64,000 nt of DNA, from assembly GCA_003193925.1 (NCBI GenBank), contig PSPG01000004.1, positions 62,001-126,000 of the forward strand. Reading direction: 5' to 3'. The notes under the pieces are model-generated. The model was not told where the DNA came from. It worked only from the letters and a program-made list of their open reading frames with translations, and did not search any database. The DNA is from Candidatus Thalassarchaeum betae (GTDB lineage: Archaea > Thermoplasmatota > Poseidoniia > Poseidoniales > Thalassarchaeaceae). Positions 1 to 64,000 of this stretch are shown piece by piece. A program made the position numbers and the translations under genes. Position 1 is the stretch's first letter. Each line of letters starts with the position of its first letter.

Positions 1-786
1 GGGGCTGTAGATGTATGCCCATTCGTGCCCCTCGCCGAAGGTACACATGGCGATTGCATGGCTTCAGCAACGTCAGTTATGGAAGCTGTTGGAGATGATA
101 TCCCTGTGTACTTGTACGGAGACGCAGCGACATCTCAACCGCGGGCGCAATTGGCTAAACTCCGAAGAGGTCAGTATGAAGCCCTTGAGGCGAGGCTATC
201 AGGAGGTGTATGGGATGATGAAGATACCAGATTTCCGGATCGCTGGTCTGGCTCGTGGGGTGAGTCCGAGAAGAGGTTCGGGGCAATGGCGGTTGGGGTC
301 AGACCGGTATTGGTCGCATTCAACGTGAATGTTGACGAATCAGAGCCCCTCGTGTCGAAAGCTGCGGCACAGCTGATTAGGACCTCGGGTAGGCTAATCA
401 AAGGCACTGATGGGAAAAAGATGAGAATTCCCGGGATGCTCCAGAACGTACAGGGAATGGGAGTCGGCCTGCCCACGAAAGGGATTTGCCAGGTTTCTAT
501 GAACCTACAGGATGTGTCCATCACACCCTTGCACATGGCATTCGAGGCAGTCAATTCAATCGCCGCAGATCATGGTGTATCCACATGTGGGAGCGAATTG
601 ATCGGACTAGTGCCGTTGTCAGCAGTACTCGAAAGCGGCAGATGGTATCATGAAGATCCTGGCTCAGCGAATGCAGAGGAGTTAGTTGATGCTGCCGTTA
701 TGGGGCTGGGATTGGACCAACTCGAGCCATTCGATGCCCACAACAGCATCATAGAGTGGTCTTTAGCAAGGAATCTCGGTGATTAG
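1..786 (+). CDS. ftcD: Glutamate formiminotransferase, 5'-truncated by the window
   Basis: The reading frame is open from base 1 (first residues GAVDVCPF), so the true start lies upstream and 261 residues are visible. The opening segment matches the conserved GATDVVPFIPI-like stretch of the formiminotransferase domain, and the later GRLIKGTDGKKMRIPGML-like region belongs to the same fold. The enzyme moves the formimino group of N-formiminoglutamate to tetrahydrofolate, the last step of histidine breakdown to glutamate. It is followed with slight overlap by the cyclodeaminase, which in animals is fused to it as FTCD. Downstream HutU and HutH support the role. The first ATG/GTG codons inside the window are internal. 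Confidence 0.85.
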   Translation, partial: GAVDVCPFVPLAEGTHGDCMASATSVMEAVGDDIPVYLYGDAATSQPRAQLAKLRRGQYEALEARLSGGVWDDEDTRFPDRWSGSWGESEKRFGAMAVGVRPVLVAFNVNVDESEPLVSKAAAQLIRTSGRLIKGTDGKKMRIPGMLQNVQGMGVGLPTKGICQVSMNLQDVSITPLHMAFEAVNSIAADHGVSTCGSELIGLVPLSAVLESGRWYHEDPGSANAEELVDAAVMGLGLDQLEPFDAHNSIIEWSLARNLGD

Positions 787-1405
787 CATGAATGGCGGGT
801 ACGAAGATGTTCTCCATCATATAGCATCTGATTCACCCACCCCTGGCGGTGGTTCGGTAGCCGCACTCTCCCTCGCTCATGCCCACGCTCTTGCCTCTAT
901 GGTGGCAAGACTGACTCTAGGCAAGGAAATATGGCAATCAGGGCACGAATCCGCTAATCACGTGCTTTCCGAGTCATCCGTTGGTCAGCAGACAGCGCTA
1001 ACCCTTGCACATCGCGATGCTGAATCTTTCCAAGCTGTCATGCAGGCTTACCGATTACCCAACTCCGGCGACCATGAAGTATCTACTCGCAAGGCCGCGA
1101 TTATGGATGCTTACATAATAGCTACATCAGTTCCCTTAGAGACCGCTCAGAATGGACTGGGACTTCTCCTATTACTGGATGAGATGGCCATGTCATGCAA
1201 TGCTAATGCTATTACAGATCTGGCGGCTTCCGCAGAGATGGCCAACACCGCCATCATTATTGCAGGATTGAACGTGAGAATTAATCTGCAGTCACTACCC
1301 GATGTTAATGCTGATGCGTTCTCCAATGAATTGGCTGATGTCAAGGAACAAGCCTCGTCGCTAATTGGAAAAATCAGAACCACCGTGGAAGACAGGATGA
1401 AATGA
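779..1405 (+). CDS. Formimidoyltetrahydrofolate cyclodeaminase
   Basis: This 208-residue protein carries the family signature PTPGGGSVAAL near its N-terminus and the all-helical composition of the FTCD C-terminal domain (FchA-like). It converts 5-formimino-tetrahydrofolate to 5,10-methenyl-tetrahydrofolate and ammonia, so the one-carbon unit of histidine enters the folate pool. The gene starts at GTG 779, overlapping the formiminotransferase stop, or at ATG 788 just after it. It ends one base before hutU. The free-standing cyclodeaminase next to a free-standing transferase is the split form of the animal bifunctional enzyme. Confidence 0.85.
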   Translation: MISMNGGYEDVLHHIASDSPTPGGGSVAALSLAHAHALASMVARLTLGKEIWQSGHESANHVLSESSVGQQTALTLAHRDAESFQAVMQAYRLPNSGDHEVSTRKAAIMDAYIIATSVPLETAQNGLGLLLLLDEMAMSCNANAITDLAASAEMANTAIIIAGLNVRINLQSLPDVNADAFSNELADVKEQASSLIGKIRTTVEDRMK

Positions 1406-1406
1406 T

Positions 1407-3416
1407 ATGGAATTCCAAAACGATGTGGTGCATGGGATTCCACAATACATGCCCGAAATTAGGGGGTTGGATGACACGGTTGATCACGCTCCTCGCCGGC
1501 CCAGCGTCCTGAATGCTTCTGAGAGTCGGGAAGCCCTGAGCAACGCCCTGAGGTACTTCCCCAAGGATTGGCATGGAGAGCTATCAGCAGAATTTGCTGA
1601 CGAGTTAAACGCATACGGTCACATCTACATGCATAGGTTCCGACCCTCATATCCAATGCACGCACGTCCGATTTCCGAGTATCCAGCAAAGATCGGGCAG
1701 GCCTCCGCAATAATGATGATGATTCAGAACAACCTAGACCCTGTATTAGCGCAATACCCGCATGAGTTAGTCACCTATGGAGGCAACGGCACTGTATTTC
1801 AGAACTGGATCCAGTATCGACTGACGATGGCGTATCTGGCCAAGATGAATCAGGACCAAACTCTGGTCATGTACTCCGGGCACCCCCTCGGGCTGTTTCC
1901 ATCCAGCTCAGGAGCACCCCGAGTAATTATCACTAATGGCATGGTGGTCCCTAACTACTCCTCCCAAGCCGAATACGAGCGCATGAGCGCCATGGGAGTC
2001 TCACAATACGGACAGATGACTGCTGGCTCTTACATGTACATAGGCCCTCAGGGAATAGTCCACGGGACTACAATAACCATCCTGAATGCTGCTAGGATGT
2101 ACCTTGGCCTGACTACCGATGATGGACTTGGGGGCGTTATGTTCGTCACGTCGGGTTTGGGAGGCATGTCGGGAGCGCAGGCGAAAGCTGCTGTGATTAC
2201 TGGGGCTGTAGCTGTTATTGCAGACTGCAATGAGTTCGCGGCCAAGAAGTGTTTCGAACAGGGCTGGCTATCCGAATTACACTACGACCTCGATGGAATC
2301 ATTGACAGAGCCCTCGATGCCAAGCGGAACTGCGAGGCTGTGTCATTAGGTTACGTAGGCAATGTCGTAGACCTGTGGGAGGCTTTGTATGAACGGGGGG
2401 TTTGTCCTGAACTGGGGAGCGATCAAACCAGTCTGCATAATCCATGGTTAGGAGGGTATATGCCTGCGGGCCTCAGTTACGACGAAGGACTGGAACTGCT
2501 GGAGGCCGATCCCCCGAAATTTAGGGAAGCCGTCGAGGCATCGCTTGTCCGCCATGCTGATGCTGTGAACAAACTGACTAAATCTGGTATGCACTTCTGG
2601 GATTATGGGAATGCATTCCTGCTCGAGGCTGGTAAAGCTGGTGCTGATGTGATGGCTCCTGATGGTGTTTCATTCCGCTATCCCTCTTATGTCGAGGACA
2701 TTATGGGTCCGATGTGTTTTGATTTCGGATTCGGCCCTTTCCGATGGGTCTGCACATCCTGTTCTGATGAAGACTTGGCTGCAACTGACCGAATCGCAGC
2801 CGACATACTGCGCCGTCTCGCACATATTGCGCCGGCGGAGACCAGGCTCCAGTATCTGGATAACCTGAGATGGATAGAGCAGGCCAGAGAGCACGGGCTT
2901 GTAGTTGGCAGTAAAGCTAGGATCCTCTACGCCGACGAAATAGGTAGAAAGGCTATCGCCTCAGCTTTCAATCGAGCCATCTCAGAGGGAGTTGTTTCAG
3001 CGCCTATAGTCCTTGGAAGGGACCATCATGACGTGGGGGGGACGGATAGCCCTTATCGCGAGACTGCGAATATCAGGGATGGTTCGATGTTCACCGCCGA
3101 TATGTCGATACAGAATTTCGTCGGTGATGCCTTTAGAGGTGCTACGTGGGTCAGCCTCCACAATGGTGGTGGTGTTGGCTGGGGCGAAGCCATCAATGGT
3201 GGCTTCGGACTAATCATCGACGGTTCAGAGGATTCTGAGATGCGGATTCAGTCAGTGCTAGCGTGGGACGTCAATAACGGCATAGCAAGACGTGCATGGG
3301 CCCGCAATCCCGGTTCAATAGCAACGATCGAACAGGCAATGGGCAGAGAGCCTCTACTCGATGTTACCATGCCAAATTCAGTAGATTCAGAGATACTCAA
3401 CTCACATTTCAATTAG
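1407..3416 (+). CDS. hutU: Urocanate hydratase (long form)
   Basis: The 669-residue product hydrates urocanate to imidazolonepropionate using tightly bound NAD+. Clear urocanase blocks include TYGGNGTVFQNW, YSGHPLGLFPS, TAGSYMYIGPQGIVHGTT, FVTSGLGGMSGAQ and FGPFRW, with a cysteine just before the last block (PMCFDFG) where the family has its active-site Cys. At about 670 residues it is the long subtype rather than the roughly 560-residue bacterial form. It starts one base after the cyclodeaminase stop and precedes hutH, so the genes are probably one transcript. Confidence 0.95.
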   Translation: MEFQNDVVHGIPQYMPEIRGLDDTVDHAPRRPSVLNASESREALSNALRYFPKDWHGELSAEFADELNAYGHIYMHRFRPSYPMHARPISEYPAKIGQASAIMMMIQNNLDPVLAQYPHELVTYGGNGTVFQNWIQYRLTMAYLAKMNQDQTLVMYSGHPLGLFPSSSGAPRVIITNGMVVPNYSSQAEYERMSAMGVSQYGQMTAGSYMYIGPQGIVHGTTITILNAARMYLGLTTDDGLGGVMFVTSGLGGMSGAQAKAAVITGAVAVIADCNEFAAKKCFEQGWLSELHYDLDGIIDRALDAKRNCEAVSLGYVGNVVDLWEALYERGVCPELGSDQTSLHNPWLGGYMPAGLSYDEGLELLEADPPKFREAVEASLVRHADAVNKLTKSGMHFWDYGNAFLLEAGKAGADVMAPDGVSFRYPSYVEDIMGPMCFDFGFGPFRWVCTSCSDEDLAATDRIAADILRRLAHIAPAETRLQYLDNLRWIEQAREHGLVVGSKARILYADEIGRKAIASAFNRAISEGVVSAPIVLGRDHHDVGGTDSPYRETANIRDGSMFTADMSIQNFVGDAFRGATWVSLHNGGGVGWGEAINGGFGLIIDGSEDSEMRIQSVLAWDVNNGIARRAWARNPGSIATIEQAMGREPLLDVTMPNSVDSEILNSHFN

Positions 3417-3453
3417 CGCGATGTTCTAATTGGCGCATGCCCTGCGACGTTTG

Positions 3454-4989
3454 ATGCCTTTGCGCGTGATAGAGCTGGATGGCTCCTCCCTAGTAGTTGA
3501 AGATGTCATAGACGCAGGACGTGGTCTGGCTACAGTTTGTATCAGCGACTCGTCTAAAATCACGATGCAAGCTTCCAGAGAAGCCGTATTGAGGATACTC
3601 GATAGCGATAGGGTAGTCTATGGCATTAACACTGGCTTCGGGGCGTTGTCATCTGTTACGATCGACCCGACTCAACTGGAAGAGCTGCAACGCAATCTAA
3701 TCCGAAGTCATGCTTGTGGGGTCGGCGAACGCATGCACCCGGAACACGTGTTGATGATGATGGTCATTCGAGCCAATGCCATAGCCAAGGGCAACTCTGG
3801 CGCCAGAGTCGAACTGACAGAGTTACTGGCGTCGATGGTCAATCACAGAATCGCCCCCGTGATCCCCCGTATAGGCTCCCTGGGTGCTTCGGGAGATCTC
3901 GCTCCTCTGTCCCATCTGACACTCGGGTTAATCGGCGAGGGAGAATGTAACATCATAGGGGACAACGGCTCCTGGGAAGTTGTCCAATCCGACTCCGCAC
4001 TTCGCAGCGTCAGACTGGAGCCTTTAGTGCTCCAAGCCAAGGAAGGGCTGACTCTGATTAACGGGACTAGCCAGATGTGCACATATCTAGCGTTATGCGT
4101 GTCTAATCTTGACCATCTTCTTCTTGCAGCAGATGCTGCAATCTCTTGCTCGCTGGAGGCGATACGGGGTTCACACTCTCCCTTCGATCATCGAATCCAC
4201 GAAGCACGCCCCCAAGTCGGTCAATCGATATCGGCAGCCCGAATCAGCGCTCTCCTCGCTGATTCCAGAATCAATGATTCACATGCTGATTGCGATCGCG
4301 TCCAAGACGCATATTCGTTTAGGTGCTCACCACAGGTACACGGCCCGGTGATAGAACTGTTGCGGGAAACTCGCAGGATGCTCGAAATTGAACTGAATAG
4401 CGCTACAGACAACCCGCTCGTCTTCACCGATGGTAAGATGGATGATGTCATCAGCGGTGGCAACTTCCATGGTCAAAACCTTGCTCTTGCAAGCGATTAT
4501 CTGGCCATCGCATGTCATGAATTGGCTAGCATCTCCGAGCGGAGGATCAATCAGGTTCTAGACCCTCAGTGGAGCGGTCACAACGCTTTCTTGGCAAACC
4601 ATGAAGGTTTGGAAAGTGGCTTGATGATCATCCAGTATGTGGCTGCTGCACTAGTCGCTGAACTTCATTTGATGGCTCAGCCAGCTACTACGAGCAACGT
4701 ACCTGTCAGTTTAGGAAAGGAAGACCACGCATCGATGGGCGCCACGGGTACATACAGAACATTCAGAGCCACAGAGTTCCTCTCCCAGGTAATCGCAAAT
4801 GAGATGATTTGCTCCGCAGAAGCACTCGACAGAATAGTTGAGAGACCCGGCAAAGGGGTTGCTTGCGTGGCCGATTGGATTAGGTCACATGTCCCTCCTC
4901 TCGAAGCAGACAGGGGGATGACTGCGGACTGCGAGCGTCTTTCATCAGCCCTGTTGAAGGGAGAGTTGTCCTCCGCTTTGGGGGATTAG
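3454..4989 (+). CDS. hutH: Histidine ammonia-lyase
   Basis: HutH deaminates histidine to urocanate. The self-forming MIO cofactor triad Ala-Ser-Gly lies in GSLGASGDLAPLSH around residue 144, and the early YGINTGFG motif and the later TDNPLVF and GGNFHGQ motifs are present. I chose ATG 3454 because MPLRVIELDGSS matches the usual N-terminus. The frame stays open to a TTG at 3430, which would add eight unlikely residues. The product is 511 residues, normal for the family. The stop abuts the ATG of the AlaX gene, so co-transcription is likely. Confidence 0.95.
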   Translation: MPLRVIELDGSSLVVEDVIDAGRGLATVCISDSSKITMQASREAVLRILDSDRVVYGINTGFGALSSVTIDPTQLEELQRNLIRSHACGVGERMHPEHVLMMMVIRANAIAKGNSGARVELTELLASMVNHRIAPVIPRIGSLGASGDLAPLSHLTLGLIGEGECNIIGDNGSWEVVQSDSALRSVRLEPLVLQAKEGLTLINGTSQMCTYLALCVSNLDHLLLAADAAISCSLEAIRGSHSPFDHRIHEARPQVGQSISAARISALLADSRINDSHADCDRVQDAYSFRCSPQVHGPVIELLRETRRMLEIELNSATDNPLVFTDGKMDDVISGGNFHGQNLALASDYLAIACHELASISERRINQVLDPQWSGHNAFLANHEGLESGLMIIQYVAAALVAELHLMAQPATTSNVPVSLGKEDHASMGATGTYRTFRATEFLSQVIANEMICSAEALDRIVERPGKGVACVADWIRSHVPPLEADRGMTADCERLSSALLKGELSSALGD

Positions 4990-5721
4990 ATGCAAGAAAG
5001 GCTGCACATGTCCCATCATCCCGGGACCGATCCACCCCCCTTCGAGGCCTCGGTAATCGACGTAACAGACGATTCGCTGATTCTGTCTCAATCGTACTGT
5101 TACCCCCGTGGAGGCGGTCAACCCGGTGATACAGGGTTATTCATTCATGACGGGATTGGAAGGGGGTTCTCCGAGACCCTCGGTGGAGAGTTTATCCGCC
5201 ACCCAGTCGATGAGATTACTGATTTCTCAGTGGGGGACGAAGTCAGGTGCGTGATTGACGGTGAGCGGCGGAACAGACATGCCAAGATGCACACCGCCCA
5301 GCACATCATCTCAGCTTTGGCTGATGACTTATGGGGTGCGGAGACGGTTGGTAATCAAATCAGCACAGAATACACCAGAATCGACTTCCTGTTCCCGAAC
5401 AGGGACGAATACGACTCCGAAACCCTGGCTGATGCTGTGAATTCGGTCATAGGCTCCGGAACCCTCGTTAGCGTACATGAATGGCCTAGAGATGCCGTGA
5501 GGGAGCACGAGCATATGCGGCACACGAATTTCATGGAGAGGATTCCCTCCTTCATCACGGAACTGAGAGTCGTTGAGATAGAGGGGATCGACCTTTGTCC
5601 GTGCGCAGGTACCCATGTTGGCTCAACTAATGATATAGAGCCCATCGTCATAACCAATGTCAAATCTAAGGGCGCTGGAAAATTCAGGATCACCTATCAG
5701 TTTGAAAATGAAACATTATAG
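4990..5721 (+). CDS. alaX: Alanyl-tRNA editing protein AlaX
   Basis: This 243-residue free-standing editing domain hydrolyses mischarged Ser-tRNA(Ala) or Gly-tRNA(Ala). The YPRGGGQPGDTG motif is the glycine-rich signature of the longer AlaX class. The zinc site is HTAQH (HxxxH) in the middle and CAGTH (CxxxH) near the C-terminus, the arrangement of the AlaRS editing domain. No alanyl synthetase core is present. It begins directly after the hutH stop, so it rides at the end of the histidine operon without an obvious metabolic link. Confidence 0.88.
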   Translation: MQERLHMSHHPGTDPPPFEASVIDVTDDSLILSQSYCYPRGGGQPGDTGLFIHDGIGRGFSETLGGEFIRHPVDEITDFSVGDEVRCVIDGERRNRHAKMHTAQHIISALADDLWGAETVGNQISTEYTRIDFLFPNRDEYDSETLADAVNSVIGSGTLVSVHEWPRDAVREHEHMRHTNFMERIPSFITELRVVEIEGIDLCPCAGTHVGSTNDIEPIVITNVKSKGAGKFRITYQFENETL

Positions 5722-5736
5722 GTACCTAACTATTAG

Positions 5737-5809
5737 TGGGCTCGGCAGGAATTGAACCTGCGATCTTCGCCATGTCAAGGCGACGTCATAACCCCTAGAC
5801 CACGAGCCC
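5737..5809 (-). tRNA. tRNA-Val (anticodon GAC)
   Basis: The reverse strand folds into a full cloverleaf of 73 nt. The acceptor arm is GGGCTCG with CGAGCCC, the anticodon stem is TCGCC with GGCGA closing the loop TTGACAT (anticodon GAC), and the T arm is GCAGG-TTCAATT-CCTGC. The discriminator base is A and CCA is not encoded. It lies between alaX (opposite strand) and a small zinc-ribbon gene on the same strand. Confidence 0.93.
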
Positions 5810-5855
5810 TAGAGAATTCGACCTAGGAGGGAGTTGCAAATGAAGCATTCTCTAG
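5809..5855. repeat. 9-bp inverted repeat upstream of tRNA-Val
   Basis: CTAGAGAAT at 5809-5817 and its exact reverse complement ATTCTCTAG at 5847-5855 flank 29 nt. On the minus strand this sits between the stop of the small zinc-ribbon gene and the 5' end of tRNA-Val, and it touches the first tRNA base. It could fold in a joint transcript and separate or terminate the two genes. That role is inference from position. Confidence 0.45.
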
Positions 5856-5861
5856 ATGCAA

Positions 5862-6002
5862 TTAACCGACAATCTTCGAAATTCTCCCATCACATCCGTA
5901 ATTGGAACAGCTACCAGACAAACGAGTTCGGCCATTGCTCATGACTATCTTCTTCGCATTCAATATACGGCAGTAGGTCTTGCACTTGAGGCAGAAACCC
6001 AT
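5862..6002 (-). CDS. Small zinc-ribbon protein (DUF5679-like), 46 aa
   Basis: The reverse strand encodes 46 residues beginning MGFCLKCKTYCRIL and ending with CSNYGCDGRISKIVG. The first CxxC pair, the central NGR and the second cysteine pair (CxxxxC here, usually CPxCG) match the short archaeal and bacterial DUF5679 zinc-ribbon pattern. No function is known. The ATG is at 6002; an in-frame GTG at 6017 would add five residues. It sits alone in an AT-rich gap between hutI and tRNA-Val, both on the same strand. The plus-strand open frame here (5856-6179) has no recognisable protein character. Confidence 0.75.
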   Translation of the reverse strand: MGFCLKCKTYCRILNAKKIVMSNGRTRLSGSCSNYGCDGRISKIVG

Positions 6003-6017
6003 TTCCTGGCCGTCCAC

Positions 6018-6283
6018 GAACGTGGATCTGTGATTTCGTATTCAATGCATCTCCGAGGGGGGATTCAAAGTATAATATTCAATGATATACTCAAATCGAT
6101 GTACTACGACTCTGTTATCAACATTTTTCAGGATAAGTTTTCCGATAAGTGCTCTTATCGGTCACATGACACACGGTAAGATACACTGTCACGAGATAAA
6201 CAGACTGGATTCGCTACGCAGATGTTGAAAAATTATCTTCATAGTACTTATTAACTGTAAAAATGAGAATAGGTTTGTAGTCA
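6018..6283. other. AT-rich intergenic region downstream of hutI
   Basis: About 265 bp visibly richer in A and T than the flanking genes. Seen on the minus strand it holds several runs of T after the hutI stop, candidate transcription end sites, and a TATA-like stretch (around 6069-6085) ahead of the zinc-ribbon gene. It also holds an 8-bp palindrome listed separately. I see no further coding sequence here. Confidence 0.5.
6142..6161. repeat. Perfect palindrome, 8-bp arms, 4-nt centre
   Basis: CCGATAAG at 6142-6149 and CTTATCGG at 6154-6161 flank TGCT. The arms are exact reverse complements. It may be an RNA hairpin after hutI or a protein-binding operator; the sequence alone does not decide. 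Confidence 0.5.
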
Positions 6284-7567
6284 TTAGGGAGAATTTACAA
6301 TAAAGCCGTCGATAATGGAATGCGATATCGGATTCTCCCCCGGAGTCTGACACCAACCATCGACCGATTCGGACCACAGAATGTTCAGATCAGCCCGTGA
6401 GCCCACAGCGAGGGTGCCACTGACATCGGAACCTCGCAGTGTGGTGGCTGGGTTCCTAGTCACACTGACCAGTGCTGCGAGTGGATCGATCCCCATGCGA
6501 TTGGAAGCTAGGTTGCCGATGAATGGGATGGAGAGGATACGACAATTGGGATTGAAGTCTGTTGCGAGGGAGAATGCCCACCCTTCCTCCATGCAAGTCT
6601 GAACAGGCAGGTCCAGAGACGCTCCCATGACGTAGGGAGTTCCCGGAAGGAAGGTCTGCATAGTGCCACTGTCCGAAGCGGCCTTACGTGCATCGAGCCC
6701 GGATTTTGCGACGTGGTCTGCACTGACTGCTCCAATGTCAGCAGCAAGTGCCAGTCCACCTGAGTCCTCAAACTCGTCCACGTGTAGCCTGGCGGGTAAT
6801 CCAAGTTCCTTGGAAGCCAGGACGATCGCCTCTGTCTCATCCGTGCTGAACCATCCGGGCTCACAGAACACATCGGCCCAAAGTGCGATACCTTGATCCA
6901 TGACGCTTGGCAGTTGCTCAGATATCAATTGATCGAGATACTCTGACCTGGTGCAATCAGAGGGGAAATCGTGACCACCTAGCCAAGTGGGGAACAGATT
7001 CACCCTAGTGTGTCTGCTTAACTCATCTACAGCCTCCAGAAGCCTCAGTTCAGATTCCACACTGAGTCCATATCCGCTCTTGACCTCCATCGAGGTGGTT
7101 CCCAGTGAAGATGCATAATCCAACCTGCTCATGCCCACTGAAAGCAAATCCTCGATTGACATGGATCGCGTGCTTGCCACGGTCTTCGCTATACCGCCAC
7201 CGAGTTCTGCTATCTGACGATAAGTCAGTCCGGACTGTCTGAGTCTCATTTCCGAGGAACGATCCCCGCCCCATAGCAAGTGAGTATGCGAGTCGACGAA
7301 ACCGGGAACGATTGCACGACCACCAGCATCAACCACGGACAGTTCGGCAGAAATGTCTCTTTGCCCGTCCCAGCCCGGTGCGTATTCCGCGATCAGAGAT
7401 TGAGAGTCTGTAATCTGGACGATAATGCCTCTTTCGATCAAAATACCCTGTCCGGGAGGATATATGTTGTTACTGCGGTCTGACATGTCATCCCCGGTAA
7501 GCGGTTCACGGACGTCTCCCAGGCAGAGATGGGCTAGCTCACCGGAGTTCACAATAAGCGTCCGCAT
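6284..7567 (-). CDS. hutI: Imidazolonepropionase
   Basis: HutI opens the imidazolone ring to give N-formimino-glutamate, linking HutU to the formiminotransferase. It is an amidohydrolase: the metal-binding HxH is in VDSHTHLLWGGDR, followed by YGLSVESELR, LHVDEFED with SADH, and ATDFNPNC. The frame is open to 7648, but ATG 7567 (MRTLIVNS) gives a normal 427-residue protein and leaves 49 bp before the divergent kae1 start, whereas the longer version would overlap kae1. It is on the strand opposite to hutUH, so the pathway uses at least two transcripts. Confidence 0.93.
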   Translation of the reverse strand: MRTLIVNSGELAHLCLGDVREPLTGDDMSDRSNNIYPPGQGILIERGIIVQITDSQSLIAEYAPGWDGQRDISAELSVVDAGGRAIVPGFVDSHTHLLWGGDRSSEMRLRQSGLTYRQIAELGGGIAKTVASTRSMSIEDLLSVGMSRLDYASSLGTTSMEVKSGYGLSVESELRLLEAVDELSRHTRVNLFPTWLGGHDFPSDCTRSEYLDQLISEQLPSVMDQGIALWADVFCEPGWFSTDETEAIVLASKELGLPARLHVDEFEDSGGLALAADIGAVSADHVAKSGLDARKAASDSGTMQTFLPGTPYVMGASLDLPVQTCMEEGWAFSLATDFNPNCRILSIPFIGNLASNRMGIDPLAALVSVTRNPATTLRGSDVSGTLAVGSRADLNILWSESVDGWCQTPGENPISHSIIDGFIVNSP

Positions 7568-7616
7568 GAGCCGCGACAGCCATGATGCTTGAAAGGACTG
7601 TCTGCCTCGAAGGCAC

Positions 7617-8627
7617 ATGAGCGCGGTGATACTGGGCATCGAGAGCACGGCCCATACCCTTTCCTTTGGATTTGTTGACGTGGAAGGTGTTGCCTATCCC
7701 TCCGAATCTGCCGTATTCAAGCCTGAAGAGGGCGGTATCCACCCCAGAGAGGCTGCTGATCATCATTCCAAAGTCGCTGGTGAATTACTGAAGAGGTTCA
7801 TGGAGACCCACGAATTGTCACGGAGGGATATCGATGCAGTCGCTTTTAGCCAAGGCCCGGGATTGGGCCCGTGCCTGAGAGTAGGGGCTTCCATCGCAAG
7901 ATCCCTCTCTCATTCTTGGAATATCCCCCTAGTAGGCGTGAACCACTGTGTCGCCCATATTGAGATCGGCAGGAGTCAGACTGGCTGTGATGACCCTGTA
8001 TTGCTGTATGTGAGCGGTGGTAACACCCAAGTGATCGCGCGTGCTAACGAAAGGTACCGCGTACTCGGCGAAACCCTCGACATCGGTATTGGCAACATGC
8101 TGGACAAGTTCGCCCGCGCTCAAGGAATCCCGTTTCCGGGCGGACCAGAAATTGAGCGACTCGCAGCTGCTTGGACCGCTGACACGCCCGGTGCTGAATT
8201 AAGCGGCGTATCCCTCCCATACGGAGTCCAGGGGATGGATCTCACATTCTCGGGAATTCTGACTGCAGCACAGCAGAAGACATTGGACGGTAATCCACTG
8301 AGAGAGGTGTGCTGGTCCTTGCAAGAGCATTCCTTCGCCGCTTGTGTAGAAGTTGCAGAAAGGGCCATGGCCCACACCGGTAAGGAGGAGTTGTTACTGG
8401 GTGGGGGGGTTGCATGCAACGAGAGATTGAGGGAGATGTCGCAAATTATGTGCGGAGAGAGAGGAGGAGAATCGTTCTGGCCTGCAAGGCCCTTCTGTGT
8501 TGACAACGGAACCATGATTGCCGAGCTCGGTCGGCGTATGATTGACTCCGGAACGATAACTTCACTCACGAACAGCGCGGTGTCACCCGGACTGCGCACG
8601 GATCACACCATCGTCACATGGGATTGA
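7617..8627 (+). CDS. kae1: tRNA N6-threonylcarbamoyladenosine synthase subunit Kae1
   Basis: Kae1 transfers threonylcarbamoyl to A37 of ANN-decoding tRNAs within the KEOPS complex. The ASKHA-type protein shows GIESTAHT at the N-terminus, the metal-binding HCVAH motif, LYVSGGNTQV, GGGVACNERLRE and VDNGTMIAELG. At 336 residues it is Kae1 alone, without the fused Bud32 kinase found in many euryarchaea, and no bud32 is in the window. ATG 7617 lies 49 bp from the divergent hutI start. Confidence 0.95.
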   Translation: MSAVILGIESTAHTLSFGFVDVEGVAYPSESAVFKPEEGGIHPREAADHHSKVAGELLKRFMETHELSRRDIDAVAFSQGPGLGPCLRVGASIARSLSHSWNIPLVGVNHCVAHIEIGRSQTGCDDPVLLYVSGGNTQVIARANERYRVLGETLDIGIGNMLDKFARAQGIPFPGGPEIERLAAAWTADTPGAELSGVSLPYGVQGMDLTFSGILTAAQQKTLDGNPLREVCWSLQEHSFAACVEVAERAMAHTGKEELLLGGGVACNERLREMSQIMCGERGGESFWPARPFCVDNGTMIAELGRRMIDSGTITSLTNSAVSPGLRTDHTIVTWD

Positions 8628-8692
8628 TACCGGCCAACCGAGAACACTTATGAGAGTCTGTTGCTCGCCATGGGACGGAGTCTGATTATCTA

Positions 8693-9457
8693 GTGCAGAG
8701 GCGACGTCGACCTAAGGCCGCTGGTTCACAGACCAAGCCGGCAAAGAAAGAGGAACCCAAGCCGCGGAAGACGCAATCCAGTGCCCCGGGGCCCGTGCCC
8801 GGACCGCCTCCCGCTATTGGTATCAAACCAGAACCCGGCTCTATTCCTGACGAGGCAGGACAAGCACCTCAGGAAGTATCGCCCGAACCTATACCCACTG
8901 AAGACGAAGAGTCTGTGGTTCAGAGTCAGATTCTTGGCGGTCCGAAGAGGAAATCCATCGGATTGCAGCCGATCACGGATGCAAGGCCCACCGAAACCCA
9001 AGTTCAATCCATCAGCCCCAAAGCACAGGAGCTGATTGAGGAGAGCAGGCATAAAGCAAGCCAATCTGAGGAAGAGTCTGACGGAGAGTCCGATGAGACT
9101 GAAGAAGAGAATGAAAAGCCTGTTGTCGTTATACCGAGGCCCGTAACCCCGGTGGTAGTAGTCACTAGGAAGTTCAGACGTCGCAGACGCATCTTCCAGG
9201 CTGCAAATCGTGCCAAGCGCCTCGATAGGAGCAGACACATGGAGTACAAATACGAAGTTCGTGGACTGATGGATGAGATTGGGATCCTCGACGAACACCG
9301 TTCCAACATACTCGGCTCAATCTGGGCCAAGGGTGAGAGGCAGACCGTTTCGGATGCCAAGGAATACCTCGAGGGAAAGTTATCGGAGGGGATAATCACC
9401 GAAGACCAACTGTCGAGACTTTGCGCGGTCATCGATGACTACACCATCAGGAGGTGA
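8693..9457 (+). CDS. Proline- and acid-rich protein of unknown function
   Basis: I do not recognise this 254-residue protein. Residues 1-115 are rich in Pro, Lys and Glu and look disordered. A highly acidic stretch (SEEESDGESDETEEENEK) follows at about 125-142, then a Val/Pro segment and a strongly basic patch (RKFRRRRR). The last about 70 residues look folded and helical. The start is GTG 8693. Its last codons contain the ribosome-binding site of the FKBP gene, so the two are translationally coupled. The charge pattern suggests a nucleic-acid or protein scaffold, but that is a guess. Confidence 0.65.
   Translation: MQRRRRPKAAGSQTKPAKKEEPKPRKTQSSAPGPVPGPPPAIGIKPEPGSIPDEAGQAPQEVSPEPIPTEDEESVVQSQILGGPKRKSIGLQPITDARPTETQVQSISPKAQELIEESRHKASQSEEESDGESDETEEENEKPVVVIPRPVTPVVVVTRKFRRRRRIFQAANRAKRLDRSRHMEYKYEVRGLMDEIGILDEHRSNILGSIWAKGERQTVSDAKEYLEGKLSEGIITEDQLSRLCAVIDDYTIRR
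9450..9457 (+). promoter_or_regulatory. Shine-Dalgarno site deciding the FKBP start
   Basis: GGAGGTGA at 9450-9457 lies inside the end of the upstream gene (its TGA stop is 9455-9457), four bases before GTG 9462. This supports GTG 9462 over the upstream in-frame ATG 9435. Confidence 0.7.
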
Positions 9458-9461
9458 TAGA

Positions 9462-9950
9462 GTGGCAATAGTTGAGCGGGATGTCGTAGTTACCGTGCAT
9501 TACACAGGAACCTTCGCTGACTCTAACGAGGTGTTTGATACCAGTGATGGCAGACAGCCTCTCGGCTTCCTAGTCGGTCACGGTAACATGATTGAAGGAT
9601 TCGAACGGGAGCTCATCGGGGCTGCCGTCGGGGAGACTAGGGAGTTTACACTGACACCAGACAAAGCGTATGGGGAGCGTGACGAGGACGCAATCCAGTC
9701 GGTTCCACGCGGACAGTTTCCCCCGGACCTACCTTTGAAGGTCGGTGAGGTTGTGGGGGCGCAGAGTGATCACGGGCCCGTCCAGTTCACTGTGACGGCC
9801 ATTGACGACGACAACGTAACTATTGATTTGAATCATCAAATGGCTGGGATGACCCTCAGATTCAGCGTCGAAGTCATTTCAATCCGACCAGCCCATCCAG
9901 AGGAGCTCGCTCACGGCCACGCACATGGACCCGGGCAGCACCATCACTAG
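9462..9950 (+). CDS. slyD: FKBP-type peptidyl-prolyl isomerase, SlyD-like
   Basis: This 162-residue prolyl isomerase and chaperone has the SlyD arrangement: an N-terminal FKBP strand set (VTVHYTGTF, VFDTSDGRQPL, MIEGFERELIGAAVGE), an inserted flap domain (PRGQFPPDLPLKVGEVVGAQ) and the return to FKBP (NHQMAGMTLRFSVEVISI). A histidine-rich tail, HGHAHGPGQHHH, could bind nickel or other metals, as in bacterial SlyD. There is no signal peptide, so it acts in the cytoplasm. GTG 9462 is preferred because of the ribosome-binding site just before it. Confidence 0.9.
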   Translation: MAIVERDVVVTVHYTGTFADSNEVFDTSDGRQPLGFLVGHGNMIEGFERELIGAAVGETREFTLTPDKAYGERDEDAIQSVPRGQFPPDLPLKVGEVVGAQSDHGPVQFTVTAIDDDNVTIDLNHQMAGMTLRFSVEVISIRPAHPEELAHGHAHGPGQHHH

Positions 9951-10015
9951 CACATTGTTCATGGGCGAATCCCACCTCCCAAGAGCGAACGATGCGCGAG
10001 AGTAGATCGAAAACT

Positions 10016-11587
10016 ATGAGTGGGCTGCCAAGATCCGACGTGCCGACGTCTGATGGAGCCTTATCAGCGGGACATCCTGAGGAAGGGCACCCTCTGCCGG
10101 GTCAACCACCTTACACGCGGGGCATTCACGCTGAGATGTACAAGAGGAAACTCTGGACCATGCGCCAATACGCTGGCTACTCCACTGCTCAGGAGACGAA
10201 CGAGAGATTCAGAATGCTCCTCGATGAGGGACAGACCGGGCTCTCGGTGGCATTTGACTTACCGACTCAATTGGGACTGGACTCCGACCACCTCAATTCA
10301 CTAGGTGAAGTCGGAAAGGTCGGTGTTGCAATAGACACCATTGAAGACATGCGGGCGTTGTTCGATTCGATTGACCTAAGCGCGGTGTCCACCTCCATGA
10401 CAATCAATGCACCTGCAACCACTCTTCTCGCGATGTACGTGGCAGTTGCCGATGATCAGGGGGTGGAAAGGTCCGCGATCAGAGGCACCGTTCAGAATGA
10501 CATCCTAAAGGAGTACATCGCACGAGGGCTGTACATTTATCCCCCGAGTCACTCAATGAGGCTGACAACCGATCTTATGGAATGGTGCAAGGACAATGCA
10601 CCCAATTGGAACACTATCTCAGTTAGTGGTTATCATATGAGGGAAGCTGGATGCACTGCTGTTGAAGAAGTGGGGCTCACACTGTCAAATGCCCTGCAAT
10701 ATGCCCGAACGGCGATAGATGCAGGTCTATTCATCGATGACTTCGCCCCCAGGATGTCCTTCTTCTTCAGTTCACATAACGACCTACTCGAGGAGGTGGC
10801 CAAGTTTCGAGCTGCTAGAGGTTTGTGGCACGAACTGGTTAATCGGGAGTTCAATCCCGAACACTCGAGATCCAGCCAATTAAGATTCCACACACAGACG
10901 GCTGGAGTCACCCTCACAGCCCAGCAACCCCTCAACAATGCTGTGAGAGTAGCATATCAGGCACTCGCAGCGGTGCTTGGTGGAACCCAGTCCCTGCACA
11001 CCAACAGTTTCGACGAAGCTATCGGCCTGCCTACAGCAGAATCTGTTAAGATAGCTCTCCGCACACAACAGATCATCGCTGATGAGACCGGAGTCGCCGA
11101 TTCTGTCGACCCCTTGGCGGGTTCGTATCTCGTTGAAGAGATGACCTCTAAGATTTTCTCCGAGGCAAGAATCCTGGTTGACGAAATCGACTCTCGCGGA
11201 GGTGCGTTGGAATGTGTGAAATCTGGGTATCAGCAGAAGATAATCCATGAGAGCGCGTGGACCCACTTGCAGGAGCTGGAGAGTGGGGGGCTCTCTGTGA
11301 TAGGTATCAATGCCCATGTTGAGGAAGATAATGTTTCAAGCACTCATGGGCAGAAACTCGACACTGATGCTGTCAGAGAGCAACTGGAGTCATTGCAATC
11401 ACTGAAGGACTCTAGGGATACCGAAAGCGTTCTCAAAGCTCTAGAACGCCTTAGGGAGGCATGCGAGGGAATGCAGAATGTCATGGACCCCCTGATTCAT
11501 GCTGTGAAGGAAGGAGCGACTGTCGGCGAGGTCAATGGGGTGATGAGAGAGGTTTTCGGGACATGGATGGCACCTAGTGGGGTGTGA
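10016..11587 (+). CDS. mcmA1: Methylmalonyl-CoA mutase, catalytic (large) chain
   Basis: The 523-residue protein is the TIM-barrel catalytic part of B12-dependent methylmalonyl-CoA mutase, which interconverts (R)-methylmalonyl-CoA and succinyl-CoA. Marks include QYAGYSTAQETNERFR, GLSVAFDLPTQLG, MTINAPA, GTVQNDILKEYIARG, SVSGYHMREAG and GGTQSLHTNSFDEA. The B12-binding domain is absent, as expected in archaea where it is a separate small subunit; that gene is not in this window. I prefer ATG 10016; an ATG at 9992 is also in frame. The epimerase gene overlaps its stop. Confidence 0.93.
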   Translation: MSGLPRSDVPTSDGALSAGHPEEGHPLPGQPPYTRGIHAEMYKRKLWTMRQYAGYSTAQETNERFRMLLDEGQTGLSVAFDLPTQLGLDSDHLNSLGEVGKVGVAIDTIEDMRALFDSIDLSAVSTSMTINAPATTLLAMYVAVADDQGVERSAIRGTVQNDILKEYIARGLYIYPPSHSMRLTTDLMEWCKDNAPNWNTISVSGYHMREAGCTAVEEVGLTLSNALQYARTAIDAGLFIDDFAPRMSFFFSSHNDLLEEVAKFRAARGLWHELVNREFNPEHSRSSQLRFHTQTAGVTLTAQQPLNNAVRVAYQALAAVLGGTQSLHTNSFDEAIGLPTAESVKIALRTQQIIADETGVADSVDPLAGSYLVEEMTSKIFSEARILVDEIDSRGGALECVKSGYQQKIIHESAWTHLQELESGGLSVIGINAHVEEDNVSSTHGQKLDTDAVREQLESLQSLKDSRDTESVLKALERLREACEGMQNVMDPLIHAVKEGATVGEVNGVMREVFGTWMAPSGV

Positions 11588-12009
11588 TGATGAACGATAT
11601 CACCATCGATCACGTCGGTATTGCCACCAGCTCTCTGAGCAAGGCCTCTGGATTCTGGGAGATGCTGGGGTTCATCCGTAGCGGAGACCAACTAAATGAA
11701 AATCAAGGCGTTAGGATTCGGATGTTCGACTCGCCGCGAATTGACGCGAATAATACCAGCATAGAGCTGCTCGAGCCCATTGGTCCGGACTCGCCGATAG
11801 GGAGGTTCATCGCAAACAGGGGAGAGGGTATTCAGCAACTAGCGGTGCGAGTTCCTGACATCCGTGCGATGATTTCCAAACTCTCCGACTCGGGTGTGAG
11901 AATGATTAACGAGGAGCCTGTTCCAGGTGCTTCTGGATCAATAATCGCCTTCGTGCACCCATCTTCCACCGGGGGTGTACTCGTAGAACTCGTCGAACGC
12001 CCTGATTGA
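11587..12009 (+). CDS. mce: Methylmalonyl-CoA epimerase
   Basis: This 140-residue vicinal-oxygen-chelate (glyoxalase-fold) protein begins with ITIDHVGIATSSL, which carries the first metal-binding His, and later has IELLEP, GIQQLAVRV and LVELVE, the rest of the family's metal site. It interconverts (S)- and (R)-methylmalonyl-CoA for the adjacent mutase, completing propionyl-CoA use. ATG 11587 overlaps the mutase stop as TGATG; ATG 11590 is equally possible. Confidence 0.92.
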   Translation: MMNDITIDHVGIATSSLSKASGFWEMLGFIRSGDQLNENQGVRIRMFDSPRIDANNTSIELLEPIGPDSPIGRFIANRGEGIQQLAVRVPDIRAMISKLSDSGVRMINEEPVPGASGSIIAFVHPSSTGGVLVELVERPD

Positions 12010-12043
12010 CAAGCATCAAAAAGGGGACTGATTTCGGCGTGTC

Positions 12044-12346
12044 ATGCAAAGTTCACTCGAACGCCTCAATCAGGATGGGATTCTGACTTCCAAAGCGGTT
12101 TCACAAGAGGTCCGGTTCCTGTCTGAGACACTGGAGACTCTACTGGACTCGGGTGAGATTTCCACTGATGCCTATCTCGACGCGGGTACCATTCAGGGGG
12201 GGCTGTCAGTCTTGGCAAACTTGATTGCTCAGGGCGTATCCGCTGAAGAAGCTCGTATCCAACTCCAACAACTGAGAGTCAGGGCCGAGAACATCAACTC
12301 GAATTACCCTGAACTCGATGGCAAGATCGAGGGAATTCGTCATTAG
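12044..12346 (+). CDS. Small helical protein of unknown function
   Basis: I do not recognise this 100-residue protein. It lacks cysteines, membrane segments and a signal peptide, and is predicted mainly helical with Gln/Glu-rich segments (SEEARIQLQQLRVRAENI). It starts at ATG 12044, 34 bp after the epimerase. Its TAG stop touches the first base of the inverted repeat in front of the preQ0 operon, so it is probably a separate unit from that operon. Confidence 0.6.
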   Translation: MQSSLERLNQDGILTSKAVSQEVRFLSETLETLLDSGEISTDAYLDAGTIQGGLSVLANLIAQGVSAEEARIQLQQLRVRAENINSNYPELDGKIEGIRH

Positions 12347-12384
12347 TATTACCCCAGTAATACTTAGCGAATACTTATCAATAA
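12346..12384 (+). promoter_or_regulatory. Promoter with candidate operator for the preQ0 operon
   Basis: GTATTAC at 12346-12352 and GTAATAC at 12357-12363 form a perfect 7-bp inverted repeat around CCCA. The octamer AATACTTA occurs at 12359-12366 and again at 12370-12377, exactly 11 bp apart, one helical turn. The second copy merges into a TATA-like element (CTTATCAATAA, to 12384) centred about 25 bp before the GTG start of the ribbon-helix-helix gene, which fits a leaderless archaeal promoter. A repressor bound here would block TBP/TFB. Confidence 0.6.
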
Positions 12385-12403
12385 CGTCACCGGCCGCATA
12401 TGC

Positions 12404-12586
12404 GTGCCTAAGGTCAGTTTTGACATACCCAACGAATTGCTCGAAGACCTGCGCCTCCACGTCGGCGATGACAAGAAGTTCGTGTCGCTGGCCGACGCAG
12501 TTAGAACCGCTTGCAGGAAGCTCCTCGATCAACTGGATGCGATCGATGAGATGCATGGCAGAATTCGGAGGAAATCTGATGAGTGA
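12404..12586 (+). CDS. Ribbon-helix-helix transcriptional regulator
   Basis: The 60-residue protein opens with an RHH-type strand and helices (PKVSFDIPNELLEDLRLHV, then SLADAVRTACRKLL), the CopG/Arc-like DNA-binding fold that works as a dimer. The alternating polar residues of the first strand would contact the major groove. It starts at GTG 12404 about 25 bp after a TATA element, so the mRNA is probably leaderless. It overlaps folE by 8 bp, heads the preQ0 operon, and probably controls it by binding the repeats just upstream. That function is inferred. Confidence 0.75.
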   Translation: MPKVSFDIPNELLEDLRLHVGDDKKFVSLADAVRTACRKLLDQLDAIDEMHGRIRRKSDE

Positions 12587-13166
12587 TGCTCCAAGCAGGG
12601 AACAGGCCGTTTCGGCCGTTGACACCCTGGTCAGGTACATCGAGTCTGCAAACGGTGAACTGAGGGAAGGGCTTGCTAGTACCCCGGAGAGAGTCATCGA
12701 GTCGTTCGATGAAATCTACTCGGGTTATTCTGGCGATGCCAAATCGATACTCGATGCCACATTCAACTCCGAGGGCTATGATGGAATCGTCCTACTGAGG
12801 GACATCGAGTTCCATTCGGTTTGCGAACACCACCTGCTACCATTCACAGGCAAGGCCCACATAGCCTACATCCCAACAGACAGGATTGTCGGAATCAGTA
12901 AACTTGCACGGCTGCTCGACTTGCATTCCAGCAAGTTGCAGAATCAGGAAAGGCTGACCAAGGGCATCGCGGATGACATCGAGTCGATACTGGCCCCCCT
13001 TGGATGCGCGGTGATACTCGAGGCTACCCATAATTGCATGCAATGCAGGGGAGTCTCTAAGCAGAATGCTGTGATGATTACCAGCGCGATCCGCGGTGCA
13101 TTCTTTGACAAGCAAGAGGCTCGAGGTGAACTGCTGCAACTCATCAACATCCAGTCGGACAAGTGA
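12579..13166 (+). CDS. folE: GTP cyclohydrolase I
   Basis: FolE turns GTP into 7,8-dihydroneopterin triphosphate, the entry to preQ0 and pterins. The 195-residue protein is type I: the zinc ligands are in FHSVCEHHLLPF and NCMQCRGV, with GISKLARLLD and LQNQERLT between. ATG 12579 overlaps the regulator gene and is preceded by CGGAGGA. The frame is open upstream to 12318 but that sequence is the regulator read in another frame. QueE, QueC and QueD follow, so the main job here is 7-deazaguanine synthesis. Confidence 0.93.
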   Translation: MSDAPSREQAVSAVDTLVRYIESANGELREGLASTPERVIESFDEIYSGYSGDAKSILDATFNSEGYDGIVLLRDIEFHSVCEHHLLPFTGKAHIAYIPTDRIVGISKLARLLDLHSSKLQNQERLTKGIADDIESILAPLGCAVILEATHNCMQCRGVSKQNAVMITSAIRGAFFDKQEARGELLQLINIQSDK

Positions 13167-13170
13167 TTCG

Positions 13171-13800
13171 ATGGTACTACTGCCCACCGGTTCTGACCTC
13201 GAACAGGTCTTCCCGATAGTGGAGATCTTTCACAGCATACAGGGAGAGGGTCACAACACCGGGATGTCCTCGGTGTTCATCCGATTCGGTAGGTGCAACC
13301 TCAGGTGCCCTTGGTGCGATACCGAGTTCGACGAGTGGGAGGACATGACGCTGGGCCAGATCATCAACGAGATCAGCAAGTTCGATTGCGACAGGATCAT
13401 CCTGACCGGAGGCGAGCCGGCTCTGCAGGATCTACCAACCCTGTGCGGAGCCCTGGGGGGCATTGGCTACTACATCAGCATCGAGACAAACGGGACTGTC
13501 GCGCTGCCCAGCGGCATCATCGACTGGATATGCGTCAGCCCGAAGGACCAGGAATACCCGGATGTGGCCATCAGGCAGAGGACCGGGAACGAGTTGAAGG
13601 TCGTTAACCTCGGTCAAGACCTGTCTATGTACGACGACCTCAAAGGAGGCTTCGACCACCTATATCTGCAGCCCTGCTATGACGAGGGGCAAAGTGTGGA
13701 GTGGAACGGGCTCAACTTCCACGATACTTTCGAGCAGGTACGATCGAGGCCCGAGTGGAGGCTCTCGCTCCAGTCTCACAAATGGATGTGCGTGGAATGA
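13171..13800 (+). CDS. queE: 7-carboxy-7-deazaguanine synthase
   Basis: QueE is a radical SAM enzyme that contracts 6-carboxy-tetrahydropterin to 7-carboxy-7-deazaguanine. The cluster motif CNLRCPWC (CxxxCxxC) is in GRCNLRCPWCDTEF, preceded by EIFHSIQGEG and followed by ILTGGEPALQ and SIETNGT. At 209 residues it is of normal size. The start ATG 13171 follows folE by 4 bp, and queC overlaps its end as ATGA. Confidence 0.93.
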   Translation: MVLLPTGSDLEQVFPIVEIFHSIQGEGHNTGMSSVFIRFGRCNLRCPWCDTEFDEWEDMTLGQIINEISKFDCDRIILTGGEPALQDLPTLCGALGGIGYYISIETNGTVALPSGIIDWICVSPKDQEYPDVAIRQRTGNELKVVNLGQDLSMYDDLKGGFDHLYLQPCYDEGQSVEWNGLNFHDTFEQVRSRPEWRLSLQSHKWMCVE

Positions 13801-14579
13801 GCAGGGTGGTAATGGCGTTCAGCGGAGGCATGGACTCGACAGCTCTTCTACTGAGGATGCTGGCAAGAAGGAGTGAAGTCACCTGCATCTCGTACGACTA
13901 CGGGCAGAAGCACATATTGGAGTTGCAGAGGGCGGCTGCGAACATCGAATACCTACAATCCAAGGGTTACGAGGTCGAGCACCACGTTGCTGACCTATCC
14001 AGCGCCATGGCGCTGTTCGACTCGGCCCTCACTGACTCTCAAATCTCCGTGCCTGAAGGCCATTACGAGGAAGAGCAGATGAAGCAGACCGTGGTGCCCA
14101 ACAGAAATGCCATCTTCTCCTCGATCCTCTACGGCTACGCGCTCTCTGTCTCATCGAAGGAGGACGTGGATGTCTCCGTGGCTCTAGGGGTGCACTCCGG
14201 GGACCACGCAATCTACCCTGACTGCAGGCCGGAGTTCTACGATGCCCTGATGCAGGCTTTCAAGGCTGGAAACTGGGACTCTCATAGAGTGACGATGGAT
14301 CTGCCATATGTGGATGGGGACAAGGAGAGTATCCTCAGAGATGCGATGGTTTCGTGCGATAGTCTCGGAGTTGACTTCGACACCGTCTTCCGGAACACCA
14401 ACACCTCTTACAGCCCGGATCAATTGGGGCGCAGCTCGGGCAGAACTGGGGCCGATGTGGAGAGGATACTGGCATTCCATGCCATAGGCCGCAAAGACCC
14501 CGTCGAATATGTAGTGGACTGGAGTACGGTGCTTGAGCGCGCGCTAGCCATAGAGAAGGAATACGAGGCGGCAATATGA
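13797..14579 (+). CDS. queC: 7-cyano-7-deazaguanine (preQ0) synthase lacking the zinc cysteines
   Basis: QueC uses ATP and ammonia to turn 7-carboxy-7-deazaguanine into preQ0. The PP-loop SGGMDST (residues 9-15), YDYGQKH, VPNRNAIF and HSGDHAIYPDCRPEF are intact, as is the C-terminal RKDPVEY. The zinc-binding segment, normally C-x8-9-CGxCxxCxxR, reads S204...S214-G-R-T217-G-A-D220-V-E-R, so all four cysteines are replaced while the frame around them is kept. The 260-residue protein overlaps queE and msrB by ATGA junctions and looks fully functional otherwise. Confidence 0.9.
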   Translation: MSRVVMAFSGGMDSTALLLRMLARRSEVTCISYDYGQKHILELQRAAANIEYLQSKGYEVEHHVADLSSAMALFDSALTDSQISVPEGHYEEEQMKQTVVPNRNAIFSSILYGYALSVSSKEDVDVSVALGVHSGDHAIYPDCRPEFYDALMQAFKAGNWDSHRVTMDLPYVDGDKESILRDAMVSCDSLGVDFDTVFRNTNTSYSPDQLGRSSGRTGADVERILAFHAIGRKDPVEYVVDWSTVLERALAIEKEYEAAI

Positions 14580-14995
14580 CGGGCTCCCGACCGAGATTCA
14601 ACCACGACAGAGATCCTGTCTGGAGGTCTGACCTCACACAACTCCAGTACCACGTTACCAGGGAGGCAGGCACTGAGATGCCGAACTCGGGCATTTACAA
14701 CATGGAGGAGAGGGACGGTTCCTACTACTGCATCTGCTGCGGACACATACTCTTCACTGCGGAGATGAAATACCACTCGGGGTGCGGCTGGCCCGCCTTC
14801 CACACCGAGCACGCTGACGCTGGCATACGCAGGATCGAGGACAATAGCCAGGGTAGGAAGCGGACAGAGGTCAGGTGCAGTTCATGCGACGCCCACCTCG
14901 GTCACGTGTTTAATGACGGGCCCAATCAGTTCGGCGGCGAGAGGTACTGCATCAACTCGGCCAGTATGGACTTCGTAGCGGAGGGAGGCGCATGA
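14576..14995 (+). CDS. msrB: Peptide-methionine (R)-S-oxide reductase
   Basis: MsrB repairs methionine-R-sulfoxide. The 139-residue protein has the structural zinc pairs CICCG and CSSC, the GCGWPAF motif, VRCSSCDAHLGHVF and the catalytic cysteine in RYCINSASM. It sits inside the preQ0 operon with ATGA-type overlaps on both sides (queC and queD), so it is tightly co-expressed although its chemistry is unrelated. Confidence 0.93.
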   Translation: MTGSRPRFNHDRDPVWRSDLTQLQYHVTREAGTEMPNSGIYNMEERDGSYYCICCGHILFTAEMKYHSGCGWPAFHTEHADAGIRRIEDNSQGRKRTEVRCSSCDAHLGHVFNDGPNQFGGERYCINSASMDFVAEGGA

Positions 14996-15441
14996 GTACA
15001 TCAATCCGGAGGTGGGTAGAGACAGACACCGGCCACAGGGTTCCCAACCACAGGAGCAAGTGCCGGAACCTGCACGGCCACAGGTACAGATGGGAGGCAG
15101 AGCTCGAAGGGGAAGTGGTGACCCGGGAAGGCGTTTCCGAAGAGGGAATGCTGATCGACTTCGGAGACGTCTCGGAGATACTGGAGGAGCAGATCCACGA
15201 TGTCGTCGATCACGCATTCATCGTCTATGAGGGTGATGCCGAGGCCATGCAGGCGTTGTCAGTCATGGGCGATGACCACAAGACTCTGGTAGTGCCGTTC
15301 GTCCCTACGGCCGAGAACCTCGCCAAGTGGGCATTCTCAGTAGTCGAGTCGCACATCACAACTGCCTATGGCAATGATTTGAGGCTGGTAGCCTTCCACG
15401 TCAGGGAGACTCCCAAGTCCTGTGCCAGTTGGCGTCTCTAA
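14992..15441 (+). CDS. queD: 6-carboxy-5,6,7,8-tetrahydropterin synthase
   Basis: QueD converts dihydroneopterin triphosphate to 6-carboxy-tetrahydropterin, between FolE and QueE. The zinc histidines are in TDTGHRVPNH and LHGHRY, with the catalytic Cys at CRNLHGH. IDFGDV, VDHAF and PTAENLA are also present. The 149-residue protein ends the operon; the next gene is convergent on the other strand. Confidence 0.92.
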   Translation: MSTSIRRWVETDTGHRVPNHRSKCRNLHGHRYRWEAELEGEVVTREGVSEEGMLIDFGDVSEILEEQIHDVVDHAFIVYEGDAEAMQALSVMGDDHKTLVVPFVPTAENLAKWAFSVVESHITTAYGNDLRLVAFHVRETPKSCASWRL

Positions 15442-15458
15442 TTCGCCAAACTCAGTCC

Positions 15459-16208
15459 TTAGGGACTGTTCTGCTCGAAGGCAACGGTAGCAGCCGAGAT
15501 GACCCCGAGGATCCTGTGGGCCTCGTCATCTGAAGGCAGGCCACGTAACATCACCCTAGACAGTGTCTCCTCGATGCCCTGGCGCCTGTGATCCCGGGTC
15601 GGCATGGTTCTGGCCAACTTGGAAATCTCCTCCTTCAGCCGCATACGCAGTTCGGGGCTCAGCAACGTGTGATCGGCTGGCTCTGAATCTGGGGCCTTGT
15701 ACCACTCATAGCAGAGAATTGCTACTGCATGGCTGAGATTGAGTATCGGGTACCCCTCCCACGTAGGCACTGACACCAGTAGATCGCAGATGTTCAGCTC
15801 CTCGTTCAACAGGCCCTTGCCCTCGGGGCCGAACACCAGGGCAATCCTAGAATCCGTATCCTTCACTCTGGAAGCAAGGTCTTCAGGATTCAAGAAGTGC
15901 CGGAAGGCCGTCTTGTCTCCGGATTCTCTCTTACCAGATGTCCCGACTACCAGTGAGCAGTCACTGGAGGCGTCCCCTATGGCATCGAACGAGGTTGCAC
16001 CATCGAGGACCCATTGTGCGTGCTTCGCACGATTCCGGGTTTCCTCGGACCACTCAATGCCTCCGCCCACAACCCTGAGATCTGAGATTCCGAAGTTCGC
16101 CATAACTCTCGCTACCGCGCCGATGTTGCCGTCGTTCTCCGGCCTCACCAATACTACGCAGACGCGTTGGGATATACTTGGCAGGGGGGCTTCCTGATGA
16201 TCTCCCAC
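15459..16208 (-). CDS. trmJ: TrmJ-like tRNA 2'-O-methyltransferase (SPOUT)
   Basis: The 249-residue protein has the three SpoU motifs: RPENDGNIGAVARVMANFG, LVFGPEGKGLLNEEL and PILNLSHAVAILCYE, which form the knotted SAM site. The length, the NIGAVARVM segment and a helical C-terminal extension are most like TrmJ, which methylates ribose 32 of tRNA. It starts at GTG 16208 and is the last gene of a minus-strand cluster with four ribosomal proteins. Other SpoU-type specificities cannot be excluded. Confidence 0.82.
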   Translation of the reverse strand: MGDHQEAPLPSISQRVCVVLVRPENDGNIGAVARVMANFGISDLRVVGGGIEWSEETRNRAKHAQWVLDGATSFDAIGDASSDCSLVVGTSGKRESGDKTAFRHFLNPEDLASRVKDTDSRIALVFGPEGKGLLNEELNICDLLVSVPTWEGYPILNLSHAVAILCYEWYKAPDSEPADHTLLSPELRMRLKEEISKLARTMPTRDHRRQGIEETLSRVMLRGLPSDDEAHRILGVISAATVAFEQNSP

Positions 16209-16245
16209 GACTGTCGCAGGCAGTCATCTCACAAGAGCATGGCAG

Positions 16246-16458
16246 TCAGTCTGTCCGACGCTGCGTGTAGGTGGTGATGTAGCCTGCAATCCAGTTCCTC
16301 ATCCTCTTGTTCTTCAGATTTCCTTCCTCGTCAGCGAGGTCAGTGAATTGTTCGACCAACTTCTTGTTCGTATCGAAGTCATCAGTGAACATATCTGGAT
16401 AGATTTCTACGAGCCGTAGGGCCCTAATTTTGATGAAGGAAGGACGTATGTTACCCAT
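16246..16458 (-). CDS. rps17e: Ribosomal protein eS17
   Basis: The 70-residue protein starts [14 protein letters not shown] and has the eS17 blocks [17 protein letters not shown] and [13 protein letters not shown]. It is a small-subunit protein found in archaea and eukaryotes. ATG 16458 follows the eL31 stop by one base, so the genes are co-translated. Confidence 0.95.
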
Positions 16459-16459
16459 T

Positions 16460-16723
16460 TCAGGCCTCCAGTAACTTTACTTCAATCGGGAATCCCTCTT
16501 CACGCGTGCAGACTACCTTGATTTTACGCGGCGGATGTTGCATGCCACGGGCCCAGATAGCGTGATTGATCGCCTCGTCGATCCACAGGTCCTCGTCATC
16601 ACTCATCTTCATATGCCGGGCTACGTGCTTGCGTATCTCGGCCATGGCTCTGTTAGCCCTCCGAGTGCGAGGGACGGTCCATGCAGCACGCAATGGGATG
16701 GTCATCTCCTTCACCTCAGCCAT
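16460..16723 (-). CDS. rpl31e: Ribosomal protein eL31
   Basis: The 87-residue large-subunit protein has the eL31 pattern: [20 protein letters not shown], then [10 protein letters not shown] and [19 protein letters not shown]. The start is preceded by AGGTGATTGC ATG, with the TGA of eL39 inside the ribosome-binding site. It follows eL39, a pairing that is conserved in archaea. Confidence 0.95.
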
Positions 16724-16727
16724 GCAA

Positions 16728-16883
16728 TCACCTCTGCAGTTTGGAACGGCGCCACATGTGACGCTTGGGGTGAGTATTCACTCTGCGGTTGGTGCGTAGC
16801 ATCACCCAGACCGGGACACGGCGGTTCTGCTTAGTGACCTTGAGAAGTCTCTGCTTCTTTGCGAACGGTTTGTTACTAGACAT
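16728..16883 (-). CDS. rpl39e: Ribosomal protein eL39 (51 aa)
   Basis: Read on the reverse strand from ATG 16883 to TGA 16728, 51 residues start [19 protein letters not shown] and contain [16 protein letters not shown] and [12 protein letters not shown]. This is eL39, a very basic protein lining the exit tunnel. The stop lies within the Shine-Dalgarno of eL31, and its own start follows the same AGGTGATTGC sequence after the eS19 stop. Confidence 0.96.
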
Positions 16884-16892
16884 GCAATCACC

Positions 16893-17363
16893 TCAATATC
16901 CCGAGAGACCGGGATACCTCTCCTCGGCAGCATCACGGACTGAGTGAGCCATCTCGTCAAGCAGTGCCTGTCCAGATGGAGTCAGTACGCGTCCCAAGTT
17001 CACCGTACCTGCCAGATTGTACTTGCTTGAAATCAAGCCGCATTGGGAAAGCTGCCGTAGAATGGTCCTAGCGATGTTTCGAGAACCGGAGACAGCACGA
17101 TTCTGCTTGACACCCCGATCCTTCGACCCGCCGAACTGCTGTGCCATGTGATTGGCACCGATAGGCCCCATCAAAGCGACCTTTCTCAGGACCGCAGCGG
17201 AACGAACGTACCACCAGTCCTGCTGAACAGGGGGCCTCTCACGATGCGCTCCGGTCTTGGCGTAATCCGCCCAATCCGGTGGCGAGATGGTGTCCAGTGA
17301 CTGCAGCCGGCCGGCAAGTCCGTGAATGAGCAAATCGGCAGGAACGTCGTGCAACGTGGTCAT
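16893..17363 (-). CDS. rps19e: Ribosomal protein eS19
   Basis: The 156-residue protein shows DVPADLLIH, ADYAKTGAHRERPP, DWWYVRSAAVLRKVALMGPIG and GSRNIARTILRQLSQCGLI, the eS19 signature. It is the first gene of the minus-strand ribosomal cluster eS19-eL39-eL31-eS17-trmJ. The ATG is preceded by GGTGA, and a TATA-like element lies about 40 bp upstream. The gene for the PDCD5-like protein that often follows eS19 in archaea is missing here. Confidence 0.95.
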   Translation of the reverse strand: MTTLHDVPADLLIHGLAGRLQSLDTISPPDWADYAKTGAHRERPPVQQDWWYVRSAAVLRKVALMGPIGANHMAQQFGGSKDRGVKQNRAVSGSRNIARTILRQLSQCGLISSKYNLAGTVNLGRVLTPSGQALLDEMAHSVRDAAEERYPGLSGY

Positions 17364-17397
17364 GCGGTCACCAATACGGGCCGGTCGTCCTAGAGAC

Positions 17398-17408
17398 CAT
17401 ATTTAATC
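17398..17408. promoter_or_regulatory. TATA-like element between eS19 and a membrane-protein gene
   Basis: CATATTTAATC is the most AT-rich stretch between the divergent genes. It is about 40 bp from the eS19 ATG, right for a short-leader minus-strand promoter, and about 95 bp from ATG 17499 on the plus strand. Confidence 0.4.
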
Positions 17409-17498
17409 GTGGTGACAGCATTATTGCCACTATGTGGCAGGATCGAGTACAAGGGGGTTGCTACAAGAATTGAAAACTCCGTGGCCACTCGAGCGGTC

Positions 17499-18311
17499 AT
17501 GAGAAAGTCCTTGTCCCGGAATCCCAACATGATGAGGACCATGATTGGAATCGGTCTGGTGCTGATACTCGTATTGTCGTATGCCGTCTACTCCAACACC
17601 CTGGACTCGGAATACTACGGGTACACCACTACTAATGAGGAGGTTGAGTTGGACATGCAGGAGACCGAGGAAGGGAGTGCTGAGTGGTACTCAACAACCA
17701 TATCCGCAATCACTTGGATCAATGTCTCAGTATCTGGGGCTCCTGAGGGCTCGTCCATCCAAGTTGAGGCATTTGGAACGGAATGGTACTATTCACCACT
17801 ATTGGGCTCTCCCGGGGCTGAGAACTTTAACTGCAGGCATTCATTATCCGCAGACAGCGGACAAGTGTCAGAGTCATGCGAACTCGCGGTACTTCACGAG
17901 AAGATCTCGGAAGGTGGCGAGGACAGGATGTTGGGACTAGTACTGAACGAACTACCCATAGGCGGCCTTGGATACCTGCATAGCGACGATTCCACCTCGG
18001 CAGAGGTGCAGGCCCGGGAGTTGATAGAGAGGAGCGAGGTCATCGTCACGTGGAGAGTGAAGGTGCTTGAGGATGGAGAGCCTGTCGCTTCGGAAGGAGT
18101 CGAATTGAGTGTCAGCGTCGTGACTCACGAATTGGTTTCAGTCCACGAGTTCAAGCTAGACCCTGTTCAAGAATCGGTGTACAGTCTCGCTACATTGGTG
18201 GGTTGTTTCTCCCTGCTCCTCATCATCCCACTCACGGTTTACTTCTCAGTAGTATACAAGACCAAGAAAGACGAGCGCGTAAGGCTGGAGACGCCCGAAG
18301 TCAAAGGCTGA
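17499..18311 (+). CDS. Membrane-anchored protein with external domain, function unknown
   Basis: The 270-residue protein has an N-terminal hydrophobic segment (TMIGIGLVLILVLSYAVYS), about 190 residues with polar, beta-rich character, and a second membrane segment near the C-terminus (ATLVGCFSLLLIIPLTVYF) followed by a charged tail. The middle part has two cysteines that could pair outside the cell. ATG 17499 is preferred; the frame is open to GTG 17409, which overlaps the TATA-like element. I cannot assign a family. Confidence 0.65.
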   Translation: MRKSLSRNPNMMRTMIGIGLVLILVLSYAVYSNTLDSEYYGYTTTNEEVELDMQETEEGSAEWYSTTISAITWINVSVSGAPEGSSIQVEAFGTEWYYSPLLGSPGAENFNCRHSLSADSGQVSESCELAVLHEKISEGGEDRMLGLVLNELPIGGLGYLHSDDSTSAEVQARELIERSEVIVTWRVKVLEDGEPVASEGVELSVSVVTHELVSVHEFKLDPVQESVYSLATLVGCFSLLLIIPLTVYFSVVYKTKKDERVRLETPEVKG

Positions 18312-18776
18312 TCACTCTTCTTCGGGATCCAACTCTAGTTTCTCATTCGGTGGCTCCAGAACTCCTGTCGGATCGAATCTAGCGGAGACGTTCCACTCAT
18401 TGGATAGGGGGGACTGTCTGATGACAGCCAGTCCCAAGGAGTAGAATTTGGCTATCGAAGCACGGACCCTCTCCTCGACGGGTGCTATCCTCTCATGGAA
18501 AGTCGAATCCATCAGACTGCAGATCGTGGAGAAATCGTTGCTCCCATCCATCAACTCCCAAAGCATTGAGTTCATGTCATCCAACGGCCTCCTGAGCTCC
18601 TTCGGCCCCCTGAGAATACTGGCCAAAATAGCTTCGAGGCCACTGAGTGTCTTGGGATGTCTGATAACGATCTGCTTACCGGTCACCCCCTTCACATCAG
18701 GGTGTGGACCGACTACCCCACGCCGTCCCCACCACACCGGGACTCGTGTGGGAAAAACGTCGCCGGAGAAACGCAT
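18312..18776 (-). CDS. PqqD-like protein
   Basis: This 154-residue protein has a C-terminal PqqD-like region: LDDMNSMLWELMDGSNDFSTICSLMD then EERVRASIAKFYSLGLAVI, the winged fold that binds precursor peptides in RiPP and PQQ pathways. No radical SAM partner or precursor peptide is near, so the role here is open. ATG 18776 overlaps the stop of the upstream small membrane gene as TAATG, which supports this start over ATG 18815. It is convergent with the preceding plus-strand gene. Confidence 0.6.
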   Translation of the reverse strand: MRFSGDVFPTRVPVWWGRRGVVGPHPDVKGVTGKQIVIRHPKTLSGLEAILASILRGPKELRRPLDDMNSMLWELMDGSNDFSTICSLMDSTFHERIAPVEERVRASIAKFYSLGLAVIRQSPLSNEWNVSARFDPTGVLEPPNEKLELDPEEE

Positions 18777-18943
18777 TAGAAGAACACCCAGAATACTAGT
18801 GTCACCATAGAGCATACGCCGACGAACGCGGCCAACTTGGTCAAATCGGCCCTATCAGTGAAATTGCTCAGGTACCAGGTGGACAATCCCGCTATGGCAC
18901 AGACCAGCAGCAATAGCTCACTGCCTGCTGGCAATGTCTCCAA
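18776..18943 (-). CDS. Small two-helix membrane protein, 55 aa
   Basis: On the reverse strand, TTG 18943 opens a 55-residue frame beginning METLPAGSELLLLVCAIAGL and ending VTLVFWVFF. Two hydrophobic segments (about 8-25 and 38-55) are joined by a polar loop (SNFTDRADLTK). Its TAA stop overlaps the ATG of the PqqD-like gene, and its start is nine bases after the FMN reductase stop, so it fits neatly in the operon. The TTG start and small size make it easy to miss. Function unknown. Confidence 0.6.
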   Translation of the reverse strand: METLPAGSELLLLVCAIAGLSTWYLSNFTDRADLTKLAAFVGVCSMVTLVFWVFF

Positions 18944-18952
18944 CTGGATCCC

Positions 18953-19504
18953 TCAACGATTGCCTCGAAGGTACTCAGCAGTCTTGACGACGGAGGCAAC
19001 GAGGTCGCGGACCCTCTGATCCAACTTCTCGTCCATCAGATTTCCGTCATCGTCGAAGGCACTCTTCACGTTTCCCACCGCCACCTGCTCTGGAACAGCC
19101 CAGCCATGAATCCACCTGACTGCAATGCGCATATGATTCAGGGTGTTGGAGTTAGACTGTCCGCCCAGCGTGCTCATCAGTCCGAAAGCCTTGTCTGTGG
19201 TCTGATCGAAAGAGAGGAAGTCCAAATGGTTCTTCATCACCCCACTCATGGTACCGTGATACTCCGGACTGGAGAGGATGAAAGCGTCCGAGGAGGATGC
19301 TAGTCCCGTATATTCCTCGACAACAGGATGCGACCAGCAGCCATCCTCGCCGAGGAAGGGGAGCGTGTTCAAGGAATTGTCCCATAGTACGGTCTCAGCG
19401 CCTAGCTCCTCACAGTACCCCAACGCGATCTCCAACATGCGGCCATTGGCCGTATCGGGGCTATAGGTCCCGCATATCCCCATCACTCGTACAGGCTCCG
19501 CCAT
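18953..19504 (-). CDS. NAD(P)H-dependent FMN reductase family protein
   Basis: The 183-residue flavodoxin-fold protein shows the phosphate-binding loop GTYSPDTANGRM, the SSPEYHGTMSGVMKNHLDFL motif and a GLMSTLGGQSNS segment, typical of NADPH-dependent FMN reductases and quinone or azo reductases. I start at ATG 19504 (MAEPVRVMGICG); an upstream in-frame ATG at 19549 would add 15 unlikely residues. It is the first gene of a short minus-strand operon with the small membrane and PqqD-like proteins. Confidence 0.82.
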   Translation of the reverse strand: MAEPVRVMGICGTYSPDTANGRMLEIALGYCEELGAETVLWDNSLNTLPFLGEDGCWSHPVVEEYTGLASSSDAFILSSPEYHGTMSGVMKNHLDFLSFDQTTDKAFGLMSTLGGQSNSNTLNHMRIAVRWIHGWAVPEQVAVGNVKSAFDDDGNLMDEKLDQRVRDLVASVVKTAEYLRGNR

Positions 19505-19568
19505 GCTTACACGAAGGCGTGATTCGCCTTCAATACAGAGGTATAGCATCGGTCAAGTTCGGCGAATG

Positions 19569-19579
19569 CTTAACTTATG
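19569..19579 (+). promoter_or_regulatory. Promoter of the TPR-protein gene
   Basis: CTTAACTTATG lies about 23 bp before GTG 19597, the spacing of a leaderless archaeal promoter. Confidence 0.4.
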
Positions 19580-19596
19580 TGCACTAAGGCGATGGC

Positions 19597-21369
19597 GTGG
19601 TCGAAACACCGATATCAAAGGTGCTGGAAGAAGCCTCTTACAAGGCTAGAGCAGATGATATCCTCGGTGCTGTTGAATTATACCGCAAAGCCACCGAATT
19701 GGATGGCTCTAGCGCCTCCGCCTGGTATGGCCTAGCGGTGATGCAATCCAAGCGTGGAAACACTGCTGATGCAGTCTCCGCGTTCGAGCGGGCACACGAT
19801 CTAAAACCCGACCATGCACCAACCTCCGCTAATCTGGCCGTCTTACTGGAATCGAGGAATCCGGTCAGAGCCGCCAGCTTAGCGAAGTTGGCCCTGAAGA
19901 CGTTGTCGGATGTCGAGGAACTGACTAGGATCGCAGAGAGGCACCCTCCTGAGGAACCGCTGATCTTGCCGGCACGGATTGTAGAAAAGCAGGTGCAAGA
20001 AGTGATTCCACATCCACCTATGCTCGACTCAAAGCCAGTCGATGAAGAGCCTCTCATGCTGGAAGCGACTCCGGTACTGGCTGACATTGCCGACGTCGCC
20101 GAACATGCCGCTGAACTAGCACGTGAAGGCGAGTTTCAAGAGTCTCTGAATCTAATTCAACCGAGACTGGAAAGTGATGCCTCCGGCAATTCCTCCCTGT
20201 GGGCCCTGTGCGGCGTCTGCCTGTCCCAGTTGGATCATGTCGAAGATGCCATCCAGGCTATCGAATACGCCATTTCCATTGGTGAGGATTCGGCAAAGGC
20301 TCACTTCAATCTGGCTCAGTTACTGAGAAAGTTAGGCCGAAACGATGCCGCAATGCAATCACTCGCTAATGCGCTGTTATCCGACCCTTCGCACATCAAC
20401 AGTCTAGTTGCGAGAGGGGAGATTTTCCTAGAGAGGGGAGAAGATGATTTGGCTGTTCAAAATTGGGAGAGGGTCGTTGCAATGGAACCAGAGCATCCGA
20501 TATCCATTGAGATTGAGAATCTCAAACTGTCTGATGATGCAACCGATGACGATAGTGAAGAGGTGGTCAAGGACGAAGTTGAGAAACAATCTGCTGAGTC
20601 TGATGAGGATGCACCTATTCCCTTCGTTGAGACTCGTTCCTTCAAGATTGACAAGGCAAGGGAACTCACAGACTCTGGGGATCACGTCGGTGCTGTGAAC
20701 GCTTGGAAAGACCTCCTGCTTGATGACAACAGCTCACCCGAGGTATGGCACGGGCTAGCCGACGCGCTTTCTGTCGCTGGCCACATCGACAGAGCGCACC
20801 AGTGCAGACAGAGGGCAAATGCAATCGAAGAGGAAACTCAGAACGAAGAGAAGAGAAAGGAGGCCGTATCCGAAGCGGATCTGGTAGAAGCCGCCATTAT
20901 GGCCGAGGGAAAGGCCAGCCATCTCCCCCCAAGTGAGGAGGAGAGCGTCAATGTGGCGATCGAATGGTACAACAATGGCCTCAACCTGTTGACCGAGGAG
21001 AACAGTCTTGAGGCACTGAACTGCTTTGAGAAGGCGATTGGCGGAGCTCCAAGGGAGGAAAGGGAACTGCGTGTTCGCGCCCAGAATGGAAGGGGGCACG
21101 CGCTGTACCAATTACGCCGGTACCCTGAGAGCATACAGGCTTACCATGCTGCGATAACGATGGATCCCGCAGGTGTCACTGGCAGGGCACTGTACAATAT
21201 GGGATCGTCGTACGCTGCAGTCGAGTTATACGCCGATGCCATCAAGTGCTTCGAGCAGGCACTAGGAAGGGGTTTGGATACCGAGGATGTAACTATCTGC
21301 AAGACTCAAATCAACCGTTGCAGATTGTTGCACAAGGAGCAGGAGAAACGGCGTAGGGCCACGGCCTAG
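19597..21369 (+). CDS. Tetratricopeptide repeat protein
   Basis: The 590-residue protein holds several TPR units. Clear examples are at residues 10-90 (AVELYRKATELDGSSASAWYGLA and the next AVSAFERAHDLKPDHAPTSANLA), 165-300 and 445-580 (ALNCFEKAIGG, SIQAYHAAITMDP, AIKCFEQALGRG). Acidic linkers (DDATDDDSEEVVKDEVEK) separate the blocks. There is no signal peptide or membrane segment. It is probably a cytoplasmic scaffold for protein assembly; the partners are unknown. GTG 19597 follows a TATA element by about 23 bp. Confidence 0.85.
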   Translation: MVETPISKVLEEASYKARADDILGAVELYRKATELDGSSASAWYGLAVMQSKRGNTADAVSAFERAHDLKPDHAPTSANLAVLLESRNPVRAASLAKLALKTLSDVEELTRIAERHPPEEPLILPARIVEKQVQEVIPHPPMLDSKPVDEEPLMLEATPVLADIADVAEHAAELAREGEFQESLNLIQPRLESDASGNSSLWALCGVCLSQLDHVEDAIQAIEYAISIGEDSAKAHFNLAQLLRKLGRNDAAMQSLANALLSDPSHINSLVARGEIFLERGEDDLAVQNWERVVAMEPEHPISIEIENLKLSDDATDDDSEEVVKDEVEKQSAESDEDAPIPFVETRSFKIDKARELTDSGDHVGAVNAWKDLLLDDNSSPEVWHGLADALSVAGHIDRAHQCRQRANAIEEETQNEEKRKEAVSEADLVEAAIMAEGKASHLPPSEEESVNVAIEWYNNGLNLLTEENSLEALNCFEKAIGGAPREERELRVRAQNGRGHALYQLRRYPESIQAYHAAITMDPAGVTGRALYNMGSSYAAVELYADAIKCFEQALGRGLDTEDVTICKTQINRCRLLHKEQEKRRRATA

Positions 21370-23648
21370 TCGGAACCTCGTATTGACACAACGACCGATT
21401 TGCTGGTCGGTGTATTGCTGCCTTCGGCCACGCTGTCTAGTGGGACCAGCACATTGGCCTCGGGAAAATAAGTGGCGATGTTGCCCTTTGGAATATCATA
21501 TGGGACGAGGTACCAATTCGGTGCATGCCGTTCACTTCCTTCGAAATGAGATGTCAGGTCAACCAAGTCACCTTCGGACCAGCCGTTTTCATCAATGTCA
21601 GACTGATTCATCAGAACGACTCTCCGGCCCTTGTTGATACCCCTATACCTATCATCCAGACCATACACCGTAGTATTATACTGGTCGTGTGAGCGTATTG
21701 TCATCATCAGGAACTGGCCTGTATCGGCTGTAGCGCCAGAAATGTCGTGAACCCGGAAGTTCGCGTACCCCGTATCGGTGTTGAACGTCCTGCTGTCCCT
21801 GGGTGCGTTGGGTAGATAGAAGCCACCGTCGGACCTAACTCTCTCGTTGTATCCCTCGAATCCCGGGATGCTGGCTTCAATCAGGCCCCTGACCATATCA
21901 TAGTCCTTTGAGAGGTCCTGCCAGGCGATCCCACTTCTCCCGATTCTTGTATCCAAAGTACTCGCGATGCCGCAAATGATCGATGGCTCTGACCTCAGGA
22001 AAGGAGAGGCTGGCGTGGAAGAGCCCTTGGACGAGTGAACGATCCCCATGGAGTTCTCGACAGAGACGAACTGCTCGCCACGGTCAGTCAAGTCGGTTTC
22101 AGAGCGACCCAGACAAGGCAGTATCAATGCGGTCCGGCCGGTGATCAAATGTGATCGATTGGGTTTGGTTGAGACCTGAACCGTGAGAGAGCAGTTGCTG
22201 AGAGCCGAAGCGGTGGCTTTCGTATCCGACATCGCAGAGACGAAGTTACCGCCCATCGATAGGAACACCTTGGCAACGCCATCGCGCATCGACTTCACCG
22301 CGCGAACTGAATCCACCCCAGGCTTCGAGGGAGGGATGATGCCGGTGGAGTCGTGCAGGTCCGAGAGGAACTTGTCTGAAGGATTGTGATTGATGCCAAC
22401 GGTACGATCACCTTGGACATTCGAATGTCCGCGGACGGGACAGACACCCGCTCCAGGCCGACCGATGTGCCCCCCCAGCAATAGCAGGTTGGTTATCTCC
22501 TGAATAATGGCGACCGAATTACGATGCTGAGTCAGGCCCATTGCCCAGCAGACAATTGTGGATTTAGACTTGGAGACGATTGCACCGAGATTGGAGATCA
22601 CTTCTAGATTGACTCCAGAGCCCGATATGATAGACCCCCATGAAGTGGACTCCACGGTTCTCCGGTAATCAGCGAATCCACGGGTGTGAGTGGCGATGAA
22701 TTCCTTGTCCAATGCCTCCCTCTGCAATACGGTTTTCGCAAGACCCCTGAACAAGGAAAAGTCGCCGTTGACCCTGACGGATATATGCTCGTCTGCAATC
22801 GAAGTACCGCTACCCAGCAGTTCCAGAGGAGCCTGTGGGTGCTTGAAGCGCTTCATGCCGGTTTCAAACAACGGGTTAATGCTGATTACCGAAGCGCCGG
22901 CACGCTTGGCGTCCCTCAGTGCTGTCAGCATTCTAGGGTGATTGGAGCCAGGATTCTGCCCGGCTACGATAATTAAATCGGCCTTGGTGAAGTCATCGAG
23001 GGTTACTGTGCCCTTGCTGATGCCTATCGAGTCGTGCAAAGCGACGCTGGACGACTCGTGGCACATGTTCGAGCAGTCGGGCAGGTTGTTGGTTCCGAAC
23101 CTACGGGCCAGCAACTGCCAGAGGAAGGCGGCCTCGTTGCTGGTCCTGCCCGAAGTGTAGAATATCGCTTGGTCCGGATCTTCTAGGCTTTGCAACTCAT
23201 CAGATATGACGTCGAATGCCTCATCCCATGACAGTTTAGCGTAGTAATCGGAGCCCGATCTGAGGATCATAGGATGAGTGAGTCTACCTTGGGAGTTCAG
23301 CCACTGGTCTGACTTCCGAGACAATTCACCTACTGACCACTTGGACCAAAACTCGGGTGATGCCCTCTTTCTGGTGCCCTCGTCCGCGACAGCCTTAGCG
23401 CCATTCTCACAGAACTCCGCAACGGTCCTGTGCCCATCAGGGTCAGGCCACGCGCAACCAGGACAGTCAAAGCCATCGAACCTGTTGACAGAGGTGAAGT
23501 TTCTGAAGGACGCCAAGGAACCCATTCTGCTGAGACCGTGAGACAGAGTAGAAATAACCGCAGGTATGCCGGCTGCGACTTCCTTCGGTTTGGACAGCCT
23601 AGGAGGTGATGGCTCGAGCGGTGTGAGACCTTCGACGTCCCTCCCCAT
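21366..23648 (-). CDS. FdhF/YdeP-family molybdopterin oxidoreductase
   Basis: The 760-residue protein resembles the catalytic subunit of formate dehydrogenases, closest to the YdeP-type group with DGFDCPGCAWPDP near the N-terminus. Cysteines at about 62, 65 and 80 may hold an Fe-S cluster; I do not see the classic four-Cys motif. A candidate molybdenum ligand is the Cys of NMCHESSSVAL. WAMGLTQHRNSV, GAGVCPVRGHSNVQG and the C-terminal MMTIRSHDQYNTTVYG belong to the cofactor-binding domains. The neighbouring fdhD supports Mo-bis-MGD sulfuration. The true substrate is not known for this group. Confidence 0.83.
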   Translation of the reverse strand: MGRDVEGLTPLEPSPPRLSKPKEVAAGIPAVISTLSHGLSRMGSLASFRNFTSVNRFDGFDCPGCAWPDPDGHRTVAEFCENGAKAVADEGTRKRASPEFWSKWSVGELSRKSDQWLNSQGRLTHPMILRSGSDYYAKLSWDEAFDVISDELQSLEDPDQAIFYTSGRTSNEAAFLWQLLARRFGTNNLPDCSNMCHESSSVALHDSIGISKGTVTLDDFTKADLIIVAGQNPGSNHPRMLTALRDAKRAGASVISINPLFETGMKRFKHPQAPLELLGSGTSIADEHISVRVNGDFSLFRGLAKTVLQREALDKEFIATHTRGFADYRRTVESTSWGSIISGSGVNLEVISNLGAIVSKSKSTIVCWAMGLTQHRNSVAIIQEITNLLLLGGHIGRPGAGVCPVRGHSNVQGDRTVGINHNPSDKFLSDLHDSTGIIPPSKPGVDSVRAVKSMRDGVAKVFLSMGGNFVSAMSDTKATASALSNCSLTVQVSTKPNRSHLITGRTALILPCLGRSETDLTDRGEQFVSVENSMGIVHSSKGSSTPASPFLRSEPSIICGIASTLDTRIGRSGIAWQDLSKDYDMVRGLIEASIPGFEGYNERVRSDGGFYLPNAPRDSRTFNTDTGYANFRVHDISGATADTGQFLMMTIRSHDQYNTTVYGLDDRYRGINKGRRVVLMNQSDIDENGWSEGDLVDLTSHFEGSERHAPNWYLVPYDIPKGNIATYFPEANVLVPLDSVAEGSNTPTSKSVVVSIRGSD

Positions 23649-23693
23649 GCATCGTCAAAGGTGGTCGTGATACATCAGCGTCACGCAAGACGC

Positions 23694-24509
23694 CTATCCA
23701 GAACTGCCGTTGGCCACCCTTCGATTGCCGCTGAACACGGTCATCCTGTCGTCCCTGGCAAATCCGATTAACGTCATGCCATGCTCGTTTGCTAAATCAA
23801 CGGCCAGGGTGCTGGGAGCGCCTACGGCGATGAAAATCGGGAAACCGGCCCTCAGTGCCTTCTGAACCAATTCGAATGAAGCCCTGCCTGAGACGACTAC
23901 CATCTCATTGCAGATTGGCAACTGGTCGCTGCCCATGGCAGCTCCGACGAGCTTATCCATGGCGTTGTGGCGTCCGATGTCCTCGGAAATGTCAATGATC
24001 CCTCCAGAAGGGCTCACCCTGGCGCAGGCATGAGTACCGCCTGTGAGTTCGAATATCTTCTGATTGCTCCTGAGTCCGGATATCGCGAGAGAAACCTCGG
24101 ATTGACCTACTACGATCTCCTCGCTGAGCGGGGGACCGTGGATGTGCAGGAGAGTGGAAATGGACTCTCTGCCACAGACCCCGCAAGATGAGGTAGTGGT
24201 CGTCCTCCTGATGTGTTCGGAAGGGGCGAATGAAGCACCTTCTGAGAGGTGGATTTCGATCGCGGCTGATGACTCCTCGACTCTCTCGACATCCGACATC
24301 GTGTCTATGATGCCCTCTGAGAGTAGCAGACCGAGCACCAGATTCTCATCCTGCCCCGGAGTTCGCATCGTGAGGCCGAGGGAGTGCGGCTCTGAATCGG
24401 GTGCGTGGACAGAGATAGAGAGAGCGGCTTCCACAGAAACCGCGTCTGGCTCGCGAGTGGTCTTCCCCCCCATTACCCTTGAGACAGGCCTCTGCTCGAT
24501 GCCGTCCAT
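23694..24509 (-). CDS. fdhD: Formate dehydrogenase accessory sulfurtransferase FdhD
   Basis: FdhD passes sulfur to the molybdenum cofactor of formate dehydrogenase-like enzymes. The 271-residue protein has the conserved CGVCG with active-site cysteines, LGLLLSEGII, FELTGGTHACA, EDIGRHNAMDK and VVSGRASFELVQKA. I start at ATG 24509; the frame is open to 25016, but that part overlaps the divergent IscA gene and is not FdhD-like. It lies 45 bp upstream of the oxidoreductase on the same strand, so both are probably co-expressed. Confidence 0.92.
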   Translation of the reverse strand: MDGIEQRPVSRVMGGKTTREPDAVSVEAALSISVHAPDSEPHSLGLTMRTPGQDENLVLGLLLSEGIIDTMSDVERVEESSAAIEIHLSEGASFAPSEHIRRTTTTSSCGVCGRESISTLLHIHGPPLSEEIVVGQSEVSLAISGLRSNQKIFELTGGTHACARVSPSGGIIDISEDIGRHNAMDKLVGAAMGSDQLPICNEMVVVSGRASFELVQKALRAGFPIFIAVGAPSTLAVDLANEHGMTLIGFARDDRMTVFSGNRRVANGSSG

Positions 24510-24570
24510 GTCCCGCGTAGTGCATCCAGCGTATTGGGTTATGGCTGATGCAGCGAAGAATCTGCAACCG

Positions 24571-24580
24571 TTCAAATACC
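24571..24580. promoter_or_regulatory. TATA-like element between fdhD and the IscA-like gene
   Basis: TTCAAATACC lies about 25 bp before GTG 24600, the spacing of a leaderless plus-strand start, and could also serve fdhD on the other strand (GGTATTTGAA). Confidence 0.4.
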
Positions 24581-24599
24581 ACTGCCTGAAGGGCATGGT

Positions 24600-24986
24600 G
24601 TGAGCATCCTTGGTGGAGACGGTTTCACTCTCCCTATCCTGACTCCGGTCGAGGTCGTGAATGTCGAAATTGAATTCACTGACTCGGCGAAAGCGGCGAT
24701 GATGAAGAACATGGACGGCGACGAAGGCTCTCATGTGCTGATTATCAGCGCCCAATCCGGCGGTTGCTCGGGATTCATGTATGACATGGCGATAGCAGAT
24801 GACCCCGACGATCCCAATTTCCAGCGCATAGATGCCGATGGGATTACCGTGCTGGTGCACAACAAGGATAGTCCGCTCCTGAATGGCATTCGCGTCGACT
24901 TCAAGGACACCCTCATGGGAGGGGGCTTCCAGATTGACAACCCCAATGCAGACAGGTCCTGCGGATGCGGCCAGTCCTTTGGTTGA
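24600..24986 (+). CDS. A-type iron-sulfur carrier protein (IscA/ErpA-like)
   Basis: The HesB/IscA domain has the three ligand cysteines in SGGCSGFMY and SCGCGQSFG. It carries or inserts Fe-S clusters. GTG 24600 (128 residues) is taken because a TATA-like element lies 25 bp upstream; GTG 24657 (109 residues, starting just before the domain) is the alternative. A gene with the YgfZ/Iba57 signature follows immediately, and those two families cooperate in [4Fe-4S] insertion elsewhere. Confidence 0.88.
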   Translation: MSILGGDGFTLPILTPVEVVNVEIEFTDSAKAAMMKNMDGDEGSHVLIISAQSGGCSGFMYDMAIADDPDDPNFQRIDADGITVLVHNKDSPLLNGIRVDFKDTLMGGGFQIDNPNADRSCGCGQSFG

Positions 24987-24992
24987 GGTCTC

Positions 24993-25907
24993 ATGTCCGG
25001 TGAGGGATTTCTCCACCCCCTAGCAGAGGTGTTCGTGGTACCATCTAGCATCAGCGTGGTAAAGGGAGCGGACGGCTTGGAGCACCTGAATCGGACCTTG
25101 ACTGCCGACGTTTCAGGATTGCGACTGCAAGGGAGGCAGGATGCACTGCTGTGCAATGCAAATGGCAGGATATTGGATCACCTGATTCTGTGCAACCTCG
25201 GAGAGCAGGTGATTCTGGTGGGGAACCATGGTACTGGCGACGAAACTCGTCAACAGTTGCTCCAAGGAGTGGCTTGGGACGAAGAAGTGACTGTCATGAA
25301 CGCTGACGGAGCGATTGGGCACCTGAGGCTCCTAGGGAAGGCAGTCGACCGATGCCTAGTGGGATTGGGTATCGACCCGTCAGAAATCGATTCGCAATCT
25401 TGGACAGAATTCGGCAGTGCTCTGATATCTCGGACAGACGTCGGCGATTCAGCGATTACGGAGATCCTCGTCCCCTCAGTAGAGTTGGAATCACTGGTCG
25501 AATCACTGGTCGTCAACGGAGCAAAAACCATGGATTCAGCCAGATGGAGTGAGCTCCGCATCAGATTGGGCATTTTGGAACGCAGTGAGATGAATTCGTC
25601 CAACCTCCCCTTCGAACTCGGTCTGCACGAACTGATCGAACTTGACAAGGGATGCTACCCCGGACAGGAGATTCACGCTAGGATGGAAAGCAGAGGGAGA
25701 ATCTCGAGGACGCTGGTGCGGCTTTTCTCCGATCTCCCCCTTCCCATAGGCAAGCACGTGTCCCCTAATGTTGGGAGGATCACTGTAACCTCATACGCCG
25801 AACACGAAGGAGGGGTCGTCGCCCTTGCCATCATACCCAATGAAGCAAGGGAATTGGAGGAACTGGTATTCGAAGATGGTTCCCTGGTGAAGGTGGAACT
25901 AATCTGA
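24993..25907 (+). CDS. YgfZ/Iba57-like folate-dependent Fe-S maturation protein
   Basis: The 304-residue protein is related to aminomethyltransferase GcvT but carries the YgfZ/Iba57 signature KGCYPGQE, with its essential cysteine, at about residue 215-222, followed by IHARMESRGRISRTL. The N-terminal LNRTLTADVSGL and ALLCNANGRILDHLIL are also typical. Family members support maturation of [4Fe-4S] proteins together with IscA-type carriers. Here it is six bases from an IscA gene. The end overlaps the convergent membrane gene by nine bases. Confidence 0.87.
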   Translation: MSGEGFLHPLAEVFVVPSSISVVKGADGLEHLNRTLTADVSGLRLQGRQDALLCNANGRILDHLILCNLGEQVILVGNHGTGDETRQQLLQGVAWDEEVTVMNADGAIGHLRLLGKAVDRCLVGLGIDPSEIDSQSWTEFGSALISRTDVGDSAITEILVPSVELESLVESLVVNGAKTMDSARWSELRIRLGILERSEMNSSNLPFELGLHELIELDKGCYPGQEIHARMESRGRISRTLVRLFSDLPLPIGKHVSPNVGRITVTSYAEHEGGVVALAIIPNEARELEELVFEDGSLVKVELI

Positions 25908-26978
25908 AGTGTCATCGCTCTCAAACTCAAACACCTCCCCCCTCTCCAACCATTCTGACAGAGGCATCAGCGGGGAGATGCGAAGCGAGCCCAGGTTTCG
26001 AGTGAATAGGTACAAAGTCGGGTCGTAATACTCGACCATCTGGTTCTGGAACGCCCTGCGCACCGATGCGGCACGGGAGCGGAAGAAACCCAACTCCACT
26101 GTGACACCGATGATGGTGGCTGTATAGAGCACGAGAAGAACGCTGAGAGAGAATACCACCGGGTCCCCGAACAAGTCATCCGTGCGTAACTGGCTACCAT
26201 ACAGCAGTTGTCTGGATAGTAGGAACACGAGCCCGACACCGACCAACGGCCCCAACGCGTCTTCGACGAATGCGTCCATCGGAGTCAATCGTCTCGTGGT
26301 GGGATCTGCGAATACCAGTGCATTGGCGGTTGCTGCACGGACAACTGATGTGATTGAGACCAGTACGATGTATACGGCTCCACTGAGCAGGAGAATGCCT
26401 CTTGCGTCAAGGGGGAGATACAGTACGACGAGGTAGGCGAATAACCCCAGAAACACTGTGATAGGCAGCCTGTGTACAGAAATCAGTACGCGATCAAGCT
26501 CTTTGGCGCCATCGTCCAGTCTGGGGATGCCTATGATCTCCCATCTGGTGATGCCCTGGATTATCTTGGCGACCAGGGACAAGGCCCTCTTGTCAATCAA
26601 TACCCACTCGATAGCCCTGAGTACGGGCATCAGGGGAATAGCGATAATCGCAGCGAAAAAACCGAGGACCGGCCAGACGATCAAACTCGGGAGCAGGATG
26701 AAGTGCTGCATCCTCAGAGGGTGCAGCAGATCGGATTCGATTCGAGCCTGCCGCTCTGGATCTATCAGGAACCTCCTCGCCTCGGCATCCAGTTCTGCTC
26801 TGTACCTCCTCAGCGGGATGCCGGCGTCAAGCACCCTCCTGATCTTCTCTCTGTAGTGCTCGTGTTCCGGCTCGGTGCCAACCCACCAGCGCCAACCCAG
26901 AGACAGTGGCAAAGCTAGGAACAACGGCGATAGGAGTATCAATACTGAGGTGAGCAGCGCCTCAGGGGTTGCAACCAC
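25899..26978 (-). CDS. Multi-pass membrane protein of unknown function
   Basis: The 359-residue protein has hydrophobic segments at about 7-30, 92-120, 172-195, 197-215, 245-262 and 278-300, so about six membrane helices. A cytoplasmic helical stretch lies between the first two (HEHYREKIRRVLDAGIPLRRYRAELDAEARR), and the C-terminus is acidic. I recognise no channel or transporter motif. It is convergent with the YgfZ-like gene and lies downstream of superoxide dismutase on the same strand. Confidence 0.7.
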   Translation of the reverse strand: MVATPEALLTSVLILLSPLFLALPLSLGWRWWVGTEPEHEHYREKIRRVLDAGIPLRRYRAELDAEARRFLIDPERQARIESDLLHPLRMQHFILLPSLIVWPVLGFFAAIIAIPLMPVLRAIEWVLIDKRALSLVAKIIQGITRWEIIGIPRLDDGAKELDRVLISVHRLPITVFLGLFAYLVVLYLPLDARGILLLSGAVYIVLVSITSVVRAATANALVFADPTTRRLTPMDAFVEDALGPLVGVGLVFLLSRQLLYGSQLRTDDLFGDPVVFSLSVLLVLYTATIIGVTVELGFFRSRAASVRRAFQNQMVEYYDPTLYLFTRNLGSLRISPLMPLSEWLERGEVFEFESDDTSD

Positions 26979-27038
26979 GCTCTCTGGTCACTACTCCCCC
27001 CAATAATGAAACGGTGCGCGATGCGAGGCGGACTTGAA

Positions 27039-27632
27039 TCACTGACCATCGGCGTAGCGACGGGAGACCTCTTTCCAATCAACGACGTTCCACCACGCTT
27101 CGATGTAAGACGCCCTTCCCGGGCCGTATTTCTTGTAGTAGGCATGCTCCCAGACATCGATTCCGAGAATCGGGATGCAATATCCATCCATAAGCGGATT
27201 GTCCTGATTGGGAGAAGAGCAGACGCAGAGGCCGCTCTCACGAATCCCCAGCCATGCCCAACCACTGCCGAAGCGAGTCATTGCCGCCTTGTGAAAAGCG
27301 GTTTTGAACTCCTCAAACGAGCCGAATGATGCGTCTATTGCAGATGCTAGGGCCCCGCTCGGACTCCCACCACTCGAAGGAGACATGACCTCCCAGTACT
27401 GACAGTGATTCCAGTAACCACCACCATTGTTCCTGACTGCATTATTATCACAGTGATTAGCAAGCAGATCCTCGATTGATTTACCGGACATATCCGTGCC
27501 TTCAATAGCCGCATTCAGATTATTTGTGTAGGCATTGTGGTGCTTGGTATGATGTATCTCCATGGTCAGAGCGTCAATGTGGGGTTCCAGTGCGTCGTAT
27601 GAATAGGGCAATTCAGGCAGTTCGAATGACAT
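27039..27632 (-). CDS. sodA: Superoxide dismutase (Fe/Mn family)
   Basis: The 197-residue enzyme disproportionates superoxide. The metal ligands are His in MEIHHTKHH, His in GGGYWNHCQYW, and Asp and His in GIDVWEHAYY, with GSGWAWLG between. The usual GGHxNHSLFW block reads GGYWNHCQYW, a less common variant; metal choice cannot be told from this. ATG 27632 (MSFELPELPY) is the natural start; an in-frame codon at 27722 would nearly reach the divergent serA. Its presence fits an oxygen-exposed organism. Confidence 0.93.
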   Translation of the reverse strand: MSFELPELPYSYDALEPHIDALTMEIHHTKHHNAYTNNLNAAIEGTDMSGKSIEDLLANHCDNNAVRNNGGGYWNHCQYWEVMSPSSGGSPSGALASAIDASFGSFEEFKTAFHKAAMTRFGSGWAWLGIRESGLCVCSSPNQDNPLMDGYCIPILGIDVWEHAYYKKYGPGRASYIEAWWNVVDWKEVSRRYADGQ

Positions 27633-27727
27633 AATCTCAAATTCCCCAGCGGGCAGGAGGATATCAATTCTCTCGCAACGGTCGAAAGTGCTGTGTGGGG
27701 AACCTTGATTGAAGACCGACATAGCCA

Positions 27728-28711
27728 GTGACCGTGGGTAGAATCGCAGTCACCGATGGGATGTCCGAGGCTGCTGTGAAGGTTCTGGAGGCAGCAGGAC
27801 ACGAAGTAGTGTTGCAGCACTACACCCCGGAGGAGTTACTGTCTGGAGCGTTGGCCGATTTCGACGCAGTGGTCGTCAGGAGTGCAACGAAGATGACCGA
27901 TGAGGCCATCCGCGCATCCAGAACCGAATCGGAGGGGATAGGTTTCATCGGCCGGGCCGGGGTCGGTGTGGACAATATAGACATCACAACCGCAACCGAA
28001 TGCGAAGTGGTTGTCTGCAACACACCTGGAGCATCGACCCTGAGTGTCGTGGAACTGACTATCGGCCACCTCATTGCGTCTGCACGCCATATCCCAAAGG
28101 CCGACAGAACCCTCAGATCGGGAGAATGGGCCAAGAAGTCACTAAGGGGCACCGAGATCGGGGGGAAGCGACTCGGTCTAATTGGTTACGGAAGGATTGC
28201 CAGAGGCGTCGGCGAAGTCGCAAAAGCCATGGGAATGGTGCTTCACACCTTCGACCCGTACATCAGCCGCGACGTGACCGAGGCGTCTCAATGCACTCTC
28301 CACGACGATGTGGATGACTTGTTCAGGCTCTGCACCCACATCTCCATCCACTGCAACCTCTCGCCCGAGACGCATCACCTAGTCAACTCAGAGCGATTGT
28401 CGATGATGCCAGGGGTCGGTGCAGATGGGACCATCTGCGGCAATCACATCGTCAACTGCGCCAGAGGGGGCATCGTCGACGAAGCTGCAGTACTCGCCGC
28501 CCTGGAAACAGGGCAACTGTCTTCAGCGGCTCTAGACGTATACGAAATCGAACCGCCTGCTGGCAACCCCCTACTGGAACATGCTGACTTCCACGGTTCA
28601 CCCCATATAGGCGCTGCGACCTTAGAAGCACAGGCGAGGGTGGGCGAGGAGATGGTGGGCCTTCTGATTGACTACTTCAACGACGACAGACCCGTTTCAG
28701 CCATCAACTAG
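27728..28711 (+). CDS. serA: D-3-phosphoglycerate dehydrogenase-like 2-hydroxyacid dehydrogenase
   Basis: The 327-residue protein has the D-isomer-specific fold: FIGRAGVGVDNID, the NAD loop GLIGYGRIARGV and the catalytic Arg (NCARGGIVDE), Glu (DVYEIEPP) and His (GSPHIGAAT). It would oxidise 3-phosphoglycerate in serine synthesis. It lacks a C-terminal ACT domain, so it is the short unregulated form; another 2-hydroxyacid substrate is possible. It starts at GTG 27728. A nucleotide-sugar epimerase-like gene follows in the same direction. Confidence 0.85.
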   Translation: MTVGRIAVTDGMSEAAVKVLEAAGHEVVLQHYTPEELLSGALADFDAVVVRSATKMTDEAIRASRTESEGIGFIGRAGVGVDNIDITTATECEVVVCNTPGASTLSVVELTIGHLIASARHIPKADRTLRSGEWAKKSLRGTEIGGKRLGLIGYGRIARGVGEVAKAMGMVLHTFDPYISRDVTEASQCTLHDDVDDLFRLCTHISIHCNLSPETHHLVNSERLSMMPGVGADGTICGNHIVNCARGGIVDEAAVLAALETGQLSSAALDVYEIEPPAGNPLLEHADFHGSPHIGAATLEAQARVGEEMVGLLIDYFNDDRPVSAIN

Positions 28712-28721
28712 AGGGGTAGTG

Positions 28722-29702
28722 ATGAGGGCCTTCGTGACTGGGGGGTCAGGACATGTCGGTGGAAACCTCGTTCGTGAACTGATTTCACGTGGCTACGGAG
28801 TTAAATGCCTCGTTCGCAAGGACACTAGGGCTCTTGACGGATTAGATGTAGAACTGGTGCGAGGCGACCTGAACGATTCCAGCGCCATGGGGGCCCACAT
28901 GCAAGATGTCGACATGGTCTTCCACGCTGCAGCCTTCGTCGCGGTGGAGCGTGTGGACGAGGCACTGATGGAGCGCATCAACGTCGGAGGAACGCATGCC
29001 ATGTGCGAGGCCGCTCTTAGTGCAAGCGTCGGGAGGTTCATCCACTTCTCCAGCGTCCACGCTTTCAGTCAAATGCCCACAGATCGGCCTCTGACAGAAG
29101 ACAGGGCTCTCGTCAGTGATCCCGATGCCGCCCCATATGACCGGACTAAGGCCGCAGCACAACGAGTGGTGATGGGAGCATGCAACAGTGGATTGAATGC
29201 CAGCATCATCCACCCTACTGGCATAATCGGGCCTAATGACTGGAAGCCCAGCAGGATGGGTGCTGTAATCCAGGATATCGCCACTGGACAGATGCCGATC
29301 ATCCTGCGTACCGGATTCAATTGGGTGGATGTCCGAGACGTCTGCAGGACTGCTGTGAATTGCGTGGGGATGGGCAGAAAGGGCCAGAACTACCTCGCAC
29401 CTGGCTCATGGGGCTCGATGAAGGACATCTCGGATGCTGCCTCGGAGGTAGTGGGTAAGAAGATCACATACCTTCAGCTGCCTCTGTGGAGCGCCTATCT
29501 CGCACTGCCCTTCGCCGGAATCTCATCCGCTCTGACAGGTAACAGGTCGGGCCTTAACAAGGGCAGTTTACATGCACTTGATGTGCAATGCAGAGACATC
29601 CCGGGAGTCCTAGCCAAGGAAGAGCTGCGGCACACCTCTCGTCCGCTTGCAGAGACAGTCAGAGACACAATCCATTGGATGCGTTCGAACGACCGGCTGT
29701 AA
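28722..29702 (+). CDS. NAD-dependent epimerase/dehydratase (extended SDR)
   Basis: The 326-residue protein begins with the cofactor loop TGGSGHVGGNL and has the YDRTKAAA catalytic YxxxK and the HFSSVHAF strand. The second half resembles dihydroflavonol reductase or steroid dehydrogenase-like SDRs, so the substrate is open. ATG 28722 follows GAGGGG by a few bases; this supports it over the longer frame. It is just downstream of serA. Confidence 0.83.
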   Translation: MRAFVTGGSGHVGGNLVRELISRGYGVKCLVRKDTRALDGLDVELVRGDLNDSSAMGAHMQDVDMVFHAAAFVAVERVDEALMERINVGGTHAMCEAALSASVGRFIHFSSVHAFSQMPTDRPLTEDRALVSDPDAAPYDRTKAAAQRVVMGACNSGLNASIIHPTGIIGPNDWKPSRMGAVIQDIATGQMPIILRTGFNWVDVRDVCRTAVNCVGMGRKGQNYLAPGSWGSMKDISDAASEVVGKKITYLQLPLWSAYLALPFAGISSALTGNRSGLNKGSLHALDVQCRDIPGVLAKEELRHTSRPLAETVRDTIHWMRSNDRL

Positions 29703-29705
29703 GCA

Positions 29706-32186
29706 TCATTCGATACTGTGCATTCGTACCAGCGACTGCTTCATCATCGACAGCTCAGGTGGGATCTCGACACCGGATATGGGAGACTTGAGGGACAATC
29801 CGGAGTCCTTCTTGAGCTTCCAGATCATGGAGTTGAACTCGGAAATCCCCGGAGTGAGTGCTCTCAGAACATCAATGTCGTCATCCACTGCTCCCGGAGG
29901 CAAGCGGGGGAAGGAACGGACATCGACAGAGCTCTGGCTGTACAAGGTGTCTGATAGGTAGTGAGTAAAGAAAGGACATATCGGGGTCAATGCACTCAGT
30001 AGGTCTCGAACCACCCTGTGCAATGTCCACGCAGCCACGGCATCGTCATCATACAGCCTTGACTTGGTCATCTCCAACCAGTGGCTGGGGAAGATACCGG
30101 TGCCGAATCCCTTGATGGCCTGAGCCGCAGTATAGATGTCGATTCGCGACCACGCATCCTCGACGCGGGCCATCACGTGGTCGAACTCAGCGAGAATCCA
30201 GCGATCCTCGGGCGCCAAGTCCCGGGGAGGCTGTTCCAGGTCAGCAGGGACGTCGAACTGGCTGGCGAACCGTGCGACATTGAATATCTTTGTCAGGACT
30301 CCGAAGTACTTGGCCTCAATCTCCTCCGGATTGATATGGAAGTCATCACCCACCTGAGCGTCGCAAGCCTTCCACAGTCGGAAGCATTCGCTGCCGATCT
30401 TGCCAGCCCTCAGCTGCACCTGCTTACCGTCGGGGCCTTTGATGCTCCATGAGCCGGGCCTCCCACCTGCTCCACACTCCAGAACCGAATCAGCGTCAAT
30501 CCCATTGCCAAGCGACTTTGACATCTTGCGGCCCCAAGGATCCATCCCGAGCCCATCGATCCAGATGTTTTGGAAGGCCGGCTTGTCGAACAACAGAGCG
30601 CTCTTGAGCAGGGTGTAGTACAGCCACGTGCGGACTATATCCTTGCCCTGTGGTCTGATTGAAGTCGGGAATGCCCGCTCGAACAGTTCAGGGTCGCTGA
30701 TGTAGCCTGAGACGTAGAGATTCGAGTTGGAAGAGTCCATCCATGTGTCGAATACCCTCTCCTCCCCCTCCAACTCGCCCAAACTCGAAGAGAGATCGAC
30801 GAAGGAGCCCAGTATTTTACGGGTGTCGCGGTCAAGCACCTCGGAGTCCGGAGGGGGTGACTCGCGCCATGGCTGAACGTAGGAGCCGGAGGGGGGGACG
30901 ACGACTCTCGAGCCGTCTTCCGAATACCAGATTGGGACTTCGGTGTGGTACCATCTGCGACGGCTGATTGGCCAGTCGATCGAGATACCTTCCATCCAAT
31001 CATGGAGGAACTGGCGGTTCCTCTCGGGAATGAATACGCTCTGGTCCGAAAGTTTAGTGAGTCTATCGAGGATATGGGTCTGCCTGACATACCACTCCTT
31101 CAGCAGGATAATCTCGACGGGATTTCGCCCCCTCTCACTCACTGGAACCTCCTGCATGTGCTCCTCAGCAGCGACGAGTCGTTCGGAATCGCGGAGAATG
31201 TCGATGGCTGCTGCGCGGGCCTCCTCTGCGGGCATGCCTGCCAGAGGGCCGCCTACGGATGTCATCCGTCCCTCGAGGTCCACCGCGACGAATGGACGAA
31301 GAGCGAATTCACGGAACACAACGACATCATTCTGGTCTCCGAAGGAGCAGATCATCAGGACCCCACTGCCAAAATCCATCTTCACGGAGGGATGCGTGCG
31401 GATCTCGACGGTCGGGTCCCTGTCTGCCACGAGGATTGGCAAGTGAATTCGCTTGCCGATGAGATGCGAATACCTGTCGTCATCGGGATGGACCACTACC
31501 ACCCCACATGCGCAGATCATCTCGGGACGAGTGGTCGAGATTACGACATCCTCCCCATCCTCAGTGGTCCAGCGGACATCACATAGCAGAGTCTTACGGG
31601 TGATCCTCTGGACCTCGGCTTCTGCGATGGTGGTACCCTCTACTGGATCGTAGATGTTGGGCCTCAGGTCCTCGATGATATCGCCTCGCTTGAACAGGTC
31701 GACGAAGATGGACTGCGTGACAGCCCTGTAATCGGGAGCGTCTGTGAGGTACTCATTGTCGTAGTCACATGACAATCCGACTCGTTTAGCAGTGTCCCTC
31801 ATTGCCTGGGTATATGGCTCGATGGTTTCGGCGCACAGGTCAAGGAACTCTCCGCGTTCGTAGGTTCGCATCTTACGCCCGTACTTCTTCTCGACGGTGA
31901 ACTCGATGTTGATCCCGTTGCGATCCACCCCCCAAGGGAAACAGACTTCCTTGCCAAGCAGCCTCTGACTGCGAGCTATCACGTCGATCATGCTGTACTG
32001 AGCGACAGCCCCTATGTGCCATGTTCCGCTGGGATAAGGCGGTGGGGTGTCGATGATGAATATCTCACGCTCGCTCTTGGGGTCGAACGAATACCTCTTC
32101 GAGTATGATTCGTCGAAGAGACTCTCCTGGATCCTCTTCTCAAGGTCTATGTTCCATCTCTTCTCGGGGATTCTCGGAGCACTCAC
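29706..32186 (-). CDS. valS: Valyl-tRNA synthetase
   Basis: This class I synthetase charges tRNA-Val. The 826-residue protein has the HIGH-type motif in TPPPYPSGTWHIGAV (about 47-61), an editing domain with TTRPEMICACGVVVVHP, the SIDWPISRRRW segment, and GRKMSKSLGNG near residue 550. A helical anticodon-binding domain ends it. It starts at GTG 32186 with GAGGTGG upstream. The matching tRNA-Val is at 5737-5809, not linked. Convergent with the SDR gene, it leaves a 3-bp gap. Confidence 0.93.
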   Translation of the reverse strand: MSAPRIPEKRWNIDLEKRIQESLFDESYSKRYSFDPKSEREIFIIDTPPPYPSGTWHIGAVAQYSMIDVIARSQRLLGKEVCFPWGVDRNGINIEFTVEKKYGRKMRTYERGEFLDLCAETIEPYTQAMRDTAKRVGLSCDYDNEYLTDAPDYRAVTQSIFVDLFKRGDIIEDLRPNIYDPVEGTTIAEAEVQRITRKTLLCDVRWTTEDGEDVVISTTRPEMICACGVVVVHPDDDRYSHLIGKRIHLPILVADRDPTVEIRTHPSVKMDFGSGVLMICSFGDQNDVVVFREFALRPFVAVDLEGRMTSVGGPLAGMPAEEARAAAIDILRDSERLVAAEEHMQEVPVSERGRNPVEIILLKEWYVRQTHILDRLTKLSDQSVFIPERNRQFLHDWMEGISIDWPISRRRWYHTEVPIWYSEDGSRVVVPPSGSYVQPWRESPPPDSEVLDRDTRKILGSFVDLSSSLGELEGEERVFDTWMDSSNSNLYVSGYISDPELFERAFPTSIRPQGKDIVRTWLYYTLLKSALLFDKPAFQNIWIDGLGMDPWGRKMSKSLGNGIDADSVLECGAGGRPGSWSIKGPDGKQVQLRAGKIGSECFRLWKACDAQVGDDFHINPEEIEAKYFGVLTKIFNVARFASQFDVPADLEQPPRDLAPEDRWILAEFDHVMARVEDAWSRIDIYTAAQAIKGFGTGIFPSHWLEMTKSRLYDDDAVAAWTLHRVVRDLLSALTPICPFFTHYLSDTLYSQSSVDVRSFPRLPPGAVDDDIDVLRALTPGISEFNSMIWKLKKDSGLSLKSPISGVEIPPELSMMKQSLVRMHSIE

Positions 32187-32339
32187 AGGACCACCTCACG
32201 TCTGACGCGGCCCCTCCTGAGTAACTCCATTCTTGACCATTCCCGCACCTGCAGGTCACCGTGATATCGAACGTGAGTCGAATTGCGATTGCGAGGGGTT
32301 GAAGTCCCGTCTTCTTACAGATTGGATTTGAGCGGTGCC

Positions 32340-35273
32340 ATGAGCGATAGCAAGGGCAAGGGTTTCGGCCCGAGAAACGTGGTACAACGGGCCAAGTCGG
32401 AGGCTGCCTCCAAAGTCGCTAGTGGAAAGAAAGCGATGGGGCAGATTGATGCTGATTTCGTCAAAGGAGCTGTCAGAAGGGCCCCCAACACCCTGCGCAG
32501 GGCCCTAGCGGACTCAACAGCGACTGGGATACTGACGAAAGTGCCTGTCGTGACGGTGGTGCTGTGCCTTCTTGTAACAGGCTTCTTCACCCTGCACTCG
32601 GGTATCTTTGACTGTCGAGAAGGCTTCGAGTACGAGTTCTGTAGCGAAGAGGCAGCATTGAACGTCAACGGAGACCTCGAGGTATACCTACCCCAAGGCT
32701 CCGATGTCAGCGTGATGATAGCCGTTGTCCAGGAGGACTGGACGACCAATGTCATGGTGATCTACGTCGAGTCGGAGGACACGAATGTCACCACGATCAA
32801 TATCCTGAATGAGATTGATGCAGTCGAGAGGGAGTTGAACTTCGTGCGCAATGACGATGGAGTCAATGACAACATCATCTACGTCCTGTCAATTTCCACT
32901 GTGATCAAGGAAGTGAACTCAAGTGCAGGCAGAGTGGCCAAGGCATTCTTCTCGGGACTGGCTGAGGCCACGGGGAACGAAGACCTCTCCGAGCAGTTCA
33001 ACGACACCATAGACGAGCAGGAGGACATCATCGGCAGTTACTCGATTCCCGAGGAGCAGGAGCGAGTCGACCGGATCCTCAGGGAGATGCCGCGGAACGC
33101 CCTAGACAAGCTGGTCAGGGATGTCGGCAAGGACCTGGACGGGGACGGGGACAAGGATGTCTTCCGCGTGAATTACTGGAACCGTGCAGTCATCATCATC
33201 GGGATCTCCGACAATCTGACAGGGGTCGAAGATATCTCGGAGTTGATTGAGGAAACTCAGAATACCATCAACCGTATCGCAGAAGCCAACAACTGGACAG
33301 AAGACAACCTGACGATGACCCTGACTGGGCCTGTTCCAATCACTAACGCAGTCACCGAGGAGTCGTTCAAACTGTTCTGGAAGGTGTTCCCCCTCGGCGT
33401 ACTTGCCGTCGCCATCGGCCTGTTCCTCTTCCATTGTGACCTGCTGCAGACTGGTCGGATTAGATTCGTCCAGGGACTGAAGGTGGTCATTATCGCGGGG
33501 CTTCCAACCTTATGTTCGGTATGGATCACACTGGGAATCATCGGTTTCACTGACTATGAGGTCACGATGACGGTCATCATCGTAGGGCCGATCATACTTG
33601 CCCTAGGGGTTTCCTATGGGCTCCACATTACCAATCGGTACGCCGAGTCAAAGGGGACGCCCAGAGAGAAGATGGCCATAGCTCTCAACTCGACGGGGCG
33701 AGCCGTCTTCCTCTCAGCAGTCACGACTATCATCGGCTTCATCTCACTGACCTTTACTCCAATGAAACCGATACAGACCGTGGGATGGTCTCTGGCCGGG
33801 GGCATAGTCGTGGTCTACATCATGACGATGGTCATGGTTCCCAATCTGACGATGATGCTCGACCTGAAGAAACCGTCTCACCCGGCCCCGAAGCTGTTCG
33901 TGCAAGCCGTGGGTGTCCCTTTGAAATGGACTCGCCTCACCTTGGTCCTATTCCTTGCAGCGATGCTGATGTCTGCAGGGATCTCCAGAGACAACGTCGA
34001 GGAGAACATCAACCTGCTCGAGATGGCGCCTCAGAACGTGGAGTCCGTTCAGAAGATGGCGGTATACTCGGATGAGTTCGAAGCAGGCCAGCCCGGATTC
34101 CTCCTCGTGGAAGGGAATCTGGCGGCCAGTCCAAACTTATTCTCGCCGGTGTTAGACGACCCGTATGAGAATCTGAAGGGAATCGAAGCTCTGGAACAGA
34201 ACTGCAATCGAGTGAACAGAACCACTGCAGTTTCCATAGTCTTCCTGATGAAAGCCGTGGCCGTAGGCGTGAACGTCTCGGGGCAACCGATAGCCGACCA
34301 AGTGGATCAGTGGCCGCTGCCCGATCAGATCAAGGACGTTGTGGGCTTCATCTTCGGCAGGGAAGTTGCCGGGAACGGCTCGTTCTGGGAGACTCTGGCG
34401 GCCTTGGACGGCTCTCCCTCCGGCGATGACCAAGCCCACAACTTCCTGATTTACGTATTCTACAACAGCATGACTGACGAGATGCGTGAATTATTCATCT
34501 CATCCAACTACAGGCGCAGCCTCATCTATATCGATATGCCATTCATGGATGTCCAGGACACCAATGAGGCTGTCAACGGCAAGGGTGGCATCAACTACTG
34601 GGCCGAGAACACCCCTGGCGTGGAGTCGTCGGCTCTGGTCGGGGTCGCATCGGTGACTATCGAGGTCAACAATCTGATTGTGGACTCCCAATGGACCTCG
34701 TTGGGATTCGCTCTGCTGTTCTCGGTGCTCACCCTCGGCTTGGTCTTCCGAGACCTCAGGTTCGCCTTATTGACGACGATACCAGTCGGCTTCACCGTGG
34801 GGATGCAATGGCTGGCGATGGATGCCCTCGGAGTCCCCCTATCACTAGTCACGGTGATGGTCGGATCGATACTGGTCGGCGTCGGAATCGACTTCTCCAT
34901 TCACATCGCCAATCGCGTCAAAGAGCAAGGTGGGACGATGGAAGCCGTTAGGGTGGCTTGTGCCAGCACCGGAATGAGCCTGTTTGAGGCGACGGTGGTA
35001 ACAGCTGCCGGCCTAACTTGCGCTTACCGGATTCCCATAGTAGCAATCCACCCATTCGTGACCGTCATCATCATCCTACTGATTGTCGCGGCATTGTCTG
35101 CGCTTCTCCTGTTGCCGGCCATCTTCGCACTGCTGATTAAGTCCGGCATCGGATTGACCGGTGGCGTAGAGACTATGGTCAAGACCGCAGGATTACGCAG
35201 GGCAATCGCTCGGGACGAGGCTGACGTGATAGATGCCTCGCTGCTCATCGGCTCGTCCGACGATGCGTGGTGA
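32340..35273 (+). CDS. RND superfamily (HAE3/MMPL-like) exporter
   Basis: The 977-residue protein has the duplicated RND plan: one N-terminal helix (about 65-85), a large external loop, a cluster of five helices (about 345-500, with GVSYGLHITNRYAESKG), a second single helix, a second external loop, and five helices (about 800-945, with GVGIDFSIHIANRVKEQGG). Such proteins export lipids, hopanoid-like molecules or drugs using the proton gradient. No membrane-fusion or outer-membrane partner is near, as expected in archaea. The substrate is unknown. The ATG at 32340 is chosen; the frame is open to TTG 32283. Confidence 0.88.
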   Translation: MSDSKGKGFGPRNVVQRAKSEAASKVASGKKAMGQIDADFVKGAVRRAPNTLRRALADSTATGILTKVPVVTVVLCLLVTGFFTLHSGIFDCREGFEYEFCSEEAALNVNGDLEVYLPQGSDVSVMIAVVQEDWTTNVMVIYVESEDTNVTTINILNEIDAVERELNFVRNDDGVNDNIIYVLSISTVIKEVNSSAGRVAKAFFSGLAEATGNEDLSEQFNDTIDEQEDIIGSYSIPEEQERVDRILREMPRNALDKLVRDVGKDLDGDGDKDVFRVNYWNRAVIIIGISDNLTGVEDISELIEETQNTINRIAEANNWTEDNLTMTLTGPVPITNAVTEESFKLFWKVFPLGVLAVAIGLFLFHCDLLQTGRIRFVQGLKVVIIAGLPTLCSVWITLGIIGFTDYEVTMTVIIVGPIILALGVSYGLHITNRYAESKGTPREKMAIALNSTGRAVFLSAVTTIIGFISLTFTPMKPIQTVGWSLAGGIVVVYIMTMVMVPNLTMMLDLKKPSHPAPKLFVQAVGVPLKWTRLTLVLFLAAMLMSAGISRDNVEENINLLEMAPQNVESVQKMAVYSDEFEAGQPGFLLVEGNLAASPNLFSPVLDDPYENLKGIEALEQNCNRVNRTTAVSIVFLMKAVAVGVNVSGQPIADQVDQWPLPDQIKDVVGFIFGREVAGNGSFWETLAALDGSPSGDDQAHNFLIYVFYNSMTDEMRELFISSNYRRSLIYIDMPFMDVQDTNEAVNGKGGINYWAENTPGVESSALVGVASVTIEVNNLIVDSQWTSLGFALLFSVLTLGLVFRDLRFALLTTIPVGFTVGMQWLAMDALGVPLSLVTVMVGSILVGVGIDFSIHIANRVKEQGGTMEAVRVACASTGMSLFEATVVTAAGLTCAYRIPIVAIHPFVTVIIILLIVAALSALLLLPAIFALLIKSGIGLTGGVETMVKTAGLRRAIARDEADVIDASLLIGSSDDAW

Positions 35274-35311
35274 TGCATCAGATTCATTCGCTTGACTCCA
35301 GTGGAGCGCGC

Positions 35312-35785
35312 ATGACCCGGTACTGGCTGATGAAGAGCGAGCCACACGTCTATCCGTGGGAGCTGCTGGTTGAGGACGGTTCGACTCACTGGGACGGGGT
35401 GAGGAACTACCAAGCGAGGAACCTGATGAGGGATGAGATGAAGATTGGGGACCTCGCTCTGTTTTATCACTCCAACTGCAAGCCACCACATGTCGCTGGA
35501 GTCGTTAGGGTCTGCAGAGAGGGCTACCCCGACCACACGGCCCAAGACCCTGAATCGAACTACTTCGATCCCAAAGCCACCCCGGAGAACCCCCGTTGGA
35601 TTATGGTTGACATAGAACCAGTGACGGAACTCGATACCGTCGAGCTGTCCGAGTTGAGGGCGAATCCAAAACTCGAAGGGATGCCGTTGCTCAGAAGGGG
35701 CCAGAGACTCTCAGTCCAGCCTGTTCCCAAAGAGCATTTCGAGATCGTGTGCCGGATGGGTGGCCTTGTGGGAATGCCCGGTTAG
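35312..35785 (+). CDS. EVE domain protein
   Basis: The 157-residue protein is a single EVE domain (PUA-like), starting TRYWLMKSEPHVYPWE and having WDGVRNYQARNLMRDEMKIGDLALFYHSN. EVE domains bind modified bases such as 5-methylcytosine and are found in Thyn1-like proteins. ATG 35312 is the natural start; the frame is open upstream into the exporter gene. The SRP RNA gene lies just downstream on the other strand. Confidence 0.9.
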   Translation: MTRYWLMKSEPHVYPWELLVEDGSTHWDGVRNYQARNLMRDEMKIGDLALFYHSNCKPPHVAGVVRVCREGYPDHTAQDPESNYFDPKATPENPRWIMVDIEPVTELDTVELSELRANPKLEGMPLLRRGQRLSVQPVPKEHFEIVCRMGGLVGMPG

Positions 35786-36036
35786 GTGGGCGCGTCCTCG
35801 GTGGACGCTCGTCACCAGAGGTGCAAGTTCACCGATCTCCTCCGCCCCGCTATCCCAAGGCATCCAGCATCCCCGGTCGGGCTGCTCGCTTCCGCGCCTG
35901 ACCTGGTTCCCGGGCGTGAGACGGTCCTCGCTTCCCTCCGGAAGCGGCTTCCGCCAACCTGGATCTCTTGGGGGCGAGGCATCGACGTCAACCGGTGGAA
36001 CACCAATGGCTCGTCTGCGCCGCCCTCGGACTTCGG
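35786..36036 (-). ncRNA. ffs: Signal recognition particle (7S) RNA
   Basis: On the reverse strand the hallmark of SRP helix 8 is present: GGTCAGG, then CGC-GGAA-GCG, then AGCAGCC (plus-strand 35880-35903), with the universally conserved asymmetric loop and the GGAA tetraloop binding SRP54. On both sides, CCCAAG pairs with CTTGGG and GCCCC with GGGGC, forming the long helix 5. The outer ends GGGCGGCGC and GCGCCC can close helix 1. About 250 nt fits archaeal 7S RNA. Both ends are estimates. This RNA fills what would otherwise be an empty 370-bp gap. Confidence 0.85.
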
Positions 36037-36153
36037 GTCTCCATTTTCGACGATTTGAGAACAACAGAGCACGTCAACTCTCCCCCTAGCCCGATTATGG
36101 CGGGAAATCGCCCCATATCAACGAATCCCTGACCCGAAATGTGGGATAAGGCG

Positions 36154-36537
36154 CTATTCCGAGTATTTCGAAGGGCAACCTGTCTGAATCTCATGTGCCT
36201 TAAGCAGCCAACCTTCACTGCTGTCCATCAGGTTTCCCTTGACAGCTATTGTATGGCCCTCTTCGAAACCGTCGGGGATGGCAACCCCAGAGAAGTCAAT
36301 GTGGAGCGTGTGCGACGTCCCTGCGAGGTCAAACGAGGATGAGGCGGAATCGAGCGAGCCGGCGACTACTTGACCACGCAGATGCACATTGCCCTCATGT
36401 GACTGAGGCGAGGCCATGACCTCGTCTACAGAATACTGGGTCTCGGGCTTGACGCTAAGGAACATCAGCGCAACAAGCCCAGCTAGGGCGAGGCCGACTA
36501 CGATCAGACGCGAAGCCCGGGTCCCCGCCATGCTCAC
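36154..36537 (-). CDS. ccmE: Cytochrome c maturation protein CcmE, cysteine type
   Basis: CcmE is the membrane-anchored heme chaperone of System I cytochrome c maturation. The 127-residue protein has an N-terminal membrane helix (about 10-28), an OB-fold with LRGQVVAGSL and the GVAIPDGFEEGHTIAVKG block, and ends with CPSKYSE. The heme-binding HxxxY of standard CcmE is replaced by C121-P-S-K-Y125, the CxxxY form known from some archaea and Desulfovibrio. No other ccm genes are in the window. ATG 36537 or 36531. Confidence 0.85.
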   Translation of the reverse strand: MSMAGTRASRLIVVGLALAGLVALMFLSVKPETQYSVDEVMASPQSHEGNVHLRGQVVAGSLDSASSSFDLAGTSHTLHIDFSGVAIPDGFEEGHTIAVKGNLMDSSEGWLLKAHEIQTGCPSKYSE

Positions 36538-36576
36538 ACCTCGATTCGGGTGTTGATGAGGGTTTTCACTGGCGAG

Positions 36577-37710
36577 TCAGCGATTGCCATAGCCAACTAC
36601 CTCTTCGATGCTCAGGAAACCGTTGTCCCTCATCCTCCTGCTGAGTCCCTTGACTATGAGAGACACTACGGACGGGCCCTTGAACACCATAGCCGAGTAC
36701 AACTGCAACAGAGATGCTCCCGATGTCATCGCCTCCCAAGCAGAGTCCGCCGAGTCGATCCCACCGACTCCGATTATCGGTACCTCGGAGCCGGCCTCCT
36801 CGTAGAGGAGTCTAATCACTTCGGCCGAACGCGATTGGAGTGGCCTTCCGGAGAGGCCCCCACGCTCGGCGAAGACGCTCCGCGACTTGGTATTGGAGGG
36901 AACGGGGCGGTGGAGGGTCGTGTTGGTGGCGACGAAACCGTCGATACCCCGCCTCATCGCCATTTGGGCTGATGCGAGCAGCTCGTCGTCCGTGCTATCT
37001 GGGGACAGTTTCAGCAACAGAGGTTTTCCCCCACCCCTCCTCTCACTGATTCTGCCGCACTCGGATAGAATCGAGGACAAGTGGTCGACCTCCTGCAGCT
37101 CCCTTAGGTCGGGGGTATTCGGTGAAGAGACATTGAGGACGAACATGTCAGCGTGATTCCACAGGATGTCCAATGTCTGCGAGTAGTCGCTGGGTGCGCT
37201 CTCGTTCGGGGTCTTCGTGGAACGGCCTATGTTGGCCGCGATGGGAACCTTGGGCCACTTGCCCGAAGCCCGGCGAGAAATCAGCCTGTCCCTCACAGCC
37301 GAGGCTCCGGGATTGTTGAAACCCATCCGATTCACCAAAGCGTGCTCCGACTCGGCCCTGAACATCCGGGGTTTGGGGTTGCCATCTTGGGGAAATCTGG
37401 TCACTCCGCCGTACTCGACCCATGAGAAGCCCAACGCTGGCCATGCAGAAAGCGCCTCTGCACCCTTGTCAAAGCCTGCTGCCAACCCCAATGGATGGTG
37501 AAAAAGGCGTCCAAGAACGTGAATTGGCAGTTCTGGGGCGTGATACATGGCACTGAGAGCTCGCTGGCCACCCGAACTCTGTCCGAATGACGACAGCCCC
37601 TGAATGACGAGGTCATGAGCCTTCTCGGAGTCGGCGAAGCGAAGGATTGGTCGCACGAAGAAGGAATACGGTAATCCCATTGCTGCAGCCTGCCGAACGA
37701 TATTCTTCAA
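36577..37710 (-). CDS. pyrD: Dihydroorotate dehydrogenase, class 2 (quinone)
   Basis: The fourth step of pyrimidine synthesis. The 377-residue FMN enzyme has the N-terminal extension of class 2 enzymes (PILRFADSEKAHDLVIQGL), AAGFDKGAEA, RMGFNNPG, the catalytic serine segment NVSSPNTPDLRELQ, LKLSPD, TNTT and IGVGGIDS. Class 2 enzymes pass electrons to quinone, whereas most archaea use class 1. This fits the menaquinone gene mqnC at 42891. ATG 37710 is used; ATG 37680 is possible. Confidence 0.92.
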   Translation of the reverse strand: MKNIVRQAAAMGLPYSFFVRPILRFADSEKAHDLVIQGLSSFGQSSGGQRALSAMYHAPELPIHVLGRLFHHPLGLAAGFDKGAEALSAWPALGFSWVEYGGVTRFPQDGNPKPRMFRAESEHALVNRMGFNNPGASAVRDRLISRRASGKWPKVPIAANIGRSTKTPNESAPSDYSQTLDILWNHADMFVLNVSSPNTPDLRELQEVDHLSSILSECGRISERRGGGKPLLLKLSPDSTDDELLASAQMAMRRGIDGFVATNTTLHRPVPSNTKSRSVFAERGGLSGRPLQSRSAEVIRLLYEEAGSEVPIIGVGGIDSADSAWEAMTSGASLLQLYSAMVFKGPSVVSLIVKGLSRRMRDNGFLSIEEVVGYGNR

Positions 37711-37733
37711 GCGTTGCGCAGCATCGCGGGTTC

Positions 37734-38144
37734 ATGAGCGCATCAAAGCAGGGTGCTGCTATCAGCGAACTCGCCCGCAGGACCCTCAGGTCCGGAGGGG
37801 TTACGGTTCGTACAAAGGATGCCGGACGGCTCAGTGTCGAGTCCCTCTCGGTTTTGATTTCTGATCTCGCGCCGTCTGTCATATCTGGGGCTGATGCCGT
37901 AGAGTCGGATGAAGAGGGCATCGAAATCGTGCTCGATGGCGAACCTGGAGGACTCATCGGTGGCCCCGAGCCGCGTACCCTGGAATGTGTTTGGATACCG
38001 GGGGTTCCAGATGACCTCTGGAGGAAGTACAGAAATTCCGTCTTGGATCTGGCTGCCGCTGGATACCCCGGCTGCATTGGTTGCGCCGGTCCGGCTGCTG
38101 AATTGCCATGGGATGAAGAGGGCTCGAGAGTGGTTCTGAGATAA
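37734..38144 (+). CDS. Hypothetical protein with C-terminal CxxC
   Basis: I do not recognise this 136-residue protein. It is acidic overall with a basic N-terminus (ARRTLRSGGVTVRTKD), and ends with YPGCIGCAGPAAELPWDEEGSRVV. The CxxC could be redox-active or part of a metal site. It starts 23 bp from divergent pyrD. Two other frames overlap it on the reverse strand but look like shadows, being rich in Arg, Ser and Pro. Confidence 0.55.
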   Translation: MSASKQGAAISELARRTLRSGGVTVRTKDAGRLSVESLSVLISDLAPSVISGADAVESDEEGIEIVLDGEPGGLIGGPEPRTLECVWIPGVPDDLWRKYRNSVLDLAAAGYPGCIGCAGPAAELPWDEEGSRVVLR

Positions 38145-38199
38145 CCCGCCTCGCGCGCCCCCCCGCTCGCGCACGCGTTGGAGAGTAATCGACCTGCTC

Positions 38200-38212
38200 A
38201 TGTTTATACAGG
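38200..38212 (+). promoter_or_regulatory. TATA-like element upstream of topA
   Basis: ATGTTTATACAGG is the only AT-rich element in the 140 bp between the hypothetical gene and topA. It implies a leader of about 55-60 nt before GTG 38285. Confidence 0.4.
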
Positions 38213-38284
38213 GTCCATCCGGGCACACCAAAACGAGGTCAGCTAGTCTTTCTCGACAGACAGTGCTGGCAAAGGGGTGGAACT

Positions 38285-40543
38285 GTGAAGTTGATGATTC
38301 TCGAATCCGGAGCCAAAGCCCGCACCGTCAAGAAGTACCTTGGCAAGGACTGGATTGTCAATGCGTGCAAAGGGCATGTCCAGGACCTGCCCCCCTCCAA
38401 GGCGATGTGGGCCTCAGAGGATGGAAAGCTGCCAGAACCGCCCTGGGATTGGACAGAAGGGGCGGAGAGAGTCGTTGCTGGGATTCGCAGAAAGGCGGAA
38501 GACTCCGACGTTGAGGAGATCTATATCGCCACCGACCCCGATCGTGAGGGCGAATTCATCGCATGGCGTCTCAGCATACTGTTCTCTGACTTTCCCGAAG
38601 TGAAGCGTGTCACCTTCAATGAGATAACCAAGTCGGCTGTGAATGAGGCTATCGATAACTGCACGGACATCGACATGGACCTCGTCGATGCTGCGAAGGT
38701 TCGCCGGTTCACGGATAGACTGGTTGGCTTCCGTTGCTCTAAATTCAGCAAGTCGTGGAGGCTTCCCTCGATGGGGCGAGTCCAGACCCCGACGCTGGGA
38801 TTCATCGTTCAGAGGGAGCTCGAGAGGGAGGCCCATGTTCCAATAGAGTACCACAGCGTCCATGCTGAATCAGACGGAGTCAGGTTCAACGTCAGGTTCC
38901 ACGAGAAGGATGACTCCGATGCCTGGAAGGACGATTCTGGAAAGCACCGTGCTGACAGAACCTCTGACGGAGACCTTGCTGAGCATGCATTCCAAGCACT
39001 GCTGAAGGCTGGAGAGATGACCATCACCTCAGTGAAAGAAGGCAAGACGAATCGTAACCCTCAACCGCCATTCACCACAGACACGCTGCTCCAAGCAGCT
39101 AACTCCACCTTAAAGTGGTCCGTTTCCAAGACCGCCAGAGTCGCTCAATCACTGTATCAGTCTGGGCACATAACATACATCCGCACGGATTCGACCCGGA
39201 CCAATGCCGAAGCCCGAAACAAGGTCAGGGAGCACATCAAGGAGAAGTATGGGAAGGATCACCTCGGACCGGGAATGCTGGGATCCGATGTCAAAAAGGG
39301 TGCTTCAAATGTTCAAGACGCACACGAGGCAATTAGGCCTACTAGGCCCGAGAGCACCTCGATTACGACGGATAGGGCTGATGGGAAGAAGCTGTACGGC
39401 TTGATTTGGGCCCGCTTCGCAGCCAGTCAGATGTCCCAATCAGTCAGGGAGAGAAGGGACTTACAAGCCGGCTTGGATGAGTTGGATATACCTCTGAATG
39501 GGAGTGCTTCCTGGAGGATCCATGCTGGTTGGGAGGCCGTTTTCTCACAATATCTTGGTGATGTTAGAACCACTTCACCTGACTCCCCTCTCATCATTGG
39601 AGCGGTATGGTCCATAGACGCATCAGACGACAATCCACACATGACGACGGATGAGACCAAGCCTCCAAGGAGATTCTCGGAGAGCTCGATCGTCCAAGAG
39701 ATGAAGAGGGCCGGGATAGGCAGACCGTCGACCTATGTCTCGACCGTATCCAAATTGGGGGCCAGAGGCTATGTCGAGCTTGAGGGCAACTCGCTGATCC
39801 CAACCGATGATGGGCGGACGATGTGGCTTCAAGTAGTGCCATTCTACAATGCGCAGGATAAGGCAGAAGGACTGTTCACTCCGGAGTTCACCGCCAAGAT
39901 GGAGAAGGATCTGGATCGCGTTGAGCATGCCCAGACTAGTGGAGCGAGTGTTTGGGCCAGCTTCTTGGATGTATTCAGGGCGATGCACAACAGCGCTCTG
40001 GAGGATAGGCGGAAAGTGCCGACTCCTCGTCAGCTGGCCCTGCTGGAGAGCCGTCTGACTGTCCTCGATGAGGCCTATCGGGAAGAGTTGCTTGCCGGGA
40101 AGGCCATAGGAGATCTCAGCGGTGAAGAGGCCAGAGGACTCATCGGGACCCTAATGGAGGCGAATGGGCGCAATGGCCCCCTTCCGGCAAGCGAGAAGCA
40201 GACAGCACTCATAGTGAAGCTCTCTGACCGGATTGGCATTGGCCTGACAAAGGCCTTGGGGCTGGTGGATTCGACAGACATCAGTGAGCTTACCGGAGGC
40301 AGAGACGGATCAGCCAGCGCGCTGATCTCGACTCTGATTGAGCAGAGCGGGGCAATGCCGGCGACTCCAGCTCAGGTGGACCTGGTCAACAAACTGGCTG
40401 AGCAACACGAGGTTTCGCTCGATCGGGTTCTGGCCATCGCCGGACTGAAGGAAATTGATGAGATGTCAAAGACCGATGCTAGCGACATCATCGGCGAGAT
40501 GAAGAAACGGCGCGGAACTAGAAGGCGCCGGGGTAAAGCATAA
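38285..40543 (+). CDS. topA: DNA topoisomerase I (type IA) with tandem C-terminal repeats
   Basis: The 752-residue enzyme relaxes negative supercoils. The Toprim domain opens the protein (LMILESGAKARTVKKYLG, TDPDREGEFIAW), SMGRVQTPTLG follows, and the catalytic tyrosine is in GHITYIRTDSTR near residue 300. DAHEAIRPT and GIGRPSTYVSTV complete the core. There are no C-terminal zinc fingers. Instead, residues about 579-752 hold three similar units beginning PTPRQ, PASEKQ and PATPAQ, each about 55 residues, ending in a basic tail RRGTRRRRGKA. It starts at GTG 38285. Confidence 0.92.
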   Translation: MKLMILESGAKARTVKKYLGKDWIVNACKGHVQDLPPSKAMWASEDGKLPEPPWDWTEGAERVVAGIRRKAEDSDVEEIYIATDPDREGEFIAWRLSILFSDFPEVKRVTFNEITKSAVNEAIDNCTDIDMDLVDAAKVRRFTDRLVGFRCSKFSKSWRLPSMGRVQTPTLGFIVQRELEREAHVPIEYHSVHAESDGVRFNVRFHEKDDSDAWKDDSGKHRADRTSDGDLAEHAFQALLKAGEMTITSVKEGKTNRNPQPPFTTDTLLQAANSTLKWSVSKTARVAQSLYQSGHITYIRTDSTRTNAEARNKVREHIKEKYGKDHLGPGMLGSDVKKGASNVQDAHEAIRPTRPESTSITTDRADGKKLYGLIWARFAASQMSQSVRERRDLQAGLDELDIPLNGSASWRIHAGWEAVFSQYLGDVRTTSPDSPLIIGAVWSIDASDDNPHMTTDETKPPRRFSESSIVQEMKRAGIGRPSTYVSTVSKLGARGYVELEGNSLIPTDDGRTMWLQVVPFYNAQDKAEGLFTPEFTAKMEKDLDRVEHAQTSGASVWASFLDVFRAMHNSALEDRRKVPTPRQLALLESRLTVLDEAYREELLAGKAIGDLSGEEARGLIGTLMEANGRNGPLPASEKQTALIVKLSDRIGIGLTKALGLVDSTDISELTGGRDGSASALISTLIEQSGAMPATPAQVDLVNKLAEQHEVSLDRVLAIAGLKEIDEMSKTDASDIIGEMKKRRGTRRRRGKA

Positions 40544-40555
40544 CACGGCCACTTC

Positions 40556-41803
40556 GTGACAGCACTCAAGAACAAGCGCCCTGCAAGAGGTGACGTGGGA
40601 GTGTCCGAGTACGATGCTGTCGTCGTGGGTGCTGGGCCGATTGGTGGATATCTCGCCGCCGGGCTGGCAGAAGGAGGAGTCAGTGTTCTTCTTCTCGAAG
40701 AGCATTCAGAGATAGGGCGGCCATTCCAGTGCGCTGGTCTGGTTAATCCCCATGTCATGAATCTCACAGGCTTGCATCACACCGTTCTTTCACCAATCTG
40801 GGGCGCTAGGATACACAGCCCTTCGGGGACTCCAGTTGTGATTGGTGATGAGGGTCGCATCCGCACATGGTCCGTATGCCGCAAACTCTTCGATGAGGGG
40901 ATCGTCAGGCAGGCAATAGAGAAAGGCGCTCACATCTGGCTATCCAGCAAACCAATTTCGGCTGTAATTGAGGAAGGATCTGTCAATCTCCGCATACGCA
41001 CCCCGAAAGGAGTCAAGGATGTCCGATGCCGTCTACTATGCGGTGCAGATGGAGCCCACTCGTGGGTCCGACGTCATTTCAAGATGGGGCGGCCAAAGGA
41101 ACTTATGATCGGATTCCAAGTCGAGGTCACCGGATATCGGGGGCAAGAGGGTCGGCTGGACATGTACACCGGATCGCGCATAGCACCCGGCTTCTTTGCA
41201 TGGGCGATACCCTCTGGGGAGACTACTAGGATAGGGACATGGAGCAAACCAGGCCTCATGGGTGGCGAATCTTGCGAGCAGTTGCTGGATAGGTTACGAG
41301 AGGAACCGCTCTGGAGGAATCGGTTCTCGGGATGCAAGGAGATAGGCAGATTCTGTGGACCTATACCCAGTGGCATGGTGAAGCGTCCGATGATAGGCAG
41401 AGTTGCGTTGTTCGGGGACGCTGCAGGGCTATGCAAGCCCACTACTGGGGGAGGAATAGGACCGGGCTTCGCTCAGGTTGACCTAGTGACGCCCCACCTC
41501 TTAGATGCGCTCAAGTGCGATGACCTGTCAGACGGCAGGATGAGTGAAATTGCTGGCTTCATGGGGCCGATGAGGAGGAGTCAGAGGAGGTCAAAGGCGT
41601 TACGCGACGCATTCCTCACAGAATCCACAGACTCCGAGTTGGACGATATTTTCGCAGTATGGGCACGTCCCGAGGTCATCGAGTTAATCAACGATATAGG
41701 AGAAATCGAGCATCCCATCCCGCTGGGAATCAAGATGCTCAGGGAGATTCCCGAATTCCGCTCGCTGACTAAGCGGGCGGTCAAGGCCATCCTCTTGGGG
41801 TGA
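40556..41803 (+). CDS. Geranylgeranyl reductase family protein
   Basis: This FAD-dependent enzyme saturates the isoprenoid chains of archaeal membrane lipids. The 415-residue protein has the dinucleotide loop VVVGAGPIGGYLAAGL, the family block FQCAGLVNP, GADGAHSWVRRHF and the second FAD motif FGDAAGLCKPTTGGGIGPG. The GTG at 40556 is taken; GTG 40601 just before SEYDAVVVGAG is possible. It follows topA by 12 bp. Confidence 0.9.
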   Translation: MTALKNKRPARGDVGVSEYDAVVVGAGPIGGYLAAGLAEGGVSVLLLEEHSEIGRPFQCAGLVNPHVMNLTGLHHTVLSPIWGARIHSPSGTPVVIGDEGRIRTWSVCRKLFDEGIVRQAIEKGAHIWLSSKPISAVIEEGSVNLRIRTPKGVKDVRCRLLCGADGAHSWVRRHFKMGRPKELMIGFQVEVTGYRGQEGRLDMYTGSRIAPGFFAWAIPSGETTRIGTWSKPGLMGGESCEQLLDRLREEPLWRNRFSGCKEIGRFCGPIPSGMVKRPMIGRVALFGDAAGLCKPTTGGGIGPGFAQVDLVTPHLLDALKCDDLSDGRMSEIAGFMGPMRRSQRRSKALRDAFLTESTDSELDDIFAVWARPEVIELINDIGEIEHPIPLGIKMLREIPEFRSLTKRAVKAILLG

Positions 41804-41807
41804 TCCA

Positions 41808-42890
41808 GTGCACAAGTCAGTTCAGCGAATCAGATATCCCCCCTTCGAGTACTCACACATGAATGCAGGAGGGGTGCCGTTGGTCGAAGTGGTGATGGAA
41901 TCCGATAATCCTCCTCCGCCATCATTCAGGATCGGCATGGACGAAGATTGGATGGTGGAATGGAGGCGTTGCAAGGATGATGACCCGGAATGGCCGGTCA
42001 TACAATCCGATGTCTCCACTGACCCATTTCCCTTCCTGATGAGTACGAGGAATGGTTGGTACATCGAACCCGACCCATTGCACTCCCTAGCAAGGAGGCT
42101 GATCCCTCCGACGGCGTCCATCCTGATCCTCACGTTGTTGATTCACACGATGGAGCCAGGTCTTGTGAATATCGGGGTGCTCTCGGAGGCGATTGCAGGA
42201 TCCTACAGAATCGGCCCTTTGGACTACCCCAAGCTACTGGTAGTGGCCTTACCGATATTCCTGCTGCCCATCGTTTCGAGGATGGTTGCCAACCTGCGTG
42301 ACATACGAAGGCAGAACGCGTACATCGCATCGCCTCTGGACTCTCCGGAAATCTCTCTGGCGAACGAGGGAAATGGAATCAAGATCGTCAGGCTGGTAAT
42401 GCCGTTAGAGGTGATGGCTCGCCGAGCTCGGATTCAGGTCGGCATCGCCGTTCCCGAGAGGAGCAAGGTGCTAGAGGCGCTGTCGAGGGACGAGGGCGGG
42501 CAGCCAGCACCGGGAATGTCCACACAACTGCCTGAGCGCAGAATCACCACTGGGGAAGAACTCGGTACCGGGGTCGGCGAGGCAACTCCAATGCCTATCG
42601 CCCATCCTAGGGTGCTGCTGCTAGAGCCGATGAGGGTCCGAGAGGCTGGCGAGTGGGTCGATTTCAAGGGTGGCGAGACCAGCTATTACCTCAAAGGTCC
42701 GGAGGACTTGTGGCCCGGCTCAATCTACTCAGCTGTAATAGCAGTTCACTGGGAGCTCGTGATCGAAGCGATTAGGGACGATGGGACGAAGATGAAGTGG
42801 GTGAGGCCGCTGAAGATGCCTCCACGAGAGGGGCTGGAGCATATCCCGACGTTGCCCGTAAGGAGCGGTAGGACCGAACTGTCGACTTGA
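41808..42890 (+). CDS. Membrane protein of unknown function
   Basis: I do not recognise this 360-residue protein. About 95 polar residues precede two hydrophobic segments (about 98-118 and 140-160), then about 200 residues of soluble, beta-rich sequence containing many prolines. It begins four bases after the geranylgeranyl reductase at GTG 41808, so it is probably co-transcribed with it and could act in the membrane, but nothing in the sequence gives a function. Confidence 0.65.
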   Translation: MHKSVQRIRYPPFEYSHMNAGGVPLVEVVMESDNPPPPSFRIGMDEDWMVEWRRCKDDDPEWPVIQSDVSTDPFPFLMSTRNGWYIEPDPLHSLARRLIPPTASILILTLLIHTMEPGLVNIGVLSEAIAGSYRIGPLDYPKLLVVALPIFLLPIVSRMVANLRDIRRQNAYIASPLDSPEISLANEGNGIKIVRLVMPLEVMARRARIQVGIAVPERSKVLEALSRDEGGQPAPGMSTQLPERRITTGEELGTGVGEATPMPIAHPRVLLLEPMRVREAGEWVDFKGGETSYYLKGPEDLWPGSIYSAVIAVHWELVIEAIRDDGTKMKWVRPLKMPPREGLEHIPTLPVRSGRTELST

Positions 42891-44078
42891 TCAGGCCGGC
42901 TGCAGCGGTACTGGTGCTACCAGAATCTCGTCTTCAATGACTGTGTCCAGGGAGACGTAGTCGGAATCGCGCTTGCGCGGTCGGAACCCGGCTCGGAGTA
43001 TCATTCTCTGCAGTTCATGCTCCGCTGCTTCGGTCTTGGTGGTTCCAGATGCTGAGACGACGTTTTCCTCCATCATGGTGGAGCCGGCGTCATCGGCCCC
43101 AGCGAGTAATGCCATCTGAGCGACGCCGACGCCCATTGTGGGCCAAGAAGCCTGAATGTGGTCGACGTTGTCGAAGAACAAGCGCGAGACAGCGACATGC
43201 CGGAGGTACTCCGTTGGACCTGCGCCCAACTCAATTCTGTTGTGACCCCTGTTCCTCGACCCAAAGCTGTTGTTCTCTAACATCACCGGCCATGCGATGA
43301 ACGAAGTGAATCCCGTCCTACCTGAAGCATGCGCCTCGTCCTGCATTGCCCTTATGCTGTCCATGTGCAGGATTCGGTGTCTGGGCGTCTCCCCGAATCC
43401 GAAGACGTTGGTCGCAGAGGTCGTCAGCCCCAGACTCTGAGCCTCCCCCATCACCCTGAGCCAATTGTCCGCAGAGCCCTTCTTCGGAGAGATGTCCAGT
43501 CTGACATCGTCCACCAGCATTTCTGCGCCGCCCCCCGGAAGGCCATGCATGCCCACTTCTTGCAATTCACGGAGGACCTCGAGGGTAGTCATCCCGCATA
43601 CTTCGGCGATACCCTCGATTTCAATGGGGGAGAAGCAGTCCAACGAAATTGAAGGGTGCCTTCTTCTCAAATCCCTGAGCAGGTCGAGGTACCAATCGAG
43701 GAGGAGTTCGGGGTGGACCCCTCCTTGCATCAGGACGCGTGAGCCTCCGATAGCCTCCAATTCGGCGATCCTCTCACTAATTTGGTCAACCGATTGGGTG
43801 TACGTCTCGGGATGATCGGGAGGGCGATAGAAAGAGCAGAACTGGCAGTTGATGGTGCAGACGTTGGTGTAGTTCACATTCCTGTCAATCAGATAAGTGA
43901 CCTCATTACCGGGAACCTGCAGCCTTCTGCGCATCATGGCGGCGTGCATCAGGTCGTTGAGATCCGCGGACTCGTAGAGCGTGACCGCGTCCTCGATGGT
44001 CAGCCTCTGGCAATCGGATGACATCTGAGATGCCAGTATGACTCTCCAGTCTGACAGAATATCACCTATCACTTCCAA
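42891..44078 (-). CDS. mqnC: Cyclic dehypoxanthinyl futalosine synthase (MqnC) or close relative
   Basis: The 395-residue radical SAM protein has its cluster motif C74-TIN-C78-QF-C81, within IDRNVNYTNVCTINCQFCSFY. That phrase, the QGGVHPELLLDWY block, LPGGGAEMLVDDVR and ISPKKGSADNWLRVM agree better with MqnC than with the FO synthase subunit CofH. MqnC makes the spiro ring of the futalosine route to menaquinone. It is convergent with the preceding gene and overlaps the following peptidase gene by 17 bp. The other mqn genes are outside the window. Confidence 0.8.
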   Translation of the reverse strand: MEVIGDILSDWRVILASQMSSDCQRLTIEDAVTLYESADLNDLMHAAMMRRRLQVPGNEVTYLIDRNVNYTNVCTINCQFCSFYRPPDHPETYTQSVDQISERIAELEAIGGSRVLMQGGVHPELLLDWYLDLLRDLRRRHPSISLDCFSPIEIEGIAEVCGMTTLEVLRELQEVGMHGLPGGGAEMLVDDVRLDISPKKGSADNWLRVMGEAQSLGLTTSATNVFGFGETPRHRILHMDSIRAMQDEAHASGRTGFTSFIAWPVMLENNSFGSRNRGHNRIELGAGPTEYLRHVAVSRLFFDNVDHIQASWPTMGVGVAQMALLAGADDAGSTMMEENVVSASGTTKTEAAEHELQRMILRAGFRPRKRDSDYVSLDTVIEDEILVAPVPLQPA

Positions 44079-45408
44079 TGAGTGCTTCTATTTCATCAAT
44101 TGTCTTCGGACAATCCGAGGTCAGCACTACTGGACCGCCCTCGGTGATGAGTACGTCATCCTCTATACGCACCCCTATTCCGGAGTACCTCTCGGGAATC
44201 TCGACGTCCGTCCTCCAACTGCCGAAGTATAATCCCGGCTCGACGGTTAGGACCATGCCGGGCCCGAGGTCGCGCCCGGGCCCATCATCGCCTTGTCGGC
44301 CACCTCCGACATCGTGGACATCAAGTCCCAGCAAGTGCCCCGTACCGTGCATGAAGTAGTTCCTGTAGGGTCCGTCGAAGTCCTCCCCCAGAGCATCCTC
44401 TAGTGAGTAGTCTAGGATGCCGAGGTCAATCAATCCCTGAGCGAGTACGTTAGAAGTCGCATGGTGCATCGCGCTCCACGGTGAGCCTGCTTGGCATGCC
44501 TCAATTCCAGCCATTTGCGCCCTGAGGACGAGTTCGTAAATCTCTCGCTGTGCATCACTGAACCGCCCGTTCACCGGCCAGGTTCTCGTAATGTCGGATG
44601 CATATCCCTCGACCTCTGATCCGGCATCGACAAGGACGAGATCGCCGCCGGCGATAACAGCATTATTGGCATTGTAGTGGAGGATTGTGGCGTTATCACC
44701 GCCGCCAACTATTGTTGGGTAACTCCAACGGCTCTTGCTCGCGGTGAAATGTCTCTCGATGACGGCTTGTACCTGCCACTCTCCAATATCAGCATAAGCC
44801 GCTCGCATCGTCGCAACATGGGCCGCAGAGGCGATGTCTGCCGACTCCTGCATCAACTGGATCTCTCGATCGGACTTGCGTACCCGCATCTCATCGAGTA
44901 TCGAGGATGGGTCAGAAAGGCTCGTCGGGCCGATGTACTTGGTGTTGCTGTCACGCGACTTGGAGTTCACTGCGCTGTTCACCATCTCATCCAATATCGG
45001 ATTGAGGCCTGGGATTAGGTGAATCTGCTTGCAAGCCTCGAAGTGCTCTGCTACCGTTTTCTCCAGATCTTCCAGAGAATGAGCCTCATCGATGGGCCAC
45101 CCGGAGGCAGCGCCCTCTGTGCCAACCCTTCGACCCTCCCATATCTCGGTCTTGGTGTCTCGAGGTTGGACGAATAGCGAGGTCGTCCACGCGCCTGAGT
45201 CGTAATGAGACATCAGAACGGCTCCGGGCTCATTCCACCCACACAGATAGAGCATGTACGAACTGGCACGAAACGGGTAATGGACGTCATTGGAGCGATT
45301 CGCGTGGGGATTGGTGGGAATCAGCACCAAGCTGTCGGACGGAATCTGCCCTAGGAATTCAGACTGGCGCCCGCGATACTCGGCCTCGGAGAATGCAAGC
45401 TCAGCCAT
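44062..45408 (-). CDS. pepP: Xaa-Pro aminopeptidase
   Basis: The 448-residue protein is an aminopeptidase P: an N-terminal domain (SEFLGQIPSDSLVLIPT, RASSYMLYLCGWNEPGAVL) and a pita-bread metallopeptidase with its two-metal ligands in LVDAGSEVEGYASDITRTWP (two Asp), MHGTGHLLGLDVHD (His), TVEPGLY (Glu) and GVRIEDDV (Glu). ATG 45408 begins the domain directly; the frame is open to 45492, overlapping the previous gene. It lacks a signal peptide, so it acts in the cytoplasm on proline-containing peptides. Confidence 0.93.
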   Translation of the reverse strand: MAELAFSEAEYRGRQSEFLGQIPSDSLVLIPTNPHANRSNDVHYPFRASSYMLYLCGWNEPGAVLMSHYDSGAWTTSLFVQPRDTKTEIWEGRRVGTEGAASGWPIDEAHSLEDLEKTVAEHFEACKQIHLIPGLNPILDEMVNSAVNSKSRDSNTKYIGPTSLSDPSSILDEMRVRKSDREIQLMQESADIASAAHVATMRAAYADIGEWQVQAVIERHFTASKSRWSYPTIVGGGDNATILHYNANNAVIAGGDLVLVDAGSEVEGYASDITRTWPVNGRFSDAQREIYELVLRAQMAGIEACQAGSPWSAMHHATSNVLAQGLIDLGILDYSLEDALGEDFDGPYRNYFMHGTGHLLGLDVHDVGGGRQGDDGPGRDLGPGMVLTVEPGLYFGSWRTDVEIPERYSGIGVRIEDDVLITEGGPVVLTSDCPKTIDEIEALIGSDR

Positions 45409-45467
45409 ACGTCTCGCCGGGCTGTCGACTAGAGGCCCGTTCTTAGGGGTGTGGGAAGTCGAAGACG

Positions 45468-46970
45468 TCAGTTTTCGTTGCCGGACTTCCATTTCGGAAT
45501 GGACGCGGAATCGTCCGAAGAACGGTACCTCAGCAATATGGCCGAGACCATGAAGATGGCTGAAATCGCAAGGGCGATTAGCGGGTAGGGCAGGGGCTCG
45601 CTCACGTCGGGGTTGACCAATTGTACAGAGACGGTGCCGTACTCATCATCATCGTCGATGACGTCCAAAGTGAGAATTAGTTCGTCTCCGGCGCCCGAAG
45701 GCCAGGAAAGAGTTCTCTGGCAGCCCTCATACATTGGAGCGTAATCAATCTTCCAAACGCACCTCAACCCGGCTTGATCGTTAGCTGAGTCGACCGAGGC
45801 GGAAGCGTCCAAAGCCCATTCGCCGCCTGGGCTCAACTTGATGCTGTCACCATCTGAGACAGGACTGCCATCCACATACATCTTGGCCGTGGGTATGACG
45901 TTCTCCACAGTGAATGTCTTGACTGATGTGCTTGAAACCCCACCGGCGTCCATCACGCGCAGAGTCAGAGTGTATTCGCCGGAGGTCTCGCTGCCCATAG
46001 AGTAAGTGCCGAGGCCGTCCCCCATGACGATGTCGAGCGGTGTCGAACCAGTGTGTGAGGGCCTTCTCAGCACCCACATGTAATGCATGTCCTCCCTGCC
46101 CCATACCGGGTCGTTGGAGGCACTGCCGTCGAACAACAGATCGCCACTGCCCTCCAGCACGCTGTCTGGCCCCGCCAGTGTGATTGCCGGAGCAAGATTG
46201 TTGACCCGGATGGGCACGCAGGTCTGAGCGAAGGTAACCCCGGAGGGATCGTAGTTCTCGGCGTAGAAGGAGTGCCATCCATCATAGAGCCCCGAAATGT
46301 CGATCCTGTTCGAGAAAGAGCCATCTGGAATAATCACCAATAGATGTGAACTGAAATCGGAATCGGCCTCGATCATGCACACATCTGCCGCGTTGGAAGC
46401 CGACTTCGCGAAGAATCGGAGCTCCGGAGAAGTCCATACCATAGGGTGCGAACTCCAGCCTGAAGCGGTGAGTGAGTTGGAAACCCAATCCCCCGAGGCC
46501 GGAGAGTGGAGCATGATTGCTGACTTAGCCGTATCTCCGAGGAACAAAACTTGTCGGGCCTGCGATGTCTCCCCGGAAGCGGACTCCACTGTGACTGTGA
46601 GGTAGCAGGTGCATGGGGAGTACTCTGCCACATCGAGTTCCAGCGACCAGATCCAGATGGGCCTTGAACCCGATGAGTCGGCTTCCTCCAAAGTCGTCGA
46701 CAGATCCCCGCTGCCGAGCTCTGCCTCCTCGCCAATGCTCCATGTCACGTGAGGGGGCCTCTCTTCGTCCTCGACGAAACCTGTGATTACAGTAGTTTCG
46801 TTCGTGGTGAAGCCATTCTCGAAATCGAATCCGATGAGAGGAACATCGTCGGAATCCTCCGCGCTGACAGGGGTAAGAGTGGGGGACCACGCCGCTATAA
46901 GCAGCAAGACGACGAACAACCTAGGGGACTTCACAGCGTATGGCCGGACCAATTCCGTAATGAATCTCAT
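45468..46970 (-). CDS. Surface protein with PKD/Ig-like domains and a C-terminal anchor
   Basis: The 500-residue protein starts with a signal peptide (hydrophobic SPRLFVVLLLIAAWSPTLTPVSA). Beta-rich domains follow; two near 265-450 resemble PKD-type modules (GSGDLLFDGSASNDP...YTLTLRVMDAGG and WALDASASVDS...LILTLDVIDDD). A membrane helix (LPYPLIALAISAIFMVSAILL) ends it. It is presumably fixed outside the cell membrane. I take ATG 46970; the frame reaches 47030 inside the kinase gene. Confidence 0.75.
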   Translation of the reverse strand: MRFITELVRPYAVKSPRLFVVLLLIAAWSPTLTPVSAEDSDDVPLIGFDFENGFTTNETTVITGFVEDEERPPHVTWSIGEEAELGSGDLSTTLEEADSSGSRPIWIWSLELDVAEYSPCTCYLTVTVESASGETSQARQVLFLGDTAKSAIMLHSPASGDWVSNSLTASGWSSHPMVWTSPELRFFAKSASNAADVCMIEADSDFSSHLLVIIPDGSFSNRIDISGLYDGWHSFYAENYDPSGVTFAQTCVPIRVNNLAPAITLAGPDSVLEGSGDLLFDGSASNDPVWGREDMHYMWVLRRPSHTGSTPLDIVMGDGLGTYSMGSETSGEYTLTLRVMDAGGVSSTSVKTFTVENVIPTAKMYVDGSPVSDGDSIKLSPGGEWALDASASVDSANDQAGLRCVWKIDYAPMYEGCQRTLSWPSGAGDELILTLDVIDDDDEYGTVSVQLVNPDVSEPLPYPLIALAISAIFMVSAILLRYRSSDDSASIPKWKSGNEN

Positions 46971-46992
46971 GCCTAAATGATGATTGTTCCAA

Positions 46993-48051
46993 TCATCTGT
47001 CTGAAATCTGTAATTGCCACGCCAGCTCATCCAGCCAAATGCCTAGAGTGGTACGGTTGACGAACTCATGGCTGGCCTCGGCAGACAGCACGCATTCGCA
47101 GGCTGCGGCGGCCAGAGTGGCAGCATCGGCCATAGAATGTCCGTTGCCAAGCGCGGCCGCCAGAGCGGTGGCGGCTGCGTCGTGGAGGCCAATCTGCTGA
47201 AGAGGGGCGTCAGTGGAGCAAGGCAGGTGCATCGGCTCGCCATCCGCTTGGTAGAGAGTGACTCCGTGGACGCCGCCAAGCACTAGCATGGCCCCCCAGT
47301 CGTAAGTTTTGATCAGGCTCCTGGCAGCCTCTGCTTGGTCCGATGCAGTCAACCGGCGGCGAAGCAGGTCGAGTCCTCGAATCTCGAACAAGACGGCGTC
47401 GGCCCCCCTGCTCCTGTCGAGTCCGGTCAACTTGGGATCCATTATCACCGGAACGCCCGCACCGCTGGCCACCTTAATGAGAGATTGCGCACCATCTGTG
47501 GTCAGAACCCCCCTATCATAGTCGGAGAGCACGATGGCGCAGCTGTCCGATAGGGAAGACAGTGCCGAGGCCGTCAACGAAGCACTGACGCCTTCAGGTA
47601 GATCGTCACGTGGGCCACGGTCGGCCTGCAGGAGAATCTGACTCTTGTCCAGAAGGCTCTCGCGGCTCCCATAGAAGCGAATCTTGGTCAGAGTGCTCCG
47701 GCCTGGGACGATATCTATCCCAGATGTCCCTATGCCATCTGCAGACAGCTTCTCGATGATGACCCGGCCCTCCCTGTCGTCTCCGACGCAGCAGTGAAGG
47801 CTTACGGAAAGGCCGAGGGAATTGAGCCCCATCGCGATGTGCGCGGCAGCACCGGGTGTCTCCTCGGAACTCAGAATCTTGAGCACTGGGACGGGGGCTG
47901 TCGAATCCAAGTTGTTGGCAAATCCGTGATGGTACCTGTCCAGCATGACGTCACCGATCAGCGTGACCTTAGAGGAACCCATGCTCTCAAGCAGAGACCT
48001 GAGTCTCTTGAGAGCCTCAGCGCGCTCATGAACGTCGCCTTCGTCGGTCAT
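46993..48051 (-). CDS. PfkB-family carbohydrate kinase, HldA/RfaE-like
   Basis: The 352-residue protein has the HldA-type N-terminal motif LIGDVMLDRYHHG, TPGAAAHIAMGLNSLG (the usual GGAANVA block), LSDYDRGVL and VIMDPKL, all typical of heptose-7-phosphate kinases. The normal GAGD anion-hole and catalytic motif reads IGLHDAAATALAAAL. The aspartate is kept but the preceding glycines are changed. Substrate and activity are uncertain. The start at 48051 is one base from the possible EndA start on the other strand; ATG 47982 (MGSSKVTLIGD) is the shorter option. Confidence 0.75.
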   Translation of the reverse strand: MTDEGDVHERAEALKRLRSLLESMGSSKVTLIGDVMLDRYHHGFANNLDSTAPVPVLKILSSEETPGAAAHIAMGLNSLGLSVSLHCCVGDDREGRVIIEKLSADGIGTSGIDIVPGRSTLTKIRFYGSRESLLDKSQILLQADRGPRDDLPEGVSASLTASALSSLSDSCAIVLSDYDRGVLTTDGAQSLIKVASGAGVPVIMDPKLTGLDRSRGADAVLFEIRGLDLLRRRLTASDQAEAARSLIKTYDWGAMLVLGGVHGVTLYQADGEPMHLPCSTDAPLQQIGLHDAAATALAAALGNGHSMADAATLAAAACECVLSAEASHEFVNRTTLGIWLDELAWQLQISDR

Positions 48052-48076
48052 CGTGTCTGCGTGGCAGGCTCGACGG

Positions 48077-49153
48077 ATGATGTTTACGAGACCGGCGAAC
48101 TCAAAGCAGGAACCTTCTCGTCGGGGTGTGGTTCAGCACGACGAAGGCTGGTTCTACCAAGGTCAAGCGGCCCACAGGCTGTGGAACAAGTCGGCCATCG
48201 GGAGGTTGGTTGGAAGCGAGGGGCTACTACTCAGTTCCTCCGAAGTCATCTTCTGCCACGAGCACAGACACCTCGAGTGGCCGTTCGACTCATGGCTCTC
48301 CGAGCAACTGGGTGACAGACCCCGGCTGCTCGAAGAGGCAGCGATTCTCGAGGCTCTCAGAGTCCCGGGCAACAGGATTGTTGTGCATTCAAACTTCGAA
48401 GCCATGGGATTGTCCTCAGCGGCTGCGAGTTGGGGACTGAGATGGCCTTCAGAGGAACACCCGAGTACGAGCGAAGCGACATATGAGGTAAGATGGTACC
48501 ATGCGAGTGAGGAGCTGGACATTGAGGATCTGTTTGAATGGTCGGAGCAAGTCCGAGAAGGCGGCAGGATGGCCGAGGTGCTGGTGGTGGACGACGAGCA
48601 CGCGGTGGTGACCTACAGGGTCGGCGCTGTTGAGCCTGAAGGGGAGATGGGTGCTGTTCCAGATGATGACTTCGTGACTATCAGCGAACTAGGAGAGAGT
48701 TCCGGACTAGACAATGGAGGCAGTTTCATCCACTTCGAAGGAGATTGGCCAAATGACAGGGTCGGAATCCCATATCCCAGCGGCAGGATCATGGATCAAC
48801 AGGCCTCGGAATTGGTCGAGGCCATGGCTAACGGATCTGCTGGCAGTTTATCGATTGGGGCTAGCATCCTCGGTGACCTGCTGAACAGAGGGCTGCATCC
48901 GCGTCCCGGATTCAAGTACGGGACGAGATGGAGGTGCTACGACCGCCCGATGGGCGAGGACCACGCACCTTGGCTGGTCGTCCATCCCGCTGAAGGCCCT
49001 GTCGATTGGGAGGGTGCTTGCTTGGCCTCAAGACTCGCATCTGGGGTCAACAAGACCTGGTTGCATCCCCTGTTGGTGGAATCCGAATGGAGGTACCTAT
49101 CGATTACGAGGCCACCAGCTGACTCTCGCTGGAACAACCCTCACAGAAGGTGA
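48077..49153 (+). CDS. endA: tRNA-splicing endonuclease, duplicated-domain form
   Basis: EndA removes introns from tRNA precursors. The last 110 residues contain the catalytic domain: LLNRGLHPRPGFKYGTRWRCYDR (Tyr), EDHAPWLVVHP (His) and ASRLASGVNKTWLHP (Lys), the Y-H-K triad. The N-terminal half (DEGWFYQGQAAHRLWNKSAIGRLV then LLLSSSEVIFCHE) looks like a degenerate copy of the same unit, so the roughly 358 residues form the fused two-repeat type seen in euryarchaea. Starts are possible at GTG 48053 and ATG 48077; the latter leaves room for a promoter next to the divergent kinase. Confidence 0.85.
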   Translation: MMFTRPANSKQEPSRRGVVQHDEGWFYQGQAAHRLWNKSAIGRLVGSEGLLLSSSEVIFCHEHRHLEWPFDSWLSEQLGDRPRLLEEAAILEALRVPGNRIVVHSNFEAMGLSSAAASWGLRWPSEEHPSTSEATYEVRWYHASEELDIEDLFEWSEQVREGGRMAEVLVVDDEHAVVTYRVGAVEPEGEMGAVPDDDFVTISELGESSGLDNGGSFIHFEGDWPNDRVGIPYPSGRIMDQQASELVEAMANGSAGSLSIGASILGDLLNRGLHPRPGFKYGTRWRCYDRPMGEDHAPWLVVHPAEGPVDWEGACLASRLASGVNKTWLHPLLVESEWRYLSITRPPADSRWNNPHRR

Positions 49154-51139
49154 CTATTCGGACGGAGGCGGTTTGAGAACGTCTGTTCGTCCGCCGCCCG
49201 CTATCGAAATTGCGACAAGCACGGAAATGACCAGCAGGCCATTTGATGGCTGTGCTAGCCAAGCCAGCCAGCCATCCCCCGAGAACGGCGATTCAGCCTC
49301 GAGGAGCAACGGGATGCGCTGCTCTATGCCGCTGCTGTCTAACAAGACGAGTTCCCCGCGAGCGAGCATCCCCGGCTCGAGCAACCCTGCTGGATCTATG
49401 TCGAGAGTTATCGAGTCGCCTGCGGACAAGGTTCCTTGCGTGGCGGCCGTGGCGATTCTCTCGGCAGCTCCTTCCACAGCTATCGAGTAGGTGCGCTCAC
49501 CATCCCCCTCGTATTCAGGGGTGACTTGGACGGTGGAGGGAGAGTCCCAAGCGACGATGATCTCGAGCTGTGAGGTGGAAAGGCGATGGCCGACTCGGAA
49601 CCAATCGAGGTCTATGTCCGTCAGAGCCTCGCCCTCGCATCCTATGGTGCCTCGCAGGTTGCCATGATCGCTGGGGCCGTCCGGGCTATACAGAATCACT
49701 ATCTCGTACTCGCCTGAGGGAATCTCAATGTAATCGGGCTGAATCTGCCCTCCGCTCTGCGTCCACGATAGCGACACCTCCAATGTACATGGCTGAGAGG
49801 CTGTCACCTGAGCGTAGGATGACTCACCCGGAATGAGTTGGATGGGGTTGTGGGGAGTCAGGACATCGACGCTTGACTGCCCCGAGGGCTGGATGGCCAC
49901 AGTGGCACTGTCATCACCCAATGACTCGACTGTAGCAGTCCACTGAACCATTCTACCGCGGTTGTCCCGGATAATCATCCCACTATCTCCGAAAACTCCC
50001 CCCTCTGAGAACACGTCCCCTGGACTGCCGGTGTCCCTGCCTCTCTCGAGGGCTGCATCACCGTCGGCCTCGATGATCTTCACCCAAGCAGTGTCGGGGT
50101 CTGTGTTGACGAGGTTATCGAAGGAATTTCCGTTGTTCTCGTCCTGATGCTCGACTAGTATCCCGTGTCCCGGAAGGGCGGCATCGAACCCGGCATCCCC
50201 ACGGAAGGTGACCCACAGGGTCTCTCCGGGAGCGAGTTCGATCGATAGGGGCCGACCACCGGCAGAAATCGGTGACATCTCAAAACTGCCCCCGACGAGG
50301 GGGTCGACTGCGGTGGAACGGTGAGCGCCTATCAGTTCGAGAGTGGCCGAACCGGGCAAAGCGGGAATGTTTCCGTTGCCGTTCCAGTTGCCGCTGGCCA
50401 TTATGTCCCAGTCGCCCAGTCCGTTCCAATTGGAGGATGGCAGAACGCTGTGCACGTCGTAGAGGTCGAGCGCTCCCATCTGGTGGAGCATCTCGTGGAC
50501 CACCGTACCGATGCCCGAGTCCAAAGATGCAATGGTGTAATGGTTCACCGACCAGTCATCGAAGGACAGAGGCTCATCCAGCCAAGACATGTGGCTCCAG
50601 AGTGTATTGGCACCTCCTCCGGTCTCCTGAGCCCTTCCTGAATGGAGGATCAGCAGCCTGTCTATCGCACCGTCCCCGTTGAAGTCCCACTTGGAGAGGT
50701 CTTGGCCCTCCAGCATCGCCTTGCAGGCCTCCTCGACGAGTGCGGTAGCTCCTATGTCACGCTCGTCGGAGCTGTCCGCACCCCAATGCCCCTCTGATTG
50801 GGGCGCGGTCCACACGTCACCGTACATGGTGACCATGAGGGTAGATGCTCCGCCGCTCATCTGCTCGATGTAGCTAGTCGCTGAGCCCTCGCCTAAGAGG
50901 ATCGATTCAGCCTTGTTCTGGGAAAACGCCCTGTCAGGGAACTGGACCATGAGAACCAACCACTGCTCATCGCTCTGCAACTCAACCAGATCGAACGATT
51001 CGTCCGTCGGTTCGGCTATCTCAGCCTCTATCCAATCGTCTATCACATCCGGATTGAGATTGGCCCAGACGCCCATCATCAGCACGGCTGCTACGATGGC
51101 TGCGCGTGCCGCGTTCATGGACCCACGTCCATGAATCAC
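49154..51139 (-). CDS. Secreted M6-type metalloprotease with C-terminal anchor
   Basis: The 661-residue protein has an N-terminal signal segment (AARAAIVAAVLMMGVWA) and the zinc motif HEMLHQMGALDLYD (HExxH) with DWDIMASGNWNG after it, as in M6 immune-inhibitor-A peptidases. DFNGDGAIDRL looks like a calcium-binding loop. Beta-rich domains follow and a C-terminal membrane helix (SNGLLVISVLVAISIAGG). The protein should digest proteins outside the cell. No twin-arginine pair is visible in the signal, even though tatC is only five bases upstream. Confidence 0.87.
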   Translation of the reverse strand: MIHGRGSMNAARAAIVAAVLMMGVWANLNPDVIDDWIEAEIAEPTDESFDLVELQSDEQWLVLMVQFPDRAFSQNKAESILLGEGSATSYIEQMSGGASTLMVTMYGDVWTAPQSEGHWGADSSDERDIGATALVEEACKAMLEGQDLSKWDFNGDGAIDRLLILHSGRAQETGGGANTLWSHMSWLDEPLSFDDWSVNHYTIASLDSGIGTVVHEMLHQMGALDLYDVHSVLPSSNWNGLGDWDIMASGNWNGNGNIPALPGSATLELIGAHRSTAVDPLVGGSFEMSPISAGGRPLSIELAPGETLWVTFRGDAGFDAALPGHGILVEHQDENNGNSFDNLVNTDPDTAWVKIIEADGDAALERGRDTGSPGDVFSEGGVFGDSGMIIRDNRGRMVQWTATVESLGDDSATVAIQPSGQSSVDVLTPHNPIQLIPGESSYAQVTASQPCTLEVSLSWTQSGGQIQPDYIEIPSGEYEIVILYSPDGPSDHGNLRGTIGCEGEALTDIDLDWFRVGHRLSTSQLEIIVAWDSPSTVQVTPEYEGDGERTYSIAVEGAAERIATAATQGTLSAGDSITLDIDPAGLLEPGMLARGELVLLDSSGIEQRIPLLLEAESPFSGDGWLAWLAQPSNGLLVISVLVAISIAGGGRTDVLKPPPSE

Positions 51140-51143
51140 TCTT

Positions 51144-52268
51144 TCAATCCAATGCCGACAAGATTGGCTGATGCATCAAATCGCGGATGGAAGAGGCACG
51201 CCATGCCTCGTCAGAAGATTCTGGAGCGTCCAGCCAGCCCAATCCGCCATATTCGCAGCCCATGGAATCAAGCGAGGACCTGAGAGATGGAGGGAGGGGA
51301 GTCGCGTCGCATCCTGCGATGATAACATCCGAGAGTCTCTGATGCAGGACCAAGTCGGCCAACGCATCCTGCTCCGTCGGCTCTAGACAGAGGGCCGAGC
51401 ACCTGGGCGCGGCCACGCCCTCGTGAACGGTGCCTGATGGAAATCGTGGGCAAGCACCCTCGCAACCGCAGTCGATGAAGGCGACCCTGTGCACAGAGCC
51501 ATCCGAGGCGATCATGTCCTCGACATCGAACCTCCTGCGACCGAGCGGGGCTTCTGGCAAGGTGCGGGAGATTGCGTCAGCCACCGCCATGGATATGGCG
51601 GCGACTAGCAGCCTCAGGCCCTCGTACTCGACTGGGAGAGTGAGCAGCAAGAGTCCTCCGAAGATCAGCAGTATACGCACCCTGAGCCTCGCCTCACCGT
51701 GCTCCACGAGACCCAGCAAGCGAGCCATAGACAGAGAGAGGGTGGCGAGCATGACGGTTACGAGTAGCCAGGAGAACCCCAGAGCCAGTCTGAACAGAGC
51801 GCTGGCGTCGTATCTGGCTCCAACCCCCTCCAGAGCGTCAGCAGCCTCAGTTGCCTCGATGAACAGGGGAAGCAGGTAACCCCATGTCGCTAGGATCACC
51901 GCCGGGACCATGACCATACTCAGGCAAAGCAGGACTGAGAGCCAAGTGCGCTCACGGGGAAGCAGCCCTGGACGAGCGAATCGCTGCAACTGGAAAGACA
52001 GTACCGGCATCACAGTTAGGAGGGCGAGTAAGATGGCCAAGGACCAGCGTATCTCCAACCACTCGAAGGGAGAGTACACAGACAGGTCGAGCGAGGCGGC
52101 GCCCAATGGAAGCGAGTTCAGCCACGCTCGCATCAGCGAGTCGGTGCCATACGCCCATGCGATTGCTGCGATGGCAATCAGTATGGCGGATTTGCGTATT
52201 GAGCGATGCAACTCAGACAGATGCTCGGACAAGGGCCTACGCCTGTCGGAGGATACTGCGAGTGTCAT
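51144..52268 (-). CDS. tatC: TatC translocase with C-terminal cysteine-rich domain
   Basis: TatC is the signal-recognising core of the twin-arginine translocase. Residues 1-246 carry the family marks: LSEHLSELHRSIRK, then a first membrane helix, VYSPFEWLEIRW, QLQRFARPGLLPRERTWL, and six hydrophobic segments. Normal TatC stops here. This one continues for about 128 residues of soluble sequence with seven cysteines (about 267, 269, 273, 290, 294, 320, 338) in RVAFIDCGCEGACP, PRCSALCLEP and LSDVIIAGCDA. That pattern recalls the N-terminal domain of HdrA-type Fe-S flavoproteins. ATG 52268 is one base past the upstream stop; the longer frame to 52361 lies in that gene. Confidence 0.85.
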   Translation of the reverse strand: MTLAVSSDRRRPLSEHLSELHRSIRKSAILIAIAAIAWAYGTDSLMRAWLNSLPLGAASLDLSVYSPFEWLEIRWSLAILLALLTVMPVLSFQLQRFARPGLLPRERTWLSVLLCLSMVMVPAVILATWGYLLPLFIEATEAADALEGVGARYDASALFRLALGFSWLLVTVMLATLSLSMARLLGLVEHGEARLRVRILLIFGGLLLLTLPVEYEGLRLLVAAISMAVADAISRTLPEAPLGRRRFDVEDMIASDGSVHRVAFIDCGCEGACPRFPSGTVHEGVAAPRCSALCLEPTEQDALADLVLHQRLSDVIIAGCDATPLPPSLRSSLDSMGCEYGGLGWLDAPESSDEAWRASSIRDLMHQPILSALD

Positions 52269-52269
52269 A

Positions 52270-53325
52270 TCAGAGGATGTCCTTGACCTGTGGCTCAGCT
52301 CTGGCTGCCAACACCGTCCTGTAGACGCCGTAAGCCGCCCAGACGCTGATGAAGAAGGCACAACCGATTGCGAACCCGGTAATGTCGGAGGTCCTAGTCC
52401 CCTCCTCGACGATAGTGGCCGGAGGGAATGCTATGGAAACATCGGAGGCCATCCAGCGGACCCCGATGGCGAATGCTGCAATGCAGAGCAAGCCTCTTCG
52501 GATGGCCTGGGGATAAGCAAGTTCGTTTGCCAGGAACTCAGGACCGTCGTCGTAGCGTCGGTCGAGGATCTCCTTCTGCACCACAGCTCCGACTATCAGA
52601 GCCACAAGACTGGTCCAGTATAGCAGGTTGCCCTGCTCGAATATCCTCAGTGACAGCGCCGCTTGGCGGTCTGCCTCCTTCTGGGCGTCGGACTCCTCGA
52701 TCAAGAACAGGGTGTCGTAGTCACCTACGGAGATGGTCCTAGTTTCGAGTGTTGCCGCATCGTCACCGGAAACTATGGATCCGGGCGGGCTGACAGTGAA
52801 TGAGAGTAGGTTCCAGTAGTCGTTCTCGTCAGGCACCCCGGAGCCGTCAACTGAGTTGCCTGCCAACCAAAAGTTAACTCCGCCGACATCTTCAGCGGGC
52901 GCGGTCCAGTTCAGGAACCAGATGCCATCGGAGTCGATGCCGGACTGCGATATGTCATCAAGGGCATCATCTACCTCGCGAATGTCCTGATCATTGGCCC
53001 AAGTAAAGACCCCCATGCCCTCCGAAGAGAGAAGGAAACCTGCCTTTGTGTTGCCACTGCCGCCCGAAAGCGTCAGCGAGTCTGCAACGGTGATGGTGTA
53101 CTGATAAGTCTCGTCGAGCCCATACATCACAGGGATGCCGGTGATCATTACCACCGATCTGTCCGAAGGGGCGCCGTTGTTGTGACAGGTGCAACCATAC
53201 TTGACAGTCGGATCTCCGTTGTTGTTCTCGACAGGCGGTCCACCGGACATTGCCATGACGGGCAGGGCTAGCAATCCCAGCAGCACCAGGCAGATGGCCG
53301 CTTTATCCACAATCGACCGCATCAT
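52270..53325 (-). CDS. Choice-of-anchor V/reeler-like membrane protein with CxCH motif
   Basis: After a signal peptide (ICLVLLGLLALPVMA), the 351-residue protein has YGCTCHNNGAPS and a beta-sandwich (YQYTITVADS, AGFLLSSEGMGVFTW, GIWFLNWTAPAEDVGGVNFWLAGNSVDGSG) that matches the choice-of-anchor V/reeler fold. The CTCH is one residue short of a CxxCH heme site. Three C-terminal membrane helices (about 225-245, 275-295, 320-340) anchor it. It is followed by tatC with a one-base gap. I take ATG 53325; the frame is open to 53379. Confidence 0.75.
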   Translation of the reverse strand: MMRSIVDKAAICLVLLGLLALPVMAMSGGPPVENNNGDPTVKYGCTCHNNGAPSDRSVVMITGIPVMYGLDETYQYTITVADSLTLSGGSGNTKAGFLLSSEGMGVFTWANDQDIREVDDALDDISQSGIDSDGIWFLNWTAPAEDVGGVNFWLAGNSVDGSGVPDENDYWNLLSFTVSPPGSIVSGDDAATLETRTISVGDYDTLFLIEESDAQKEADRQAALSLRIFEQGNLLYWTSLVALIVGAVVQKEILDRRYDDGPEFLANELAYPQAIRRGLLCIAAFAIGVRWMASDVSIAFPPATIVEEGTRTSDITGFAIGCAFFISVWAAYGVYRTVLAARAEPQVKDIL

Positions 53326-53375
53326 GTCACCCGTACCTCTGTCAGATGCCGGAGTCTCATAACCGTTGCTCGGTC

Positions 53376-53397
53376 GCATCCCCTAGAAAGGGGATGC
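53376..53397. terminator. Hairpin after pntB
   Basis: GCATCCCC (53376-53383) and GGGGATGC (53390-53397) are perfect 8-bp complementary arms with a TAGAAA loop. It begins eight bases past the pntB stop on the minus strand and about 50 bp before the next start. Its role as a terminator or mRNA end is inferred. Confidence 0.45.
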
Positions 53398-53404
53398 GGC
53401 ATCC

Positions 53405-54832
53405 TCACAGCTCCTTGATGGCCGAGTTGAGTTCGTTCATCATCTTCTTGCCGTCGCCGAACAGCATCATCGTCTTCTCCATGTAGAACAAGTCGTTGTC
53501 AACTCCAGCGTACCCCACGGACAGGCTTCGCTTGATAATCACTACCACCCTGGCCTTGTCTACGTCCAATATGGGCATCCCCGCCAGAGGGCCCTCACCC
53601 GTGCGAGCCACGGGATTCGTGGTGTCGTTGGCACCAATGACCAAGGCGACGTCGCAGTCAGTGAACTCCGAGTTGATGTCATCCATCTCGATCAGTTGCT
53701 CGTACGGGACGTTCGCCTCAGCCAGCAGGACGTTCATGTGACCGGGCATTCTGCCAGCGACCGGGTGGATGGCATAGGACACCTCGCAGTCAGCAGCCTC
53801 CATCATGTCGGCGAACTCCTTGACTGCGTGCTGGCTCTGACTGACCGCCATCCCGTAGCCCGGGACAACGATGACCTTCTGAGCCCCGTCCAGCACCATC
53901 GCGACCTCCTCGGGGTCGCTGCCTACCTTGGTGCGAGTCGGCTGATCCTTGTCGCCGGTCCCACCGAACGCCTTGAAAAGGACTTCTCGCAGGGTCCTGT
54001 TCATCGCCTTGCACATGATGAATGTGAGTATCAGACCGGCTGCGCCGACCATCGAACCGGCGATGATGAGGACGTTATTCCCAATCACGAAGCCAGTGAA
54101 CGCAGCGGCGATTCCGGACAGCGAATTCAGCATACTTACTACTACAGGCATGTCGGCCCCGCCAATCGGGATGACGAAGAGGATGCCGAGCAGGCTGGAA
54201 AATCCCACTATGCCCCAGATGTAGGCCTTGTTTGAGGGCTCTTGGATGGTCATCCAGATAAGATAAAGGGAGCCAATCAGAAGCAGGAGCTTCACGGCGT
54301 TGAGCCAAGGGGGGCCCCAAGTGGGGAATCTTAGCCACTTCTTGGTGAGAGGCACGACGAAACCGCCCTTGAGCTTCATCATCGCGACCAGTGAGCCGGT
54401 GAGGGTCATCCATCCGACCAATCCCGACAGGCCGATGGCTACCCAGACGGCGTAGAGTTCGACGCCGGGTTCCGGGACATTTCCCTCCTCGAGTCTACGC
54501 AGGACCTCGGACAGGGCTACGAGTGCTGACGCACCTCCTCCGAAGCCGTTGAACAGCGCCACTAGCTCGGGCATTCCAGTCATCTCGATGCGAGTCGCCA
54601 TCAGGGCACCGATCAGGGCCCCTATGGCCAGCCCCCCGACAATCAGCTCCCAGCCGATTATCCCCTCTGAGTACATCCTAGCCACTGTGACCAGTACAGC
54701 GAGGAACATACCCATTGCACCGATTCTGTTTCCCCGGGGGGCTGTCCTCGGACTGGAAAGCTGCTTGATCCCGAGGATGAAGAGGACGGCTGCCACCAGG
54801 TACCCGATATCCCACACCGCTGCGCTTACCAA
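53405..54832 (-). CDS. pntB: NAD(P) transhydrogenase subunit beta
   Basis: PntB supplies the membrane part dII and the NADP-binding domain dIII of proton-translocating transhydrogenase, which makes NADPH from NADH at the cost of proton gradient. The 475-residue protein shows eight or so membrane helices (with FNGFGGGASALVAL and MLNSLSGIAAAFTG) and the dIII signature VIVVPGYGMAVSQSQH, HPVAGRMPGHMNVLLAEA, VIGANDTTNPVA and KRSLSVGYAGVDN. It starts at TTG 54832, directly after the pntA2 stop. Confidence 0.95.
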   Translation of the reverse strand: MVSAAVWDIGYLVAAVLFILGIKQLSSPRTAPRGNRIGAMGMFLAVLVTVARMYSEGIIGWELIVGGLAIGALIGALMATRIEMTGMPELVALFNGFGGGASALVALSEVLRRLEEGNVPEPGVELYAVWVAIGLSGLVGWMTLTGSLVAMMKLKGGFVVPLTKKWLRFPTWGPPWLNAVKLLLLIGSLYLIWMTIQEPSNKAYIWGIVGFSSLLGILFVIPIGGADMPVVVSMLNSLSGIAAAFTGFVIGNNVLIIAGSMVGAAGLILTFIMCKAMNRTLREVLFKAFGGTGDKDQPTRTKVGSDPEEVAMVLDGAQKVIVVPGYGMAVSQSQHAVKEFADMMEAADCEVSYAIHPVAGRMPGHMNVLLAEANVPYEQLIEMDDINSEFTDCDVALVIGANDTTNPVARTGEGPLAGMPILDVDKARVVVIIKRSLSVGYAGVDNDLFYMEKTMMLFGDGKKMMNELNSAIKEL

Positions 54833-55153
54833 TCACCCACCACCCTTGCGTCTCTTACCGGCGATCATCTCCAGCATCCTGTTGGTGACCATGAAGCCGC
54901 CAACGGCGTTGATGGTGGCCATGACCAGTGCTGCGAAGGCCAACCAGGCTGCAGTTCCCGGATCGCCGTCGTTGAAGGCGGTGTTGGACAGAATCAGAGC
55001 GCCGACGATGGTGATGCCGGAGATCGCGTTGGCACCGGACATCAACGGAGTGTGCAGAGTCGATGGGACCTTGCTGATGAGCTCGAAGCCGAGGAAGATG
55101 GCCAGGACGAAGACGGTGATGCTTCCGACCAGTGCAGCGACAGTGAGGCTCAG
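54833..55153 (-). CDS. pntA2: NAD(P) transhydrogenase subunit alpha, part 2, with CTG start
   Basis: The 106-residue membrane part of the alpha subunit (dII) contains TVFVLAIFLGFELISKVPSTLHTPLMSGANAISGITIVGALIL, as in split bacterial PntAA/PntAB. The conserved sequence begins before the first normal start codon (TTG 55045). Upstream in frame there is no ATG, GTG or TTG before a stop. CTG 55153 forms a CTGA overlap with the pntA1 stop, just like the ATGA junctions elsewhere in this window. I therefore take CTG as the likely start. Confidence 0.8.
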   Translation of the reverse strand: MSLTVAALVGSITVFVLAIFLGFELISKVPSTLHTPLMSGANAISGITIVGALILSNTAFNDGDPGTAAWLAFAALVMATINAVGGFMVTNRMLEMIAGKRRKGGG

Positions 55154-56319
55154 TTGACCACCCCCGCCAGTCTGGACTGGTTCTCATGGATGACTCCGCC
55201 CATGCAGATTAGGACGCCACCCATCCCCGCCACGTAGAATTCGGAGCCCTCCGGGGCGCCGACGATTACGTCGTCGTCCAAGTCGAGTCGCAGTTCACCC
55301 CCCTCGACGAGTGTGATGGCGAAGTTCGTCAGGTTGTTCGAGTACAGCATGCTCGCTGTGGATGCGATCAACCCGGGCAGGTTCTCGATTCCGATGATTT
55401 TGATCCCGTGCTCAACCACGATCTTTCCAGGTCTGGTGAGCTCGCAGTTGCCGCCAACGTCAGCGTTCATGTCTACTATCACCGCGCCGTCCTTGAACGA
55501 CTTGACTGCGCTAGTGGGTACAGTGATTGGGGCGGGGCGGCCAAAGATGCGAGCGGTGGTAATGATGACATCAGCATTCTTGGCCACGTCGCAGACGGTA
55601 TCGTTGACCCTCTGGATGAACTCGGGAGTCAGGGGCTTAGCGTATCCCGACTCGTCCTCGAAGTCGTCCATGCCCTCGACCTCGATGAAACGTCCTCCGA
55701 CGGACTCGATCTCCTCGGCGGCCGACTTCCTGACATCGGATGCGTAGACGACGCCGCCGAGGCGCTTGGCAGTGGCGATGGCCTGCAGTCCTGCCACGCC
55801 GCTGCCCATGATGACGAACTTGGCGGGCTTGACGGTGCCCGCGCTCGTGGTCATCATAGGGATGACCTTCGAGATATGGGCAGCTCCCATCAGCACTGCT
55901 TTGTAGCCGGCGAGGTTATCCTGACTGGAGTTAACGTCCATGGATTGGGCCCTAGAGAGCCTCCTGGGAATCATGTCCATGCTGAGCAGGGTGACTCCAG
56001 CAGCCATTGCTTCCCTCACGCGCTCTGGGTGCCTGAACGGGTCTGCGACGCAAGCCAGCATCTGGCCTGGGCTCATCGAAGATGCGTCTGGCATGTGGAT
56101 GGCGACGAGCAGGTCGGCTGACATCACCTCGTCTCGTGATACGATCTTAGCGCCCTTGGACTCATATTTCGAGTCAGGGTAATTGGAGCGTACGCCAGCC
56201 CCCGACTGGACCAGTACCTCGAAGCCCTCCTTGCCCAGCTTCCTCAACGAATTCGGAACTATCGCGACACGGTTCTCGCCATCCGGCTCCAGCAATACTC
56301 CGAGTCGCATTTCAGACAC
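55150..56319 (-). CDS. pntA1: NAD(P) transhydrogenase subunit alpha, part 1
   Basis: The 389-residue soluble dI domain binds NAD(H). Features: EMRLGVLLEPDGENRVAIVP, MDMIPRRLSRAQSMDVNSSQDNLAGYKAV (the RQD-type loop), VIMGSGVAGLQAIATAKRLGGVV, TTARIFGRPAPITV and GGNCELTRPGKIV. Together with pntA2 and pntB it forms the complete split enzyme. GTG 56319 or ATG 56310 may be the start. An inverted repeat lies 13 bp upstream. Confidence 0.94.
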   Translation of the reverse strand: MSEMRLGVLLEPDGENRVAIVPNSLRKLGKEGFEVLVQSGAGVRSNYPDSKYESKGAKIVSRDEVMSADLLVAIHMPDASSMSPGQMLACVADPFRHPERVREAMAAGVTLLSMDMIPRRLSRAQSMDVNSSQDNLAGYKAVLMGAAHISKVIPMMTTSAGTVKPAKFVIMGSGVAGLQAIATAKRLGGVVYASDVRKSAAEEIESVGGRFIEVEGMDDFEDESGYAKPLTPEFIQRVNDTVCDVAKNADVIITTARIFGRPAPITVPTSAVKSFKDGAVIVDMNADVGGNCELTRPGKIVVEHGIKIIGIENLPGLIASTASMLYSNNLTNFAITLVEGGELRLDLDDDVIVGAPEGSEFYVAGMGGVLICMGGVIHENQSRLAGVVN

Positions 56320-56331
56320 TTTCCAACTGGA

Positions 56332-56346
56332 TGAGCCGTAGGCTCA
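56332..56346. repeat. Inverted repeat upstream of pntA1
   Basis: TGAGCC (56332-56337) and GGCTCA (56341-56346) flank GTA. It sits 13 bp before the pntA1 GTG in the 197-bp gap to divergent mdh, so it may be an operator or a leader hairpin. The rest of the gap holds no visible gene. Confidence 0.4.
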
Positions 56347-56516
56347 ACTTTCGACGGTTCTTTCGACTTGAGGGCGCTTATTGAAACCGTCGCCGAACCT
56401 TTCAGTCGAACAGCATCAGATTGCTGGCAGAACGCTGATTGCGATGCAGTACTTGCTAATTCATGCATCACTAAGGCTAAGTCTGACACCGGCGGCGCTC
56501 AGACCGAGGTCGCTAC

Positions 56517-57455
56517 GTGTCGAGAGGCGCTAGGAAGGTCGCAGTGATCGGAGCGGGCAACGTGGGCGCTACCTGCGCATTCGTGCTCGCTCAGATGAAT
56601 GTCGGTGAAATCGTGATGCTGGACATCTACGAGGGAGTTGCGAAGGGCAAGGCTCTCGACATGAGCCAGGGCGGGCAGATCCTCAACTACGACGGTAAGA
56701 TAACCGGTACCAAGGACTACATCGATATTGCCGGCGCCGATGTCGTGGTTGTCACCTCAGGCTTCCCGAGGCAGCCGGGCATGTCCAGAGAGGACCTGAT
56801 CGGCAAGAACGCTGACATCATCTCCGAGGTCGGAGACGGAATCAAGGGGCACGCACCTGACTCGGTGATCGTGATGGTGACCAATCCACTAGACCTGATG
56901 ACCTACCATATGCAGAGGGTCACGGGCTTCCCCCACCACCGAGTCGTCGGACAGGCAGGAATCCTCGACTCGGCCAGAATGACCCACTTCGTCGCTCAGG
57001 AACTCGGTTGCAGCAACGAGGACGTGCAGGCGATGGTGCTCGGCGGGCACGGTGACACGATGGTGCCGCTGCCGCGATACACCACTGCAGGGGGCATCTC
57101 GATCACCCACCTGATGGAAGAGGAGACCATCGACGCCATCTGCGCGCGTACCGCCGCAGGCGGCGGCGAGATAGTCAAGCTCCTCGAGCACGGCAGTGCG
57201 TTCTACGCGCCCGGCAGTGCTGCCGCCATCATGGCAGAGTCTATCATCAACGACAGGAAGAGAATGCTGCCCTGCAGCGCCTACCTGACTGGCCAGTACG
57301 GCATGGAGGACATCTACATCGGCGTGCCGGTAATTCTGGGCAGCGGCGGAGTAGAGCGAGTTGTCGAGTTGAAGCTAGAAGATTCGGAATTGTCGAGCCT
57401 GCAGGGCTCGGGCGCCTTCTACAAGGAGCAACTGAGTCAGATACTCGGATACTGA
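56517..57455 (+). CDS. mdh: Malate dehydrogenase
   Basis: The 312-residue LDH-like enzyme interconverts malate and oxaloacetate. It has the NAD loop IGAGNVGATCAF, LDIYEG with Asp favouring NAD, the substrate loop GFPRQPGMSREDL with its arginine, VTNPLD, GQAGILDSAR and the catalytic His in GGHGDTMVP. Arg in the specificity loop (PRQPGM) points to malate rather than lactate. It starts at GTG 56517, divergent from the transhydrogenase operon; both adjust nicotinamide redox balance. Confidence 0.94.
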   Translation: MSRGARKVAVIGAGNVGATCAFVLAQMNVGEIVMLDIYEGVAKGKALDMSQGGQILNYDGKITGTKDYIDIAGADVVVVTSGFPRQPGMSREDLIGKNADIISEVGDGIKGHAPDSVIVMVTNPLDLMTYHMQRVTGFPHHRVVGQAGILDSARMTHFVAQELGCSNEDVQAMVLGGHGDTMVPLPRYTTAGGISITHLMEEETIDAICARTAAGGGEIVKLLEHGSAFYAPGSAAAIMAESIINDRKRMLPCSAYLTGQYGMEDIYIGVPVILGSGGVERVVELKLEDSELSSLQGSGAFYKEQLSQILGY

Positions 57456-57476
57456 GTCCGCTGGATTCATTCGGAC

Positions 57477-58262
57477 GTGTCATCTGGGCAGGCCGTGGAA
57501 CGACAGTGCGAGCACGTCCACCTGGAGCACGACGGCAAGCTGTTGCTCGTGGACATGGACGGCAGCGGTCCGGGCATCCCGAAGAAGGGACGCACCGAGT
57601 GGGACGGGGGCGAGTTCCTGCTGAGGCTGCCGACGCCCGACGAGGCTCGGTCGATGGGCCTGACTTGGAAGGAGAGGAGGGTCAATCACTTCCGGCTCGG
57701 CACCGATGACCATCAAGTGACTGTGGCCACGCCCGATATCATGTGGCCGGAGCACTGGGCATGGAAGGACGCGGTCATCAGCGACAGCGCGGTCGATCCG
57801 GTTGCTCGCGAGTCGGTCTACAGGACAATGCACAGGGTCGTCAGCAAGGTCGTCATCACTAATCCGGACGGATGCATCCTGATGGCCAAGGTCACGAGGG
57901 GCTTCTTCACTGGCTGCTGGACGCTACCTGGCGGCTTCGTGGACTACGGCGAGCACCCACGCAAGGGTGCGGAGCGCGAAGCGCTGGAAGAACTGGGGAT
58001 AAGCATCACGATCCCAGATCCCAAGGGGGAATCGGGAGAAGCGGTTTCGGGGGACGACGGCGCACTGATCCAAGAGGCGATATTCCTCCAGGACGGAATC
58101 AACTGGATCTCGTTCACCTATCGCTGCGAGGCCGATATCCCACCTGAAGACATAGTGCCGAAGGATGACGAAATCGAGGAAGCTCGCTGGTTCACGCCTG
58201 AGGAAGCGTTGGACAACGCGGTTTCTCTGTTCGACATCGAAGCGATACTGAGGATCAAATAA
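57477..58262 (+). CDS. Nudix hydrolase with N-terminal extension
   Basis: The 261-residue protein contains a full Nudix box, GGFVDYGEHPRKGAEREALEELGI (G-x5-E-x7-REAxEExGI), around residue 155-178, within a standard Nudix fold that ends with DDEIEEARWFTPEEAL. About 115 residues precede the domain and are not recognised. The substrate, some nucleoside diphosphate compound, is not predictable. It starts at GTG 57477, 21 bp after mdh. Confidence 0.87.
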   Translation: MSSGQAVERQCEHVHLEHDGKLLLVDMDGSGPGIPKKGRTEWDGGEFLLRLPTPDEARSMGLTWKERRVNHFRLGTDDHQVTVATPDIMWPEHWAWKDAVISDSAVDPVARESVYRTMHRVVSKVVITNPDGCILMAKVTRGFFTGCWTLPGGFVDYGEHPRKGAEREALEELGISITIPDPKGESGEAVSGDDGALIQEAIFLQDGINWISFTYRCEADIPPEDIVPKDDEIEEARWFTPEEALDNAVSLFDIEAILRIK

Positions 58263-58281
58263 TTGCAGGCGGTCAATCAAG

Positions 58282-58359
58282 TGGTGGGCCCGCCAGGATT
58301 TGAACCTGGGTCTATTGGTCCCAAACCAACAAGCATAAGCCAGACTAACCCACGGGCCC
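58282..58359 (-). tRNA. tRNA-Pro (anticodon TGG), CCA encoded
   Basis: The reverse strand folds as a cloverleaf: acceptor GGGCCCG with CGGGCCC, anticodon stem GTTGG with CCAAT closing loop TTTGGGA (anticodon TGG, G37), and T arm CCAGG-TTCAAAT-CCTGG. The discriminator A (58285) is followed by an encoded CCA at 58284-58282. It lies between the Nudix gene and a zinc-ribbon gene. Confidence 0.93.
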
Positions 58360-58396
58360 TGATGTCGTTCCACATGAAGGGCTCGCATGAAGGTTA

Positions 58397-58822
58397 CTAG
58401 AGCCATGACCAACTGTCGGCACTAGCGCGGATGAGCACTCCACCCAACTCGGCCTGACCGAGTATCTGCTCTGCTGAGGGCTCGTCGATGCCCTCCTTCC
58501 CGAGTTCTCTGGACAACGACTTCAGCGTCAGCGTGCCATCACTCCCGGTCGATTGCCGCATGATCCTCTTGATTACCTCCGGACCGCCTCTCGTCACCTC
58601 GGCCACGACACTTCGCCTGCTCTCCTCGGCGGCTGTGCGTGACTCAACCTCTTGGCTGATCTGACGAGGCAGGTTGGAGGCTGCCACAGCCTCGGCCAGC
58701 TGCTCGGTCGAGTGGAACTCCCTGAGGGTCTTGCCCGAACCTGAGGAGCCACAACGGGGGCAATTGGCTATGGCGACCTTTCGAGCGCCGAAGGAGTTGC
58801 CGCACGAGCATTTGACTAGCAC
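58397..58822 (-). CDS. Zinc-ribbon protein with helical C-terminal domain
   Basis: The 141-residue form begins VLVKCSCGNSFGARKVAIANCPRCG, a CxC...CxxC zinc ribbon, then a long helix (EQLAEAVAASNLPRQISQEVESRTAAEESRR) and a winged-helix-like end (LTLKSLSRELGKEGIDEPSAEQILGQAELGGVLIRASADSWSWL). It looks like a nucleic-acid-binding protein of the archaeal DUF5817 kind, which is not certain. GTG 58822 has an AT-rich element about 28 bp upstream. The frame extends to ATG 58933, which overlaps the divergent ATG of the next gene. Confidence 0.65.
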   Translation of the reverse strand: MLVKCSCGNSFGARKVAIANCPRCGSSGSGKTLREFHSTEQLAEAVAASNLPRQISQEVESRTAAEESRRSVVAEVTRGGPEVIKRIMRQSTGSDGTLTLKSLSRELGKEGIDEPSAEQILGQAELGGVLIRASADSWSWL

Positions 58823-58931
58823 CCAAACCCGGTCCACGGAGGGTCTTGAAAATCCCGGTTCAAGAGGTTGTCTCGGTAGAAAGGCATCATTCCTAGGCCG
58901 ATTTGATGTATCATCGGCCTCTGCGAGGTCC

Positions 58932-59210
58932 ATGCGCAAGCTGCGAATCGCAATCGGATGGGTGCTCGCAGTGGTGCTGATCGGGCTCTCTGCCAACAGC
59001 TTTGCATCAGAGGGTGATCTGACGACTGAGGCATGGGGTTTCCTGCTTCTGACGCCGCTCGCGCTGGCGATAGCGCTCAGTCCTACGGCTCCATGGGAGA
59101 ACGATGCTACCGAGAGCGCTGAGCCCTGGGACGATGAGGATGAGAGTGAGAGCGGGGCGAAGGACGTGCCTGACCCTATCGAGGCTGGCTTCGACGTGCC
59201 GGTCCTGTAA
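58932..59210 (+). CDS. Small membrane protein with acidic tail
   Basis: The 92-residue protein has two membrane helices (about 5-23 and 36-52), then an acidic tail (ENDATESAEPWDDEDESESGAKD). I do not recognise it. Its ATG shares the sequence CATG with a possible ATG of the divergent zinc-ribbon gene. It is convergent with and abuts the FttA gene. Confidence 0.6.
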   Translation: MRKLRIAIGWVLAVVLIGLSANSFASEGDLTTEAWGFLLLTPLALAIALSPTAPWENDATESAEPWDDEDESESGAKDVPDPIEAGFDVPVL

Positions 59211-61127
59211 TCAGGACAACCGCAGGGTCTCTAGGTTCGCGGGTGCGTAGGTCTGGACCCTGAACTTCTCCCTCAGACCCTGTCGGAAGGCGTTGCAGGT
59301 TTGGGGATCTCCGTGGTGGCAGATTATCTTCCTCGGAGTCGGGTTCAGAGCGTCGACGTAGTCGAATAACTGGTTCCTGTCGGAGTGGCCGCTGAACCCG
59401 TCAATGGTGACCATGTTGCACCTGATGTCGATCATCAGCGTCTGACCCTTGTCCATGATCGGGACCTGTGCGTGACCCTGCTGCAAGCGCCTGCCTAGGG
59501 TTCCGGATGCCTGATAGCCGACGAAGCACAGGGTGTTGCCCGGTTCGGGCGCCCAGTGTTTGAAATACTCAACGATAGGGCCGCCCGTCATCATTCCGCT
59601 GGTCGCGAGGACGATGGACGGGTTGGGATCGAGGAGGAGGGAGTCGCGCTGCTCCCTCGAGTCAACCTGCTTGAACCACGAAGAATTGAACGGATTCTCG
59701 GCCCCCCCCTTGAGCATCTGCCTGCGAAGATCACGATTCAGGAAATTCGGGTGGCTCGTGTGAATCGCGGTGGCTTCGGATATCATCCCGTCCAGCCAGA
59801 CGGTGACAGGCTTCACTTTGCCCGACTTGAACAACTGGTCGATTGCTATCATTACCTCCTGTGAGCGGCCCACTGCGAAGACAGGGCAGAATATCTTGCC
59901 ACCCCGGCCGACTGCATCCTGAATCAGGTCATGCAGCTCGTGGGTCGCCTGCTGCCTAGTGGGCTGCACGTCCTGGGGTCCGCCGTATGTCGACTCTATC
60001 ACGAGCGTCTCGACCTTGGGGAACCTCACAGTTGCAGCGTCGAACAGCCACGATTTCTCGTACTTGATGTCACCGGAGAAGAGCAGCTTGTGCTCGCCCT
60101 TGCCCTCGCCTATCTGCATGTAAACGCTGGATGAACCGAGGATGTGCCCGGCGTTCTCCATGGTCATCTTGATGTCAGGGGCTATGTCTGTCTTGTCACC
60201 CCAGTTGACATCGATGACGTGCTTGATGCACTCCTGGATGTCGGCCTTGGAGTAGGGTGCCTCGTTGCCCTCTGCCTGTGCGACCTTGATGTAGTCTATC
60301 TGCAGGAGTGTCATCAGGTCCCTAGTCGGAGGGGTGCAGTACACCGGACCCGTGTAGCCATACTTGAACAGGACCGGGAGCATCCCAATGTGGTCGATGT
60401 GGGCATGGGTGATCACAACCGCGTCGAGATTCTCGAGCGGTAGCAACTCTGGCGCGGCGAAGAAGGGCTCGACCTCGCTACGATTGGTAGTGGGCTTGGC
60501 GCCGCAGTCGACCAGCACCTTGGACTCGTTCGTGGTCACCAGGTGCATGGACCTGCCAACTTCACGATAGGAGCCTAGAGCAGTGACTCGTACCCAAGGC
60601 TCGCCGAGTCGCTGGGTGCGGTATATCCGAGTCCCGAACTTCCTGAGCAGGGACTTCCTCTCGTCAGCCAGCTCCTTGCGATAGCGTCGGATGTCATGCT
60701 GGGTTCGGCTCCCTATAGCTGGAGCCCTGACGACATCGACCAACCAGCCTATCTGGTCCCTCAGGGCACGCACGTTAGAGCCCTTGGGGCCGACGGCAGA
60801 AGATGGATCGTCACACTCGAGTACAACTTGACTGAGAGCTGGGTCGAGCCAAATTTTGCGGACTTCTGCCTCGGCCGGAATCATCTGAGCGACAGCGTCG
60901 TGCACGGCCTTCTCGTCAGCTAGGATTTCACTGTGGGGCCTGATTACGACGCGTCGCTTGATTGTCTTGGCTATTCTCACGGTAAGATTGTTCCCTGAGC
61001 CTCCGAAGGCTGCGGGCTGCTTCGTCACGATGGCGATCGAACCCGCCTCGACATCGACCTCGTAGTCGACGTCGTCTGGTATCATCTTGGAGATCTTCTT
61101 CTTCAGCTCACTGAGCGTCAGGCGCAT
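59211..61127 (-). CDS. fttA: Transcription termination nuclease FttA (aCPSF1), KH/beta-CASP
   Basis: The 638-residue protein has N-terminal KH domains (LTLSELKKKISKMIPDDVDYEV and DPSSAVGPKGSNVRALRDQIGWLVDVVRAP), the metallo-beta-lactamase part (THAHIDHIGMLPVLFKYGYTGPVYCT, GHILGSSSVYM, LFSGDIKYE) and a beta-CASP part (FAVGRSQEVMIAI, ATSGMMTGGPIVEYFKHW, GFSGHSDRNQL, CHHGD). This is the archaeal CPSF73-like nuclease that ends transcription at U-rich sites. Length and order are standard. It is downstream of psmB on the same strand. Confidence 0.95.
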   Translation of the reverse strand: MRLTLSELKKKISKMIPDDVDYEVDVEAGSIAIVTKQPAAFGGSGNNLTVRIAKTIKRRVVIRPHSEILADEKAVHDAVAQMIPAEAEVRKIWLDPALSQVVLECDDPSSAVGPKGSNVRALRDQIGWLVDVVRAPAIGSRTQHDIRRYRKELADERKSLLRKFGTRIYRTQRLGEPWVRVTALGSYREVGRSMHLVTTNESKVLVDCGAKPTTNRSEVEPFFAAPELLPLENLDAVVITHAHIDHIGMLPVLFKYGYTGPVYCTPPTRDLMTLLQIDYIKVAQAEGNEAPYSKADIQECIKHVIDVNWGDKTDIAPDIKMTMENAGHILGSSSVYMQIGEGKGEHKLLFSGDIKYEKSWLFDAATVRFPKVETLVIESTYGGPQDVQPTRQQATHELHDLIQDAVGRGGKIFCPVFAVGRSQEVMIAIDQLFKSGKVKPVTVWLDGMISEATAIHTSHPNFLNRDLRRQMLKGGAENPFNSSWFKQVDSREQRDSLLLDPNPSIVLATSGMMTGGPIVEYFKHWAPEPGNTLCFVGYQASGTLGRRLQQGHAQVPIMDKGQTLMIDIRCNMVTIDGFSGHSDRNQLFDYVDALNPTPRKIICHHGDPQTCNAFRQGLREKFRVQTYAPANLETLRLS

Positions 61128-61205
61128 TCATTCACTTCCCTAGTAAACTCACGGCAGTACTTGTCTCCCCGAGAATGGGGGGCTGGCACTTGGCCGGGAG
61201 TGGAA

Positions 61206-61832
61206 TCAGATTCCGGATAAGAGGGCAGAGACCTCGTCTTCGGAGAGCAGGCAGAACCCGTCGCCGCTTGTGATGACGGCTAGGTCCATGCCATTGCCGC
61301 TCGCAGAGTCGCGCTGAGCGGATGCGAGCAGGGCCTTCGCTGCGACCTTGAGGGCCTCATCCCGGGACATTCCCTCGGAGAACTGGTCCTCAAGGACGCC
61401 GTACATGAAGGGGCTTCCCGAGCCAGTGGCGCAGTATATGTCTGGAATCGAGCCGCCGGCGGAGTCAATGCTGTACACGCTAGGCCCGGAGTCGTCGACT
61501 CCGACAATCAGGATCTGGACGTAGTGGGCGCGACCGGCAAGGATGTTAGCAGTCAGTGTAGCAGCCCCCTTGACAGTCATCGAAGTGCCGTGCTTGAGCT
61601 CGTAAAGGCGCAACTCGGCGACGAGTGTCCGCGAGAGTGACTGAGCGTGACCGACGAGGCCGGCGGTAGTCAGAGCGATCGAGTTGGAGATGCGAAACAG
61701 TTTCTGAACGCGCTTGTTGACGATGAAGTGGCCCATGGTGGCCCTGTGGTCGGCGCCAACTACGACTCCGCCATCGAAAGTGAGGCCTAAGGTGCTGGTG
61801 CCCGTCCTCACTACATCTGCGGTCTCGTTCAT
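61206..61832 (-). CDS. psmB: Proteasome beta subunit
   Basis: The catalytic subunit of the 20S proteasome. The 208-residue precursor has an 11-residue propeptide ending in RTG, and cleavage gives Thr1 in TSTLGLTFDGGVVVGADHRATMG. The Asp17- and Lys33-equivalent residues (ADHRAT, VNKRVQKLF) and the later SAQRDSASGNGMDLAVI (Ser129/Asp166-type residues) are present. ATG 61832 is chosen because AGGTGA lies five bases upstream; GTG 61841 is also in frame. The alpha subunit is not in the window. Confidence 0.95.
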   Translation of the reverse strand: MNETADVVRTGTSTLGLTFDGGVVVGADHRATMGHFIVNKRVQKLFRISNSIALTTAGLVGHAQSLSRTLVAELRLYELKHGTSMTVKGAATLTANILAGRAHYVQILIVGVDDSGPSVYSIDSAGGSIPDIYCATGSGSPFMYGVLEDQFSEGMSRDEALKVAAKALLASAQRDSASGNGMDLAVITSGDGFCLLSEDEVSALLSGI

Positions 61833-61997
61833 CGAAGTCACCTGCTGCGGCGAAGTCCCCAGCGAACCCGACTCGATTCGGGCCCCTTATCAATGCGACG
61901 GGGAAGGAGGCTGGATTATCATTCAAAGCGCCGCAAACCACTTTTCCTCGCCAGTGCGGACCGCAGAAGTCAAGGCACGTGGTTCAGGCGATTGGGC

Positions 61998-62411
61998 GTG
62001 GCCAAGGATGAGGACAGAGGCCCACGCTGGATAGAGATGCCCAGCGTGCCTGAGGATACCGGCACGGCCGTGGAGCCGGGACAGGACTACCACGACCTGG
62101 GCGTTCGGTACCCCGATGCACCCGTCTCGCGAGGCGTGGGCGACGCGATAGTCCACCGTGCCGTGCTTGACGATATCACCGGGGTTCCCATGGTGATGGA
62201 CTGGGTCTCCGACGGGGATCTCGTGATCGTCGAGATGAGCAGGCTCCTAAGCAGGGAGCTCGAGCTACAGACCGCGGTCGAGAGGATAAGGTGCTTCGTC
62301 GAGGACGACTTGTCAGGCGAGGTTGTCAGGCTGGGGGACTCGAGGCTGCTTCTGCTACCTGTGAACTTCAAGAGCACACGCAAGTCCGAGGACCGTCCCC
62401 TGTACCTCTGA
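61998..62411 (+). CDS. sepF: SepF-like cell division protein
   Basis: The 137-residue protein ends with a DUF552/SepF-type domain: GDLVIVEMSRLLSRELELQTAVERIRCFVEDDLSGEVVRLGDSRLLLLP matches the strand-helix-strand pattern and GDIxxLGxxxIxxTP-like end of SepF. In archaea SepF anchors FtsZ to the membrane. The N-terminal 60 residues are acidic; I do not see a clear amphipathic membrane helix at the very N-terminus. It starts at GTG 61998. ftsZ is not in the window. Confidence 0.65.
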   Translation: MAKDEDRGPRWIEMPSVPEDTGTAVEPGQDYHDLGVRYPDAPVSRGVGDAIVHRAVLDDITGVPMVMDWVSDGDLVIVEMSRLLSRELELQTAVERIRCFVEDDLSGEVVRLGDSRLLLLPVNFKSTRKSEDRPLYL

Positions 62412-62420
62412 GGTGGCTCG

Positions 62421-63020
62421 ATGGAAAGCACGATCGAGCAGCCCTGCCCGGTTTGCTCCTCAGACGCTGGTCTGACGATGATCGCGCGCACATCTGAGAT
62501 TCCGTATTTCGGGGAGCATACCCAACTCACCATACTGTGCGACGCGTGTGGGTGGAAGCACACCGACTTCATCCCGGCAGAGGGCACGAAGCCGGGAGCC
62601 TGCACGATGCTCATCGACTCGCCCGGGCACATGACTGCTAGAGTCGTGCGCTCCCCCTCGTGCACTGTCAGGCTGGTGGAACTTGACCTCGAGGTCAAAC
62701 CGGGTGTCAGCTCCACCGGGTATATCTCTAACGTCGAGGGCGTGTTCAACAGGTTCGAAGATGCCATCAGCATGCTCCAGAGGCAGGCCATGAGCGAGCA
62801 CGAAGGCAGTCAGGCGGCCGCTGAATGCGCCGCTCTACTAAATGAGATGGCTCGCATCAAAGCCGGGCAATCGAGTGTCGAGCTCGTCCTGCTAGACCCC
62901 ATGGGGCACAGCCAGATACTGCATGAGGATGCGGTCTCCCGCGAGTTGAGAGAGGAGGAGATGGAAGTCCTGTCAACCGGGCCTTCGGTTCCAGTATTCG
63001 ACGCTGGAGACCTAGCCTAG
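62421..63020 (+). CDS. ZPR1 zinc-finger domain protein
   Basis: The 199-residue protein has a ZPR1 domain: a C4 zinc finger CPVC...CDACGWK, followed by GTKPGACTMLIDSP, VEGVFNRFEDAISML and LVLLDPMGHSQI. In eukaryotes ZPR1 is an eEF1A folding chaperone; archaea have a single-domain version, thought to be similar. It follows the sepF-like gene by nine bases and is convergent with trpS. Confidence 0.88.
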   Translation: MESTIEQPCPVCSSDAGLTMIARTSEIPYFGEHTQLTILCDACGWKHTDFIPAEGTKPGACTMLIDSPGHMTARVVRSPSCTVRLVELDLEVKPGVSSTGYISNVEGVFNRFEDAISMLQRQAMSEHEGSQAAAECAALLNEMARIKAGQSSVELVLLDPMGHSQILHEDAVSRELREEEMEVLSTGPSVPVFDAGDLA

Positions 63021-64000
63021 ACTGCGTCGGGAGCTAGGAACTCGTCCAGCCTGTCCGCCCACATCTCCCTGCGCTCAGCCAGCTCGGTCAGCCACTCGGC
63101 GGCACTGTCGATGCAGACCTGCTTGATCTCACCCGCGAGCATCCTGCCACTCTCGTACTCGCTCCTGATCTCGGCTAGAGTGCCGTCATCGGACTCGAAG
63201 AAGAACTGCAGATACTGGAAAGCGACGTCCTTGGAGCAGTCCCCACCGAGCCTGCGGTGCTCCTCTGTGGTGGGCTGACCGCCGCTTAACGACCTCTGTA
63301 CCTTCCTCTCCATGTCCTCGATGCTCTCGTCCATGAAGATGGTAGTCTCGGGTTGCGAGGACGACATTTTGTCGCCGGTCATCCCGACTGCGAAACGGTG
63401 GTAGGTCGAGCATGGCGGCATCAGGCCCATTCCGCCCATCTCGCGCTCCAGCGTGAGCATGCGCATGCGCACGCGGGCGCGATCATCAAGCGCGGCACCA
63501 GGGATGTCCAACGTGCCGTACTTGGGGTTGGAGATGATGTCAGCGTATCCGAGAGGGGCGAGGGCCTGTGCCATGCGCTCGAAGACCGAATCCCGGACTG
63601 CTGAGTCGACTTGGCCTCCGGAGACTCCGAGAGCCGTCTGATTGTCCTCCTGGACGGACAATGAGACGGTCAGACCACCTTCCGTTCGCTGCTTGACGTT
63701 GAACCAGTGTGTCTTGCCGGCTATCCCTCTAGTGAGCCTGAGGTGCGGGTCCTGGTCGATGCCGACCGGGACCACTATCGGGCGGAGCCCGCCGTAGTCG
63801 TCGAGCTGGGGATGAATGATATCACCGACTTGTACCAGCGGTGCCTGCACGTGCGCGAGGTTGGTCCCACCGCTGAATCCGTAGATGGCCTCGAACTCTG
63901 AGAGGTTGGTCCTCCTACCGAGTGTGAATGCGAGCCTCTGCACCGCTGGCCGGGAGCTCTGGAAGTAGACGTTGGTGACATCGGGGTCGAGGCCGAGAGC
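63017..64000 (-). CDS. trpS: Tryptophanyl-tRNA synthetase, N-terminal part beyond the window
   Basis: The frame is open to base 64000, so the N-terminus with the HIGH motif lies outside. The visible 327 residues include VPVGIDQDPHLRLTRGIA, PCSTYHRFAVGMTGDKMSSSQP (KMSKS loop) and the C-terminal helical region with GGDCSKDVAFQYLQFFFE, as in archaeal/eukaryotic TrpRS. The GTG at 63943 is internal. Confidence 0.93.
   Translation of the reverse strand, partial: ALGLDPDVTNVYFQSSRPAVQRLAFTLGRRTNLSEFEAIYGFSGGTNLAHVQAPLVQVGDIIHPQLDDYGGLRPIVVPVGIDQDPHLRLTRGIAGKTHWFNVKQRTEGGLTVSLSVQEDNQTALGVSGGQVDSAVRDSVFERMAQALAPLGYADIISNPKYGTLDIPGAALDDRARVRMRMLTLEREMGGMGLMPPCSTYHRFAVGMTGDKMSSSQPETTIFMDESIEDMERKVQRSLSGGQPTTEEHRRLGGDCSKDVAFQYLQFFFESDDGTLAEIRSEYESGRMLAGEIKQVCIDSAAEWLTELAERREMWADRLDEFLAPDAV

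Follow-up and report, generated by a model that had tools for sequence, protein, structure and literature searches.

More than one TatC per genome is a familiar arrangement: haloarchaea have TatCo and TatCt, with a tandem TatC, and Bacillus subtilis has TatCd and TatCy. There the TatCs are fused in tandem or are each complete, whereas in the archaeal order Poseidoniales (Marine Group II) we find the characteristic residues of TatC divided between two genes, one of which also carries a domain of the HdrA type. Where Tat proofreading takes place is an open question, and how the system judges the export readiness of cofactor-bearing proteins has long been one. To our knowledge, a cytoplasmic redox domain has not been described on any TatC. 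Tat rejects iron–sulfur substrates that lack their cluster, among them NrfC, NapG and QcrA (PMC6708511).

The TatC of Escherichia coli is an obligate oligomer (PMC5102672), the Tat complex is a TatBC trimer and, in a structure from 2026, E15, F94 and E103 bind the twin-arginine motif (PMC13323110). Substitutions at M205, Q215 or P221 inactivate TatC, and TMH5 and TMH6 bind TatA and TatB (PMC10197872). The TatC proteins of M. xanthus and N. salsuginis are also enlarged by an extra part; however, their inserts lie on the periplasmic side and have not been called redox domains (PMC13323110). In HdrA, the N-terminal domain carries an iron–sulfur cluster, one ligand of which (Cys197) is contributed by another HdrA copy (PMC9012536).

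Here we analysed a 64,000-nucleotide stretch of the genome of Candidatus Thalassarchaeum betae (hereafter, the window; the assembly is 1.48 Mb in length and 92% complete) that encodes a TatC paralogue, TatC2, with a C-terminal extension (Table 1). TatC2 shares with E. coli and archaeal TatC the common core (PF00902) and the equivalents of H12, E15, F94 and E103, which form the twin-arginine site, but it has lost the motifs of TM4–TM6, carries a cytoplasmic cysteine domain and probably works with a complementary paralogue. The extension resembles the N-terminal [4Fe–4S] domain of HdrA in its modelled fold, its four-cysteine pattern (CxC, C, C) and its profile, but it is attached to TatC, most of the other invariant HdrA residues are not kept, and the FAD/thioredoxin-reductase or ferredoxin domains that follow in HdrA are absent from the tatC2 reading frame. 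The first-pass annotation knew of no such system, and the open-access literature agrees with it: we found no description of TatC and HdrA as a single protein or of TatC function in the Poseidoniales, nor did the literature searched report a TatC with a cytoplasmic redox domain. We tentatively propose, as a reading that may quite possibly hold, that TatC2 is the signal-recognising subunit of a translocon with two TatCs and that its iron–sulfur-type tail gates export according to redox or cluster state.

Table 1 Features of the tatC2 locus and its tail-less paralogue. Positions are those of the window, except for tatC1.
Feature	Position	Strand	Basis or remark
tatC2, TatC paralogue fused to HdrA N-terminal-like domain	51144..52268	(-)	374 aa, ATG start
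TatC core of tatC2	51549..52268	(-)	Pfam match, alignment to E. coli TatC, hydropathy
HdrA N-terminal-like domain, cytoplasmic, 134 aa (residues 241-374)	51147..51548	(-)	hhalign, AF2, Foldseek, VIA
CxC motif, tail C27 and C29 (protein C267, C269)	51462..51470	(-)	aligns with HdrA CxC
Third conserved Cys, tail C54 (protein C294), 'LC'	51387..51389	(-)	matches HdrA 'TCS'
Fourth conserved Cys, tail C80 (protein C320), 'GCD'	51309..51311	(-)	matches HdrA 'ASCTPR'
M6-family metalloprotease-like protein, secreted	49154..51139	(-)	TIGR03296, E 7.8e-33
Choice-of-anchor V protein, secreted/membrane, GCxCH	52270..53379	(-)	NF041895, E 1.3e-18
NAD(P) transhydrogenase beta subunit	53405..54832	(-)	NF006974, E 2.9e-121; synteny
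NAD(P) transhydrogenase alpha subunit	55150..56319	(-)	NF006942, E 3.1e-101
tatC1, tail-less TatC paralogue	G000:C9:26803-27573 (L062:2801-3574)	(-)	window's genome

The start of tatC2 was placed at the conserved ATG at 52268, which is common to its orthologues, and its stop codon lies at 51144–51146; the GTG start in a program-made list of open reading frames, which gives 405 amino acids, was rejected as too far upstream. The TatC core named in the first-pass annotation is confirmed by a Pfam match over residues 16–201 (E 7.4e-16; 59 bits against a curated cut-off of 25.1), and the NCBIfam TatC equivalogs match the protein only below their cut-offs. On one simple hydropathy scale, peaks lie at residues 28–46, 76–94, 110–128, 161–179, 195–213, 207–225 and 220–238; the last three overlap, six helices fit the peaks and membrane-like segments precede the tail. 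Because the conserved residues of TM4–TM6 (E170, P172, P209, D211 and P221) are mostly replaced, we file TatC2 as a putative divergent TatC subunit and not as a complete TatC.

The tail is a real extension, slightly longer than the 128 or so residues (51144–51530) first assigned to it. The HdrA likeness had been proposed by pattern only, and single-sequence searches of Pfam, NCBIfam and the PDB with the tail returned nothing convincing; the link emerges only by whole-genome profile search, profile–profile comparison and fold comparison, each of which singles out the HdrA N-terminal domain. A profile of 49 tails (alignment A1), built with no HdrA input, was searched against six-frame translations of 145 genomes of the phylum. 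The TatC fusions of the order came first, followed by weak matches (E 1e-5 to 1) that fell mostly in long open reading frames; 18 of the 20 that were fetched are HdrA or HdrA-like proteins matched at their N-terminal domain, and all six of these that were scanned match NCBIfam HdrA models, below equivalog cut-offs. Profile–profile comparison of A1 with an alignment of HdrA N-terminal domains (A3) gave a probability of 95.4, an E-value of 1.8e-8 and a score of 54.6, and a second tail alignment (A2) gave an E-value of 1.4e-8. The score stands far above background, as the best of 60 column shuffles reached 16.9 and the reversed alignment 17.3; A3 was built from the weak matches of the A1 search, so that these two lines of evidence are not fully independent.

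Fold comparison points the same way. The AF2 model of the window's tail (pLDDT 88.3, pTM 0.83) was compared with the PDB, and the structural match that the first-pass annotation had suggested looking for was found: the top seven rows are all HdrA chains, matched over residues ~2–141, both by Foldseek (probability 1.00, E-values near 1e-3) and by VIA-align 2 (Z 8.2–9.4 over 112–115 residues), with the next unrelated VIA row just below at Z 7.4. For a tail from the other family of the order (pLDDT 91.8, pTM 0.86), seven HdrA rows again lead by VIA, with Z 7.7–8.8 and the next row at 6.1. The invariant cysteines of A3 (C10, C12, C45 and C70) correspond to C27, C29, C54 and C80 of the tail, the third pair being one residue off in the profile alignment relative to the Q that follows. 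We conclude that the tail and the N-terminal (iron–sulfur) domain of HdrA are truly related, a homology that is established computationally.

The tail of the window's protein has seven cysteines (positions 27, 29, 33, 50, 54, 80 and 97), in the number and order first described (CxCxxxC, CxxxC, then the VIIAGC segment). That count overstates what is conserved: only C27, C29, C54 and C80, the cysteines of HdrA, are kept across the order, whereas C33 is frequent in the window's family but not throughout the order, and C50 and C97 vary. In A1 the invariant columns are C27, C29, C54, G79 and C80, and A1 and A2 both have five, reading C, C, C, G, C. All four key cysteines are present in 73 of 97 distinct aligned sequences. 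Of the 82 tails that could be scored, 75 are without loss: in 73 every one of the four cysteines is read, and in 2 a base at the last of them is unread. The other seven have lost 4, 4, 4, 3, 2, 2 and 2 of them, and none has lost one only. The residues at the four positions in these exceptions are HSDL, HIDL, VGHG, NSSC, SYCC, CQVC and CHVC. By hand estimate, 21 losses over 328 sites would, if independent, yield around 17 proteins with a single loss; kinship reduces the losses to approximately 4–5 events, each of which hit at least two cysteines. Grouped loss is the pattern that joint ligands of one centre would show. In a further 76 loci, 40 have the cysteine motif and one (L287) shows multiple loss, with the remainder tail-less or cut; two (L280 and L297) keep the cysteines with a different residue ahead of the last one. 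In the AF2 model, C27 ends strand 1, C54 lies ahead of helix 57–70 and C80 follows strand 74–77, which in a fold of this kind would usually place these three cysteines at one edge of the sheet. Three loci (L070 in G101, L124 in G148 and L132 in G072) keep the domain with all four conserved cysteines gone, and are natural variants that would be cluster-less.

A TatC relative was recovered by whole-protein search in 177 of 193 genomes and 20 of 21 genera of the order. Most of the matches, in either family, extend through the tail, with a minority ending near residue 239; tailed TatC proteins, for which the first-pass annotation had advised a search, occur in most genera of both families. An assembly error or a frameshift joining two genes is ruled out, as dozens of genomes share the fusion and its operon. 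The annotation had named such an error, or the lack of a structural match together with unconserved cysteines, as grounds for giving up its reading, and we found none of these. We conclude that the fusion is ancestral to the Poseidoniales and has been inherited vertically in one operon. The TatC-core tree implies around four changes of tail state, for which four losses are the simplest reading because both families have the tail. Tail-less tatC2 copies occupy the same genomic place and are therefore orthologues, and no standalone tail gene was found in two tail-less genomes (G001 and G005). In one tail-less copy (L060), new stop codons directly follow the TatC core, but tail-like codons survive beyond them: the short peptide that they spell, RLDSEYSDNNI, resembles the end of a relative's tail. 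This loss was probably recent. Both the tail (around four times) and the cysteines (around 4–5 times) have been lost while the gene stayed, and so neither is essential to Tat function.

The operon is conserved. The choice-of-anchor V gene stands beside tatC2 in all 40 loci compared, its product has GCxCH in all 40 copies, and the M6 protease-like gene, whose product could conceivably process or clear Tat substrates, adjoins tatC2 in 39 of the 40. The genes for NAD(P) transhydrogenase usually lie upstream, a link that is missing in one genus (L035–L037). The stop codon of the choice-of-anchor V gene comes immediately ahead of the tatC2 start, and the GCxCH of this exoprotein is a possible candidate for an extracellular metal or heme site.

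The tail may instead be a docking platform that brings a soluble partner (a maturation chaperone, a ferredoxin or a flavoprotein) to the translocon, with a cluster that is structural or completed by the partner; we regard this as rather unlikely. The HdrA precedent, in which a second chain supplies Cys197, speaks for it, as do the three loci that retain the domain with no conserved cysteine, in which a binding role would be separable from the cluster, and the further C-terminal part of approximately 90 residues in one family. However, four cysteines of one chain suffice for a complete cluster, and no gene for a partner of the tail was found in the conserved operon. Docking of HdrABC in particular is ruled out, as no HdrA was found in the window's genome, in which the search gave only isolated ferredoxin-like or FAD-motif matches. 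The additional C-terminal residues (~60–90, with PW...WG motifs) follow the HdrA-like domain in L033–L052 and L064–L069, that is, in the other family and in a few genera of the window's family, and are predicted to form added strands and helices.

The proposal of a signal-recognising TatC2 within a two-TatC translocon draws on the second paralogue, TatC1. Nearly every genome has two TatC paralogues; TatC1 is present in 75 of 78 genomes, and the window's genome has one TatA. With residues numbered as in E. coli TatC (from NC_000913), F94 and E103 are present in 89 of 89 TatC2 sequences, and E or D stands at position 15 in 74 of the 79 that have this position. In TatC1, F94 and E103 are found in none of 30 sequences—F94 is replaced by N in 27, and E103 mostly by K or R—and these two positions lie in an otherwise alignable stretch, with the N-terminal alignment of TatC1 uncertain near residue 15. 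Conversely, P172, P209, P210, D211, P221 and E227 are present in all 30 TatC1 sequences, with Q at position 170, and most are lost in TatC2. A sister family of the same class has no tail and shows the same split (L186 and L187 against L185 and L188), whereas four more distant Thermoplasmatota (L180, L182, L183 and L184) have a TatC with essentially both sets of residues. The resolution of the TatC tree is too weak for the duplication to be dated; because the sister family shows the split and no tail, we infer that the split came before the tail and that the HdrA-like domain joined the recognising half in the ancestor of the order. A mixed complex of TatC1 and TatC2 is plausible, as TatC is an obligate oligomer and TatBC a trimer, and the pair probably forms a split, hetero-oligomeric translocon that is older than the HdrA-like tail.

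TatC1 and TatC2 could also be separate diverged translocases, or former translocases, with the HdrA-like domain belonging to a TatC2 that has another role. The strong divergence of TatC2 in TM4–TM6 and the lack of the known signal-peptide residues in TatC1 fit this reading, but the two sets of losses complement each other and are not random, the pattern recurs in the tail-less sister family, nearly all genomes keep both copies and the window's genome has a single TatA; we consider it unlikely.

In the two-TatC gate that we favour, the four cysteines of the TatC2 tail (CxC, LC, GC) would probably hold one iron–sulfur cluster, and TatC1 and TatC2 would assemble as hetero-oligomers. TatC2 would bind the twin-arginine motif, and TatC1 would provide the TM4–TM6 surface for TatA binding and assembly. 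As the C terminus of TatC is cytoplasmic, the HdrA-like domain would sit beside the twin-arginine site. Whether a folded substrate enters would then be decided by the cluster, through its presence or its oxidation state, or by a docked partner, and the outcome would be a redox- or iron–sulfur-dependent gate on export. A redox- or cofactor-sensing role for the tail, as suggested in the first-pass annotation, is compatible with everything found here and is helped by the place of the domain, on the TatC copy that retains the twin-arginine-binding site.

An iron–sulfur centre in the tail is likely, given the grouped loss of its cysteines and the cluster of the HdrA N-terminal domain, and zinc is possible. 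One HdrA ligand comes from a partner HdrA, so that the geometry of the tail site may differ. A purely structural site, at which the four cysteines bind zinc or an inert cluster and stabilise a small Rossmann-like domain for assembly of TatC1, TatC2 and TatA, appears distinctly unlikely: a CxC...C...C arrangement could bind zinc, and joint loss of the four cysteines from a retained domain is what a replaceable stabilising site might undergo, but HdrA conserves these four positions too, and its domain carries an iron–sulfur cluster. Still less probable is a donor that supplies Tat substrates with electrons or with a ready-made cluster ahead of export, with no gating: the tail is related to an electron-relay domain and has transhydrogenase genes and a GCxCH exoprotein as neighbours, but no cluster-bearing Tat substrate was identified, one genus lacks the transhydrogenase link and the signal peptides of the choice-of-anchor V neighbour show no clear twin-arginine motif.

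Rieske proteins were considered as iron–sulfur substrates of Tat and are ruled out, as no twin-arginine signal is present in the Rieske-domain proteins found in these genomes; a motif scan of the window gave no clear Tat signal. A bolder form of the gated translocon, in which the two TatCs are obligately complementary and a [4Fe–4S] domain related to heterodisulfide reductase opens or closes export by redox, oxygen or iron–sulfur status, strikes us as somewhat doubtful. If it is true, this would be a redox-gated protein translocase that is ancestral to Marine Group II. The sequences suggest that export in these archaea, the most abundant of the surface ocean, may be tied to the redox or iron–sulfur state of the cell.

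Should the domain carry a cluster, the question of how Tat judges readiness becomes directly testable: the four cysteines can be changed, and nature has changed them several times. The split TatC would be a natural division of functions that one protein holds in E. coli, and could ease dissection of the translocon. Marine Group II is abundant and uncultured, so that a major marine group may have a Tat system basically unlike that of the textbook.

Two HdrA-like flavoproteins from outside the order, L103 (G197) and L116 (G208), have an unusual N-terminal domain (CTCRGE and CSCRGE, respectively). L103 comes closest among the matches to the TatC tail, and these proteins mark a possible source lineage.
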